In this document: positions 1 through 46,212 of the stretch, piece after piece
Layout: each line of letters starts with the position of its first letter
Numbering within the stretch: position 1 is the stretch's first letter
Assembly: GCA_009993045.1 (NCBI GenBank)
Contig: JAACUG010000075.1
Span: 22,183-68,394 of the forward strand
Reading direction: 5' to 3'
Source of the DNA: Cyanobacteria bacterium CG_2015-22_32_23
GTDB taxonomy: Bacteria > Cyanobacteriota > Cyanobacteriia > Cyanobacteriales > Cyanobacteriaceae
Length of the DNA stretch: 46,212 nt
Program-made: the position numbers and the translations under genes
Notes under the pieces: model-generated
What the model was told of the DNA's origin: nothing
Database searches by the model: none
Seen by the model: the letters and a program-made list of their open reading frames with translations, nothing else

Positions 1-74
1 GGAGATGGGGAGATGGGGAGATGGGGAGATGGGGAGATGGGGAGTTGAGAAATAGAAGTTGAGAAATAGAAGTT
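1..74. repeat. Tandem repeats: 8-nt G-rich array followed by a 14-nt duplication
   Basis: Positions 1-46 are almost six copies of the 8-nt unit GGGGAGAT, the last ending in GTT. Positions 47-74 are two perfect copies of the 14-nt unit GAGAAATAGAAGTT. The array begins at the window edge, so its true length is unknown. Five runs of four G separated by four bases could form a G-quadruplex on this strand. The rest of the stretch up to the first gene (75-304) is AT-rich and I see no further feature in it. Confidence 0.9.
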
Positions 75-304
75 AGATTATATATTTTAAAATTAATAAA
101 AATAACTAATAATCTTTGTTACCTATTACCTTCTGCCTACTTATATTTATTTTTAATACCAAAATTGACAGCTTTATTTATCAGTATGTTTTCTATACCC
201 TACCTTTATCACAAGATTTTTTTCAAAACCTATAATTATCATTAACTCAACCTATCAAAAAGTCACGCTAAGATAGATAACGAAATAAAACTTAAAGATA
301 ATTA

Positions 305-1756
305 ATGTTTATTAATATTTATCAACAGACTAAAATCAAAGAATACATTGAAGAGAAGTTATTATTTGGCAATAAATTAACCCCAGAATTTACCGCTATC
401 CTCATTGTCTATTTTGTGCAAGGTATTTTAGGATTAGCTAGACTTGCCGTTAGTTTCTTCCTCAAAGACGAGTTAATGTTATCTCCAGCACAAGTTTCCG
501 CCTTAATGGGTATTGCGGCTATTCCTTGGGTAACAAAGCCGATTATCGGTTTTTTGAGTGATGGTAAACCCTTATTTGGTTATCGCCGTCGCAGTTATTT
601 ATTTCTCTCTGGTATTTTAGGAGCATTAGCGTGGTTAGCTTTAGGTACAATAGTCAATAATGCTTGGAGTGCGACTATTGCCATTTTATTTACCTCTTTA
701 TCCGTTGCCATAAGTGACGTTATCGTTGACTCGGTAGTAGTAGAAAGGGCAAAAACTGAATCTTTAGCTAAATCTGGCTCTTTACAATCCGTAACATGGG
801 GGGCGTCTGCTTTAGGAGGATTAATCACTGCCTACTTTAGTGGTGCATTATTACAACATTTTAGTAACAATCAAGTATTTTTAATTACCGCAACTTTTCC
901 TCTCTTAGTAACAGCCATTGCAGGGTTAATTATCGAGAAACCCACGGAAAAACAACCCCTATCTAATCCATTTAAAGGGCAAATTAAACAATTATGGCAA
1001 ACCATCACCCAAAAATCTATTCTTGCACCTGTTATCTTTATCGCTTTATGGCAAGGTACACCTAGTGCCGATTCTGCCTTTTTCTTCTTCTCCACCAATG
1101 AATTAGGATTCACTCCCGAATTTTTAGGTAGAATAAGATTAATTACCAGTTTAGCCGCACTAATAGGTATATTTTGTTATCAAAAATGGTTAAAACAAAT
1201 TCCCTTCCGAATGATGTTAGGTTGGTGTGTGGTGTTATCTTCTCTGTTAGGCATGACAAGCCTTATATTAGTTACCCATTTTAACCGCAGTTTAGGTATT
1301 GATGATCATTGGTTTAGCTTAGGAGATAGCCTTATTTTAACGGTAATGGGACAAATTGCCTTTATGCCTGTATTGGTTTTGTCAGCTCGTCTTTGCCCTG
1401 AAGGAATCGAAGCGAGTTTTTTCGCTTTATTAATGTCGATTTGGAATTTAGCAGGATTACTTTCTCATGAGTTAGGTGCATTACTTACTCACTGGTTAGG
1501 AGTAACACAAACTAATTTTGATAATCTTTGGTTACTGTTGTTAATTACTAACTTGTCGAGTTTATTACCCTTATTTTTACTTAAATTATTACCTAACGAA
1601 GATCCACAAATACACCATAACCTTCAAAATTTACCAACATCAGAGATTTATGAACATCATAGCTCAGGTGCAGTTTTCGGTCAAGACATCATGCCTGACG
1701 TAATTATTGATATATCTTCTCACTCCGTCAAAAATAACCAGAAATCTCTCAATTGA
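305..1756 (+). CDS. BT1-family folate/biopterin transporter (MFS-like)
   Basis: A 483-residue integral membrane protein with about 11-12 hydrophobic helices. Near residues 77-97 it has the BT1 signature, a proline/tryptophan-rich turn followed by GFLSDGKPLFGYRRRSY. This family carries folates and pterins; the Synechocystis and plastid homologues transport folate, so import or exchange of folate/pterin across the plasma membrane is the likely role. The last 60 residues are hydrophilic and cytoplasmic-looking. The start at 305 follows an AT-rich leader without a strong Shine-Dalgarno site. It is monocistronic: a mobile-element remnant with a strong hairpin begins about 5 bases after its stop. 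Family assignment is firm; the substrate is inferred from homologues. Confidence 0.85.
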   Translation: MFINIYQQTKIKEYIEEKLLFGNKLTPEFTAILIVYFVQGILGLARLAVSFFLKDELMLSPAQVSALMGIAAIPWVTKPIIGFLSDGKPLFGYRRRSYLFLSGILGALAWLALGTIVNNAWSATIAILFTSLSVAISDVIVDSVVVERAKTESLAKSGSLQSVTWGASALGGLITAYFSGALLQHFSNNQVFLITATFPLLVTAIAGLIIEKPTEKQPLSNPFKGQIKQLWQTITQKSILAPVIFIALWQGTPSADSAFFFFSTNELGFTPEFLGRIRLITSLAALIGIFCYQKWLKQIPFRMMLGWCVVLSSLLGMTSLILVTHFNRSLGIDDHWFSLGDSLILTVMGQIAFMPVLVLSARLCPEGIEASFFALLMSIWNLAGLLSHELGALLTHWLGVTQTNFDNLWLLLLITNLSSLLPLFLLKLLPNEDPQIHHNLQNLPTSEIYEHHSSGAVFGQDIMPDVIIDISSHSVKNNQKSLN

Positions 1757-1761
1757 CAACT

Positions 1762-2076
1762 CCTCTGCCTGAAGGCGAGAGGATTCTTGGGCTGAATACT
1801 GCCTCCACCAACAAGCGTTGATTTTGGTCTTACACATTCATTCTAGTCCGACACAAATATCGCTATTTATGCCACTTAGCGGAGCTACTCCCCAAGGGTA
1901 AATTTCGATGTGCCCCACCGTATTTAATTGCTGTAACGCTCTTACTGTGTGGACTCTACCATTGACAGTTAGAGGTTTAGGGGTTACGGAGTGTCACTTG
2001 TTTCCTGCGTTCCCAAAGTCAACGACTTATTTATATTCTAACATACTTACGTCCTAAAGGACGGGGTTTTAGACCC
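1762..2076 (-). mobile_element. IS200/IS605-type remnant; HEARO (omega-RNA)-like structured locus without ORF
   Basis: This 315-bp stretch is more GC-rich than its surroundings and is bounded by hairpins: CCTCTGCCTGAAGGCGAGAGG at 1762-1782, and CGTCC-TAAA-GGACG at 2050-2063 followed by a GGGT/ACCC stem at 2064-2076. Read on the minus strand, the interior holds many short complementary GC-rich blocks. It has no complete ORF. One frame is open for about 50 codons after a stop, but it has no start and I regard it as incidental. The layout (end hairpin, possible guide-proximal end, structured RNA, second end hairpin) is what is known for HEARO RNAs, which precede IscB/HNH endonuclease genes in cyanobacterial IS200/IS605-like elements and often occur alone. 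I recognise the style of the element but could not run a covariance model; a decayed TnpB 3' end is the alternative. Confidence 0.45.
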
Positions 2077-2165
2077 AGTATTTTTTGATAAATTATTAAT
2101 TCCCCTTGCTTTTTTAAAAAATCTAAGTTATACTGGTTATTGTTGTGAAAAAAGCAACCAAAAAG

Positions 2166-2237
2166 GGGTCGCTAGCTCAGCGGTAGAGCACTCGGCTTTT
2201 AACTGATTGGTCCTGAGTTCGAATCTCAGGCGACCCA
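2166..2237 (+). tRNA. trnK: tRNA-Lys (anticodon UUU)
   Basis: A cloverleaf can be drawn: acceptor GGGTCGC (2166-2172) pairs with GCGACCC (2230-2236), discriminator A at 2237. The D stem GCTC/GAGC encloses AGCGGTA, and the anticodon loop CTTTTAA (2196-2202) carries TTT. The T arm is CTGAG-TTCGAAT-CTCAG. The 3' CCA is not encoded, as is usual in cyanobacteria. A short T run follows. The first pair of the anticodon stem (2191/2207) is a mismatch. Confidence 0.97.
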
Positions 2238-2375
2238 TTTTGATAATACACTTTGATGTTTTTAAGTCTCCGTTTAAAATATGTCATATTAAAGCTAACA
2301 TGACCATAAAATCTTTTCCCATTATCAAAAAAATGTCATCGTGGAAAGACTAAAACACTTTTAGAAGGGGGAGAG

Positions 2376-2531
2376 TTGGAGTTAGTGTTATCTGAAAAAT
2401 TAGTTATTAATAAAATTGGTATAGTTAGAGTTGTAAAGGCGATAGCTGTACCAATAATTTCTATACTCATTTGTCTAGTGGTTTTCTTTTTCCTAGACGG
2501 TTCACCAGCTTCCATAGATTTGTTAAATTAA
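2376..2531 (+). CDS. Possible small single-TM protein (51 aa)
   Basis: This ORF of 51 codons can start at TTG 2376 or GTG 2385. A purine-rich GAAGGGGGAGAG lies just before the TTG and would be a good ribosome-binding site. The product has a short charged N-terminus, one strongly hydrophobic segment (about residues 22-41) and a tail ending DGSPASIDLLN. I do not recognise the family. In favour: the RBS, a clean membrane segment and its location in a 468-bp gap (2238-2705) between the tRNA and a convergent kinase gene. Against: no ATG and small size. The rest of the gap is AT-rich with no feature I can name. Confidence 0.35.
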   Translation: MELVLSEKLVINKIGIVRVVKAIAVPIISILICLVVFFFLDGSPASIDLLN

Positions 2532-2705
2532 TTAGTTGACTTTGTTAATAAAAAAATAGTTGATAAATTTATCTTTCTACTTATTCCATATAATAACAGA
2601 TATTTTAATACTAATTGTGATCAATTTAACCATCAGTTACAAATTCCTAGTAGATAGATGATTTTATTTTTTTTATCCCCTACAGTGTATAATATTTACG
2701 AAATT

Positions 2706-4046
2706 TTAACCATTAAATTGAGGAAGATGAATTATAAAATTACTACCTTTATTAATACTACTTTCTACCTTGATTTTTCCTTGATGATTTTCGACAATGG
2801 CTAAGGCGATCGCTAATCCTAAACCAGTGCTAGAATTATAATTACTATTACCACGACTACGAGCAAAATCTCCTCGATAAAATCGATCAAAAAGATGAGG
2901 TAAAATAGATTCATTAATACCGATACCATTATCTTTAATAGTAATTTGATAAAATAATTTATGTTGTTTTTTAATCAATTCTAAAGTAACTTTTATGGTT
3001 GGTATTTCCTTTATATCAGAAGAAAAACCATGAATAATACCGTTACTAATAATATTAGTAAATAAACGGCTAATTTCTCCCCAATCACCATAAATAATAA
3101 ATAAATTCTCTGATAATAACTCACCATTGATAATATCTAAAGATAAGTTAATATTTTTTTGTTGTGCAATAATTTTTTGTTCTTCTACTACTTCTAATAA
3201 TAAAGCATCAAGGGGAATAGATGCAAAATTAGGTTTAATAATACCGCTATCACTTCTAGCTAAAAATAATAAATCATTAACTAAATTGTTTAATCTTTCT
3301 GTTAATCTTTCGACAATTTTTAACTGTTTTTGTTGAGTTTGAGAATCAATTTCTGGATAAGATAATAAACTTTGAATATTAGTTTTTATGGTAGCAATGG
3401 GATTTCTTAATTCATGGGAAGCATCGGCGGTAAATTGTTTTAAACTTTGATAAGATTCGATAACGGGTTTAATGGCAATTCCTGATAAAAACCAGCCGAT
3501 TCCTGCTACAGAAATAATCATTAAAATTATACCTAAACTTAAGTCAATAATTAATTGTTGAATAGGTTTAATAACATCAAATAAAGGATGACTTACCCTT
3601 AAATATCCTAAGATATAACGCCCCATTTCTACTCTTTTGGTTATTTGTCTTAATAAATAATCATCAGAAATGCGAATAGTTTTTCCTCCCGAATTAAAGG
3701 AAAGAGGAATAGGTAAAGATTCATCTAAAGTTTGCCATAATAATTCACCATTAGGACTAAACCATTCTAAATCAATATGGTCATCTTCTACTTGATTTGT
3801 GGTGTTAGGATGTTGATAAAAACTAGCTTCTAAATTAACTCGATATTTACCGTCATTAATGCTAACTTCATCTACTATTAAAGATGGTTCAATAATTTCG
3901 ATAACGTGTTTTAAAGTATCATCAATTCTATCAATTAAAGTTTTATAAACATAACCATAAATTCCCACCGCAAAAATAATTAATAACACTGCCGTTACAG
4001 TAGTGTACCAAATTGCTAAACGACGACGAGTGATTTGAAACATCAA
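2706..4046 (-). CDS. Two-component sensor histidine kinase, RppB/NrsS-like
   Basis: A 446-residue membrane sensor kinase. Residues about 12-32 form the first membrane helix, 33-160 a periplasmic sensor region, about 165-190 the second helix. The H box FTADASHELRNP has the phospho-acceptor at His211. The N box (NIISNGIIHGF), G1 (DNGIGI) and G2 (GLGLAIA) are all present, so the ATPase domain looks functional. The N-terminus closely resembles cyanobacterial RppB/NrsS kinases, which respond to redox state or nickel with the regulator RppA/NrsR. No response regulator gene is next to it here, so its partner must be elsewhere. The gene starts with two ATGs; the second is equally possible. The downstream neighbour converges on it. 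Confidence 0.88.
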   Translation of the reverse strand: MMFQITRRRLAIWYTTVTAVLLIIFAVGIYGYVYKTLIDRIDDTLKHVIEIIEPSLIVDEVSINDGKYRVNLEASFYQHPNTTNQVEDDHIDLEWFSPNGELLWQTLDESLPIPLSFNSGGKTIRISDDYLLRQITKRVEMGRYILGYLRVSHPLFDVIKPIQQLIIDLSLGIILMIISVAGIGWFLSGIAIKPVIESYQSLKQFTADASHELRNPIATIKTNIQSLLSYPEIDSQTQQKQLKIVERLTERLNNLVNDLLFLARSDSGIIKPNFASIPLDALLLEVVEEQKIIAQQKNINLSLDIINGELLSENLFIIYGDWGEISRLFTNIISNGIIHGFSSDIKEIPTIKVTLELIKKQHKLFYQITIKDNGIGINESILPHLFDRFYRGDFARSRGNSNYNSSTGLGLAIALAIVENHQGKIKVESSINKGSNFIIHLPQFNG

Positions 4047-4093
4047 TAATAATGACTTTATTACTTCTGTTGGTGATAAATTTTTCCTTGAAG

Positions 4094-4120
4094 AAGGTAT
4101 CAGGTATCAGGTGTCAGGTG
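4094..4120. repeat. Short tandem repeat (about 7-nt GGTATCA units)
   Basis: Upstream of the histidine kinase, GGTATCA occurs twice, followed by the variants GGTGTCA and GGTG, giving nearly four 7-nt units. This matches the short tandemly repeated repetitive sequences common between cyanobacterial genes. The gap 4047-4353 holds this repeat, one arm of an inverted repeat (4214-4259) and a copy of a dispersed 49-nt repeat (4289-4337). Confidence 0.75.
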
Positions 4121-4213
4121 AAATGCAAACTGTCAATCTATAACAAATTTAATTGTTAATTCTTATAGTCTTTAGACTTCTCCAATAATTATTTTGATAG
4201 GATTGAAAATCAT

Positions 4214-4259
4214 AATACACTATATTAATTTCATGATTTCGATATTGAAATTGATTTAA
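4214..4259 (+). repeat. Left arm of a 46-nt inverted repeat flanking the chorismate lyase gene
   Basis: The 46 nt at 4214-4259 equal the reverse complement of 5038-5083 at 43 of 46 positions with no gap. The shared core includes ATGATTTCGATATT. The two arms lie either side of the chorismate lyase gene, about 780 bp apart. This could be a pair of inverted copies of one small dispersed repeat or the ends of a composite insertion. Confidence 0.8.
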
Positions 4260-4288
4260 GGTTTCATTTTTGGAGATGTCTTTTATAC

Positions 4289-4337
4289 TGCCAACTTTAT
4301 AACATTTATTTTATCTGAATTGATCATAACTACTGTA
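4289..4337 (+). repeat. Dispersed 49-nt repeat, copy 1
   Basis: The block beginning TGCCAACTTTATAAC and ending CATAACTACTGTA recurs at 21468-21516 in the same orientation, with 2 differences in 49 positions. Both copies lie in long intergenic stretches. In both the same frame is open and both differences would be tolerated in it, so a remnant of a small coding sequence is possible. Confidence 0.8.
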
Positions 4338-4353
4338 GTCAAGATTAGAATTA

Positions 4354-4953
4354 TTAATCATCCATTTTCATCTTACCTAAATACTTAGATAAATAGGGAG
4401 AAAAAACTTCATAGATAAGAGTCAATGGTTTGCCACGATGCCAAAATAAATAATGTCTTCCCCAAAATGCGCCTTTTTCCCCAAAACCTTCTTCTAAAGC
4501 CTCTGATTTTCCGTAATAAATTCCTTGAATATCTCGATATAATTCTGTATGTAACTTAGCTAAACTTTCCCATATGGGTAAACTACGATTTTGTAAATAT
4601 TCATCAACATTATTCCCATTCCACCAAGAAGTCGCATAAGCTAATCTTTTCCCACTGGCAGTTTTTAACCAAACTTGTCTTCTGAGTCTTGGAGTCGTTA
4701 TATTTTCGATACCTTTTGGTGCATTATCTAATATATCACCTATTAATGACATATCAATTACATCAACTTCAATAGTCTCACTGGTTAATAATCTTAAGTG
4801 TCGAGTAGGTGAACCATCCCCTAATAATAGTATCTGCCATGGTGGCGCTAATTGAGTGTGGGGTAAACCAATTTTAATTAATTCTTCTCCTCCTTGCCAA
4901 ATAGGTTGGAGTTGATGCCATGTTGTGATAATGGTTTCAGGTTTGATGATCAT
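4354..4953 (-). CDS. Chorismate lyase (DUF98 family), plastoquinone head-group pathway
   Basis: A 199-residue soluble protein of the DUF98/Ycf21 family, seen in the N-terminal QLQPIWQGGEELIKIGLPH region, the central LRLLTSETIEVDVI strand and the C-terminal WGRHYLFWHRGKPLTLIYEVF block. The Synechocystis member makes 4-hydroxybenzoate and pyruvate from chorismate, the first committed step to the plastoquinone ring. Length is normal for the family. It stands alone on the minus strand, between the histidine kinase upstream region and a plus-strand nuclease, and is flanked by the two arms of an inverted repeat. Family is clear; the precise reaction follows from the characterised homologue. Confidence 0.85.
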   Translation of the reverse strand: MIIKPETIITTWHQLQPIWQGGEELIKIGLPHTQLAPPWQILLLGDGSPTRHLRLLTSETIEVDVIDMSLIGDILDNAPKGIENITTPRLRRQVWLKTASGKRLAYATSWWNGNNVDEYLQNRSLPIWESLAKLHTELYRDIQGIYYGKSEALEEGFGEKGAFWGRHYLFWHRGKPLTLIYEVFSPYLSKYLGKMKMDD

Positions 4954-5037
4954 TTCTCTAGGTTACTTTACAAAACTTAATCTTATTTTAACCGTTGAAT
5001 TCCTTTCTGTCAAAAATAGAGAGGTAATAGAAAAACA

Positions 5038-5083
5038 TTAAATCAATTTGAATATCGAAATCATTAAATTAATATATTGTATT
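5038..5083 (-). repeat. Right arm of the inverted repeat flanking the chorismate lyase gene
   Basis: Reverse complement of 4214-4259 with 3 differences. It lies in the 297-bp divergent gap between the lyase and the RecB-like nuclease, so it may overlap the promoters of both genes. Confidence 0.8.
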
Positions 5084-5250
5084 CTCATTTTTAATCTGTA
5101 ATAGACAATAAGTATCAGAATTAATCAAAAATGTCAGTTAGATGAGTGATATAATCTACTAATTTAAAGGATTAACTCTTGATTAATTATCCATAAATAA
5201 TTGATTGTTTTTATCTTAAATTTGACACAACTATCAACTATTAATTATCT

Positions 5251-6744
5251 ATGTTGCTGAGTGAAGAGTTATTATTTCAATATAAACGTTGTAATCGTAG
5301 AACTTTCCTTAATGTTTATGGTGAAGAAAGTCAGAAACAACCAGAAAAAGAATTTACTTTAAAGTTAAGACAAGAAAAAGAATTTCACAGCAAAAGAGTT
5401 TTAGAAATTTATAATTTACGTTACTATCAACCACAGGTTTTAATTAAAGATACAGAAAATATTTTAAAACTAGCATTGATGACAGAAGATTTAATGGCGA
5501 TAGGAGTTGAATGTATTTATCAAGGAATTATTGCACATAAAACAATCATAATTAATGAAGGAAAAGAAGAAGAAATTACTTTAATTGCTTTTCCCACTTT
5601 ATTGATTAAACAAAATATTCCTTCTCGTTGGGGTAATTGGAGTTACTTTCCTGTCAATACTCCTCTGGGTAAAAACATCAAGGCGGAATATAAAATAATG
5701 TCTGCTTTTGGAGGGGATATTTTAAATCAAATTCAAGGGATTAATCTTTCTCAAACCCATATCTTTTTGAAAAATAAATACAAACCTTATCATCTTAATT
5801 TGAATATGTGGATTTCTTCTTCAAGGGATTTAGTGAGGGAATGTGTTTCTATGTTAGCTAACAAAAATGAGCCTGAAATATTTATTTCTCGTCAACGTTG
5901 TGGGTTTTGTCAGTGGTATCAAAGTTGTTATAGTTTAGCTAAATCTCAACAAAATTTATCTTTAATTCCTGGAATAAGTCCAAAAAAACAAGAGTTATTA
6001 ATCAAGAATAATATCACCAATTTTTCTTCTCTTTCTCAAATAACTTTATCTGATTTAAAGCAAGTTTTCCATGGCGAAATAGCTAATAATATTTACCAAC
6101 AAACTCAATCTCTTTTTACCTCTAAAGCAATTTTAAAAAATATTTTACCCAAAATTCCTACTAATAACATTGAATTATATTTTGACATAGAAGCTGAACC
6201 AGAGCGCAATCTTGACTATTTATTAGGGGTTTTATTAGTTAATCATCAAACTCAACAACAGAAATATTATACTTTTTTGGCGAAAAATATTGAGGAAGAG
6301 GAAAATATTTGGCAAGAATTTGTTACTTTTATTAATCAATATGAAAATTCACCTATTTTTCATTATTCTCCTTATGAAGTCGAAACTATTAAACGTTTAG
6401 GTTATCTTTATAAAACTTCTTCTTCACAATTAAAATCAATTTTATCTCGTTTATTTGATTTACATAAAATAGTTATTAATTCTTTCTTTTTACCTGTGGA
6501 AAACTATTCTTTAAAATCTATTGCTAATTGGTTAGGTTTTCATTGGCGAAATCCAAAAACAGGAAAAACTCTTTCTAATTATGATAAACTGGGAGGGGAT
6601 CAATGTGTATTTTGGTATGACCAGTGGTTACAAACAGGTGATCGCCTTTGGTTAGATTATATTCTAATTTATAATGAAGATGATTGTTTAGGAACTTATG
6701 AATTAAAAAAATGGTTAACTAAATATCAAGATAAATTAGCTTAA
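5251..6744 (+). CDS. TM0106-family RecB-like nuclease
   Basis: A 497-residue protein. The N-terminal part begins MLLSEELLFQYKRC, typical of RecB-like (PD-(D/E)XK) nucleases in this family, and a cysteine cluster, CGFCQWYQSC near residues 217-226, may bind an iron-sulfur cluster. A helix-hairpin-helix-like stretch follows (SLIPGISPKKQELL). The C-terminal third has an RNase H-like exonuclease pattern: DIEAEPE near 309-315, then H-YSPYE and the terminal YNEDDC. Architecture and length fit the TM0106 family, whose cellular role is not established; DNA or RNA end processing is an inference. It is monocistronic, and the downstream gap to 6962 has no recognisable feature. Confidence 0.85.
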   Translation: MLLSEELLFQYKRCNRRTFLNVYGEESQKQPEKEFTLKLRQEKEFHSKRVLEIYNLRYYQPQVLIKDTENILKLALMTEDLMAIGVECIYQGIIAHKTIIINEGKEEEITLIAFPTLLIKQNIPSRWGNWSYFPVNTPLGKNIKAEYKIMSAFGGDILNQIQGINLSQTHIFLKNKYKPYHLNLNMWISSSRDLVRECVSMLANKNEPEIFISRQRCGFCQWYQSCYSLAKSQQNLSLIPGISPKKQELLIKNNITNFSSLSQITLSDLKQVFHGEIANNIYQQTQSLFTSKAILKNILPKIPTNNIELYFDIEAEPERNLDYLLGVLLVNHQTQQQKYYTFLAKNIEEEENIWQEFVTFINQYENSPIFHYSPYEVETIKRLGYLYKTSSSQLKSILSRLFDLHKIVINSFFLPVENYSLKSIANWLGFHWRNPKTGKTLSNYDKLGGDQCVFWYDQWLQTGDRLWLDYILIYNEDDCLGTYELKKWLTKYQDKLA

Positions 6745-6962
6745 ATAATCATATTTTCTTCTTGACAATTTGAATATTAAGAGATGTGAAGTTTTATAAC
6801 AATTGAATTATAAGTATCGAATTTAATTTTTATTTATCCCAAAAAATGTTAACTTATAATCACAACTAAGAATAATCAACACAAAAAAAACTGTTACTTT
6901 ATCTATATTAAGAAAACATTAAATTAACATTATTTAGCTGTTGTATTCTGCCACTTTTTAGG

Positions 6963-7211
6963 GTGATGATGATGATGATTTCTTTATTCATGATGCTTTT
7001 ATTTTTAACTACCATAATTAGTGCATTTATTTATCAACGTACTAATCAAGACATTCATCTCGTTTTAGCGATTTTTACCGCTATCATATTCTTCGTTTGT
7101 GCATTAGCGATGGCACATTGGTCAATACATATGTTTGCTTTATTAACTTTATTGTGTATTCGGATTCCTTTTTTTAATGCTAAAACTGTTAATATTTACG
7201 AAGAAATCTAA
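6963..7211 (+). CDS. Small two-helix membrane protein of unknown function
   Basis: Up to 82 residues, starting at a run of five consecutive ATG codons. The AGGG at 6960-6963 is too close to the first ATG, so initiation at the third to fifth ATG is likelier. Two hydrophobic segments (about residues 5-24 and 33-52), then a third apolar stretch and the short charged end NIYEEI. I do not recognise the family. The ATG run is a slippage-prone repeat that could vary the N-terminus between strains. Confidence 0.55.
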   Translation: MMMMMISLFMMLLFLTTIISAFIYQRTNQDIHLVLAIFTAIIFFVCALAMAHWSIHMFALLTLLCIRIPFFNAKTVNIYEEI

Positions 7212-7225
7212 TAATAAATTGAGGA

Positions 7226-7393
7226 TTAATTAGGTTTTATATTTTTTATATTTTTCCCTAATAAAAAGGGTAAATAATTATTTAAAAACTTAGATATAGG
7301 TAATAGAATAATGATAGCAAGTACAGCATAAATTAAACCAAAAATATTATATTGGTTATCAATAAAAACTTTTATAAAACTTAATTGAAACAA
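7226..7393 (-). CDS. Possible small membrane ORF (55 aa), TTG start
   Basis: Within the 378-bp gap 7212-7589, the minus strand is open for 55 codons from TTG 7393 to a stop at 7226. The translation has one clean hydrophobic helix (GLIYAVLAIIILLPI) followed by a lysine/asparagine-rich tail. No good ribosome-binding site precedes the TTG, and the frame is open only a few codons further upstream. It may be a real micro-protein, the 3' end of a decayed membrane gene, or chance in AT-rich DNA. No family is recognised. Nothing else is visible in this gap. Confidence 0.25.
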   Translation of the reverse strand: MFQLSFIKVFIDNQYNIFGLIYAVLAIIILLPISKFLNNYLPFLLGKNIKNIKPN

Positions 7394-7589
7394 TTTGATA
7401 TACTTTCTCTATAAAAAAATTTATTTCTTAGGCAGTAAAATAAATCTGATGGGAAAAAAAAGAAATTCTGATAGTATAAAAATCTCTGGAACAAAAGACT
7501 TCAAGTAAATTGTGTAATTAACTACATTATATAAATTGTTACATTGTGCTATAATTATTTTTAAGCATTATCACGAGTAAATAATACCT

Positions 7590-8636
7590 ATGAGTAAAAG
7601 AAGAAGATCACGGAATTTCATTGGTAGTTTATTGTTTGTATTCTTATTATTGAATCCATTATTAGCCTTTGCTAAACCGAAAGCAAAACCCAAACCCAAA
7701 CCAAATCCTGTCTCAGAAACACCTTTACAAAAAGCTCAAAGAGAATTACCAAAAAACTATTTTGTTGTTTATGCCATTGTGGATAAAATTGCCCGAGCGA
7801 ATGGCTTAGATAATAAACCTTGGCGTATTGTTGTTACTTCTAACTATAACGTTAATGCCTATGCTTCTGATACTAACTTACTAACTTTTGAAGCTGGTTT
7901 GATGGATCAATTAGAAGGTAACGCCTCCGCTTTAGCCTGTGCGATCGCCCACGAAATGGGACATCATACAAGACAACATTTAGGTTATGGTCCAGCTAAA
8001 CAAGAACAAGCTAAAAGAGAAGAAATAGAAAAAGCTGAAAAAGCTAAAATAGTTGAACAACAAGATGCTCAAACTCAGGCTTTAATAGGTGCTGGAGTGG
8101 CAACGGGCATGGCTGCGGCGGGTCAACAAGTAGGGGGTATTGGCGGAGGATTGCTTCAACTGGGCGGTTTATTATTTGGAGGTGCAAGTCAACAAAAAGC
8201 ACAGAATATTGAAGCTATTAAAGCCAAAATTGAACAAGAAGCCGAGACTAATTACAATAAGCGTTTAATGGAAATTAGTCAAACTCAAGAATTTGAAGCG
8301 GATGAAAATGGCTATATCTATAGTGTTACCGCAGGATTTGATCCTAATGGTTGTATTGCCGTTATGGATATTTTAGGAAGAATGCCAGGCGCTCAATCAG
8401 AAGGTAGTAGTCATCCTTCTCCTGAAAAACGCACTCAACAGATAAATGCTTTAATGGTGAAAAATCCCCCAGAAACATTAAAAGCTAAAGGGAAAATTTT
8501 TCTAAGCACAAAACCGACTCCTCTTAAATATGAAATTTTTAGTTATGAGCGAGAAGGTGGTGGAACTTCTTCTGGTTTAAAGGTTTTTCCCATCACAGGT
8601 TCAACCCAAGAGGACTTAAATCGTTATCTGAATTAA
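7590..8636 (+). CDS. Secreted M48-family zinc metalloprotease
   Basis: 348 residues. A basic N-terminus and hydrophobic core (about 10-28, ending LLAFA) form a signal peptide, followed by a lysine-proline stretch. The zinc site HEMGHH is at 121-126, and the third ligand is probably Glu236 in EFEADENG, both as in the M48 family. Between them lies a glycine/alanine-rich hydrophobic segment (about 166-200) and a charged coiled stretch. M48 proteases of this type act in envelope quality control. It leads a cassette of five codirectional exported or membrane proteins, 40 bases ahead of the COP23 gene, and the terminator after that gene suggests the two form one transcript. Confidence 0.9.
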   Translation: MSKRRRSRNFIGSLLFVFLLLNPLLAFAKPKAKPKPKPNPVSETPLQKAQRELPKNYFVVYAIVDKIARANGLDNKPWRIVVTSNYNVNAYASDTNLLTFEAGLMDQLEGNASALACAIAHEMGHHTRQHLGYGPAKQEQAKREEIEKAEKAKIVEQQDAQTQALIGAGVATGMAAAGQQVGGIGGGLLQLGGLLFGGASQQKAQNIEAIKAKIEQEAETNYNKRLMEISQTQEFEADENGYIYSVTAGFDPNGCIAVMDILGRMPGAQSEGSSHPSPEKRTQQINALMVKNPPETLKAKGKIFLSTKPTPLKYEIFSYEREGGGTSSGLKVFPITGSTQEDLNRYLN

Positions 8637-8676
8637 ACATCAATCAACATCAACCTATATTCTCAACCTTAAAATT

Positions 8677-9342
8677 ATGTCCACAAAAAAAGTTTCTCTT
8701 TGTATTTTCTCTCTCGTCATGGTGAGTAGCTCCATCAGTTTTGTTTCTCCTAGTGAAGCTGGATCTATTCAATTTGAATGTTCGGTAGATAATAATAATA
8801 ATCCAACTACCTATGTTCAAACACAAGGTGGTGTTGTTGAAATATTTAAGTGGAAAAGTAACTACTTTCAAGGTCCTTATACTCCCATGCAACGCTGTTT
8901 AGAAGTGACTCAAAGAATGAATAAATTTCAACCTAGTTACTTAGTGGCAGGACGAGTTAATAACTATAATGTTATCTGTGCGGGAACTAATTGCGATCGC
9001 GCTGGGAATAATGTACTGTTAACTTTACGACCCGATCAAAATCCGAACCAAGTGTTAGCAGAAATTGATAATACCAGAGATGGTGCTGGAGGTCCTTCTA
9101 TGCAATTAAGTGGTTCTTCTGGAGGACAAAATACGGCAACAAAACAGAGTAACTTAGTGAAAACTCAAAACGGATCATTAGCACTAAATTTAGTTAGTTA
9201 TATTGAATCTGCTCCCAAAATCCCTAAAAATCTCTCAGGGAATTCTAACAGTAGTAATACGACAGGATTAAATGAAGAACCTATCATTGTCCCATCCAAT
9301 GCTGGTCAAAAACCTACCTCGTCACCCGGCATTAAATGGTAA
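8677..9342 (+). CDS. COP23-domain secreted protein
   Basis: 221 residues with a signal peptide (about 1-28, VSPSEA cleavage region). The COP23 domain covers about 30-145; visible landmarks are the FECSVD opening, three further cysteines (QRCLEVT, NVICAGTNCDR) and the LLTLRPDQNP strand. COP23 is a family of cyanobacterial circadian-oscillating, membrane-associated proteins of unknown biochemical role. The tail from 145 is low-complexity Ser/Asn and ends SSPGIKW, which resembles the ends of two other proteins in the cassette. It follows the M48 gene by 40 bases and is followed by a hairpin terminator. Confidence 0.85.
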   Translation: MSTKKVSLCIFSLVMVSSSISFVSPSEAGSIQFECSVDNNNNPTTYVQTQGGVVEIFKWKSNYFQGPYTPMQRCLEVTQRMNKFQPSYLVAGRVNNYNVICAGTNCDRAGNNVLLTLRPDQNPNQVLAEIDNTRDGAGGPSMQLSGSSGGQNTATKQSNLVKTQNGSLALNLVSYIESAPKIPKNLSGNSNSSNTTGLNEEPIIVPSNAGQKPTSSPGIKW

Positions 9343-9359
9343 TAAATTTTTAAGAAGAG

Positions 9360-9393
9360 GTTGGGTAAAACAACTGATAACCCAACTTTTTTT
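9360..9393 (+). terminator. Rho-independent terminator after the COP23 gene
   Basis: Stem GTTGGGT (9360-9366) pairs with ACCCAAC (9380-9386) around a 13-nt loop, followed directly by seven T. It lies 18 bases after the COP23 stop, so M48-COP23 form one unit and the serine protease gene begins another. Confidence 0.85.
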
Positions 9394-9512
9394 ATAATCT
9401 GTTAGGTAGAATTAAAAACAAATTAATCGATATTTACTCTCAAATATTTTATTACTTTTTAAAACTATTAAAACCTAACTTTTCTCTGTTTTACCTTATC
9501 AAAACCTATGTT

Positions 9513-10373
9513 ATGGGCAAAATTTTAGCTACGGGTTTATTTGGTTTAATCTGTTTTTTTACGGGTATTTTCACTCAATATATTCTCCCTGTCAAAAGTG
9601 TTGACACTAGAATTGAATGTAAAGAAGTACTTATTTCTAATACTTCTATTCAGAAAAACCAAGAAAATCCTAAAAACTTAACGAAGCTAGAAACTCAGGA
9701 AAAATCTTCAGAAAAAGAAAAAGACATTGAAATCTATGCTCGAAAAATAACGGTAAAGGTATTATCGGGGGATAATTCAGGATCTGGAATTTTAATTAAT
9801 CAAAAGAGTAATATTTATCAAGTTCTTACTAATAATCATGTTTTATTATTTGGACAACAAAATCAATCCTATAAAATTAAAACAGAAGACGGTAAAATTC
9901 ATATAGCAAAAGTAGTTAAAGAATTAAATTTTCAGAACTATGATTTGGGAGTATTAGAGTTTGAAAGCGAAAATAATTATCAAGTAGTTTCATTATCCCG
10001 AATGTCTATACCATCTGTAAATGAAGTTGTTTATGCAGCAGGTTTTCCCTATGAATCTAATAATTTTACCTTTACCAGTGGACGAGTTGATTTAATTAGT
10101 GATTTATCTTTTCGGGGTGGCTATCAAATAGGCTATAGTAACGATATTCAAAAAGGCATGAGTGGCGGTCCTTTATTTAATGCTCAAGGTGACATTATTG
10201 GCATTAATGGCAGACATAAATATCCTGCTTGGGGAAATCCCTATATATTTGAAAATGGCAGTGTGGCAACTCCAGAACAAAAGGAAATAATGAGTCAATC
10301 TAGTTGGGCAATTCCTATTAAAACTTTTTTACAATTTGCCCCTGAATTTGCCCTTAAGGATAACCTTAATTAA
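9513..10373 (+). CDS. Membrane-anchored trypsin-like serine protease
   Basis: 286 residues. An N-terminal hydrophobic helix (about 5-26) acts as an uncleaved anchor or signal. A charged linker runs to about 75, then the trypsin-like fold. The catalytic triad is visible as His109 (LTNNHV), Asp144 (NYDLGVLEF) and Ser217 (GMSGGPLF). There is no PDZ domain, unlike HtrA/Deg proteases. The active site should face the periplasm. The ATG at 9508 is out of frame, so 9513 is the start. It is followed 26 bases later by a second protease-like gene and then by a kinase, suggesting a proteolysis-signalling unit. Confidence 0.88.
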   Translation: MGKILATGLFGLICFFTGIFTQYILPVKSVDTRIECKEVLISNTSIQKNQENPKNLTKLETQEKSSEKEKDIEIYARKITVKVLSGDNSGSGILINQKSNIYQVLTNNHVLLFGQQNQSYKIKTEDGKIHIAKVVKELNFQNYDLGVLEFESENNYQVVSLSRMSIPSVNEVVYAAGFPYESNNFTFTSGRVDLISDLSFRGGYQIGYSNDIQKGMSGGPLFNAQGDIIGINGRHKYPAWGNPYIFENGSVATPEQKEIMSQSSWAIPIKTFLQFAPEFALKDNLN

Positions 10374-10399
10374 AGTAATTTAAACTAATATTTAATACT

Positions 10400-11365
10400 A
10401 TGAATGGGCTATATAAATTTTCGTTTTTTAAAGTTTTATGTTTTTGCTTATTAAGTGTTTTTTTCTCGTCAAATTGTATTGGTTTTAATAAAAATAAAAA
10501 TGTTTTAGCTCAATTTCCAAAGGCAGAAACTAAACAAAATTTTCCTAAAAATAATGATGATATTGGTAAATTTATTCTTAAATATGAACCCACTAATTCT
10601 AATCCAGAAATTCAGAGAATATTTATAGAAAGTCAAATTTTTGACAAAATCATTAATAATCTTAACAATTCAGGATTAATTATGAGACAAAATATTCCTG
10701 TAACTTTTCAAGATTGTGGAGATCCAAATGCTTATTGGAGTTATAAAAATAAAGAAATAATTATCTGTTATGAAAACACAGCTTATGATTTATTTCTCTT
10801 TCATGAAAAGGCAAAATATCCCATAGAAAAAGCGATGGAAAAATCTATTAATGAAACAATATTCGCATTTTACCATGAATTAGGACACGCTTTAATTGAT
10901 ACATTAGCATTAAATGCTGTGGGGCAGGAAGAAGATACTGTTGATGAATTTGCATCGGTAATGTTATATCGAAATCACGACAAAAATTTTGCAGCAGAAG
11001 TTGTTTTAGATTCTTCAGAATATTATGAATTATTATATAAAGAAAAGGAAAAAAGTCCCAGTTGGGATGAACATACACCTCATGATAAAAGATTATTTAA
11101 TTTAGTTTGTTTTGTTTATGGTAGTAACCCCGAAAAATATGAAAAAATATTCATTGAAAAATTTAATTTACTAGATGAAGAAAATATAGCTTCAGAAGAT
11201 AATTTAAAAGCAAGAAAGGAAAAATGTCAACAAGAATTTACTAAAAAAACTGATAGTTGGAATCGATTATTATTACCCCATTATGCCATTAAAAATAACT
11301 ATCAAAGGTCATCTTTTCCTATCAATAATTCTCCCGGAATGTCTGAGAGAGGAATTTATTGGTAA
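10400..11365 (+). CDS. Secreted DUF4344-type putative zinc metallopeptidase
   Basis: 321 residues with a signal peptide (about 8-27) and possible lipobox-like SSNC near residue 26. The zinc motif HELGH is at 159-163 in FAFYHELGHALID; a downstream EEDTVDEFAS (177-186) probably gives the third ligand. This arrangement is that of the DUF4344 family, whose substrates are unknown. A helical charged domain follows. The C-terminus ends NNSPGMSERGIYW, resembling the COP23 and kinase tails. Spacing is 26 bases to the upstream protease and 46 to the downstream kinase, so one transcript is likely. Confidence 0.8.
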   Translation: MNGLYKFSFFKVLCFCLLSVFFSSNCIGFNKNKNVLAQFPKAETKQNFPKNNDDIGKFILKYEPTNSNPEIQRIFIESQIFDKIINNLNNSGLIMRQNIPVTFQDCGDPNAYWSYKNKEIIICYENTAYDLFLFHEKAKYPIEKAMEKSINETIFAFYHELGHALIDTLALNAVGQEEDTVDEFASVMLYRNHDKNFAAEVVLDSSEYYELLYKEKEKSPSWDEHTPHDKRLFNLVCFVYGSNPEKYEKIFIEKFNLLDEENIASEDNLKARKEKCQQEFTKKTDSWNRLLLPHYAIKNNYQRSSFPINNSPGMSERGIYW

Positions 11366-11411
11366 ACTTTATTAATATTACTATAACTTTTTTTTAATTA
11401 ATTAACTAATT

Positions 11412-13253
11412 ATGAATGTCAATACACCTTTATCTCAAGAAACTATTTTAGAAAATAAATATCGGATAATTCAAAAATTAGGAAAAGGGGGTTTTAGTCG
11501 AACTTATTTAGTAGAAAATATACAAGAAAATCGTAAACATTATCTATTAAAAGAATTTTTGCCCAATCATAATAATAAAACAGAATTTAATCAAAAATCC
11601 TTAGAATTATTTTATCAAGAAGCCTCTATTTTATCTAAATTAAATCATCCTCAAATACCTAAATTTTTAGATTGGTTTCAAGAAAATAATAATTTTTTCA
11701 TCGTTCAAGAATATATTAAAGGAGATAATTATTGGCAATTACTTTGTAAAAGAAAAAGAGAACAAAGGTTATTTTCAGAAGCCGAAATTATCCAATGGTT
11801 TAAAGATTTATTACCCTTAATTAACTATCTTCACGAGAATAAAATAATTCACCGAGATATTTCTCCTGATAACATTATTTATTCTACTGAAATTAATAAA
11901 CCTGTCTTGATTGATTTTGGTGGAGTTAAACAAAAAATGACAGAAATTATTAATCATGGTTATGAAGAAATAAAAGGGACAATTATTGGTAAAATAGGCT
12001 ATTCTGCACCAGAACAATTTAAAGGACAATGTTATGAAAATAGTGATATTTATGCTTTAGGAGTAACTGGTTTAGTTTTGTTAACAGGAAAAGAACCAGA
12101 GTTATTATTTAATAGTTATAGTCGAAAACAATCTTGGGTTCAAGATCTAAATATTAGTGATCAATTTAAGTTAATTTTTGAGAAAATTTTAAAGGAATAT
12201 CCTGATGAAAGATATGCTTCTGCTATGGATGTTTTAAATGAAATAAATAAGATTGGAACTTTAAATAATCAACCACAACAAAGCATAGGAAGTGAAAAAA
12301 CTATTTTAATTGCACCATCAAATGATCACAAATTTGAAAAAGATCCATATCTTATATATCCTGAAAATATAACTAAAAATGAAGAGAAAAAAAATGAAGA
12401 TAATTCTTTGAAAAAAGTTATTTTATTCTTGTTAATGACGCTATTTGGTTTAAGCATTATTGGCTTAGTTTTACAAGCTCCTCATATTAATGCTATTTGT
12501 AAAAAACTAGATAATTGTGCTAAAGATAAAGAATATCAGAAAATTTTTGATGAAACCTTAGTAGATGGAAAAGAAGTAATAAATCCTAAACAAACTGTTA
12601 AAAATATTAATGATTTACAGTCACAGCAAAAAGATTTACAGGAAGTCATAAAAGATTTCAAAGAAATTCCTAATGATGTTAAAGTTTATGATCAAGCTCA
12701 AGAGGAATTAAAAGTTTATGAAAATAAATTAATAGAACTTGATGAGAAAATAAAGAAAGAAAATAAGGCTAATTTAGAGTTTCAAGAAATAGTCAAAAAG
12801 ATGGATAATTTACGCCAAGAAACGTCCCTAGCTAATAATACTAATAAATATCAAAAATTAAAAGCTGAATGGGAAGGATTAAAGGCAAAATTAAACGAAT
12901 TTGATGGTAATTTATTCATTAGTCCTCAAGTGAGTAATCAAATAATAGAATCAGAAAAAAATATTGCCAAAATAGATGATAATTTAAAGATTTTACAGGC
13001 TCAGGCTAAAGCTAAAGCAGAACAAATCGCTAGGGAAAAAGCTAAAGCAAATACCTATAAGCCGTCATCTCCTGTCGTTAGATATAAACCACAGCAAAAT
13101 GCCCCTAAAATTGCTAGACAAATACCTAAAAAATCTCCAGTATTATCTAATCATAAGCAAAATATTACTAAACCTCAGAGAAATTATTATCCAAAGAAAA
13201 CTCCTTCCGCACCTCCCCAAAAAAATATTTCAACTCCCGGGTCTGTTTGGTAG
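11412..13253 (+). CDS. Transmembrane serine/threonine protein kinase
   Basis: 613 residues. The kinase domain spans about 17-280, with the glycine loop GKGGFS (24-29), Lys47 (YLLKEF), catalytic HRD (147-149), DFG (168-170) and APEQ (199-202), so it should be active. A single membrane helix lies near 330-352. The remainder is a charged coiled coil (about 390-540) with a basic proline-rich end that finishes ISTPGSVW. With the kinase in the cytoplasm, this tail lies in the periplasm together with the upstream proteases and COP23 protein. A signalling link between envelope and cytoplasm is inferred from the layout. It closes the cassette; a HIP1 octamer follows at 13360. Confidence 0.92.
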   Translation: MNVNTPLSQETILENKYRIIQKLGKGGFSRTYLVENIQENRKHYLLKEFLPNHNNKTEFNQKSLELFYQEASILSKLNHPQIPKFLDWFQENNNFFIVQEYIKGDNYWQLLCKRKREQRLFSEAEIIQWFKDLLPLINYLHENKIIHRDISPDNIIYSTEINKPVLIDFGGVKQKMTEIINHGYEEIKGTIIGKIGYSAPEQFKGQCYENSDIYALGVTGLVLLTGKEPELLFNSYSRKQSWVQDLNISDQFKLIFEKILKEYPDERYASAMDVLNEINKIGTLNNQPQQSIGSEKTILIAPSNDHKFEKDPYLIYPENITKNEEKKNEDNSLKKVILFLLMTLFGLSIIGLVLQAPHINAICKKLDNCAKDKEYQKIFDETLVDGKEVINPKQTVKNINDLQSQQKDLQEVIKDFKEIPNDVKVYDQAQEELKVYENKLIELDEKIKKENKANLEFQEIVKKMDNLRQETSLANNTNKYQKLKAEWEGLKAKLNEFDGNLFISPQVSNQIIESEKNIAKIDDNLKILQAQAKAKAEQIAREKAKANTYKPSSPVVRYKPQQNAPKIARQIPKKSPVLSNHKQNITKPQRNYYPKKTPSAPPQKNISTPGSVW

Positions 13254-13398
13254 TATCGTTAGGTTAAAAATAAAATAATTGATCAAGATAAGTAAACAAA
13301 ATTAATTATACCCTTGATAAGTTATTAAAAAGTCTAAAAATTAATCGTGAATAGTTCAGGCGATCGCCTATATCTTTCCAAAAAAAAATAATTAAATC

Positions 13399-14610
13399 TT
13401 ATTGTTGAGACAAAAAACTAATAGCAGTTTGATATTGAAGATCTTTTTCTGTGCCAATTTCAAAGTAACTGATGGGATCTTGAGTTACAATTTTATCAGG
13501 GGTGATACCTAATTTATTAATATCTTTGTGGCTAGGAGTCTCATATTTTGCTACTGTAACGGCAATTCCAGCACCATCAGGCAATTCAAATAAAGATTGA
13601 ATCAAGCCTTTTCCGAAGGTTTTTTCCCCGATTAAAATTCCTCGATGATTATCTTGTAATGCTCCTGCAAGAATTTCACTAGCACTAGCAGAACCCTGAT
13701 TCACTAATACTACTAAAGGTTTATCCGTTAAAGCCTCTCCATCGGCATCATAACTGTCTAAAACCCCTTGACGATTAACTGTATAAACAATAGTACTCGG
13801 TTGCAACCATAAACGAGCAATTTCGATACCAGCTTGTAATAAACCTCCCGGATTATTGCGTAAATCTAAGATGTAGCCTTTTGCACCTTGTTGATCTAAT
13901 TTTACTAAAGCATGGGCTAAATCTTGAGTAGCATTAGCACTAAATTGGGTTAAACCGATATAACCGACAGGATTTTTAGGGTTAGAATTATCTAGGTGAG
14001 AGTTAACCGCACTTAAAGAAAGACGATCACGCTTTAGTTCATAGGTTCTAATATGGGATTCCTTTTGGCGTTTAACTTCAAGTATAACTGTAGTGCCAAT
14101 TTCTCCTCTAATTTTATTGGCGGCTTCATCTAAGGTTATCGTATTAGTATTAATACCATCAATAGTTAGAATTTGATCTCGTGGTTGAATACCAGCTAAT
14201 TCCGCAGGAGAACTAGGTAGAGGTGTTACAACTTCTAATTGACTATTTTCAGGATTAATACTAATTTGTAAGCCAATACCTGATAATTCTCCAGAGGTAG
14301 TAATTTGTAAATTATGATAATTTTCTGGTGGTAAAAGACGAGTATAAGGATCATCAAGAAGTGCTAACATTTCCTTAATAGCAGTATAGGTTTCTTCTCG
14401 ATTATGTAAGGGTTTTTTGATAAATTTTTGCCTAATAGTCCACCAATTCTGATGATTAAAAGTATCATCTACATAAGCCTCATTTACCAAGCGCCAGGAT
14501 TGTAATAAAACTTTTTCTTCTTGAGTATAAGCGAAGGCGTTAGATGGATAAATAAAATTGGAACACAAAATCAATAAAAGAATCACTAAACTTGAGTAAA
14601 TTTTCTTCAT
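13399..14610 (-). CDS. ctpA: Carboxyl-terminal processing protease CtpA (S41)
   Basis: 403 residues with a signal peptide (about 1-28, ending SNAFA), targeting it to the lumen or periplasm. An N-terminal helical region carrying SWRLVNEAYVDD and LDDPYTRLLPPENY is typical of cyanobacterial CtpA. The PDZ domain follows (about 105-185), then the S41 core with the catalytic serine in GSASASEI and the lysine in GEKTFGKG. CtpA removes the C-terminal extension of photosystem II protein D1, which is needed for manganese cluster assembly. I choose CtpA over CtpB/CtpC from overall resemblance; a paralogue cannot be excluded. Gene stands alone on the minus strand. Confidence 0.85.
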   Translation of the reverse strand: MKKIYSSLVILLLILCSNFIYPSNAFAYTQEEKVLLQSWRLVNEAYVDDTFNHQNWWTIRQKFIKKPLHNREETYTAIKEMLALLDDPYTRLLPPENYHNLQITTSGELSGIGLQISINPENSQLEVVTPLPSSPAELAGIQPRDQILTIDGINTNTITLDEAANKIRGEIGTTVILEVKRQKESHIRTYELKRDRLSLSAVNSHLDNSNPKNPVGYIGLTQFSANATQDLAHALVKLDQQGAKGYILDLRNNPGGLLQAGIEIARLWLQPSTIVYTVNRQGVLDSYDADGEALTDKPLVVLVNQGSASASEILAGALQDNHRGILIGEKTFGKGLIQSLFELPDGAGIAVTVAKYETPSHKDINKLGITPDKIVTQDPISYFEIGTEKDLQYQTAISFLSQQ

Positions 14611-14667
14611 GAGGATATTAAGTAAAGTAAAATTAATGGTACATTTTATTTGCCTTTAACCTTTGAT

Positions 14668-14690
14668 AACAAGAGGTTTTAACCCCTTGC
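14668..14690. repeat. Dispersed hairpin-like repeat, copy 1
   Basis: AACAAGAG...CCCCTTGC is an imperfect dyad. It recurs with a few changes at 27237-27259 inside the 27.2-kb MITE-like element, in the same orientation. It may be a fragment of the same element family. Confidence 0.5.
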
Positions 14691-14855
14691 TTATATAAAA
14701 TTAATTTTGCCTGAATACTTATGGGTTGGCTTAAGGCACTTAGTCAGCTAAAAATATTTTTAATAGATTTACACTTATAGTAAAATAAATTTTGGTTAGT
14801 TTTTTCACTACTAATAAAAGATTGTTGGGTTTTGATTTTACACTCAACCTGCGGA

Positions 14856-15620
14856 TTAATTATTAAGAGTTAAAATTTCCACACCACCGCTAGTTACAGC
14901 TATGGTATGCTCAAATTGTGCCGATAATTTACGATCTTTTGTTAATGCAGTCCAACCATCTTCTAATACATCAGCCTCCCATGTTCCTATATTTATCATA
15001 GGTTCGATGGTAAATACCATACCTGGGCGAATTTTTTTTCCTGTACCTTTTTTACCATAGTGAGGCACTTGAGGAGGTGTATGAAATACTCTACCAATTC
15101 CATGACCTACAAAATTTCTAACGACAGAATAACCAAAACTTTCAGCATATTCCTGAATGACAGCCCCAATATCTCCAATTCTACCTCCTGGGCGTACAGC
15201 TTTTATACCTCGATAAAGACATTCTTCTGTTACTTCAACTAATTGTCTTGCCTCATCGGAAGGAGTGCCTACAAAAAAAGTTTTCGATGTATCTCCATGA
15301 TAGCCGTCTAAAATCGGCGTAACGTCAATGTTGATAATATCTCCATCTTTCAATATTTGACTTTTATTAGGAATGCCATGACAAATTACTTCATTAACGC
15401 TAGTACAAATTGAGCGAGGAAAACCATGATAACCTAAAGGAGCGCTTTTTGCTCCATGTTGTTTTGTCCATTTTTCCGCTTCTTGATCAAGTTCATGGGT
15501 ACTAATACCCGGTTTAACCATCTTTCCTAAATGTTCTAACAATTGTGCTGCTAATTTTCCTGCTTGACGCATTTTATCAATTTCTCTAGCAGATAAAAGT
15601 ACTATATTTTCGTTACCCAT
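14856..15620 (-). CDS. map: Methionine aminopeptidase, type I
   Basis: 254 residues. All five metal ligands of type I MetAP can be picked out: Asp in NIDVTP, Asp in HGDTSKTF, His in GHGIGRVFH, Glu in FTIEPM and Glu in QFEHTIA. It removes the initiator methionine co-translationally in the cytoplasm. There is no N-terminal zinc-finger extension. The start MGNENIV gives a normal length. It has its own promoter region; cyanobacteria usually carry several map paralogues, so this is one of them. Confidence 0.93.
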   Translation of the reverse strand: MGNENIVLLSAREIDKMRQAGKLAAQLLEHLGKMVKPGISTHELDQEAEKWTKQHGAKSAPLGYHGFPRSICTSVNEVICHGIPNKSQILKDGDIINIDVTPILDGYHGDTSKTFFVGTPSDEARQLVEVTEECLYRGIKAVRPGGRIGDIGAVIQEYAESFGYSVVRNFVGHGIGRVFHTPPQVPHYGKKGTGKKIRPGMVFTIEPMINIGTWEADVLEDGWTALTKDRKLSAQFEHTIAVTSGGVEILTLNN

Positions 15621-15789
15621 GGTTAATTTTTATAATTTTTTATACCTTACTCTTTATTATTTTAATAGACTTGTGAATAATAACCAAACCACTATAATAT
15701 CTCGTCACAAAATTTTTTTTGCTCTTTTATAACATCTCAAATAAGTTGTATTTAGCTATAATTTTTCTTAAAGTGAAATAGGACTTTTT

Positions 15790-16191
15790 TTAAAAATTAA
15801 TAGTTTTAATACCTAACATTACTAAAGAAATTAAACAACCCAGAAGTAAACTCATACCACTTAATGAACTAATGCCGAAACCTAGAGTTCTTTTTTTCGC
15901 TTCTTGATAGTAACCCCAAGCATATAAAACTCTTCCTAAAATCCAAATTCCTCCCAAAATTGCTCCCCATAATTCACTTACATAATAGGAAAAAATCCAC
16001 AATAATGGTAAAAAGAAGATAAGTTGTTCTAACATATTTTCTTGCACTCTTAATGCCCTTTCAAAATTAGGATCTCCAGACATAGCAGGAGGCATTACAT
16101 TATATTTTACTCTTGCTCTTCCTACATTAATAATTGTCACAAAATAGACTAATAATGCTGAAACTGTGATAATACTTGCACCTAATAGCAT
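15790..16191 (-). CDS. MAPEG-family membrane protein
   Basis: 133 residues with four hydrophobic helices. The family mark is RALRVQENMLEQL near residues 46-58, the RVQxNxxE pattern of microsomal glutathione S-transferase/eicosanoid enzymes. Bacterial members may conjugate glutathione to hydrophobic compounds, but the cyanobacterial role is not established. The small cytochrome gene lies about 50 bases downstream on the same strand, so co-transcription is possible. Confidence 0.85.
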   Translation of the reverse strand: MLLGASIITVSALLVYFVTIINVGRARVKYNVMPPAMSGDPNFERALRVQENMLEQLIFFLPLLWIFSYYVSELWGAILGGIWILGRVLYAWGYYQEAKKRTLGFGISSLSGMSLLLGCLISLVMLGIKTINF

Positions 16192-16243
16192 AAAAAATTA
16201 CTCCTATTTATTAATATTAAAAATTTGATTATTGATAGTTTTG

Positions 16244-16582
16244 TTAAGGTTTTTGAAATACATAATTTGCTACTTGATTAATTTTTTTTTTAGTAAGAAT
16301 ATTTTTAAATGGTGGCATCTCTTGTTTACCGTTAATAACAATATTAGTAATTTTATTTAAAGAATTATCTTTTTTTTGTAAATTTTTTAATTTATGACAT
16401 TGTGAACAATTATCGATAAAGATTTGTTTTCCATTTTCATTTATAAAAGTTGTGCTTTGAGTAGCTGGTATTAGATAAATATGTAGAAAAAAACTAATAA
16501 TTAAACTAAAGATAAATAAGAAAGTTTTTTGCAAAATCATTAATTTCTTAGTAAGAAAAAATATGTACTCACTTAAGATCAT
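16244..16582 (-). CDS. Small c-type cytochrome, membrane-anchored or exported
   Basis: 112 residues from the first ATG; the internal ATG at 16540 (MILQKTFLF) gives 98 residues and a more usual signal or anchor helix, and I prefer it. The haem site is CSQCH, and the distal methionine is probably in KQEMPPF, as in class I cytochromes c6 and relatives. It is shorter and more lysine-rich than plastidial-type cytochrome c6, so it may be a c6-like or CytM-like electron carrier rather than the main photosynthetic donor. It lies between ribD and the MAPEG gene, all on the minus strand with short gaps. Confidence 0.75.
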   Translation of the reverse strand: MILSEYIFFLTKKLMILQKTFLFIFSLIISFFLHIYLIPATQSTTFINENGKQIFIDNCSQCHKLKNLQKKDNSLNKITNIVINGKQEMPPFKNILTKKKINQVANYVFQKP

Positions 16583-16611
16583 AACATTGATTTATCATTA
16601 TTTAACTAAAC

Positions 16612-17691
16612 TTATATTAAATAAGATTCTATCAAAAAATCATCACCTATTTTCTGAATTTCACTATTTTTAAGTAAAAATGCCTCATTCATATTATTAA
16701 TATTCAAATTACCAATAGGTGTAGGTGCATTTTCACCGCCGATAATTTTAGGTGCAATAAAGGCATATACTTTCTGTATATTCCCTGATGTTATTGCTTG
16801 AGAGGCTAAGTTACCTCCACATTCCCATAAAACTGTATTTAATCCTCGTTGATAAAGATTATTCATCACTATAGAAGGAGTAATTTCTTCTATTTCGATG
16901 ATTTCTACACCTTGAGCTAATAATTGACTTTTAACCATAGAATTAGATTGAGGAAGGGTAAAAATAACAGTTTTTGCTTGTTTTACATCCCAAAGTTGAC
17001 AATTTAAAGGTAAATCAAGGGTTTTCGTCATTATTACTCGTAAAGGATTATGACTGGTTACTCCATGGGTGGTTAACTGTGGATTATCACGTCTAACGGT
17101 GTTACCACCAACAATAATAGCATCACAACTACTTCTTAAATGATGAACAAAATTTCGAGAAGTTGAGCTTGTAATCCATTGACTATGGCCTGTATTTGTG
17201 GCAATTTTACCATCTAAAGTCATGGCATACTTAAAAATACCAAAAGGGCGTTGATATTTTACACGATGAATAAAACCCTCATTAAGTTTTAAACAAGCAT
17301 CTTCGGCGATACCTACTTTCACATCAATTCCAGCCTCCATCAATCGCTTAATACCACTTCCTGAAACACGAGAGTCTGGATCTATCATTCCCACTATCAC
17401 TTGTTTGACTTTAGCCTTAATTAAAGATTCCGTACAAGGAGGAGTACGCCCATAATGATTACAAGGCTCTAAATTAACGTAAATAGTGGCGTTTTCGGCA
17501 TTTAAACCAGCTTCTTGTAGTGCGAATATTTCGGCATGGGGTTTACCTATTAACGGATGATAACCTTCACCAATAATTTTACCATCTTTGACTATAACTG
17601 AACCCACAAGAGGATTAGGAGATGTTTTACCTTGCCCTTTTTTCGCTAACTCAAGGCAACGTTGCATTATTTTACTGTCAAAATCAGTCAT
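16612..17691 (-). CDS. ribD: Bifunctional riboflavin biosynthesis protein RibD
   Basis: 359 residues. The N-terminal deaminase domain (about 1-145) has the zinc motif HAE in PHAEIFAL and NLEPCNHYGRTPPC with both cysteine ligands. The C-terminal reductase domain (about 150-358) begins RPFGIFKYAMTLDGKIA and includes GGNTVRRDNPQL. It catalyses the second and third steps of riboflavin synthesis from GTP. Full length and apparently intact. A MITE-like element starts four bases upstream of its ATG, so transcription must begin within or beyond that element. Confidence 0.95.
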   Translation of the reverse strand: MTDFDSKIMQRCLELAKKGQGKTSPNPLVGSVIVKDGKIIGEGYHPLIGKPHAEIFALQEAGLNAENATIYVNLEPCNHYGRTPPCTESLIKAKVKQVIVGMIDPDSRVSGSGIKRLMEAGIDVKVGIAEDACLKLNEGFIHRVKYQRPFGIFKYAMTLDGKIATNTGHSQWITSSTSRNFVHHLRSSCDAIIVGGNTVRRDNPQLTTHGVTSHNPLRVIMTKTLDLPLNCQLWDVKQAKTVIFTLPQSNSMVKSQLLAQGVEIIEIEEITPSIVMNNLYQRGLNTVLWECGGNLASQAITSGNIQKVYAFIAPKIIGGENAPTPIGNLNINNMNEAFLLKNSEIQKIGDDFLIESYLI

Positions 17692-17694
17692 TTA

Positions 17695-17814
17695 TTAGAC
17701 CTCTTGCAAAATAAAAAGTAAAATCTATTTTAGGATGGAAAACGTTAATTTCTTGACTCATTACTCATTACTCATTACTTATTACTCATTACTCCACTTC
17801 TGCAAGAAGTCTAA
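17695..17814. mobile_element. 120-bp MITE-like element with terminal inverted repeats
   Basis: The left end TTAGACCTCTTGCAAAA (17695-17711) matches the reverse complement of the right end (17798-17814) at 15 of 17 positions. Between them lies no ORF but a run of ATTACTC(ATTACTT) heptamers at about 17757-17793. The ends look like those of non-autonomous cyanobacterial insertion elements. I see no clear target-site duplication. It sits between ribD and the divergently transcribed sigma factor gene. Confidence 0.6.
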
Positions 17815-19124
<1,310 letters not shown>

Positions 19125-19205
19125 AATGATTGATGGTTCATTGTTCATTGTCAATTGTTCATTGTTGACTGATAATTATTTACTGTACGCAAGGATTAAA
19201 GAAAA

Positions 19206-20300
19206 ATGCAAGATAAATTAATGTTGATGATTCCAGGTCCAACTCCTGTGCCTGAGAGAGTATTATTAGCTATGGCACAGCATCCCATGGGTCATCGAAG
19301 CGGTGATTTTAGCAAAATTATCGGGGAGTTAAACGAAAATTTAAAATGGTTACATCAAACTAAAAATGAAGTTATCACTTTATGCTCTTCGGGTACAGGA
19401 GCTATGGAAGCTGGTATCATCAACTTCTTAAGTGCTGGGGATAAAGTTTTAGCGGGCAATAACGGTAAATTTGGCGAAAGATGGGCTATTTTGAGTCGTG
19501 CCTTTGGTTTAGATGTAGAAGAAGTTACCGCACCCTGGGGACAACAATTAGATCCTGAAGATTTTAGAGCTAAATTAGAAAGTGATACCGAGAAAAAAAT
19601 TAAAGCGGTGATTATCACTCATTCTGAAACTTCTACTGGCGTTTTAAATGACTTAGAAACTATCAATAAACACGTTAAAGCTCATGGTGAAGCCCTTATT
19701 ATTGTTGATGCTGTTACCAGTTTAGGGGCAGTAAATGTACCGATGGATGAATGGGGTTTAGATGTAGTGGCATCAGGATCTCAGAAAGGTTATATGATTC
19801 CTCCGGGTATGGGTTTTGTGGCTGTTAGTGATAAAGCATGGGAAGCCTATAAAACTGCAACTTTACCTAAATTTTATTTAGATTTAGCACCTTATAAAAA
19901 AGCCAACGCCAAAAATAGCTCACCTTTTACTCCTCCTATCAATTTAATGTTTGCTTTAAAAGCCGCTTTAGAGATGATGAAAGAAGAAGGATTACAAAAT
20001 ATTTTTGATCGTCATAAACGTTTAACTCACATTACTCGTGAAGGAGTTAAGGCTTTAGGTTTACCTTTATATGCTAGTGATGAAGCTGCCGCTTTAGCTA
20101 TCACGGCGGTAATACCCGATAAACATGACCCAGAAGCCATCAGATCCACTATGCGCAAAAAATATGACATTGCCTTAGCAGGAGGACAAGATCATCTTAG
20201 CGGTAAAATTTTCCGTATGGGACATTTAGGTTTTGTATCAGAAAGAGATGTTTTAACAGCTTTAGCCGCCTTGAAAGAAACGTTATCCCAAGTAAGCTAG
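19206..20300 (+). CDS. PLP-dependent alanine/serine-glyoxylate aminotransferase family protein
   Basis: 364 residues, class V aminotransferase fold. The N-terminus has LMIPGPTPVPERV, then SSGTGAMEAG for phosphate binding, Asp168 in IVDAVTS, and the Schiff-base Lys194 in SGSQKGYM. These features mark the alanine-glyoxylate/serine-glyoxylate/purine catabolism group; cyanobacterial copies are often labelled soluble hydrogenase 42-kDa subunit, a historical name. A photorespiratory role in glyoxylate-to-glycine conversion is plausible but not shown. The 19125-19205 gap contains TTCATTG-type short repeats. Confidence 0.88.
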   Translation: MQDKLMLMIPGPTPVPERVLLAMAQHPMGHRSGDFSKIIGELNENLKWLHQTKNEVITLCSSGTGAMEAGIINFLSAGDKVLAGNNGKFGERWAILSRAFGLDVEEVTAPWGQQLDPEDFRAKLESDTEKKIKAVIITHSETSTGVLNDLETINKHVKAHGEALIIVDAVTSLGAVNVPMDEWGLDVVASGSQKGYMIPPGMGFVAVSDKAWEAYKTATLPKFYLDLAPYKKANAKNSSPFTPPINLMFALKAALEMMKEEGLQNIFDRHKRLTHITREGVKALGLPLYASDEAAALAITAVIPDKHDPEAIRSTMRKKYDIALAGGQDHLSGKIFRMGHLGFVSERDVLTALAALKETLSQVS

Positions 20301-20311
20301 ACTTAGAGAGA

Positions 20312-20342
20312 AAAGAAAAAAAAGGACGTAGTGCGCTACGTC
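20312..20342 (-). terminator. Intrinsic terminator of the S1-domain protein gene
   Basis: A perfect 7-bp stem GACGTAG/CTACGTC (20325-20331 and 20336-20342) encloses a TGCG loop. On the minus strand it is followed by a run of eight T interrupted only later by C, so it should terminate the minus-strand gene ending at 20360. On the plus strand there is no T run, though the hairpin might still protect the aminotransferase transcript end. Confidence 0.85.
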
Positions 20343-20359
20343 TATACAGAGAATAATAG

Positions 20360-21265
20360 TTAATTATTTTTTGCTTTTTTATTTGCCAATCTTTCTTCTG
20401 CCGTGGCAAAAATTAAATCTTTTTTCTCCATAAATTCCCCGGGATAAGTTTCTAAAACCTTAGTAGATAAAGAAATACGATTTTTAGTCTCATCAATTTC
20501 TAAAACTACTACTTTGATTTCTTCCCCGATTTTAAATAACGTATTAAGAGAACTAATTTGAGCTTCACTAATTTGTTTAATGTGGAGTAATCCAGCAATA
20601 CCGCCGAAATCAATAAAAACTCCATAGGGTTGAATTTTGACTACTTTTCCTTGTATTACCTCATTTTCTTGTAGCGTTGACATCGCTGCTGTTTTCGCTA
20701 AATCTCTTTGAGTGAGTACAATTTTATTTTGTGCTCGATCAATTTGTAGAACATTAGCAGGTAAAGATTGATCAATGAGATTATCAAAATTATCTTTTTC
20801 GATGAGATGAGAGCGCGGAATAAAAGCCCTTAAACCGTCTATTTGACCGATAACTCCTCCACGATTAACCCCTGTTACCAACATTTGGACAACTTTACCT
20901 TTTTCTTGAATTTCCGTTAAGTTATCCCATGCTTGTTCAATGAAAAGTTGACGACGAGATAATTTCACCTGTCCTTCAGAATCTTGTTCTTTAATGATCA
21001 AAAATTCAAATTCTTCCTGAAGAGGTAAAACTTCTCCCACATCAGAAAAATGTTGCCAAGAAGCCTCACTCAGAGGTACAAACCCCGGAGATTTTCCGCC
21101 AATATCAACATAAACACCACTAGAATCATGCTGAAACACTTTCCCTTTGACTATCTCACCCTTATTAAAATGATAGTCATACTGTTCCTGTTCTAAGGCT
21201 TGAGCAAAATCATCCATTGAAAAGGGGCTAATTTGCTGTTCAGAGGGATTAGAATTAGCGGTCAT
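20360..21265 (-). CDS. S1 RNA-binding domain protein (ribosomal protein S1 homologue, Rps1b-like)
   Basis: 301 residues with three S1 domains at about 32-100, 118-183 and 195-266; the strands GVYVDIGGKSPGFVPL and GVFIDFGGIAGLLHI are the clearest. Cyanobacteria carry two S1-type proteins; size and domain number match the shorter, Rps1b/Nbp1 type. It binds mRNA and may help translation initiation in organisms where Shine-Dalgarno sites are weak. It is convergent with the aminotransferase gene and ends at a clear terminator. Confidence 0.85.
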   Translation of the reverse strand: MTANSNPSEQQISPFSMDDFAQALEQEQYDYHFNKGEIVKGKVFQHDSSGVYVDIGGKSPGFVPLSEASWQHFSDVGEVLPLQEEFEFLIIKEQDSEGQVKLSRRQLFIEQAWDNLTEIQEKGKVVQMLVTGVNRGGVIGQIDGLRAFIPRSHLIEKDNFDNLIDQSLPANVLQIDRAQNKIVLTQRDLAKTAAMSTLQENEVIQGKVVKIQPYGVFIDFGGIAGLLHIKQISEAQISSLNTLFKIGEEIKVVVLEIDETKNRISLSTKVLETYPGEFMEKKDLIFATAEERLANKKAKNN

Positions 21266-21740
21266 AATTAATAATAAAATCAGTTAATTAAACAAATCAC
21301 TTTTATTATAGTTGTTTCTGTCTTATTCTGATTAATTTTATTTAAACACTTTATCTAATCTTTATAAACAATATGATTGTAACCAAAGTTTATAATTTTA
21401 ATTTTTATGACTATAAATATTCTGATCAAAAAATAAGTATAATTACTCAATTTGTTTCTGATCAAAGTGCCAACTTTATAACGTTTATTTTATCTGAATT
21501 TATCATAACTACTGTAAAACAGTCATAACTAATTTACTATGGTTATTATTCATGGGTAAATTTTTGTTTTTTTATTGGTTAATTATTTCTTCTTTTTGGA
21601 AAATTTTGATACATAAAATCAAAGAGTTTTACCTGAAAAACTAATGACAAAATGAAGGAAGAACTTTTAAAATAATTCTCATAAATGTTACTATACTTAA
21701 GAATATCCGTAAAAACCGCCATCAAAATATTAAAAATAAT
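21266..21740. other. 475-bp intergenic region with a 49-nt repeat and a possible small ORF
   Basis: Between the divergent S1-domain and LmeA-like genes. It includes copy 2 of the 49-nt repeat (21468-21516). A 51-codon ORF runs from ATG 21373 to a stop at 21526-21528 and contains the repeat in frame, but it has no ribosome-binding site and the composition is what AT-rich DNA gives by chance. The remainder (21529-21740) should hold the LmeA promoter; I cannot place it. Confidence 0.5.
21468..21516 (+). repeat. Dispersed 49-nt repeat, copy 2
   Basis: Matches 4289-4337 at 47 of 49 positions in the same orientation. Confidence 0.8.
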
Positions 21741-22487
21741 ATGTTATTTAATCAATTAGACAGTATCGGAGAAAAAACTATCAATAAAATTGCGGAGATG
21801 GCGTTTAAAAGTCAAATCAAAAAAGCTGAACACTTAAGTGTACAAGTCAAAATTGAACCAAGTAAGTTGGCAAAAGGAATATTAGAATCTTTACATATAG
21901 ACGGTTATGGTTTAACCATGCAAAAAGATTTACGTTTAGAGAAAATGAAAATTACTTTAAATAATATCTCGGTTAGTCCTTTAAAAGCGTTAATGGGAAA
22001 TGTACAATTAACAAAACCTAGTCAGGGAAAAGCCAGTATCGTTTTAAATGAAAAAGACATCGAAACTGCTTTAAATATCAATAATCTTAATCAACAGTTA
22101 CAAAAATATGATATTCCATTAGATAACAAACTGGTAAAAGTTAAGTTTTATCGTGCAGATTGTCGCATTTTAGCCGATGGCAGAATTGTTGTTAAAGCTA
22201 AACTCAAAATTTTGAATACTCAAATCATCGAAAGTATTTGTTTAGTTATTAAACCTCGTATTTGTCATAGTGGGCAAGGAGTATTGTTAAGTGAAGTAAG
22301 ATGTACTCAAGGAAAACAGTTTTCATCCACATTAACTAATCTTATTTTAGAGGAATCGGCTAAGATATTTAATCTTAATCATTTTTTGATGGATGGAATT
22401 TCTTTAGATGTCAATCATTTAACCACCGAAGACGGCAAACTTAATTTAATGGCAACCGCAGGAATAACTCATCTTCCTATGGGTTAA
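21741..22487 (+). CDS. LmeA-like phospholipid-binding protein (DUF2993)
   Basis: 248 residues, no evident signal peptide. It starts with an amphipathic stretch (IGEKTINKIAEMAF), then alternating strands such as LHIDGYGLTMQKDLRLEKM and VSPLKALMGNVQL that fit the DUF2993/LmeA family, whose actinobacterial members bind phospholipids at the cell envelope. Cyanobacterial homologues are common and uncharacterised. It precedes sufC by 164 bases, with an AT-rich gap long enough for a separate promoter. Confidence 0.75.
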   Translation: MLFNQLDSIGEKTINKIAEMAFKSQIKKAEHLSVQVKIEPSKLAKGILESLHIDGYGLTMQKDLRLEKMKITLNNISVSPLKALMGNVQLTKPSQGKASIVLNEKDIETALNINNLNQQLQKYDIPLDNKLVKVKFYRADCRILADGRIVVKAKLKILNTQIIESICLVIKPRICHSGQGVLLSEVRCTQGKQFSSTLTNLILEESAKIFNLNHFLMDGISLDVNHLTTEDGKLNLMATAGITHLPMG

Positions 22488-22651
22488 TTTTACAGTTTCA
22501 AATTTTTTCTAACTCCTATTTCTCTGATTTACAGAAATTTTTGAAAAGTTAAACAACCAAATTGTTGCTAAAGTACCTTAGAATAGATCCACAGAAAATA
22601 AATTTTAAAGTAAATTAGATAATCCGTCAGAATAAAAACTGACAAATTTTT

Positions 22652-23425
22652 ATGATGAATCAACCTATATTATCCGTAAGAAACTTAACTGTCAATGTTG
22701 ATAACACTCCTATTCTAAAAGGTGTTAATTTAGAAATTAATGCTGGTGAAATACACGCTATTATGGGACGTAATGGATCGGGAAAAAGTACTTTTTCAAA
22801 AGTATTAACAGGGCATCCTGAGTACGAAGTCACAGGAGGTGAAGTAATATATAAAGGAGAAAATTTACTAGAAAAAGAGCCTGAAGAAAGAGCATTAGCA
22901 GGAATTTTTTTAGCTTTTCAATACCCTTTAGAAATACCGGGTGTTAGTAATTTAGACTTTTTAAGAGTAGCATATAATGCTCGTTGCAAATATTTAAAAT
23001 TAGAGGAGTTAGACGCTTTTGATTTTGAAGATTTAGTAGAAGAAAAATTAGACATAGTAAAAATGGATTCTGCTTTCTTAGCTAGAAGTTTAAATGAAGG
23101 ATTTTCTGGAGGGGAGAAAAAGCGTAACGAAATCTTACAAATGGCTTTACTTGAGCCGACTTTAGGCATTTTAGATGAAATAGATTCTGGTTTAGATATT
23201 GATGCTTTACGGATTGTTTCCGAGGGTGTTAATAAACTGCGCAAACCTGACAATGCTTTTTTATTAATTACTCATTATCAACGATTACTTGATTATATTA
23301 CTCCTGATTTTGTTCATGTTATGTATCAAGGAAAAATAGTTATGAGTGGTGACAAAGACTTAGCTTTAGAGTTAGAGAAAAAAGGTTACGATTTCTTAGA
23401 AGAAGAAAATTTAGTCGCTAATTAA
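22652..23425 (+). CDS. sufC: Fe-S cluster assembly ATPase SufC
   Basis: 257 residues. An ABC ATPase with Walker A GRNGSGKS (near 39-46), the SufC-type signature [12 protein letters not shown], Walker [13 protein letters not shown] and a His in [10 protein letters not shown]. SufC powers the SufBCD scaffold that builds iron-sulfur clusters in the cytoplasm, essential for photosystem I. Two ATGs open the frame; the second would give MNQPILS. sufD follows after 88 bases containing ATTACTC-type repeats. sufB, normally just upstream in cyanobacteria, is absent here. Confidence 0.96.
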
Positions 23426-23513
23426 TCAAAGAAAATAGTTAATAATTAACAGTTAATAATTAATAGTTGATAATTCCTCATTACTCATTACTCATCCCTA
23501 ATCAATCCTGTCT

Positions 23514-24857
23514 ATGACAATGTTAAAATCAGATACTTATTCCCAAGATTTATTACAACTGACTGAAAATCAAACCTTAGATTTTAATAGTAATTTAGCT
23601 AGTCTAGTAAAAGAAATTCGTGTTAAAAGTGCGAATAACGTAGTTAAATTGAATATTCCCTCTGATAAAGATGAAGATTGGCGTTTTACAGATTTATCTG
23701 ATTTACAAAAACAAAATTGGTGTTTAGCAAATAAAACTGACTTAAATTCTTTTGTGTTAGATGGATTTATTTTAGAAGAAGCATCTCATTCTCGTCTAGT
23801 TTTTGTTAACGGTTTTTATGCTGCTAATTTATCGGATATTTCGGCTTTATCTGATGAAAATATTTATGTAGGAAATTTAAGTAATTTAGATGAAGATAAA
23901 ATTGGGAAAATCAGTGAATATTTAAGTAAAAATGAGCCTAAAAATGAAGTTTTTACTGCCTTAAATTCAGCAGGAATAACCGATGCTTTTGTGATTTGGG
24001 TAAAAGCCAATACCAAAATAGTCACTCCTATTCATTTATTACATTTAACCGCCAGAGAAAATTTTTCTTGTTTCACTCAACCTCGTATTTTAGTAGTTGC
24101 CGAGGCACATTCTAACCTTAATTTTATCGAATATTACGGCGCGGTAGCTTCTGGATGTTCAGATTCTGTCAAACAAAATTACTATTTAACTAATGCAGTA
24201 ACAGAAATTCATCTTCAAGATAACGCCGAAATTCATCATACTCGTATTCAGCGTGAATCAGGAGATTGTTTTCACATAGCCAAAACTACGGCATTTCAAG
24301 ATAAAAATAGTCATTATACTATCAATGAAGTGAGTTTAGGAGGTAAATTTTATCGTCATAATCTCCATATTCAACAACAAGGAGAGGAAACTCAAACTAA
24401 TCTTAATGGTTTAACCATGTTGCAAGGAAAACAAATGGGAGACACTCACAGCGAAGTTAGTTTAACTAAACCTCATGGTACGATTAATCAACTTCATAAA
24501 TTTATTATTGATGATTCAGGGCGCGGTGTTTTTAACGGTAAAATTCATGTACCTAAATTAGCACAATTAACCAATGCAACTCAACTTAACCGCAATTTAT
24601 TATTATCTTCTAAAGCGCGGATTAACACTAAACCAGAATTGCAAATCACTGCTGATAACGTAAAATGCGCTCATGGTGCAACCATAAGTCAACTAGAAGC
24701 TGATGAGATTTTTTATCTTCGTAGTCGTGGTTTAAATGAATATGATGCCAGACATTTATTAATGGATGCTTTTGCGGCAGAAATTATCGATAAAATTCCC
24801 TATGAATCTTTAAAACATAGATTAACTCAATGTGTCACTTGTCGTACTTTAGAATAG
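23514..24857 (+). CDS. sufD: Fe-S cluster assembly scaffold protein SufD
   Basis: 447 residues. The N-terminal helical part includes PSDKDEDWRFTDLS, a SufD landmark; the central right-handed beta-helix carries GLTMLQGKQMGDTHSEV; the C-terminal core shows KPELQITADNVKCAHGA and the final SRGLNEYDARHLLMDAFA. It pairs with SufB and SufC. The end HRLTQCVTCRTLE is normal. Downstream is a hairpin terminator, so sufS, often the next gene, is not part of this transcript. Confidence 0.95.
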   Translation: MTMLKSDTYSQDLLQLTENQTLDFNSNLASLVKEIRVKSANNVVKLNIPSDKDEDWRFTDLSDLQKQNWCLANKTDLNSFVLDGFILEEASHSRLVFVNGFYAANLSDISALSDENIYVGNLSNLDEDKIGKISEYLSKNEPKNEVFTALNSAGITDAFVIWVKANTKIVTPIHLLHLTARENFSCFTQPRILVVAEAHSNLNFIEYYGAVASGCSDSVKQNYYLTNAVTEIHLQDNAEIHHTRIQRESGDCFHIAKTTAFQDKNSHYTINEVSLGGKFYRHNLHIQQQGEETQTNLNGLTMLQGKQMGDTHSEVSLTKPHGTINQLHKFIIDDSGRGVFNGKIHVPKLAQLTNATQLNRNLLLSSKARINTKPELQITADNVKCAHGATISQLEADEIFYLRSRGLNEYDARHLLMDAFAAEIIDKIPYESLKHRLTQCVTCRTLE

Positions 24858-24866
24858 TTTATAAAT

Positions 24867-24904
24867 GAGGTGTTAGGATTAATCCTTCTCCTCTTGTGTT
24901 TTTC
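24867..24904 (+). terminator. Probable terminator after sufD
   Basis: The dyad GAGG...AGGATTAATCCT...CCTC spans 24867-24893: outer GAGG/CCTC and inner AGGATT/AATCCT. It is followed by TTGTGTTTTT. It begins 10 bases after the sufD stop and would end the sufCD transcript. Confidence 0.6.
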
Positions 24905-25087
24905 TAGTCTTCATTTCTAAAAAAAATAAAATAAATTCAAGGCAAGAAATTCTCAATTTTAACTACGATTACTCATTTTATATTCTGATGCGCTGATTTA
25001 TCAAATAATTCTATTGATAATTGTTGATGGTTAATTGATAATTGTTAATGAATAAGGGATGATTGATAATTGTTAAGGGAGAAAATT

Positions 25088-27076
25088 TTGTTGGCAACAC
25101 TAAAAACTATCAAACAGTTAAGAAATAGTCGCATTTTTTGGTATGGCATCGCTATCAGTTTTACCATTAATTTCGGATTTTTTGCTTTTTTAATGGGTAA
25201 ATGGAATCAAATTAATCGAGATTTACCAGAAAATGTGACTAATATTCTTAATTATTCTCGCCCGAATACTCTCACCATTAAAGCTAAAGATAATACCATA
25301 TTAGCTCAGTTTGGAGATATTTCCTACGAAACGAAAACTATTGATAAAATTCCCGAAAAGTTACAACAAGCCTTTATCGCCATTGAAGATAGTCGTTATT
25401 TTAATCATAAAGGAATTGATGTCCAAGGTATTTTTCGTGCAGGAGTAATTAACTTACAATCAGGGAAAGTAAAAGAAGGGGGTAGCACAATCACCCAACA
25501 ACTTGCTAGAATTGGATATTTAGATCAAGATCGTAGTTGGGAAAGAAAACTTAAAGAAGTAGTTATTGCTCAAAGATTAGATAATCAACTCACAAAAGAA
25601 CAAGTTTTACAAGCCTATCTTAATCTAGTTTATCTTGGTTCTGGTGCTTATGGTGTATCCGATGCTTCTCATCGTTATTTTAGTAAACCTTTAACTGAAC
25701 TTACTTTACCAGAAATTGCCACTTTGGCTGGAATAACTCCTGCGCCTAGTCTTTATTCTCCTTTAGTCAATCCTGAAGCGGCAACCTCTCGACGAAATTT
25801 AGTTTTAACTCGTATGGCACAACAGGGGTATATTACCCAAGAAGAAGCCCAACAAGCCATAAAAACTACCTTAATCACAAAATCTAGCCCTTTAAAACGT
25901 AACATAAAAAAAGCACCTTATTTTGTTAATTACATTGAAGCAGAAATAGGCAAATATCTAACTTCTCAACAATTAGCCAAAGGTGGAATTATTATCAACA
26001 CAACCTTAAATCCACAATGGCAAGAAAAAGGAGAAGAAATTGTCGAAAAGACGGTAGAAAGATATGGTAGATGGCAACAATTCAAACAAGGTGCATTAGT
26101 TGCAATTGATCCTCGTAGCGGAGAAATCGTTACAATGGTAGGAGGCACAGATTTTCTTACTAATCAGTATAACCGAGTTACCCAAGCCCAACGTCAACCT
26201 GGCTCAACTTTTAAAACTTTCGTTTATGCTACCGCCATTGCGGGGGGGATGTCTCCTTATAAAAGTTATTTGGATGCACCTTTAGTAGTTGACGGTTATG
26301 AGCCAAAAAACTATGGTGATAGTTATAAAGGAGAAGTATCTATTTCCCAAGCCTTAACTTCTTCTTTAAATACCGTTGCCATTAAAACTCTTATTGATGT
26401 TGGTTGGAATCCTATTATTGAAATTGCCAAAAAAATGGGTATAGAATCAACTTTACAACCTACTTATTCCCTTGCTTTAGGTGCGTCGGAAGTCAATTTA
26501 TTAGAATTAACTAGCGCCTATGGTACTTTAGCAAATCAAGGACAACATTTTCCAGCTCATGGTATTAAAAGTATTGTTGATAGTGAAGGAAAAATTCTTT
26601 ATCAATCTAAGCTAATTCCTACTATTGCTTTAGATAAAAGTAGTGCTAATATTACAACTTGGATGTTGCAAAAAGTGGTACAATCAGGTACAGGTATTCC
26701 TGCACAAATTGGGCGCCCGGTGGCAGGAAAAACAGGCACTTCGGATAAGGCAAGAGATTTATGGTTTGTGGGTTATATTCCCCAAATGGTAACAGGAGTT
26801 TGGGTTGGGAATGATAATAATAAAGCAACTTTTGGCAGTAGTGCTGTTGCCGCTCAAATGTGGCGTAAATTTATGTTGACAGCTACCGAAGAAATACCTA
26901 TTAAAAATTTTCCTCATCCATCAGGTAAATTGATTGTCAAAAAGGCAACCATAAAATTTGAACCTCTTAAACCTAGACAAATATATAATAAAACTACTGT
27001 AGCAGAAGAAACTCCTATTCAAGAGCAACCTCGTAAATATCGTCGCCGTCGCCGTAGATATAATAATGATGTTTAA
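25088..27076 (+). CDS. Class A penicillin-binding protein (PBP1a-like)
   Basis: About 662 residues. The frame is open from TTG 25070, but AAGGGAG at 25075-25081 sits six bases before TTG 25088, so I place the start there (TTG 25091 is also possible). A membrane helix (about 20-40) is followed by the glycosyltransferase domain (IEDSRYFNHKGID, GGSTITQQLAR) and the transpeptidase domain with Ser-x-x-Lys in PGSTFKTF, SSLN and KTGTSD. It polymerises and cross-links peptidoglycan in the periplasm. The C-terminus ends in an arginine-rich tail (RRRRRYNND) of unknown use. The 24905-25087 gap contains TTGATAATTG-type short repeats. Confidence 0.93.
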   Translation: MLATLKTIKQLRNSRIFWYGIAISFTINFGFFAFLMGKWNQINRDLPENVTNILNYSRPNTLTIKAKDNTILAQFGDISYETKTIDKIPEKLQQAFIAIEDSRYFNHKGIDVQGIFRAGVINLQSGKVKEGGSTITQQLARIGYLDQDRSWERKLKEVVIAQRLDNQLTKEQVLQAYLNLVYLGSGAYGVSDASHRYFSKPLTELTLPEIATLAGITPAPSLYSPLVNPEAATSRRNLVLTRMAQQGYITQEEAQQAIKTTLITKSSPLKRNIKKAPYFVNYIEAEIGKYLTSQQLAKGGIIINTTLNPQWQEKGEEIVEKTVERYGRWQQFKQGALVAIDPRSGEIVTMVGGTDFLTNQYNRVTQAQRQPGSTFKTFVYATAIAGGMSPYKSYLDAPLVVDGYEPKNYGDSYKGEVSISQALTSSLNTVAIKTLIDVGWNPIIEIAKKMGIESTLQPTYSLALGASEVNLLELTSAYGTLANQGQHFPAHGIKSIVDSEGKILYQSKLIPTIALDKSSANITTWMLQKVVQSGTGIPAQIGRPVAGKTGTSDKARDLWFVGYIPQMVTGVWVGNDNNKATFGSSAVAAQMWRKFMLTATEEIPIKNFPHPSGKLIVKKATIKFEPLKPRQIYNKTTVAEETPIQEQPRKYRRRRRRYNNDV

Positions 27077-27172
27077 GTAAGTAGGCAAAATTAATTGTAT
27101 GTTTACTTTATGCTCATGCAATACGCAACAAAGATGATTAGTTTGATTAATTTTAAAATATACAATTTGCTA

Positions 27173-27310
27173 TATAGTAATCCTAAATCAGTTGTGAAAT
27201 ATTTAAAGATAGGAAATAATTTTTTACCTATTATTTAACAAGAGACTTTATCCCCTTGCCTTTGAATTTGTAATGCTTATTTTAAATGTTTATTTTGTAG
27301 GATTACTATA
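27173..27310. mobile_element. 138-bp MITE-like element, perfect 13-bp terminal inverted repeats
   Basis: TATAGTAATCCTA at 27173-27185 and its exact reverse complement at 27298-27310 bound a stretch without an ORF. The ends begin with TA, as expected for elements mobilised by IS630/Tc1-mariner-type transposases, which duplicate TA. An internal imperfect dyad at 27237-27259 also occurs at 14668-14690. It fills most of the 299-bp gap between the PBP and DUF2064 genes. Confidence 0.7.
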
Positions 27311-27375
27311 GATATTTTTTAGTTAAAACTATTGCTAATTTTAAGTATAATTTTATTGTTATAATTTCTTCTTTA

Positions 27376-27987
27376 ATGAATAAAAAAGCGGTAATCATTT
27401 TCACTCGTTATCCTGAAATCGGTAAAACAAAAACCAGATTAATTCCTGCTATTGGTGCTAAAAAAGCGGCGGATTTACAGCGTCAAATGACAGAAAAAAC
27501 TTTATTAGAAATAGAAAAATTAAATCAGCTTTTAGATATAAACATTAATATTTATTTTAGTGGTGGTAATTTAGATTTGATGAAGGCTTGGTTAGGAGAA
27601 AAATATCATTATTATTACCAAATAGATGGGGATTTAGGGTTAAAAATGTATTCCGCTTTTGAAGATACTTTTAGTCAAAATAACCAACAAATTATCATTA
27701 TCGGTGTGGATTGCCCTCAATTAAATTATCAGATTTTAAAAGAAGCATTTATGGCTTTAAATAATCATGATTTAGTTATCGGTAAAGCTACCGATGGCGG
27801 TTATTATTTATTAGGTTTAAATCAACTAAAAAAAGACTTATTTGTTAACATAAATTGGGGAGAAAGTCAAGTTTTTTCTCAAACTATTATTAAGAGCAAA
27901 AATCTGAATCTGAATATTTATGAATTACCAATTTTAACAGATATAGATCGCCCCGAAGATCTCAAATTTTGGCATAATGAAATATAG
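27376..27987 (+). CDS. DUF2064/TIGR04282-family glycosyltransferase-like protein
   Basis: 203 residues. The N-terminus KKAVIIFTRYPEIGKTKTRL and the IIIGVDCPQLN and GKATDGGYYLLGL blocks match the family of nucleotide-sugar-type transferases sometimes linked with arsenosugar synthesis. GVDCPQ takes the place of the DxD-like metal site. The arsenosugar role is only by association in other genomes; no arsenic gene is nearby. It is followed after 26 bases by the DUF2237 gene and then moaA, all codirectional. Confidence 0.8.
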   Translation: MNKKAVIIFTRYPEIGKTKTRLIPAIGAKKAADLQRQMTEKTLLEIEKLNQLLDININIYFSGGNLDLMKAWLGEKYHYYYQIDGDLGLKMYSAFEDTFSQNNQQIIIIGVDCPQLNYQILKEAFMALNNHDLVIGKATDGGYYLLGLNQLKKDLFVNINWGESQVFSQTIIKSKNLNLNIYELPILTDIDRPEDLKFWHNEI

Positions 27988-28013
27988 TCTTAAATATTTT
28001 ATGAAAAATTGTC

Positions 28014-28382
28014 ATGAACAATGCAAAAAATGTATTAGGTAAACCATTAGAAACTTGTTGTAACTCGCCCATGACGGGTTTTTATCGTAACGGTTGCTGT
28101 GATACAGGTGTCGAAGATAAAGGACTACATTTAGTTTGTGCGCAAGTAACGGCAGAATTTTTGGCTTTCAGCAAAAGTAGAGGCAATGATTTATCAACTC
28201 CCGTGCCGATGTTTAACTTTGAAGGATTGAAACCCGGTGATAAATGGTGTTTATGTGTCTCCCGTTGGCACGAAGCCTTACAAGCTGGTTTTGCACCTCC
28301 TATCATTCTAGCCTCTACCCACGAAAAAACTTTAGAATTTATTGCAAAAGAAGTTTTAGAAGAACACAGTTTAATTAATTAA
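28014..28382 (+). CDS. DUF2237 family protein
   Basis: 122 residues, cysteine-rich at the N-terminus (ETCCNSPMTGFYRNGCCDTG) with a conserved core GLHLVCAQVTAEFLAFSKSRGND and PGDKWCLCVSRWHEA. These match DUF2237, a small soluble family of unknown function, widely spread in bacteria and plants. Several conserved cysteines suggest metal or redox chemistry, but this is inference. Spacing suggests co-transcription with the gene before it and perhaps with moaA 36 bases on. Confidence 0.85.
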   Translation: MNNAKNVLGKPLETCCNSPMTGFYRNGCCDTGVEDKGLHLVCAQVTAEFLAFSKSRGNDLSTPVPMFNFEGLKPGDKWCLCVSRWHEALQAGFAPPIILASTHEKTLEFIAKEVLEEHSLIN

Positions 28383-28418
28383 CCATTAAATTAGGCTTAT
28401 TATTTTTAGTTTTATGTT

Positions 28419-29408
28419 GTGAATAAAATAGATTATTTAAGAATTAGTTTAATCGATAAATGTAATTTTCGTTGTCAATATTGTATGCCTGAAGATCAAG
28501 AATTAAGTTATCTTTTATCTTCGGAAATATTAACAAAATCTGAGTTATTAACTTTAATAAAAGAGGTTTTTATTCCTTTAGGTTTTACTAAGTTTCGGTT
28601 AACGGGAGGTGAGCCTTTATTACGCCCAGATTTACCCCAAATTGTGACAGAAATTATTAATTTACCGCAAACAGAAGATGTGGCTTTAACTACTAACGGT
28701 TATTTATTACAAGAAAAATCTCATTTATTATTTAATGCTGGATTACGGCGAATTAATATCAGTTTAGACTCTTTAAATCCACAAACTTTTGATAAAATTA
28801 TTGGTAATAAAAATAGAACTCGTTGGCATAAAACTTGGACAGGAATACAAACGGCTTATGAAGTAGGATTTAATCCTTTAAAGCTAAATGTAGTGATTAT
28901 TCCAGATGTTAATGATCATGAAATCTTAGAGTTAGCAGCGTTAACTATTCAACGTAATTGGCACGTTAGATTTATTGAGTTTATGCCTATTGGAAATAGT
29001 CAATTATTTTCAGAGAAAGCATGGATTCCTTCTTCCGAAATTAGGACACAAATTAAAGCTAAATGGGGTTTAGAAGAGTCTAATATTAAAGGAAATGGCC
29101 CTGCTGATGTTTTTAAAATTCCCCATAGTAAAGGCACTCTAGGTTTTATTTCTCAAATGTCTGAATGTTTTTGCGATCGCTGTAATAGAATACGATTGTC
29201 AGCAGATGGTTGGTTACGTCCTTGTTTATTAAATGAGACAGGACAAATTGACTTAAAAACTGCTTTAAGACAGGGTATGAAAAGTGAAAAAATGAGAGAA
29301 AAAGTTGCCGAATTGTTGTTATTAAAACCAGATATTAATTTTAAAGAAAGAGATTCAGGTACTCAAAATAATAATTATATGCGTACAATGTCGCAAATTG
29401 GAGGATAA
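28419..29408 (+). CDS. moaA: GTP 3',8-cyclase MoaA (molybdenum cofactor biosynthesis)
   Basis: 329 residues from a GTG start; the ATG at 28414 is closed at once by a stop. Radical-SAM cysteines CNFRCQYC lie near residues 14-21, the GTP-binding [11 protein letters not shown] follows, and the second cluster is held by [20 protein letters not shown]. The protein ends in the MoaA-type QIGG. It converts GTP to the cyclic precursor of molybdopterin together with MoaC, which is not in this window. A HIP1 octamer lies inside the gene at 29172. Confidence 0.95.
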
Positions 29409-29477
29409 GAAATTTTACCCTAGTTTTCGTTGAAAATTATTACTGATTTTTTAGCTTAATAATTATTACGAATTGAG

Positions 29478-30113
29478 TTAAATATTTAAGGATAAAAAGG
29501 CGATAGCACTTCTAATCCATTCTTCAACATAAGGATTTTTTTGTAATAAATTATCTTGACTGATAACAGAAATTGCTTGTTGTATTTCATTTTTAGTATA
29601 GCCTAAAGCAAGTAAAGTCATTTCTAAATCTGCAATAATTTCACCATTAGCTAAAAAGTGATTTGTTTCAAAATTAATTCCAGCACTAATACGCCATTGT
29701 GCTAATTTTGTTTTTAATTCTAAAGCAATTCTTTCTGCAGTTTTTTGTCCAACTCCCGGAGTTTTTGTTAATAAACGAATATTTCCTGTTACAATGGCTT
29801 GTACTAAGTCCTCTAATCCTAAAGTATCAATTAGGGCAATGGCTGATTGTGAACCAATACCAGAAATAGCCGTTAATTGACGAAATAAATCTCTTTCCGC
29901 AGCAGTAGAAAAACCATAAAGAATAGGTTGATCATCTCTTACTTGAAAGTGAGTAAAAATCTGAATTTCTGTTGTGGAATTAATATCTAATTCTCTAGCA
30001 AAACGACTAGGTATTTGTATTTCATAACCAATATTATTAATTTCTAAAATCACAACATAGCGATTATTATTAATATTAAGATTATTAACTATTCCTCTAA
30101 AATAACTAAGCAT
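29478..30113 (-). CDS. ruvA: Holliday junction branch migration protein RuvA
   Basis: 211 residues. Domain I is an OB fold (MLSYFRGIVNNL, FTHFQVRDDQPILYGF); domain II has two helix-hairpin-helix motifs, SGIGSQSAIALID and TPGVGQKTAERIALEL; domain III is the RuvB-contacting helical end. It binds four-way junctions and loads the RuvB motor. It converges with moaA. It is the last clear housekeeping gene before the accessory island. Confidence 0.95.
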   Translation of the reverse strand: MLSYFRGIVNNLNINNNRYVVILEINNIGYEIQIPSRFARELDINSTTEIQIFTHFQVRDDQPILYGFSTAAERDLFRQLTAISGIGSQSAIALIDTLGLEDLVQAIVTGNIRLLTKTPGVGQKTAERIALELKTKLAQWRISAGINFETNHFLANGEIIADLEMTLLALGYTKNEIQQAISVISQDNLLQKNPYVEEWIRSAIAFLSLNI

Positions 30114-30233
30114 GAAAAAGACAATTTATTAAGATTATCTTTATATAATAATTGACAATGAGCCTAAATATAAAATTTGTAAATAAAAAATATTTTCCAT
30201 AAAATAAAAATACTTTTTACGGACTTTTTATAC

Positions 30234-30299
30234 TTCATTAAAAAATATTAAGCACCCATTGCATAAATTCTAAAAATCAACCTGATAAATAAGTAGTAA
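30234..30299 (+). promoter_or_regulatory. Shared upstream element, copy A (before the ADP-ribosylglycohydrolase)
   Basis: First of four copies. The element opens with TTCATYAAWAAATATTAA and, after a variable stretch, has an ungapped 39-nt core of the form GCATAAAT-N5-AAAT-N6-GATAAATAAGTAGTAA. In this copy the core is 30261-30299. It ends 15 bases before ATG 30315 (30 bases before ATG 30330), where promoter or leader sequences would lie. Confidence 0.75.
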
Positions 30300-30314
30300 C
30301 AAAATAATATTTTT

Positions 30315-31298
30315 ATGAGAGTTTATTCTATGCAAACCATTCCAGATAATGATCTAAGTGCAGGTATATTAGGGGTAATTGTAGGGGATGCTTTAGGGCT
30401 TCCAGTACAATTTGAAGAGCGTGAAGAAAGAGACATTAAACCCGTTACGGAAATGATCGGTTATGGGGTATTCAATGTTCCTAGTGGTAGTTGGTCTGAT
30501 GATTCATCCTTAACTCTGTGCTTAGTGGATGCCTTAACCAAAGTATCTCCCCACCAAAGACAGCAATTTCTTCAGCAACTAGGACAAAATTTTTGTCAGT
30601 GGTTAGACAATGGATATTTGACACCCTTTGGTTATGCCTATGATGTGGGTGGTGCTACCTATAAAGCAGTTAGTCGCTTACAAAAAGGGGTGTCTCCCTT
30701 AGAATCAGGAAGTAAAAAGGAGTATGATAACGGTAACGGTAGTTTAATGCGAATTTTGCCCTTAGCTTACTATTATCAACAATTTTCACCCGAAGAATTG
30801 ATTAATCTTACCCATGAAGTAGGTAGTATCACTCATGGTCATCTCCGTGCTAATATTGCCTGTGGTATTTACATTACTATTGCTGTGCAATTACTCCAAG
30901 GGAAAAGCCCTCATCAAGCCTATACTGATTCTCTCAAACAGATCAATACTCTGTATAGTAAACCCATTTATCAACAGGAATTAGCCTATTATCATCGTAT
31001 TTTAGCTGGAAATATACAGGATCGATCGAGGGATGAAATAAAATCTACTGGTTATGTAGTGGACACATTAGAAGCGTCTTTATGGTGTTTATTAACAACC
31101 AATAACTATGAAGAAGCAGTGTTAAAGGCGGGGAATTTAGAAAAAAATACCGACACTGTCGGGGCTGTAACAGGAGGTTTAGCAGGAATTTACTATGGGT
31201 TAAAAAATATCCCTGAGCATTGGTTAAGTCAAATTCAAAAGTTAGATGAAATTATTGATTTAATGGGATTATGGGATAGCGTAATGCAAACAACTTAA
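30315..31298 (+). CDS. ADP-ribosylglycohydrolase (DraG/ARH family)
   Basis: 327 residues from ATG 30315; ATG 30330 has a GAGAG site before it and may be the real start. Family marks are GILGVIVGDALGLPVQ, GSWSDDSSLTL (the first magnesium-binding acidic pair), NGNGSLMRILPLA and the C-terminal NTDTVGAVTGGLAGIYYGL with the second metal-binding aspartate. It should remove ADP-ribose from proteins, nucleic acids or small molecules. No nitrogenase-type partner (DraT) or obvious transferase is adjacent. Upstream lies one copy of the shared element, linking it to three other island genes. Confidence 0.9.
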   Translation: MRVYSMQTIPDNDLSAGILGVIVGDALGLPVQFEEREERDIKPVTEMIGYGVFNVPSGSWSDDSSLTLCLVDALTKVSPHQRQQFLQQLGQNFCQWLDNGYLTPFGYAYDVGGATYKAVSRLQKGVSPLESGSKKEYDNGNGSLMRILPLAYYYQQFSPEELINLTHEVGSITHGHLRANIACGIYITIAVQLLQGKSPHQAYTDSLKQINTLYSKPIYQQELAYYHRILAGNIQDRSRDEIKSTGYVVDTLEASLWCLLTTNNYEEAVLKAGNLEKNTDTVGAVTGGLAGIYYGLKNIPEHWLSQIQKLDEIIDLMGLWDSVMQTT

Positions 31299-31328
31299 TC
31301 TTTAAAGTTCGATCTTCTCCTTTCATGT

Positions 31329-31392
31329 TTCATCAATAAATATTAAGCAAACTGCATAAATTACTAAAATCGACTGGATAAATAAGTAGTAA
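31329..31392 (+). promoter_or_regulatory. Shared upstream element, copy B (before the 528-aa acidic protein)
   Basis: Same 5' block and 39-nt core (31354-31392) as copy A. It ends 42 bases before ATG 31435. Confidence 0.75.
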
Positions 31393-31434
31393 GTAGAAAT
31401 TATTCTATCAATTAAAATCAAAGGACTAAAAACC

Positions 31435-33021
31435 ATGACAGAACAAATCAACTCCATAACAAATCTTACCGACACGAATAAAACCATTGAAGAATTATTA
31501 TCAGAAGGCTATCAAGGGGTAAATTATGAATTAATGGACAATGAAGGCTTTGTCGCTACTGCTAATCATTTCGCCGATAAAATTCAATGGCTTAAAACTT
31601 CTCCCGATGAAGATGGAGATATAGGTTTAATGACTCTTGATCTTCAAGCATTCGATGAATTATTAGACTTTATGCTCGATAAATTCGGTTGGTGTCCTAA
31701 AGTTTATAGTAATAAATCTGCCCCTGAAATTCATATTTTTACTCCCCAAAATGAACTAGAAGAAATGGCGATCGAATTAACCACAGAGGGGGAATATGGT
31801 TGGAAAGGTTCACTTTATCGTCTCGCTTATGGGTCGAAATATGAAAATAAAATCGGCTTAATTTTTGCGACAAAACCAGAAGATAGTAACGAACAAGATT
31901 GGCTTTTAGTACAAATTGACCAGAAAAATAAAGAGCGTGGTTGGAGTGTCCATGACGGGACTTTAGAGCAAGTTTACTATATTATGGCGGAGGATATAGA
32001 AATTCCTGAACCTAATTACAACCCAACACCTGAGCAAATAGCAGAAGCAATCAAAGGTTTATCACCGAAAGATGATGATTTAATCGAGTTTGAAACAACG
32101 GGCATGATTACCGCAGAGAAAGCCATTGAACTCTCAAAAGCCTATATAAAAGCAGAAAAAGACAGAGACGAAGAAAAATGTATCGCCTATTATCAACAAC
32201 TTAACGCTCAAAAAAAAGCCAATAATTTAGAATATGATCCTGAAATAGAGGATTACATTATTGATTTTCCTTTTTATTTAGATGGACTTATTGACTTATT
32301 AAATGATGAAGAAGCGCTCGAATTTCATCGACAAATAGCTGATAACTTAAAGGAAGAAGATTATACAAGTCTTTATGGTTATGAACTAGATACAGGGGAT
32401 TTTTCTGGTTTAATAAAACTGTGGAAAAGAACTTATAAAGTTTTAGAAAACGATTACATTGACATAATTCCTCAAGCGTATATCATTGTCACCGATGCTT
32501 TTTATTTTGGTTATGAATTTTATGACGATTATGGGAAATTAAAACTCACTGAAAAAGAAGCATTGGAAGCTAAAGATTTTGCTATGACGGCAATTACAGA
32601 GTATGTATTTGAAGAAGTTGATGATCGTGTTAATCCTTATTACGATTTTGAACAAATTTTACGTTTTTTAGCAAACTCAGAAATATTAGATGCGGTGATT
32701 TTAGAAGGTTTTAATGAAGCTACTTATTCTCATTATAATCTTGAGTCGGCTTTAGAAAATCGTAATTTAAGTGAAAAATGCTTATTATTTATCCTTGATT
32801 TTTGCTGTAGTAATGATTTAAGTAATTATGATTGTTACGACAATTATCAATTCACTATAGATGAGGAAATGGAATCATTAGAGAAGTCTATGCGCATTAA
32901 ACTTTTGAAAGGAATTATTGAACATCCTAACGTTACTCAAGAAATTTTACAGAAATTAACTGATTCGGAATATGAAGAAATCGCAGAATTTGCCAGTGAA
33001 AAATTGCAAGAGTTTGAGTAA
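31435..33021 (+). CDS. Large acidic protein of unknown function
   Basis: 528 residues, very rich in Glu/Asp, without signal peptide or membrane segment. I do not recognise the N-terminal 190 residues, which look globular (WKGSLYRLAYGS, DWLLVQIDQKN, ERGWSVHDG). The middle is helical. The C-terminal 130 residues contain leucine-rich variant/HEAT-like helices such as HPNVTQEILQKLTDSEYEE. Such repeats usually bind proteins. A copy of the shared upstream element precedes it, and an antitoxin fragment follows within 26 bases. An adaptor or inhibitor role in the island would be a guess. Coding quality is good and the frame is intact. Confidence 0.6.
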   Translation: MTEQINSITNLTDTNKTIEELLSEGYQGVNYELMDNEGFVATANHFADKIQWLKTSPDEDGDIGLMTLDLQAFDELLDFMLDKFGWCPKVYSNKSAPEIHIFTPQNELEEMAIELTTEGEYGWKGSLYRLAYGSKYENKIGLIFATKPEDSNEQDWLLVQIDQKNKERGWSVHDGTLEQVYYIMAEDIEIPEPNYNPTPEQIAEAIKGLSPKDDDLIEFETTGMITAEKAIELSKAYIKAEKDRDEEKCIAYYQQLNAQKKANNLEYDPEIEDYIIDFPFYLDGLIDLLNDEEALEFHRQIADNLKEEDYTSLYGYELDTGDFSGLIKLWKRTYKVLENDYIDIIPQAYIIVTDAFYFGYEFYDDYGKLKLTEKEALEAKDFAMTAITEYVFEEVDDRVNPYYDFEQILRFLANSEILDAVILEGFNEATYSHYNLESALENRNLSEKCLLFILDFCCSNDLSNYDCYDNYQFTIDEEMESLEKSMRIKLLKGIIEHPNVTQEILQKLTDSEYEEIAEFASEKLQEFE

Positions 33022-33046
33022 TGGTATTAATAATCGAGTGTCACTT

Positions 33047-33142
33047 ATGGAAAAATTATTGCTAATAAATAATAATCAAGAAGATTTAATCGAATTAATC
33101 AAATCAGTAAACGAAGAAAATAAAATCTATGAAAGGGAATAA
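33047..33142 (+). pseudogene. Truncated copy of the antitoxin gene at 45811
   Basis: Codes for 31 residues, MEKLLLINNNQEDLIELIKS and on to NKIYERE, then stops. About 115 bases (33021-33133), including some 25 bases upstream of the ATG, match 45785-45898 closely. Homology stops after codon 29 (TATGAA), where the other copy runs on for 57 more codons. It is therefore the 5' end of an antitoxin gene cut off at that point, immediately before a different antitoxin gene. Confidence 0.85.
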
Positions 33143-33145
33143 AAA

Positions 33146-33373
33146 ATGACTACTTTGGAATTAAAACTAGCAAAAAATCAACTGAGTACATTATTAGAAC
33201 TTGTCATGAAAGGAGAAGAAATTATCATTACAGAAAATAATGAGCCTGTGATTAAATTAAGCCCTTTGAAAATGGAAAAAAAACTCCCTCGTCAACCCGG
33301 AAGTGCAGAAGGAAAAGTATGGATAGCGGATGATTTTGACGCACCATTAACGGATTTTGAAGAATATATGTAA
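33146..33373 (+). CDS. Phd/YefM-type (VapB-like) antitoxin
   Basis: 75 residues: TLELKLAKNQLSTLLELVMKGEEIIITENNEP is the usual DNA-binding half of Phd/YefM antitoxins, followed by a flexible end (WIADDFDAPLTDFEEYM) that would cover the toxin. It is paired with the PIN-domain gene 13 bases downstream. The ribosome-binding site AAAGGGA lies in the last codons of the truncated antitoxin before it. As the toxin gene is broken, it may now have no partner. Confidence 0.88.
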   Translation: MTTLELKLAKNQLSTLLELVMKGEEIIITENNEPVIKLSPLKMEKKLPRQPGSAEGKVWIADDFDAPLTDFEEYM

Positions 33374-33386
33374 AATTGTAAAACTG

Positions 33387-33773
33387 ATGAAAATATTAAT
33401 TGATACTCATATTTTTCTTTGGTATGTCACTAATAATAAAAAGCTAAATAAAAGCACAAAACTTCTTATTAATGAAAGAGAAAATCTTATTTATCTCAGT
33501 CAGGCTAGTATATGGGAAATAGCCATCAAAAATAGTCTAGGAAAATTAACTTTTAACTCTCCATTTCGAGAATTTATTGAAGAACAAATTACAGTCAATG
33601 ATTTTAATATTTTAAGTTTTAATTTATCACATTTTGAACAAGTAACGAAATTACCTTTTCATCATTGAGATCCTTTTGATAGGATAATCATTGCTCAATC
33701 AATTATCGAAAAAATATCTATTATTAGTTATGATGAAATGTTTAAATGTTATGATATTCAACTTTTAGATTAA
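33387..33773 (+). pseudogene. PIN-domain (VapC-type) toxin with an in-frame TGA
   Basis: The real start is ATG 33387 (MKILIDTHIFLWY), as the longer frame from 33357 overlaps the antitoxin. Acidic residues of the PIN site are present: D6, E44 in SIWEIAIKN, and, beyond the stop, DPFDR. The frame stops at TGA 33666-33668 after LPFHH, but continues in the same frame to TAA 33771-33773 with DPFDRIIIAQ and a typical PIN C-terminus. Homologues have HHRDPFDR, so CGA to TGA is the likely change. The 93-residue product lacks part of the active site and should be inactive unless the stop is read through. Confidence 0.85.
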
Positions 33774-33962
33774 TCAAAATAATTTAAATTAATAAAAAAA
33801 CTTTTTTCCCTTTAAAATTAATATAATTTCGTAGTAAGAGCTTGGTTTACTTATTTTTTAGAAATGTGGTAGATTTTCGAGTTTCCTCACAATGACAAAA
33901 TACTGTTGTCTTTGACGATCGATCCTAACCAAAGATGAAATCGAAACCCTCTCTTTTTAAAC

Positions 33963-34027
33963 TTCATCAAAAAATATTAACTACATAGTGCATAAATGAT
34001 CAAAATGAATAGGATAAAGAAGTAGAA
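33963..34027 (+). promoter_or_regulatory. Shared upstream element, copy C (before the pentapeptide protein)
   Basis: The most diverged copy, but the 39-nt core (33989-34027) aligns without gaps, reading GATAAAGAAGTAG near its end. It ends 34 bases before ATG 34062. The rest of the 33774-34061 gap has no recognisable feature. Confidence 0.7.
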
Positions 34028-34061
34028 CTTAAACAAATCAACAAATTATACGAGAAAAATA

Positions 34062-35360
34062 ATGAGTGAACAAATTCCAGTAAATCTTTTAAAAGAAGGC
34101 AAAATCAATGATTGGAATGAATGGCGTTCTCAACATTCAGATCAGCATTTAGATTTAACTAATACCGATTTATCAAGTCTTGATTTAACAGGTGCTAATT
34201 TCAGCAATTCAAATTTAAGTGGCGTTGATTTAACCGGTGCTAATTTACAGGATACTGATTTTACGGAAGTATCAAATATAAAAGATATTATCATTCGCAA
34301 TGAGAAAGAGGATGATTTTCGTAATGCCTGTCGCCTACTACTTGAAACTGGGGGAAAATTTTTCTCTATTAACTTTGATGATCAATCTGGTTGTTATGAG
34401 AGTGAAGCTGGATTGGAAGCAATTTTTTATGAATATTTTAATAATTATTACCAATCTATAGATTATTCTAAATACGATGAATTTTTAGGTGTCTATATGG
34501 TTGATTCAGAAACTGCATCCTATTTTGCTGTCATTAATTGGGGTAAAGCTCACGAAGATGAAGACGGAGGTTGGTCTTTTCAATATATAGATACAACAGC
34601 AGAATATAATGGCGAGAATATTTCCGAATCGATTCCTTTTTTAGAAGAGCAATATGGGGGTGAACATCCTCCTGATGTAGACAAAATGGAACGATATTTG
34701 ATAAAAATGTCACAAAAAGGAAGAGATTTGAGCAATACTAATTTAGAGGGTGCTAATTTAGAGGGTGTTAATTTAAAAAATGCTAATTTAAAAAATGCTA
34801 ATTTAAAAGGTGCTAATTTAAAAGGTGCTTATTTAAAAGGTGCTTATTTCTTTGATGAAGATGATCCTGAAATTGAATATGAGTACAATGGGGATATTGA
34901 CCGTTACTTAGATAACATCAAATTATGTTTAGAAGATGCTAATTTAAGTGATGCTAATTTAAGTGATGCTAATTTAAGTCGTGCTAATTTAAGTCGTGCT
35001 GATTTAAGTCGTGCTGATTTAAGTCGTGCTGATTTACAGGGTTCTGATTTAAGCAATGCTGATTTAAGTGGAGCTAATTTAAGTGGAGCTTATTTAAGTT
35101 GTGCTGATTTACAGGGTTCTGATTTAAGTGATGCTAATTTAAGTAGTGCTGATTTAAGTAGTGCTTATTTAAGTGGAGCTAATTTAAGTAGAGCTAATTT
35201 AAGTGGAGCTGATTTGACGTATGGTGCTGATTTAACCCGTGCTGACTTATCTGGTGCTGATTTAAGTGGTGCTAATTTGACGGATGCAGATTTAACCGAT
35301 GCCAATTTGGAGGAGATTATTACTGATGAAAATACCATCATAGAAATCCCTGAAGAATAA
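34062..35360 (+). CDS. Pentapeptide-repeat protein with an inserted globular domain
   Basis: 432 residues. A short repeat block (about 28-72, LSSLDLTGANFSNSNLSG style) is interrupted by a roughly 155-residue insert (about 73-225) that is acidic and aromatic-rich (WGKAHEDEDGGWSFQYID) and not recognised. The repeats resume at about 225 with a second, smaller interruption (265-290), then run to about 418. The A(D/N)L-S pattern predicts a right-handed beta-helix. At the DNA level 34735-34850 and 34936-35290 are nearly perfect 15-nt repeats, prone to expansion or contraction. It carries copy C of the shared upstream element. Function unknown; DNA-mimic activity known for some pentapeptide proteins cannot be assumed. 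Confidence 0.85.
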   Translation: MSEQIPVNLLKEGKINDWNEWRSQHSDQHLDLTNTDLSSLDLTGANFSNSNLSGVDLTGANLQDTDFTEVSNIKDIIIRNEKEDDFRNACRLLLETGGKFFSINFDDQSGCYESEAGLEAIFYEYFNNYYQSIDYSKYDEFLGVYMVDSETASYFAVINWGKAHEDEDGGWSFQYIDTTAEYNGENISESIPFLEEQYGGEHPPDVDKMERYLIKMSQKGRDLSNTNLEGANLEGVNLKNANLKNANLKGANLKGAYLKGAYFFDEDDPEIEYEYNGDIDRYLDNIKLCLEDANLSDANLSDANLSRANLSRADLSRADLSRADLQGSDLSNADLSGANLSGAYLSCADLQGSDLSDANLSSADLSSAYLSGANLSRANLSGADLTYGADLTRADLSGADLSGANLTDADLTDANLEEIITDENTIIEIPEE

Positions 35361-35366
35361 TATTTA

Positions 35367-35399
35367 TGGGGAAGGTTCGACTTTTTGGAGTGGAGTTCG
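35367..35399. repeat. Dispersed TTCGA-rich repeat, copy 1
   Basis: TGGGGAAGGTTCGACTTTTTGG and the following GGAGTTCG resemble 45705-45741 apart from small insertions of TCGATCG-like blocks. It lies in the 80-bp gap before the DUF4160 gene. Confidence 0.5.
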
Positions 35400-35440
35400 A
35401 TCGCACCTAAACAAGAACTTAAAATATTAAAGAGAAAAAT

Positions 35441-35701
35441 ATGCCAGAAATTAGCCGATTTTTAGGAATTATTATCACCATGTATTATAACGATCATTCC
35501 CCACCTCATTTTCATGTGAGATATAACCAACAAAAAGCAATTATAGATATTGAAACATTATCTATTTTGCAAGGAAAATTAAGCCCTCGAATTTTAGGAA
35601 TAGTAATTGAATGGGCTTTATTACATCAAGCAGAATTAAGAGAAAATTGGCAATTAGCACGACAAAATCAACCATTACAAAATATCGAACCTTTGGAGTA
35701 A
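35441..35701 (+). CDS. DUF4160 domain protein (putative toxin-antitoxin component)
   Basis: 86 residues. The opening MPEISRFLGIIITMYYNDHSP and PPHFHVRYNQQKA are diagnostic of DUF4160. In many bacteria DUF4160 genes precede a DUF2442 gene, as here (2-base gap), and the pair is thought to be a toxin-antitoxin-like module; I infer this from gene pairing only. The frame is intact. Confidence 0.88.
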   Translation: MPEISRFLGIIITMYYNDHSPPHFHVRYNQQKAIIDIETLSILQGKLSPRILGIVIEWALLHQAELRENWQLARQNQPLQNIEPLE

Positions 35702-35703
35702 AA

Positions 35704-35988
35704 ATGTTAAAAGACATTATTCAAGTTAAACCATTAAAAAATTATCAACTTTATCTCAAATTTGAAGATAATAAAGAGGGAGTAGTTGATATTAGTAAAA
35801 TTATCGAATTTACTGGTATTTTTACACCTTTAAAAGAATTAGATTATTTTCAAACAGTTAAATTAAACTCAGAATGGGGAACAATTTATTGGGATAATGG
35901 TGCGGATTTAGATCCAGATGTACTTTATTCTGTTATTACAGAACAAAATTTACCGCAATTTTCTAGCAAAGAATTAATTAATTTGTAA
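35704..35988 (+). CDS. DUF2442 domain protein, partner of DUF4160
   Basis: 94 residues from ATG 35704; the frame is open upstream to 35611, but that would overlap the DUF4160 gene. DUF2442 marks: NYQLYLKFEDNKEGVVDIS, a central FTPLKELDYFQTVKLN and TIYWDNGADLDPDVLY. Members of this family often act as small DNA-binding or antitoxin partners. Translation is probably coupled to the preceding gene. Confidence 0.88.
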   Translation: MLKDIIQVKPLKNYQLYLKFEDNKEGVVDISKIIEFTGIFTPLKELDYFQTVKLNSEWGTIYWDNGADLDPDVLYSVITEQNLPQFSSKELINL

Positions 35989-36060
35989 TTTTGTTAATTA
36001 AAACAAAGTTAATGAGATAATTATTTATCATCTATACAAAATAAAATTAGGAAAAATATT

Positions 36061-37779
36061 ATGACAATTAAAGCAACAGAAGAACAATTAAATAAGATTT
36101 TTAATTTAACCAATTATCAATTTGAAATTCCATCCTATCAACGCCCTTATGCTTGGGGAAAAGATCAAGTTTTAGAATTAATTGATGATTTATGCGATGC
36201 TTTTCCTTATCCCTTAGAAAGTAATCATCCTGACTATTTTTTCGGAAGTATTATCTTAATTAAAGAAGAAGGAAAACCTAATGCTGAAGTTATTGATGGA
36301 CAACAAAGATTAACTACTTTGACACTTTTATTATCAGTATTTCGTCATCTTTTACCTAGCAATCATAAAACCCGTTATAAAATTAGTCAATTATTAGAAG
36401 GAGAAGACATTACAGGAACAAAAACTGAGTATGGTTTACAATTAAGAAGTCAAGATAATGAGTTTTTTGGGGAGTATATTCGCAATGATGAAACCCTAGA
36501 AAAGTTATTGACAAAAGATGCTGGTTTAGAGACTGATAGTCAAAAATTGTTAAGAGAAAATGCTCTTATTTTAGTTACAGAATTAAAAGAAAGATGTCCT
36601 GATAATTTATTGATCGAACAATGGATTTTACATTTATTTACTAATCTATTAAATAAGTGTTATTTAGTGGTAGTTTCTACTGATTCTTTTGACACAGCTT
36701 ATCGCATTTTTTCCACCATTAATAGTCGTGGTTTAGACTTACAATTAAATGATATTTTAAAATCTGAAATTATCGGTAATATCACAGAAGAAAAAGAAAA
36801 AGAAAAATATACTCAAATTTGGGAAAGTGAGGAAAAAGACTTAGGAAGAAAAGATTTTGAGACGTTATTTTCTCATATTCATCGGATTAAATTAAAAGAG
36901 AAACAAAAAGTAGGTTTATTAACAGAATATCGTCAAAAAATTAAACCTCAAAATAATCCTACTCAATTTATTGATGAAGTTTTAAAGCCTTGTTCAGATA
37001 TGTTTGAGATGATTAGAGATCTACAATTTAAAGGAGAAAATATAGAAGATGTAGAAGAAATTAATCGTCTTTTTGGATGGTTAAATCGTATTGATAATTC
37101 TGATTGGTTGCCTCCTGCTATCTATTTCTTAGTTAAACATTTTCATCAAACTAAAGATATTAAAAATTTCTTCATCAATTTAGAAAGATTAGCGGTAGGA
37201 TTGATGATTTTAAGAGCAGATATTAACGAGAGAATTAGAAAATATGCAGAAATATTAAGGGCGATCGAGCTAGGGTCAAAAGAGGCTATAATTAAGACAA
37301 AAGAACTATTATCTCCTGATGACCAGAAAAAAATTATTGAAGTTATTAACGGTGATTTATACCTAGAAAAAAATAGCACTCGCATTTATACTTTATTAAG
37401 ATTAGATTCTGCTATTAGTGATGGTCAAATTAGCCCTAGTTTTAATGCTAAAATGATTTCGATCGAACACGTTTTACCACAAAATCCCAGAAACTCTAGT
37501 CAATGGTTAACAGACTGGAAACAAGAAGAAAAACAAAGATGGGTACATCGTTTAGGTAATTTAGTTTTATTACCAAGACGGAAAAATTCTAAAGCTGGAA
37601 ATATGGAATTTGAGCAGAAAAAAACAGAATATTTTAATCCTAAAGATGTTGTTACTTTTCCGATAACTATTAATGTTATTAACCTGAAAAAATGGACAAT
37701 CACAGAAGTAGAAAATAATCAAAATCACTATGTAACAAAATTAGTTGAACTTTGGAATTTAAACCATAATCATAGTTAA
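36061..37779 (+). CDS. GmrSD-like DUF262/DUF1524 nuclease
   Basis: 572 residues. The N-terminal DUF262 half carries SYQRPYAWGKDQV (25-37) and DGQQRLTTL (79-87), the nucleotide-sensing/hydrolysing motif of GmrS/ParB-like proteins. STINSRGLDLQLNDILKS lies near residue 219. The C-terminal DUF1524 half has the HNH-type IEHVLPQNP and HRLGNLVLLPRRKNSKAGN. Fused proteins of this kind cut modified phage DNA (GmrSD) or act in other anti-phage systems. There is no methylase nearby, consistent with a type IV-like role. Frame intact; it seems to stand alone after the DUF4160/2442 pair. Confidence 0.88.
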   Translation: MTIKATEEQLNKIFNLTNYQFEIPSYQRPYAWGKDQVLELIDDLCDAFPYPLESNHPDYFFGSIILIKEEGKPNAEVIDGQQRLTTLTLLLSVFRHLLPSNHKTRYKISQLLEGEDITGTKTEYGLQLRSQDNEFFGEYIRNDETLEKLLTKDAGLETDSQKLLRENALILVTELKERCPDNLLIEQWILHLFTNLLNKCYLVVVSTDSFDTAYRIFSTINSRGLDLQLNDILKSEIIGNITEEKEKEKYTQIWESEEKDLGRKDFETLFSHIHRIKLKEKQKVGLLTEYRQKIKPQNNPTQFIDEVLKPCSDMFEMIRDLQFKGENIEDVEEINRLFGWLNRIDNSDWLPPAIYFLVKHFHQTKDIKNFFINLERLAVGLMILRADINERIRKYAEILRAIELGSKEAIIKTKELLSPDDQKKIIEVINGDLYLEKNSTRIYTLLRLDSAISDGQISPSFNAKMISIEHVLPQNPRNSSQWLTDWKQEEKQRWVHRLGNLVLLPRRKNSKAGNMEFEQKKTEYFNPKDVVTFPITINVINLKKWTITEVENNQNHYVTKLVELWNLNHNHS

Positions 37780-37791
37780 TCATCTAACATC

Positions 37792-37854
37792 TTCAATAAA
37801 TTTGAAAAGTACACAGCATAAATTCTTAAAATGAACAGGATAAATAAGTAATAA
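37792..37854 (+). promoter_or_regulatory. Shared upstream element, copy D (before the kinase)
   Basis: The 39-nt core (37816-37854) agrees well with copies A and B. Unlike the others it ends 182 bases before the start codon, leaving room for a leader (37855-38036) ending in the strong ribosome-binding site GGAAGGGG. Confidence 0.75.
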
Positions 37855-38036
37855 GTACAAAATATACTTATTTTTAATAATATTTCAAAAAAGTTAAGTG
37901 CGTAGCATATCCAAGGGAAATCGTCTTTCTCAATTCACATTTTATCAAGAATTATTGAGATTCTGTTAAATACTTTCACATTGAAAATTATAATACTTGT
38001 ATTCATACTAAATCCATTAATGGAAGGGGAAAAGCC

Positions 38037-39849
38037 ATGTTTGGAATATTCGGCGGTGATGATCGTAACAAAAAAAACAACAAAGCCAAAACAAAAGATT
38101 TAGCAACAGTAGATAAAGGTTATCGTTTAGCAGACAAATACGAAATCATCAAAAAGCTAGGGGAAGGCGGTTTTGGGGCGGCTTTTTTAGTCAAAAGTTT
38201 AACCGCTAATGTGGTGGTTAACTACGTTGCCAAAGCCCAAAAATTAACGGATAATCCTGCACAAAATGAAGATTTAATTACCAGATTTAAAAGAGAATCT
38301 AACACTTTACAAAAGTTAGGTAATGCGCATGGACAAATCCCTTCTTTATTCGATTTTTTTGAATTTGAAGGAAATTTTTATCTCATTCAAGAGTATGTAA
38401 AAGGGCAAACTTTATCGGATGTTTTAATAGCAAAATTACAGAAAAAAAACACATTTTCACCCCAAGAGGCGATCGAGATTACTTTATCATTATTAGAAGT
38501 ATTAATCAAAGTTCATGACGAAAACGTTATTCACCGTGATATTAAACCGCAAAATATCATTTTAAGAGAAGGAGATAATAAACCCGTTTTAATCGATTTT
38601 GGCTTAATAAAAGAGTCAAACCGGCACTCAAGCAGGAACAATGGGATATTGCCCATTAGAACAAATGTGTGGCAAAGCCATGTATCAGAGTGATTTATTT
38701 GCTTTAGGAATGACGATGTTAGTGTGTTTAACAGGGATTGGCGCTCATGCTTTTAGAATCGAACCAAATCCTATTGTTGATCCGCAAAATGCTAGGGTAA
38801 TATTAGATGGTTTAGAAGATATTATTGGGGAATTTTTAACTGGTTTTATTCAAGAATCTTTAGCTGTTTTACCGCAAAACCGTTTTGAATCTGCTCAAGA
38901 AATGCGCGAGACATTACTTCAGATAAAAAATGCTCAATATATGGCTATGGGAGCTAATCTTGCCAGAAATGAAATGGAAAAGATGCGCAAAGAAATTGAG
39001 AGACTTAAAAAAGAATTAAAAACTCAAGATGAAGATTTTCAACCTGAAAAATCAGGAGTTACACAGGTTGTCATCGACACGGGAATTATCACTACTCAAA
39101 AAGAAGTAAATGGGTTTAATATTATCAAAAGAGTCATCAAAAATGGTGGTTTAGATGAAACTCGTTTATATTTAAAAGATACCGTTGAATTTTGCGGAAT
39201 TAATATTGATAATGATCAGAAAAAAACTTTGATTAGACTATATTTTAATGATGAAAATAATCTTAGTTTTGCCATTGTATTAAGTAACGGAAAAGAGGAT
39301 ACATATAATATTAATACATTAAAAGGAATTGCACCAAAAAAAGAGCAAATTCTAGATCGAGCTAAAGAATTAATAAGTGGTAAAAAACCGCCCGTAAAGG
39401 TAAATAATTCTTTACTAGACGAAGCTATCCGTCAGACGGGATACACACCAAAAGAAGAAGTTGAGGAGAAAAAAGAAGACGTTGGGGGGAAAGATTATAC
39501 AAAATATACTCTCAATAATGGTGTTGAGAAATATGCTAAAAATCGTCTAATTTTAGCTGTAGTAAGAGAATATATTAGACAAAATCCTAAGACGACTTTG
39601 ACACAATTAAAAAGCGTTTTTCCTGATAATTTACAAGGAAGTTTAGGAGTTGTGCAAAAACTTTCAACTGTTGCCAAAAAGGAAAGATATTTTACAAAAA
39701 AAGAAGAAATTATCTTAGATGGTAACAACGAAAAAATAGTAGTCTGTAATCAATGGGGTATTGATAAGACGACAAAAAAAGGTAATTTCACTGATTTTGT
39801 AGATCATGCAAGAAAATTAGGATTTGTAATTGAAACAGTTTCTAAATAA
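38037..39849 (+). pseudogene. Serine/threonine kinase with unusual C-terminus, frameshifted
   Basis: The first frame (38037-38693) encodes the glycine loop GEGGFG (42-47), Lys66, HRD (166-168) and DFG (187-189). It then leaves the conserved path after LIKESN. The second frame (38641-39849) resumes exactly with AGTMGYCPLEQMCGKAMYQSD, the rest of the kinase. The join falls at 38619-38626, where AACCGGCACT would need two more bases to restore NTGTQAG. A coiled coil follows (about 300-335), then a region whose TTQKEVNGFNII...CGINIDNDQKKTLIRLYFN pattern reminds me of type I restriction-related proteins, and a basic C-terminal domain (LQGSLGVVQKL). The kinase cannot be made intact without frameshifting; the lesion could also be a sequencing error. 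Confidence 0.8.
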
Positions 39850-39881
39850 TTAAAATATCTTATCTATCAAACTAAAAAGTA

Positions 39882-39897
39882 GGGCGATACAGCGCCC
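39882..39897. other. Hairpin between the kinase and the next gene
   Basis: GGGCG-ATACAG-CGCCC forms a 5-bp GC stem just before ATG 39903. It has no T run, so it is more like a small extragenic palindrome or RNA-processing or stabilising site than a terminator. Confidence 0.5.
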
Positions 39898-39902
39898 ACC
39901 AA

Positions 39903-40943
39903 ATGATAAAAATTATCGATTTATACAACATAAATAGACAAAAAATGAGTAAATTAACAGTAAGAGTTAGAACCAGAGATAACTTAACCCAACTATTAAA
40001 AGAAGGAGGTAGTTGTTGCTGGAACATTGGTAAATTTAGAGAACCAAATTTAGATAAAGTTGAAGTTTACAACTGGGATGGAAGTCTAGTAATTAAAGGC
40101 GAATATGATCCAAAAACCAGTCAAAGATATGAAAATAGTAGATTACTTATCGGTTTTAAAAATGCTAAAATTGAGACAGTTAATCCGCCCTTAAAATGGC
40201 ATGGACAAAATCCAGTTAATTATGTAGAAGATAACCCCAGTGACAGTAAAAATTTAAAAGTAAAAATAGATCATCGCCTAATTGATAAAAATTTAGAAGA
40301 ATTAATCGCAGGGGTTGTTGACAAAAAAATCAAAGAAATTATACCGACCAAAATAGAAGAAAAACCTGAGAAAAAAGAACCAACTCGCAGAGAATTATTA
40401 CAGGATTTATTAAGTAAAAATTACGATGAAGAAATTGAACTTTTAGACTATCAAATAAATAGAAATATAGTCAGAGGTTGGTTTATGGAAAAACGTAGAG
40501 AATGGTATTTTGACTTTGAATTAGACTTAGGAAGAAAAGATTTAGGTTATAAACCCCATGACTTTATCCGCAATATGTCCGATGAAGCATTATACGAAAT
40601 TTATCCCAGTTTAAAAGAGAAGGAAAAAGCCTTAATTTTCAACTTAATTCGCTTAACATTTAGCTACGGTGGTGAAGTTTTATTACTCACAGAAGATGAA
40701 TTTCCTGAAGATATAGAAAAATATGGTTTTATCCCTCAATCTCAATGTTTCCCTATAATTATTTACAATAATCAAAAATATAAAATATTGGGTGCTTTTG
40801 ATCTGTTTAATAACTCAGAAAAATCTTTATCTTAGCAAATAATTGCTGATAATAACGATGATAGTGTTAGAGTTTTTGAGGATTGGGAAAAGGCGTTACA
40901 ACAGTTAGTTAAAAAGATGAACTATTACCGTGCCGAAAGTTAA
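39903..40943 (+). CDS. Unknown protein, with an in-frame TAG near its end
   Basis: From ATG 39903 the frame runs 310 codons to TAG 40833-40835; ATG 39945 (MSKLTVRVRTRDN) is the likelier start. The same frame continues after the TAG for 35 coherent codons (QIIADNNDDSVRVFEDWEKA and on to YYRAES) and stops at 40941-40943, suggesting CAG to TAG. The N-terminal 90 residues look like a beta-rich fold (GGSCCWNIGKF, YNWDGSLVIKGEY), the middle is a charged linker and the C-terminal part is helical (REWYFDFELDLGRKDLG). No family is recognised. Loss of the last 35 residues may or may not inactivate it. Confidence 0.6.
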
Positions 40944-41023
40944 TGTAGGAGAAATAAAATTAAAAAAAAGAAAATAATTATCAATGTATTGCCTTAATTA
41001 GTAAAGTACAATAAATAACCCAT

Positions 41024-41320
41024 TTAATTACCTCTTTTAACCGCTTCATCAAATATTCTTATTTCTTCTGGAGTAAAATCACTTAGTATTCCAGAAACTC
41101 AAGATAACGACAACAGGCTTTTAATTCTTTTTGCTAATTCTTCCTCAGAAATTTCATTAAGATCAGGTACATTAATTAGGGTAGAATTTTCTTTCATTAT
41201 TTCGATCATTTCCTGTCGATTTAAGTTTTCTTGATAAAGTTTTTCTCTATCAATTAATTTTTCAACAATTTCTGTTATTTTTGTTTATTTACTTACTTGA
41301 GAATTTATCAGTTGATTCAT
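41024..41320 (-). pseudogene. Small decayed ORF (about 98 codons) with two in-frame stops
   Basis: Reading the minus strand from ATG 41320 (preceded by GATAGGAAG) gives MNQLINSQVSK, then TAA at 41285-41287, then a fluent helical stretch (EIVEKLIDREKLYQENLNRQ), TGA at 41099-41101, and SGILSDFTPEEIRIFDEAVK to TAA 41024-41026. All of this is in one frame with no indel. The composition resembles small regulatory or antitoxin proteins, but I recognise no family. Probably a decayed gene opposite the orientation of its neighbours. The rest of 40944-41468 has no other feature. Confidence 0.6.
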
Positions 41321-41468
41321 CTTCCTATCTCTTTTTTTGACCTTAAATAAATTCTATATTAATTTCAAAAAAAGTTTTAAGGTTTGTTGTTACCGCTTTA
41401 GGAATAAAATGCGAACATCAATTATAATAAATATTGACATTTTTCATTGGCAGTGTTATTGTCAAAGT

Positions 41469-42197
41469 ATGAACTTAAAAGAATTAGAAACCAGTCATCA
41501 AGAATGGCTAATTGAAGAATTTGTGGAGGTAGTCAATCAATTATTACCCCAATATTTGCCTGACAGTAAGGGAAATAATAAGGTGAAAGAAGAAATTAAT
41601 CCTCGTCTAGTAAGACACTATACCACTCTCAAACTGATGGATGAGCCTATTCGCAAAAATCGCTATGCCTATTATAACTATCGCCATCTGTTGCAACTAT
41701 TACTGGTGAGACGATTATTAAGTGACGGTATTGGTGCGATGGCAATTAATGATTTATTAACCAGTAAAACTAATGAAGAATTAAAAAATTTACTCCTTGG
41801 TGGTATCTCCATTAATATCCAAACAACTCATCCTAATTTAGTAGAAAATACCAATAATTATTTCGCAGGAAATACCAGTAATTCTGCTTTAGAATATTTA
41901 GCTAATCTGAAAAAAGTTAAAGAAAATAAATCTAGTCTTAATCATCAAAATCAAAATAGAGATAATCTCAATTCACCCATTGATATAGACTATAAATTAT
42001 CTAATCAACAGGATTTAAGAGAAAATCAATCTTCTAATTTTGTTATCAGTAAGTGGAATCATTTACAAGTTTTAGATGGTTTAGAATTACATATTCGAGA
42101 TGATTTTATTTATCCCAATAGTGTTAAAGAACAAGAGTCTTTAAATCGTTATTTAATCGAAAAATTAACTGAATTTTTAGGAAGTAAAAAACCATGA
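41469..42197 (+). CDS. MerR-like helix-turn-helix protein coupled to a VWA gene
   Basis: 242 residues from ATG 41469; the frame is open back to 41337 but that part is low-quality, so I prefer MNLKELETSHQEW. The region RLVRHYTTLKLMDEP...YAYYNYRHLLQLLLVRRLLSDG (about 49-90) matches the MerR winged-helix pattern. A long polar linker follows, then a C-terminal strand region (HLQVLDGLELHIRDDF). It overlaps the VWA gene by four bases (ATGA), so the two are translationally coupled. It may be a DNA-binding or adaptor partner of the VWA protein; pairing of such MerR-like and VWA genes is seen in other bacteria as far as I recall. Confidence 0.75.
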   Translation: MNLKELETSHQEWLIEEFVEVVNQLLPQYLPDSKGNNKVKEEINPRLVRHYTTLKLMDEPIRKNRYAYYNYRHLLQLLLVRRLLSDGIGAMAINDLLTSKTNEELKNLLLGGISINIQTTHPNLVENTNNYFAGNTSNSALEYLANLKKVKENKSSLNHQNQNRDNLNSPIDIDYKLSNQQDLRENQSSNFVISKWNHLQVLDGLELHIRDDFIYPNSVKEQESLNRYLIEKLTEFLGSKKP

Positions 42198-43429
42198 CTA
42201 TGCAACCAGAAATCACGTTTATTCCGTTGAAAAATGCCGTAGCTTCCGATGTCGTTACAGAATTAGATTTAATCCTCAGAATTACTGTTCCAGAAATTAA
42301 AACTACTAAAGAAAGATTGCCCTTAAATTTAGGTTTAGTTATTGACAGATCTGGCTCAATGGAAGGCAAAAAGATAAAATATGCTCGAAAAGCCGCTTCT
42401 TATGCAGTGAATCAGCTTTTATCAACGGATAGAATTAGCGTTACTATTTATGATGATCAAATAGAAGTAATTGTGCCTAGTACTTTGGCGAATAAGAAGG
42501 AATATATCCTCAATAAAATTAAGTCCATCACGGCACGAAGTATGACGGCGTTATACGATGGTTGGCTAGAAGGTGCTACTCAAGTTAGTAAATTCAATGA
42601 ACCTGAGCGGTTAAATCGTGTTATCCTTTTGTCCGATGGTTTGGCTAATGTGGGGGAAACTAATCCAGATGCGATCGCCACGAATGTTAATGGTTTAAGT
42701 AAACACGGTGTTAGCACTACTACTATGGGTATCGGTGACGACTTCAACGAAGATTTAATGCAGGGTATCGCCCTTAGCGGTGACGGTAATTACTATTACA
42801 TTCAAGATGCTGAACAGTTACCTAATATTTTCGAGAATGAGTTACAAGGTATCATAGCAACCCTTGGGCAAAAAGTTTCGATCGGCATTAAAACCTTAGC
42901 AGAAGTGCAATTAGTGGATGTCTTCAACGATTTAGATAAGACGGAATACGGTAACTATAAACTACCGAATCTCATCGCAGGAAATACCTTTGATTTGGTG
43001 TTACGGTTAAAAGTACCGACAATGACGCAATCCATGACATTGGTGGATTTTCGTTTAGCCTATGATGACATGGAAACAAAATCGAGAAAAGTATCCCATG
43101 CTCAACTACAGTTACCTGTTGTCACCAGTGCCGAATTGGCAACCTATCCAGAAAATGAGGAGGTTAAAGCTAAAGTTTTACAGTTGAACGTAACACGAGC
43201 TAAGGAGGAGGCTGTAAGAAGACTTGACAGAGGCGATGTAAGGGGTACAAGAGAGCGTTTACAGGAGGCTAAAGAAGAAATGATGGCTTATGAGGTGTGT
43301 TTTAATATGATCGAGCCAGAAATAGCGGAAATGGATAATTTATTAGAGGATTTGGATACTGGTAAAAGTAAATCCATGCGTAAAAAAGCCCAATTTCAAA
43401 ATTATAATAAACGTCGTAGTCGTCCATAA
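42194..43429 (+). CDS. von Willebrand factor A (VWA) domain protein
   Basis: 411 residues, cytoplasmic. The VWA domain (about 44-225) has a complete MIDAS metal site: DRSGSM (51-56), the threonine in SMTALYDG and the aspartate in LLSDGLANVG. A beta-sandwich domain (about 230-320) follows, and the C-terminus (330-411) is helical and basic at the very end (KKAQFQNYNKRRSRP). Such proteins are scaffolds or chaperone partners; no MoxR ATPase is adjacent. The start ATG overlaps the stop of the MerR-like gene. A UUCG-loop terminator lies just after it. Confidence 0.92.
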   Translation: MTMQPEITFIPLKNAVASDVVTELDLILRITVPEIKTTKERLPLNLGLVIDRSGSMEGKKIKYARKAASYAVNQLLSTDRISVTIYDDQIEVIVPSTLANKKEYILNKIKSITARSMTALYDGWLEGATQVSKFNEPERLNRVILLSDGLANVGETNPDAIATNVNGLSKHGVSTTTMGIGDDFNEDLMQGIALSGDGNYYYIQDAEQLPNIFENELQGIIATLGQKVSIGIKTLAEVQLVDVFNDLDKTEYGNYKLPNLIAGNTFDLVLRLKVPTMTQSMTLVDFRLAYDDMETKSRKVSHAQLQLPVVTSAELATYPENEEVKAKVLQLNVTRAKEEAVRRLDRGDVRGTRERLQEAKEEMMAYEVCFNMIEPEIAEMDNLLEDLDTGKSKSMRKKAQFQNYNKRRSRP

Positions 43430-43445
43430 AAAGTTTGATCGATGT

Positions 43446-43461
43446 AAGCCCTTCGGGGCTT
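43446..43461 (+). terminator. UUCG-tetraloop hairpin after the VWA gene
   Basis: AAGCCC-TTCG-GGGCTT is a perfect 6-bp stem with the very stable UUCG loop, 17 bases after the VWA stop. It is followed by CATCAAAATTTTTG, a weak T run. It lies between converging genes. Confidence 0.7.
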
Positions 43462-43487
43462 CATCAAAATTTTTGAATATTTGATAG

Positions 43488-44483
43488 TTAATAATCTTCC
43501 CATGTTTTTCCTCGTAACTTATTCGCTAAATCTTTGGCATCAGTGACGTTTAATTTGCTAATATCAAAATATTTTTTACTTCCTTGCATTCCACCTGAAC
43601 TATCTTTTTTAAAATCAGTATCAAATAAATCACCCAAAATAAATACTCTAGTTGGATATGATAAATTTCCAACTTTTTTACGTTTTTCTACAGCAATTTC
43701 TTTTAATTCTCTGTCTGATGTATCACAATTTTTCCAAAAAATATTATGCTCATCTTCCGATTCTAAATCTACTACTGCTTCAATCTTCGCAATCTTTTCA
43801 ACACATTTATTGCGATAAGTTCCAAAGTACAGACTCCGACGATGATTATATGAGCCTCCTTGGGTTGGACAATTATAAATATTGTATGACACTACATCTT
43901 CAAAACCGATTTTGCAATTAACCACATCTAACCTATACTTCCAAGAAGGTAATAAGTTATTTTCATCGAAATATTCTCCTAAATCCGTTATGGCATCAAC
44001 TAAAGTTTTTGGTAGATAAGGTAATTGAATCGCCTGAAGTAACTGTTCAAAGCTAACACCGATAAAAAAAATACGTTTTTGTTTTGCAATTTCTTCAATT
44101 TCTGAGAAATCAGGATGATAAGGATTGTCCTGTTCAAAATTTCCTAAAGCAATTAAAACTTTTTTTCCCTGCTTTCCTTCAAGAGTTTCTAAATGCCTTA
44201 TCAGTTGAGTCTTGTCAAAATCTTTTCCCAGTTTTGTTTCAATGAAAATTGAGAAAGGTTCTTGTATAATTTCTCCATCAGGAATACATCCATTGCCTTT
44301 TCTTTGTTGCATAAACTGAACCCCTACTGTACCTGAGAATGTTTCGTCTAATAATGTACTTAGTGCCTCTGACAAAAACTTTGGGTTTTCCTCATACATC
44401 ATTTTGAGAATTAAAAGACAATGATTTGTCGTTTGGTTTTCTTTGTGGGAATAGGTTGGGAATAAACGAATATTACGACTCAT
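43488..44483 (-). CDS. Putative PD-(D/E)XK nuclease-like protein
   Basis: 331 residues, soluble. The stretch CIPDGEIIQEPFSIFIETKLG (about 65-85) supplies an Asp and the E-x-K pair expected for a PD-(D/E)XK active site, and the protein begins with YSHKENQTTNHCLLILKMMY, typical of the helix before such cores. The C-terminal half (from about 195) is not recognised, with cysteine-bearing and WKNCDTSD segments. A defence-type nuclease would suit the neighbourhood, but this rests on a short motif. Convergent with the VWA gene; frame intact. Confidence 0.55.
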   Translation of the reverse strand: MSRNIRLFPTYSHKENQTTNHCLLILKMMYEENPKFLSEALSTLLDETFSGTVGVQFMQQRKGNGCIPDGEIIQEPFSIFIETKLGKDFDKTQLIRHLETLEGKQGKKVLIALGNFEQDNPYHPDFSEIEEIAKQKRIFFIGVSFEQLLQAIQLPYLPKTLVDAITDLGEYFDENNLLPSWKYRLDVVNCKIGFEDVVSYNIYNCPTQGGSYNHRRSLYFGTYRNKCVEKIAKIEAVVDLESEDEHNIFWKNCDTSDRELKEIAVEKRKKVGNLSYPTRVFILGDLFDTDFKKDSSGGMQGSKKYFDISKLNVTDAKDLANKLRGKTWEDY

Positions 44484-44601
44484 ATTTTATTTTTTTATTT
44501 AGTTATGTTAAATTAATATTGTAATATTTGTCTTTGATAATTTTTATAATGATTAAATCTAACAAGTAAAAAAGATTTGCCAAAAAAAAGAACCTTACCA
44601 A

Positions 44602-45485
44602 CTAATCAGTATGTAATTCTTTAAATTTTTGAATGCTTATATTTATTTGATCTTTAATTTTTAGTATTTTTTGATCATATTTATTTATTTCATCCTCATA
44701 TAACTTTTTCAAACTTGTTTCATCTTGGGGTAATCTATTGAGATAATTGTCAACACAAATTTTAAAATCCTATAATTTGTTTCATCTAGTGGTATCTTTT
44801 GATCCTTCTGATGACTTAACCCTAATAACATAAGAATTATTGCAATTAGCAATAGGACAATACTAAAGATAAATGAAAATGACAGTGCAATAAGACCAAA
44901 AATAAAAGTAGGTATTACAAAACATCCAAAGATTATACCTGAACTATCATTTACTTTTACGGTTGATCGACGTTGTTTTAATGTTTCAAAATCAATTATT
45001 TTATCGTTGTTAAATTCATCAAAACTACTGAATAGAAATAACTTACAATTTTTTTTAGCTGTTTTTATTTGTTTTTCTAGGTCTTGTATGTCATTTTCTA
45101 AAAAAACAATAAAATCTTTTAAAAGTTGCCTATCTTTTTCGTTTGGTAAATCTAATTTTCTTTGTAATATGTCATAGTTATTTAAAAGGTTTATAAGTTG
45201 TTGTAATTCTTCATTAGTCCATGTATTACCACAGTCTAAACAATATATATATCTGTCGTGAAGTACTTTAGTGTTGCTATTCGTTTGAGATTTTATATTT
45301 GTTTTAGAATTACTGAAATTACTTGTTAAACCTAAAACTTTTGTCGAACTAGATATTAAAGTATTCAAAGTAACACTTTTAGAAATTGTTGTAGATTCTA
45401 TATTAGTACTAGAAACAGTATTAAACCCTGCTACTTCATTCACTAACTGAATATGATCAGAACCACATGAAGGACAGTTTGCCAT
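44602..45485 (-). pseudogene. Zinc-ribbon, coiled-coil membrane protein with a 3' frameshift
   Basis: From ATG 45485 the frame gives 258 residues to 44709. It has a split zinc ribbon (CPSCGS at 4-9 and YCLDCGNTW near 82-90), a coiled coil (about 95-145) and two membrane helices (about 182-225). The last 20 residues look out of frame: shifting at about 44773-44780 (one base lost in TATAGGATTTT) yields a fluent continuation (DFKICVDNYLNRLPQDETSL, then a charged coiled coil ending FKELHTD) to a stop at 44602-44604. The original protein was therefore about 294 residues. Function unknown; the membrane-proximal zinc ribbon suggests a sensor or scaffold. Confidence 0.7.
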
Positions 45486-45810
45486 ATGATTTATAATTTT
45501 ATGATTTAAAGGTTTGTATATAAGTTTTATATATGAAAAGAATTATATAACATTTTAAAATTATGTGATCAATTTTTTTGTTCTATCCAGTTAGGGATAG
45601 AATTGTATTAAAATTTACTAGATTTTAACGGTCAAATTAGACCTCTAAGTGATTTAGTCCCATAAAATTAAGAAAAACAGTTCGATCTATTCAATCTATT
45701 TCTGTAGGGGAAGTTCGATCGACTTTTTGGGGAGGAGTTCGCACTGCGTATCAGATCTCTTCGGGATCGAATTGCTAAACTAAAATAGTATTAATAATAG
45801 AGTGTCACTT
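45486..45810. other. 325-bp intergenic region with a TTCGATCG-rich repeat
   Basis: AT-rich except for 45680-45770, which carries several TTCGATC motifs, including copy 2 of the repeat seen at 35367-35399 (45705-45741) and a GATC-rich dyad near 45752-45765. The last 25 bases match the stretch upstream of the truncated antitoxin at 33047, so they probably hold the operator or promoter of that toxin-antitoxin operon. Confidence 0.5.
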
Positions 45811-46071
45811 ATGGAAAAATTGCTCATAAATAATAACCAAGAAGATTTAATCGAATTAATTAAATCAGTCAACGAAGAAAATAAAATCTATGAATTAGAA
45901 GGAGTTAATGCTTCGGCAGTGTTAATCTCTCAAAAAGATTATGAAAGTTTACAAGAAACGATCGAGCTATTATCAATTTCAGGCTTAAGAGAAAGTTTAC
46001 AACGTTCCCTTGAACAAATATCAAATAATGAAACTTACTCTTTAGAGGATGTCTTGGGAGATATTGATTGA
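45811..46071 (+). CDS. Phd/YefM-type antitoxin of a RelE/YoeB-like pair
   Basis: 86 residues from ATG 45811; GTG 45802 adds three residues (MSL) but the ATG matches the duplicated copy at 33047. The sequence has an N-terminal helix, then NASAVLISQKDYESLQETIELL, a hallmark of YefM/Phd antitoxins, and ends in a flexible tail (SNNETYSLEDVLGDID). The stop overlaps the toxin start (TGATG), so they form a coupled operon. Confidence 0.88.
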   Translation: MEKLLINNNQEDLIELIKSVNEENKIYELEGVNASAVLISQKDYESLQETIELLSISGLRESLQRSLEQISNNETYSLEDVLGDID

Positions 46072-46212
46072 TGGTTTATGAAACAAGATTTACCAAAGAA
46101 GCGAAAAAAGATGTCACTCAACTTACCCAAAAACAGAAAGAAAAACTCAAAAAAATTATTGAAGAAAAACTAAGTATTCGTCCTTATGATGGCAAAAAAC
46201 TGCTAGGCGATC
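46071..46212 (+). CDS. RelE/YoeB-type toxin, 5' part only (runs off the window)
   Basis: The first 47 codons: MVYETRFTKEAKKDVTQL, then QKEKLKKIIEEKL and IRPYDGKKLLGD. This is the N-terminal half of a RelE/ParE-superfamily mRNA interferase or gyrase toxin. It shares one base with the antitoxin stop. The C-terminus, with the catalytic residues, is beyond the window. Confidence 0.8.
   Translation, partial: MVYETRFTKEAKKDVTQLTQKQKEKLKKIIEEKLSIRPYDGKKLLGD

Follow-up and report, generated by a model that had tools for sequence, protein, structure and literature searches.

Shared C-terminal tails on proteins of COP23, protease and kinase clusters in cyanobacteria

Why do three unrelated proteins, encoded within one cyanobacterial gene cluster, end alike? 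The question is raised by the window, the whole analysed stretch of 46,212 nucleotides from Cyanobacteria bacterium CG_2015-22_32_23, in which five co-directional open reading frames match the Pfam families Peptidase_M48, COP23, Trypsin_2, DUF4344 and Pkinase, in agreement with the coordinates and families of the first-pass annotation. The first (7590-8636, + strand; PF01435, E 2.6e-16) encodes an M48 metalloprotease with the motif HEMGHH, an N-terminal hydrophobic leader and no tail. The second encodes a COP23 protein (8677-9342, +; PF14218, E 9.6e-28), also with an N-terminal hydrophobic leader, which is a member of the circadian oscillating protein family by a score of 97.1 bits against a gathering score of 27, and which ends in SSPGIKW (9319-9342, +). 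The third product, a trypsin-like (Deg/HtrA-like) serine protease (9513-10373, +; PF13365, E 7e-22), has no tail here; since no PDZ domain was found after its protease domain, the only Pfam matches being Trypsin_2 and Trypsin, and the NCBIfam Deg models scored far under their cut-offs (degP_htrA_DO, E 6.8e-17, 61.5 bits, cut-off 416), it was not assigned to the HtrA/Deg family. The fourth is a putative DUF4344 metallopeptidase (10400-11365, +; PF14247, E 4.4e-54, 184 bits against a gathering score of 29.6) with the HExxH motif HELGH, ending in NSPGMSERGIYW (11327-11365, +). The fifth is a Ser/Thr kinase (11412-13253, +; PF00069, E 6.8e-37) with the HRD motif in HRDISPDN, ending in STPGSVW (13230-13253, +). 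An S41/PDZ protease is encoded nearby at 13399-14610.

The claim that three unrelated proteins of the window end alike was borne out: the tails are real and exactly terminal, each directly before the stop codon. Among the 38 open reading frames of at least 100 amino acids in the window, called as greedy longest frames and not by a gene finder, the three tailed proteins are the only ones ending in tryptophan. A sample of 342,347 bases from the same genome gave one such end among 264 comparable frames and no case of the pattern [ST]PGx(1-9)W; 400 kb from one relative gave two among 267. An equal frequency of the motif at random C-termini of this genome, named beforehand as an observation that would overturn the idea, was thus not seen.

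COP23 turned up in 93 of 100 related genomes and, across the phylum, in 97 of 292. Non-redundant at 90% identity, 115 COP23 proteins comprise 24 that end in W, 13 with a CPxxLC-like end (the CC tail), eight that end in F and 70 with none of these. Two of the 24, in loci L134 and L162, have no obvious linker before the W. Twelve COP23 proteins, picked mostly for their W tails, align poorly in the linker, and their last W hardly varies. Among 67 W-ended reading frames, being those of 73 listed that passed a lax linker rule and including some chance ends, L, A, V or I occupies position -2 in 49, G position -4 in 30, and P or G position -5 in 35. The form (S/T)PG...W first proposed therefore needs amending, as the terminal W is constant, with F in some loci, but the PG is frequent and not essential; P/G-G-x-[LAVI]-W-COOH, behind a low-complexity linker, describes the motif better. 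Beside tailed COP23, the carriers of the W tail across cyanobacteria are trypsin-like, DUF4344, papain-like C1, CAP and kinase proteins, the trypsin-like ones with or without TPR, and in one locus two W-ended proteins of unknown kind. Six W-ended proteins stand in one co-directional stretch of Argonema antarcticum (L074), five in one of Oscillatoria SIO1A7 (L057) and four in one of Roseofilum (L050). Kinases of the window's genome ending in KRRLW or KKRWW after seeming pentapeptide repeats (judged by eye) were not counted as tails, nor were the ends GNPW or GSPW of proteins which we take to be CHAT-like.

The tail fits the cluster more than the protein family, as the neighbours of COP23 show. 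On the same strand, 30 of 105 neighbours of W-tailed COP23 end in W against 7 of 213 beside untailed COP23 (Fisher's exact test, p = 2e-10), and the corresponding counts are 4 of 22 beside F-ended COP23 and 2 of 57 beside CC-type COP23, both of the latter being presumably CHAT-like ends. Outside same-strand runs, a W end was found in 14 of 806 frames, a count that was not de-duplicated. On either strand, another W-ended frame that is not COP23 lies within eight genes of 18 of the 24 non-redundant W-tailed COP23. Loci occurring twice were recognised by shared 60-mers (L043/L051, L049/L171, L079/L130, L055/L121, L061/L281 and L072/L140); L051 was excluded from the neighbour count, and near-identical proteins were merged in the neighbour, family and COP23-tree analyses. 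W ends near untailed COP23 also occur, and most look like chance.

Within single families the same dependence on the locus was seen. DUF4344 proteins end in W in eight of eight cases in loci with W-tailed COP23 and in none of eight in stretches without COP23 (L045, L046, L233-L237 and L239, with the partial matches G034, G083 and G174 excluded). After de-duplication, the W end is borne in W loci by five of six CAP proteins, two of two C1 proteins and three of eight kinases; where COP23 is untailed, it is absent from all nine kinases, and of nine C1 proteins in stretches without COP23, one of them with an interrupted frame, none is W-tailed. Of 38 trypsin-like proteases in W loci 11 have a W end, against 2 of 68 where COP23 is untailed (de-duplicated); of four M48 proteases in W loci none has one, and one of these is F-ended. 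That the M48 and trypsin-like enzymes lack the tail accordingly holds in the window but, for the trypsin-like proteases, not in general.

A later set was taken from 40 loci further down the COP23 score list, mostly one per genome, some of these genomes having had other stretches read earlier; 38 contained COP23, five of them W-tailed. Four of the five loci with W-tailed COP23 contained another W-ended frame, compared with 5 of the remaining 33 (p = 0.0075), one of the loci (L281) being a repeat of L061; when L279 and L281, whose COP23 had been seen previously, were left out, the numbers were three of four and 4 of 32 (p = 0.018). In L279, L284, L297 and L298 the W-ended frame is on the opposite strand, and the same-strand neighbour test was not significant in this set (2/21 against 2/81, p = 0.19). 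Phylogenetically independent pairs went 3.4 the same way and 0.4 the opposite way out of seven supported, too few for power, and a second such test on the COP23 tree gave 2.1 and 0.0 out of four, again with low power.

The genome of the window holds a second version of the tail. On contig C117 another COP23-kinase cluster has CPxxLC-like tails on four proteins, namely a kinase-like protein without HRD (CPGPLCPQ), two COP23 (CPSILCN and CPAILCD) and a kinase (CRDSPLLCQ). CC-type COP23 and CC-type kinases recur together in relatives within the same family, and the CC tail was found on seven of eight non-redundant kinases in CC loci against none of nine in loci with untailed COP23, although the CC cases come almost all from one bacterial family and so are not independent. 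Nine loci having been excluded from the shuffle, 20 of the 27 pairs of kinase and COP23 have the same tail type in both members, 14 of these pairs being tailed, and neither number was reached in 100,000 shuffles. The seven disagreeing pairs are in L084, L090, L091 (one of two), L119, L158, L297 and L298; the kinases of L297 and L298, which are similar, are W-tailed beside an untailed COP23. Two F-ended COP23 adjoin kinases with like ends (PLF/PLF and RDF/PDF). Inside the W tails, residues are weakly matched (p = 0.037, a figure to which two orthologous loci contribute).

Loss of the tail in clusters of the same synteny was the other observation named beforehand as contrary to the idea. In the two syntenic loci both COP23 and DUF4344 retain the W end, namely in L042, from the same genus, and in L047, from a Crocosphaera metagenome-assembled genome, and an M48 gene is a neighbour in both; the kinase of L042 keeps its W end too, and in L047 no kinase was called beside the cluster. 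In the looser COP23-trypsin-trypsin-DUF4344 locus L238, by contrast, COP23 is untailed and the DUF4344 end, TPGGIRWGD, is a near miss. In the same genus the COP23 tail reads SAPGIKW and that of DUF4344 NPRGLSERGIYW, and the DUF4344 of L047 ends in TPGVSRQGDYW. Between the window and its same-genus orthologues, linker and last six residues are identical at 13/39 and 5/6 positions for the kinase, 24/39 and 5/6 for COP23 and 28/39 and 6/6 for DUF4344, and the last six residues of the untailed proteins at 1/6 for the trypsin-like protease and 6/6 for M48. Against the more distant L047, COP23 and DUF4344 keep 3/6 each in the tail and 22/39 and 21/39 in the linker, so that the tails are no better conserved, and what is retained of them is the G and the W at the end. 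CPGPLC is kept in all of three kinase-like proteins with 35-42% overall identity. Conservation is thus mixed, and for the tail it is clearest in the kinases.

The tails should face the periplasm. Tail carriers have N-terminal leaders by eye, a signal-peptide rule being too loose for use since 557 of 1001 other frames passed it, and most kinases near COP23 have a hydrophobic segment after the kinase domain. In the window kinase this segment is single, at about 12417-12473 (residues 336-354, Kyte-Doolittle peak 2.83), and the part C-terminal of it is predicted to be outside. In an AF2 model of COP23, 96 residues have a pLDDT of at least 90 and the last blocks have 40-51. The tail is disordered in the models of COP23 and of one tailed trypsin-like protease, both monomers without ligand, and no docking of the tail on its own domain was seen in either. 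A fold search with COP23 gave no PDB match at E ≤ 0.001 (best VIA-align Z 3.0 over 46 residues); the fold thus gives no function, and the absent match does not show a new fold.

Short common C-terminal tags on unrelated exported proteins of one genome are known from CTERM sorting systems (PEP-CTERM, GlyGly-CTERM, LPXTG). In the window, unlike in these, the chain stops at the motif and neither a helix nor a basic end follows, and the tail was not classed with them. A likeness is seen with MucE-AlgW and OMP-DegS of Pseudomonas and E. coli, where an HtrA-type protease uses its PDZ domain to recognise a free C-terminal WVF or YxF of periplasmic or outer-membrane proteins (PMC8545111). A free C-terminal hydrophobic-aromatic motif is common to both; however, the cyanobacterial motif is borne by several proteases and the kinase of one cluster, none of the 14 cluster trypsin-like proteases scanned had a Pfam match to PDZ, and there is a second, cysteine-bounded tail type.

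The explanation that we favour, at even odds, is that the tail acts as a docking tag, recognised by a single periplasmic protein in a manner comparable to MucE-AlgW. A tag on secreted proteins and on a membrane kinase alike is best fitted by docking to a common periplasmic reader, and the presence of the tag on the kinase argues against a pure export signal. The suggestion in the first-pass annotation of a tag on unrelated folds, read by an envelope factor, fits tails that are terminal, cluster-bound and, in most pairs, matched in type between COP23 and kinase. Its further idea that the tail-less proteases are the readers is weakened by the 11/38 trypsin-like and 2/2 papain-like C1 proteases of W loci that are themselves tailed. 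The recurrent partners in tailed loci are COP23 and trypsin-like proteases, both of which are present in untailed loci too. As candidate readers, the TPR domains of trypsin-like proteases are unspecific (found in 12 of 27 W loci and in 26 of 67 untailed ones, duplicates not removed), and the adjoining S41/PDZ protease had no tblastn relative in the fetched stretches of L042, L047, L043 and L044; no candidate was upheld among these two and the COP23 fold.

The tail might instead be a processing or degradation signal, by which a PDZ-bearing protease (Ctp/S41 or Deg) trims or degrades the tagged set and so sets its lifetime. Eight PDZ matches in the genome and the S41/PDZ protease next to the cluster are in keeping with this, as are hydrophobic C-terminal ends as ligands of PDZ proteases in the AlgW-MucE case (PMC8545111). 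A plain degron would, however, need no match of type between kinase and COP23, and tblastn gave no S41 relative in the four fetched stretches. Also the CPxxLC form seems unlike a Ctp or Deg substrate end, and overall we regard a processing signal as unlikely, though the likeliest of the alternatives.

Sorting to the outer membrane or for secretion, with the C-terminal aromatic mimicking a beta-signal read by an Omp85/BAM machine or another exporter, is improbable. The terminal W or F often has a glycine upstream, and some loci encode proteins with barrel-like ends by eye (e.g. GVGYSYFF and HFSVNYSF), the one of these scanned having no Pfam match. The tagged proteins nevertheless match soluble enzyme, CAP and kinase families and not barrels, a kinase with a membrane segment has the same tag, and CPxxLC is unlike a beta-signal. 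The carriers (proteases, CAP, COP23 and kinases), their low-complexity linkers and the disordered ends of the COP23 and trypsin-like models likewise do not have the character of a BAM beta-signal.

Shared ancestry without function, in which linkers and tails were copied among adjacent genes and then drifted, is very improbable, even if the genes are adjacent, the tails short and the last six residues kept no better than the linker against L047. The DNA of the three window tails has no extended similarity and is divergent past the stop codon (by eye), and so does not resemble a DNA repeat that was copied; the same-genus kinases have kept their last six residues far better than their linker; and parsimony on a quick COP23 tree requires 14 or more changes of the W state, through which W ends have nonetheless remained together. 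Least probable of all, and hardly to be expected, is an autoregulatory plug entering the active site or groove of its own protein, which would suit the many carriers that are proteases but neither COP23 nor the kinase, and which the disordered tails of both models (monomers, no ligand) do not favour.

If the tail is a docking tag, one periplasmic protein would bind the terminal W or F in a pocket that accepts a free aromatic C-terminus, or would bind a CPxxLC loop. This reader might be PDZ-like, or might be the COP23 or trypsin-like partner itself, and it would bring the proteases and COP23 together with the kinase's extracytoplasmic end. As the kinase bears the same tag as the secreted proteins, competition for the reader is possible, and we speculate that tagged secreted proteins compete with the kinase, which would thereby report the amount of tagged protease or COP23 in the envelope. 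This larger scheme of envelope signalling, with a cluster-specific address tag on secreted proteases, COP23 and kinase, competition for the reader, a kinase that measures the load of tagged protease and paralogous systems insulated by W versus CPxxLC, is offered tentatively and is rather doubtful as a whole.

In UCYN-A, no transcript is reported to differ more dramatically between light and dark than that of COP23 (PMC6315102), and in a diatom endosymbiont COP23 is reported to be expressed more highly than any other gene, without oscillating (PMC11131595); the available parts of these two papers say nothing of tails, of proteases or of partner kinases. From such accounts COP23 is a cyanobacterial family of daily rhythm or very high expression without known function, and the tail links it to exported proteases and a kinase via a testable five-residue element. 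Nothing recognisable as describing such tails was found in the accessible portions of open-licence literature on COP23, Cyanothece, DUF4344 and C-terminal tags or sorting signals. With the anti-phage defence models of PADLOC, the M48, COP23 and DUF4344 proteins of the window gave no match at E 0.001, and matches to models of kinases and proteases (PD-T4-6, mad6, LmuA and others) were given by its kinase and its trypsin-like protease. Were a single receptor to read the tag, the cyanobacterial envelope would have a new C-terminal code that is easy to search for, and one genome would hold it in two chemically distinct forms.

The structure model predicted for the COP23 domain (window positions 8677-9342) is confident, and no clear match to it was found in a comparison with solved structures. 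The ends of COP23 proteins vary among the fetched stretches of cyanobacterial genomes (L-numbers). In L052, L083, L131, L170 and L309 the protein terminates in REL or RQL, preceded by a linker. No other ORF in the first set had this end, in a count without the neighbours of L309. Another group of COP23 proteins, found in L132, L173, L307, L310, L312, L313 and L314, ends in LNPxxF or LNPxxFR, which may represent an additional tail type. COP23 is joined in a single long ORF to a further C-terminal region with the end HPFYWAAFTMIGSPW in L016, L018 and L019. This region is presumably CHAT-like, and the long ORFs are a possible further link between COP23 and a protease.

Immediately 3′ of the COP23 gene in the window, a 14-pair RNA hairpin followed by a T stretch is located at positions 9353-9393 (MFE −15.6, z −3.5 by RNA folding), and was absent from the listing of the consensus scan. 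The hairpin is possibly a terminator that leaves COP23 as the main transcript.

Outside the five-gene cluster, the two halves of a second kinase gene (38037-39849) are apparently carried by two overlapping ORFs in different frames, which suggests a frameshift.
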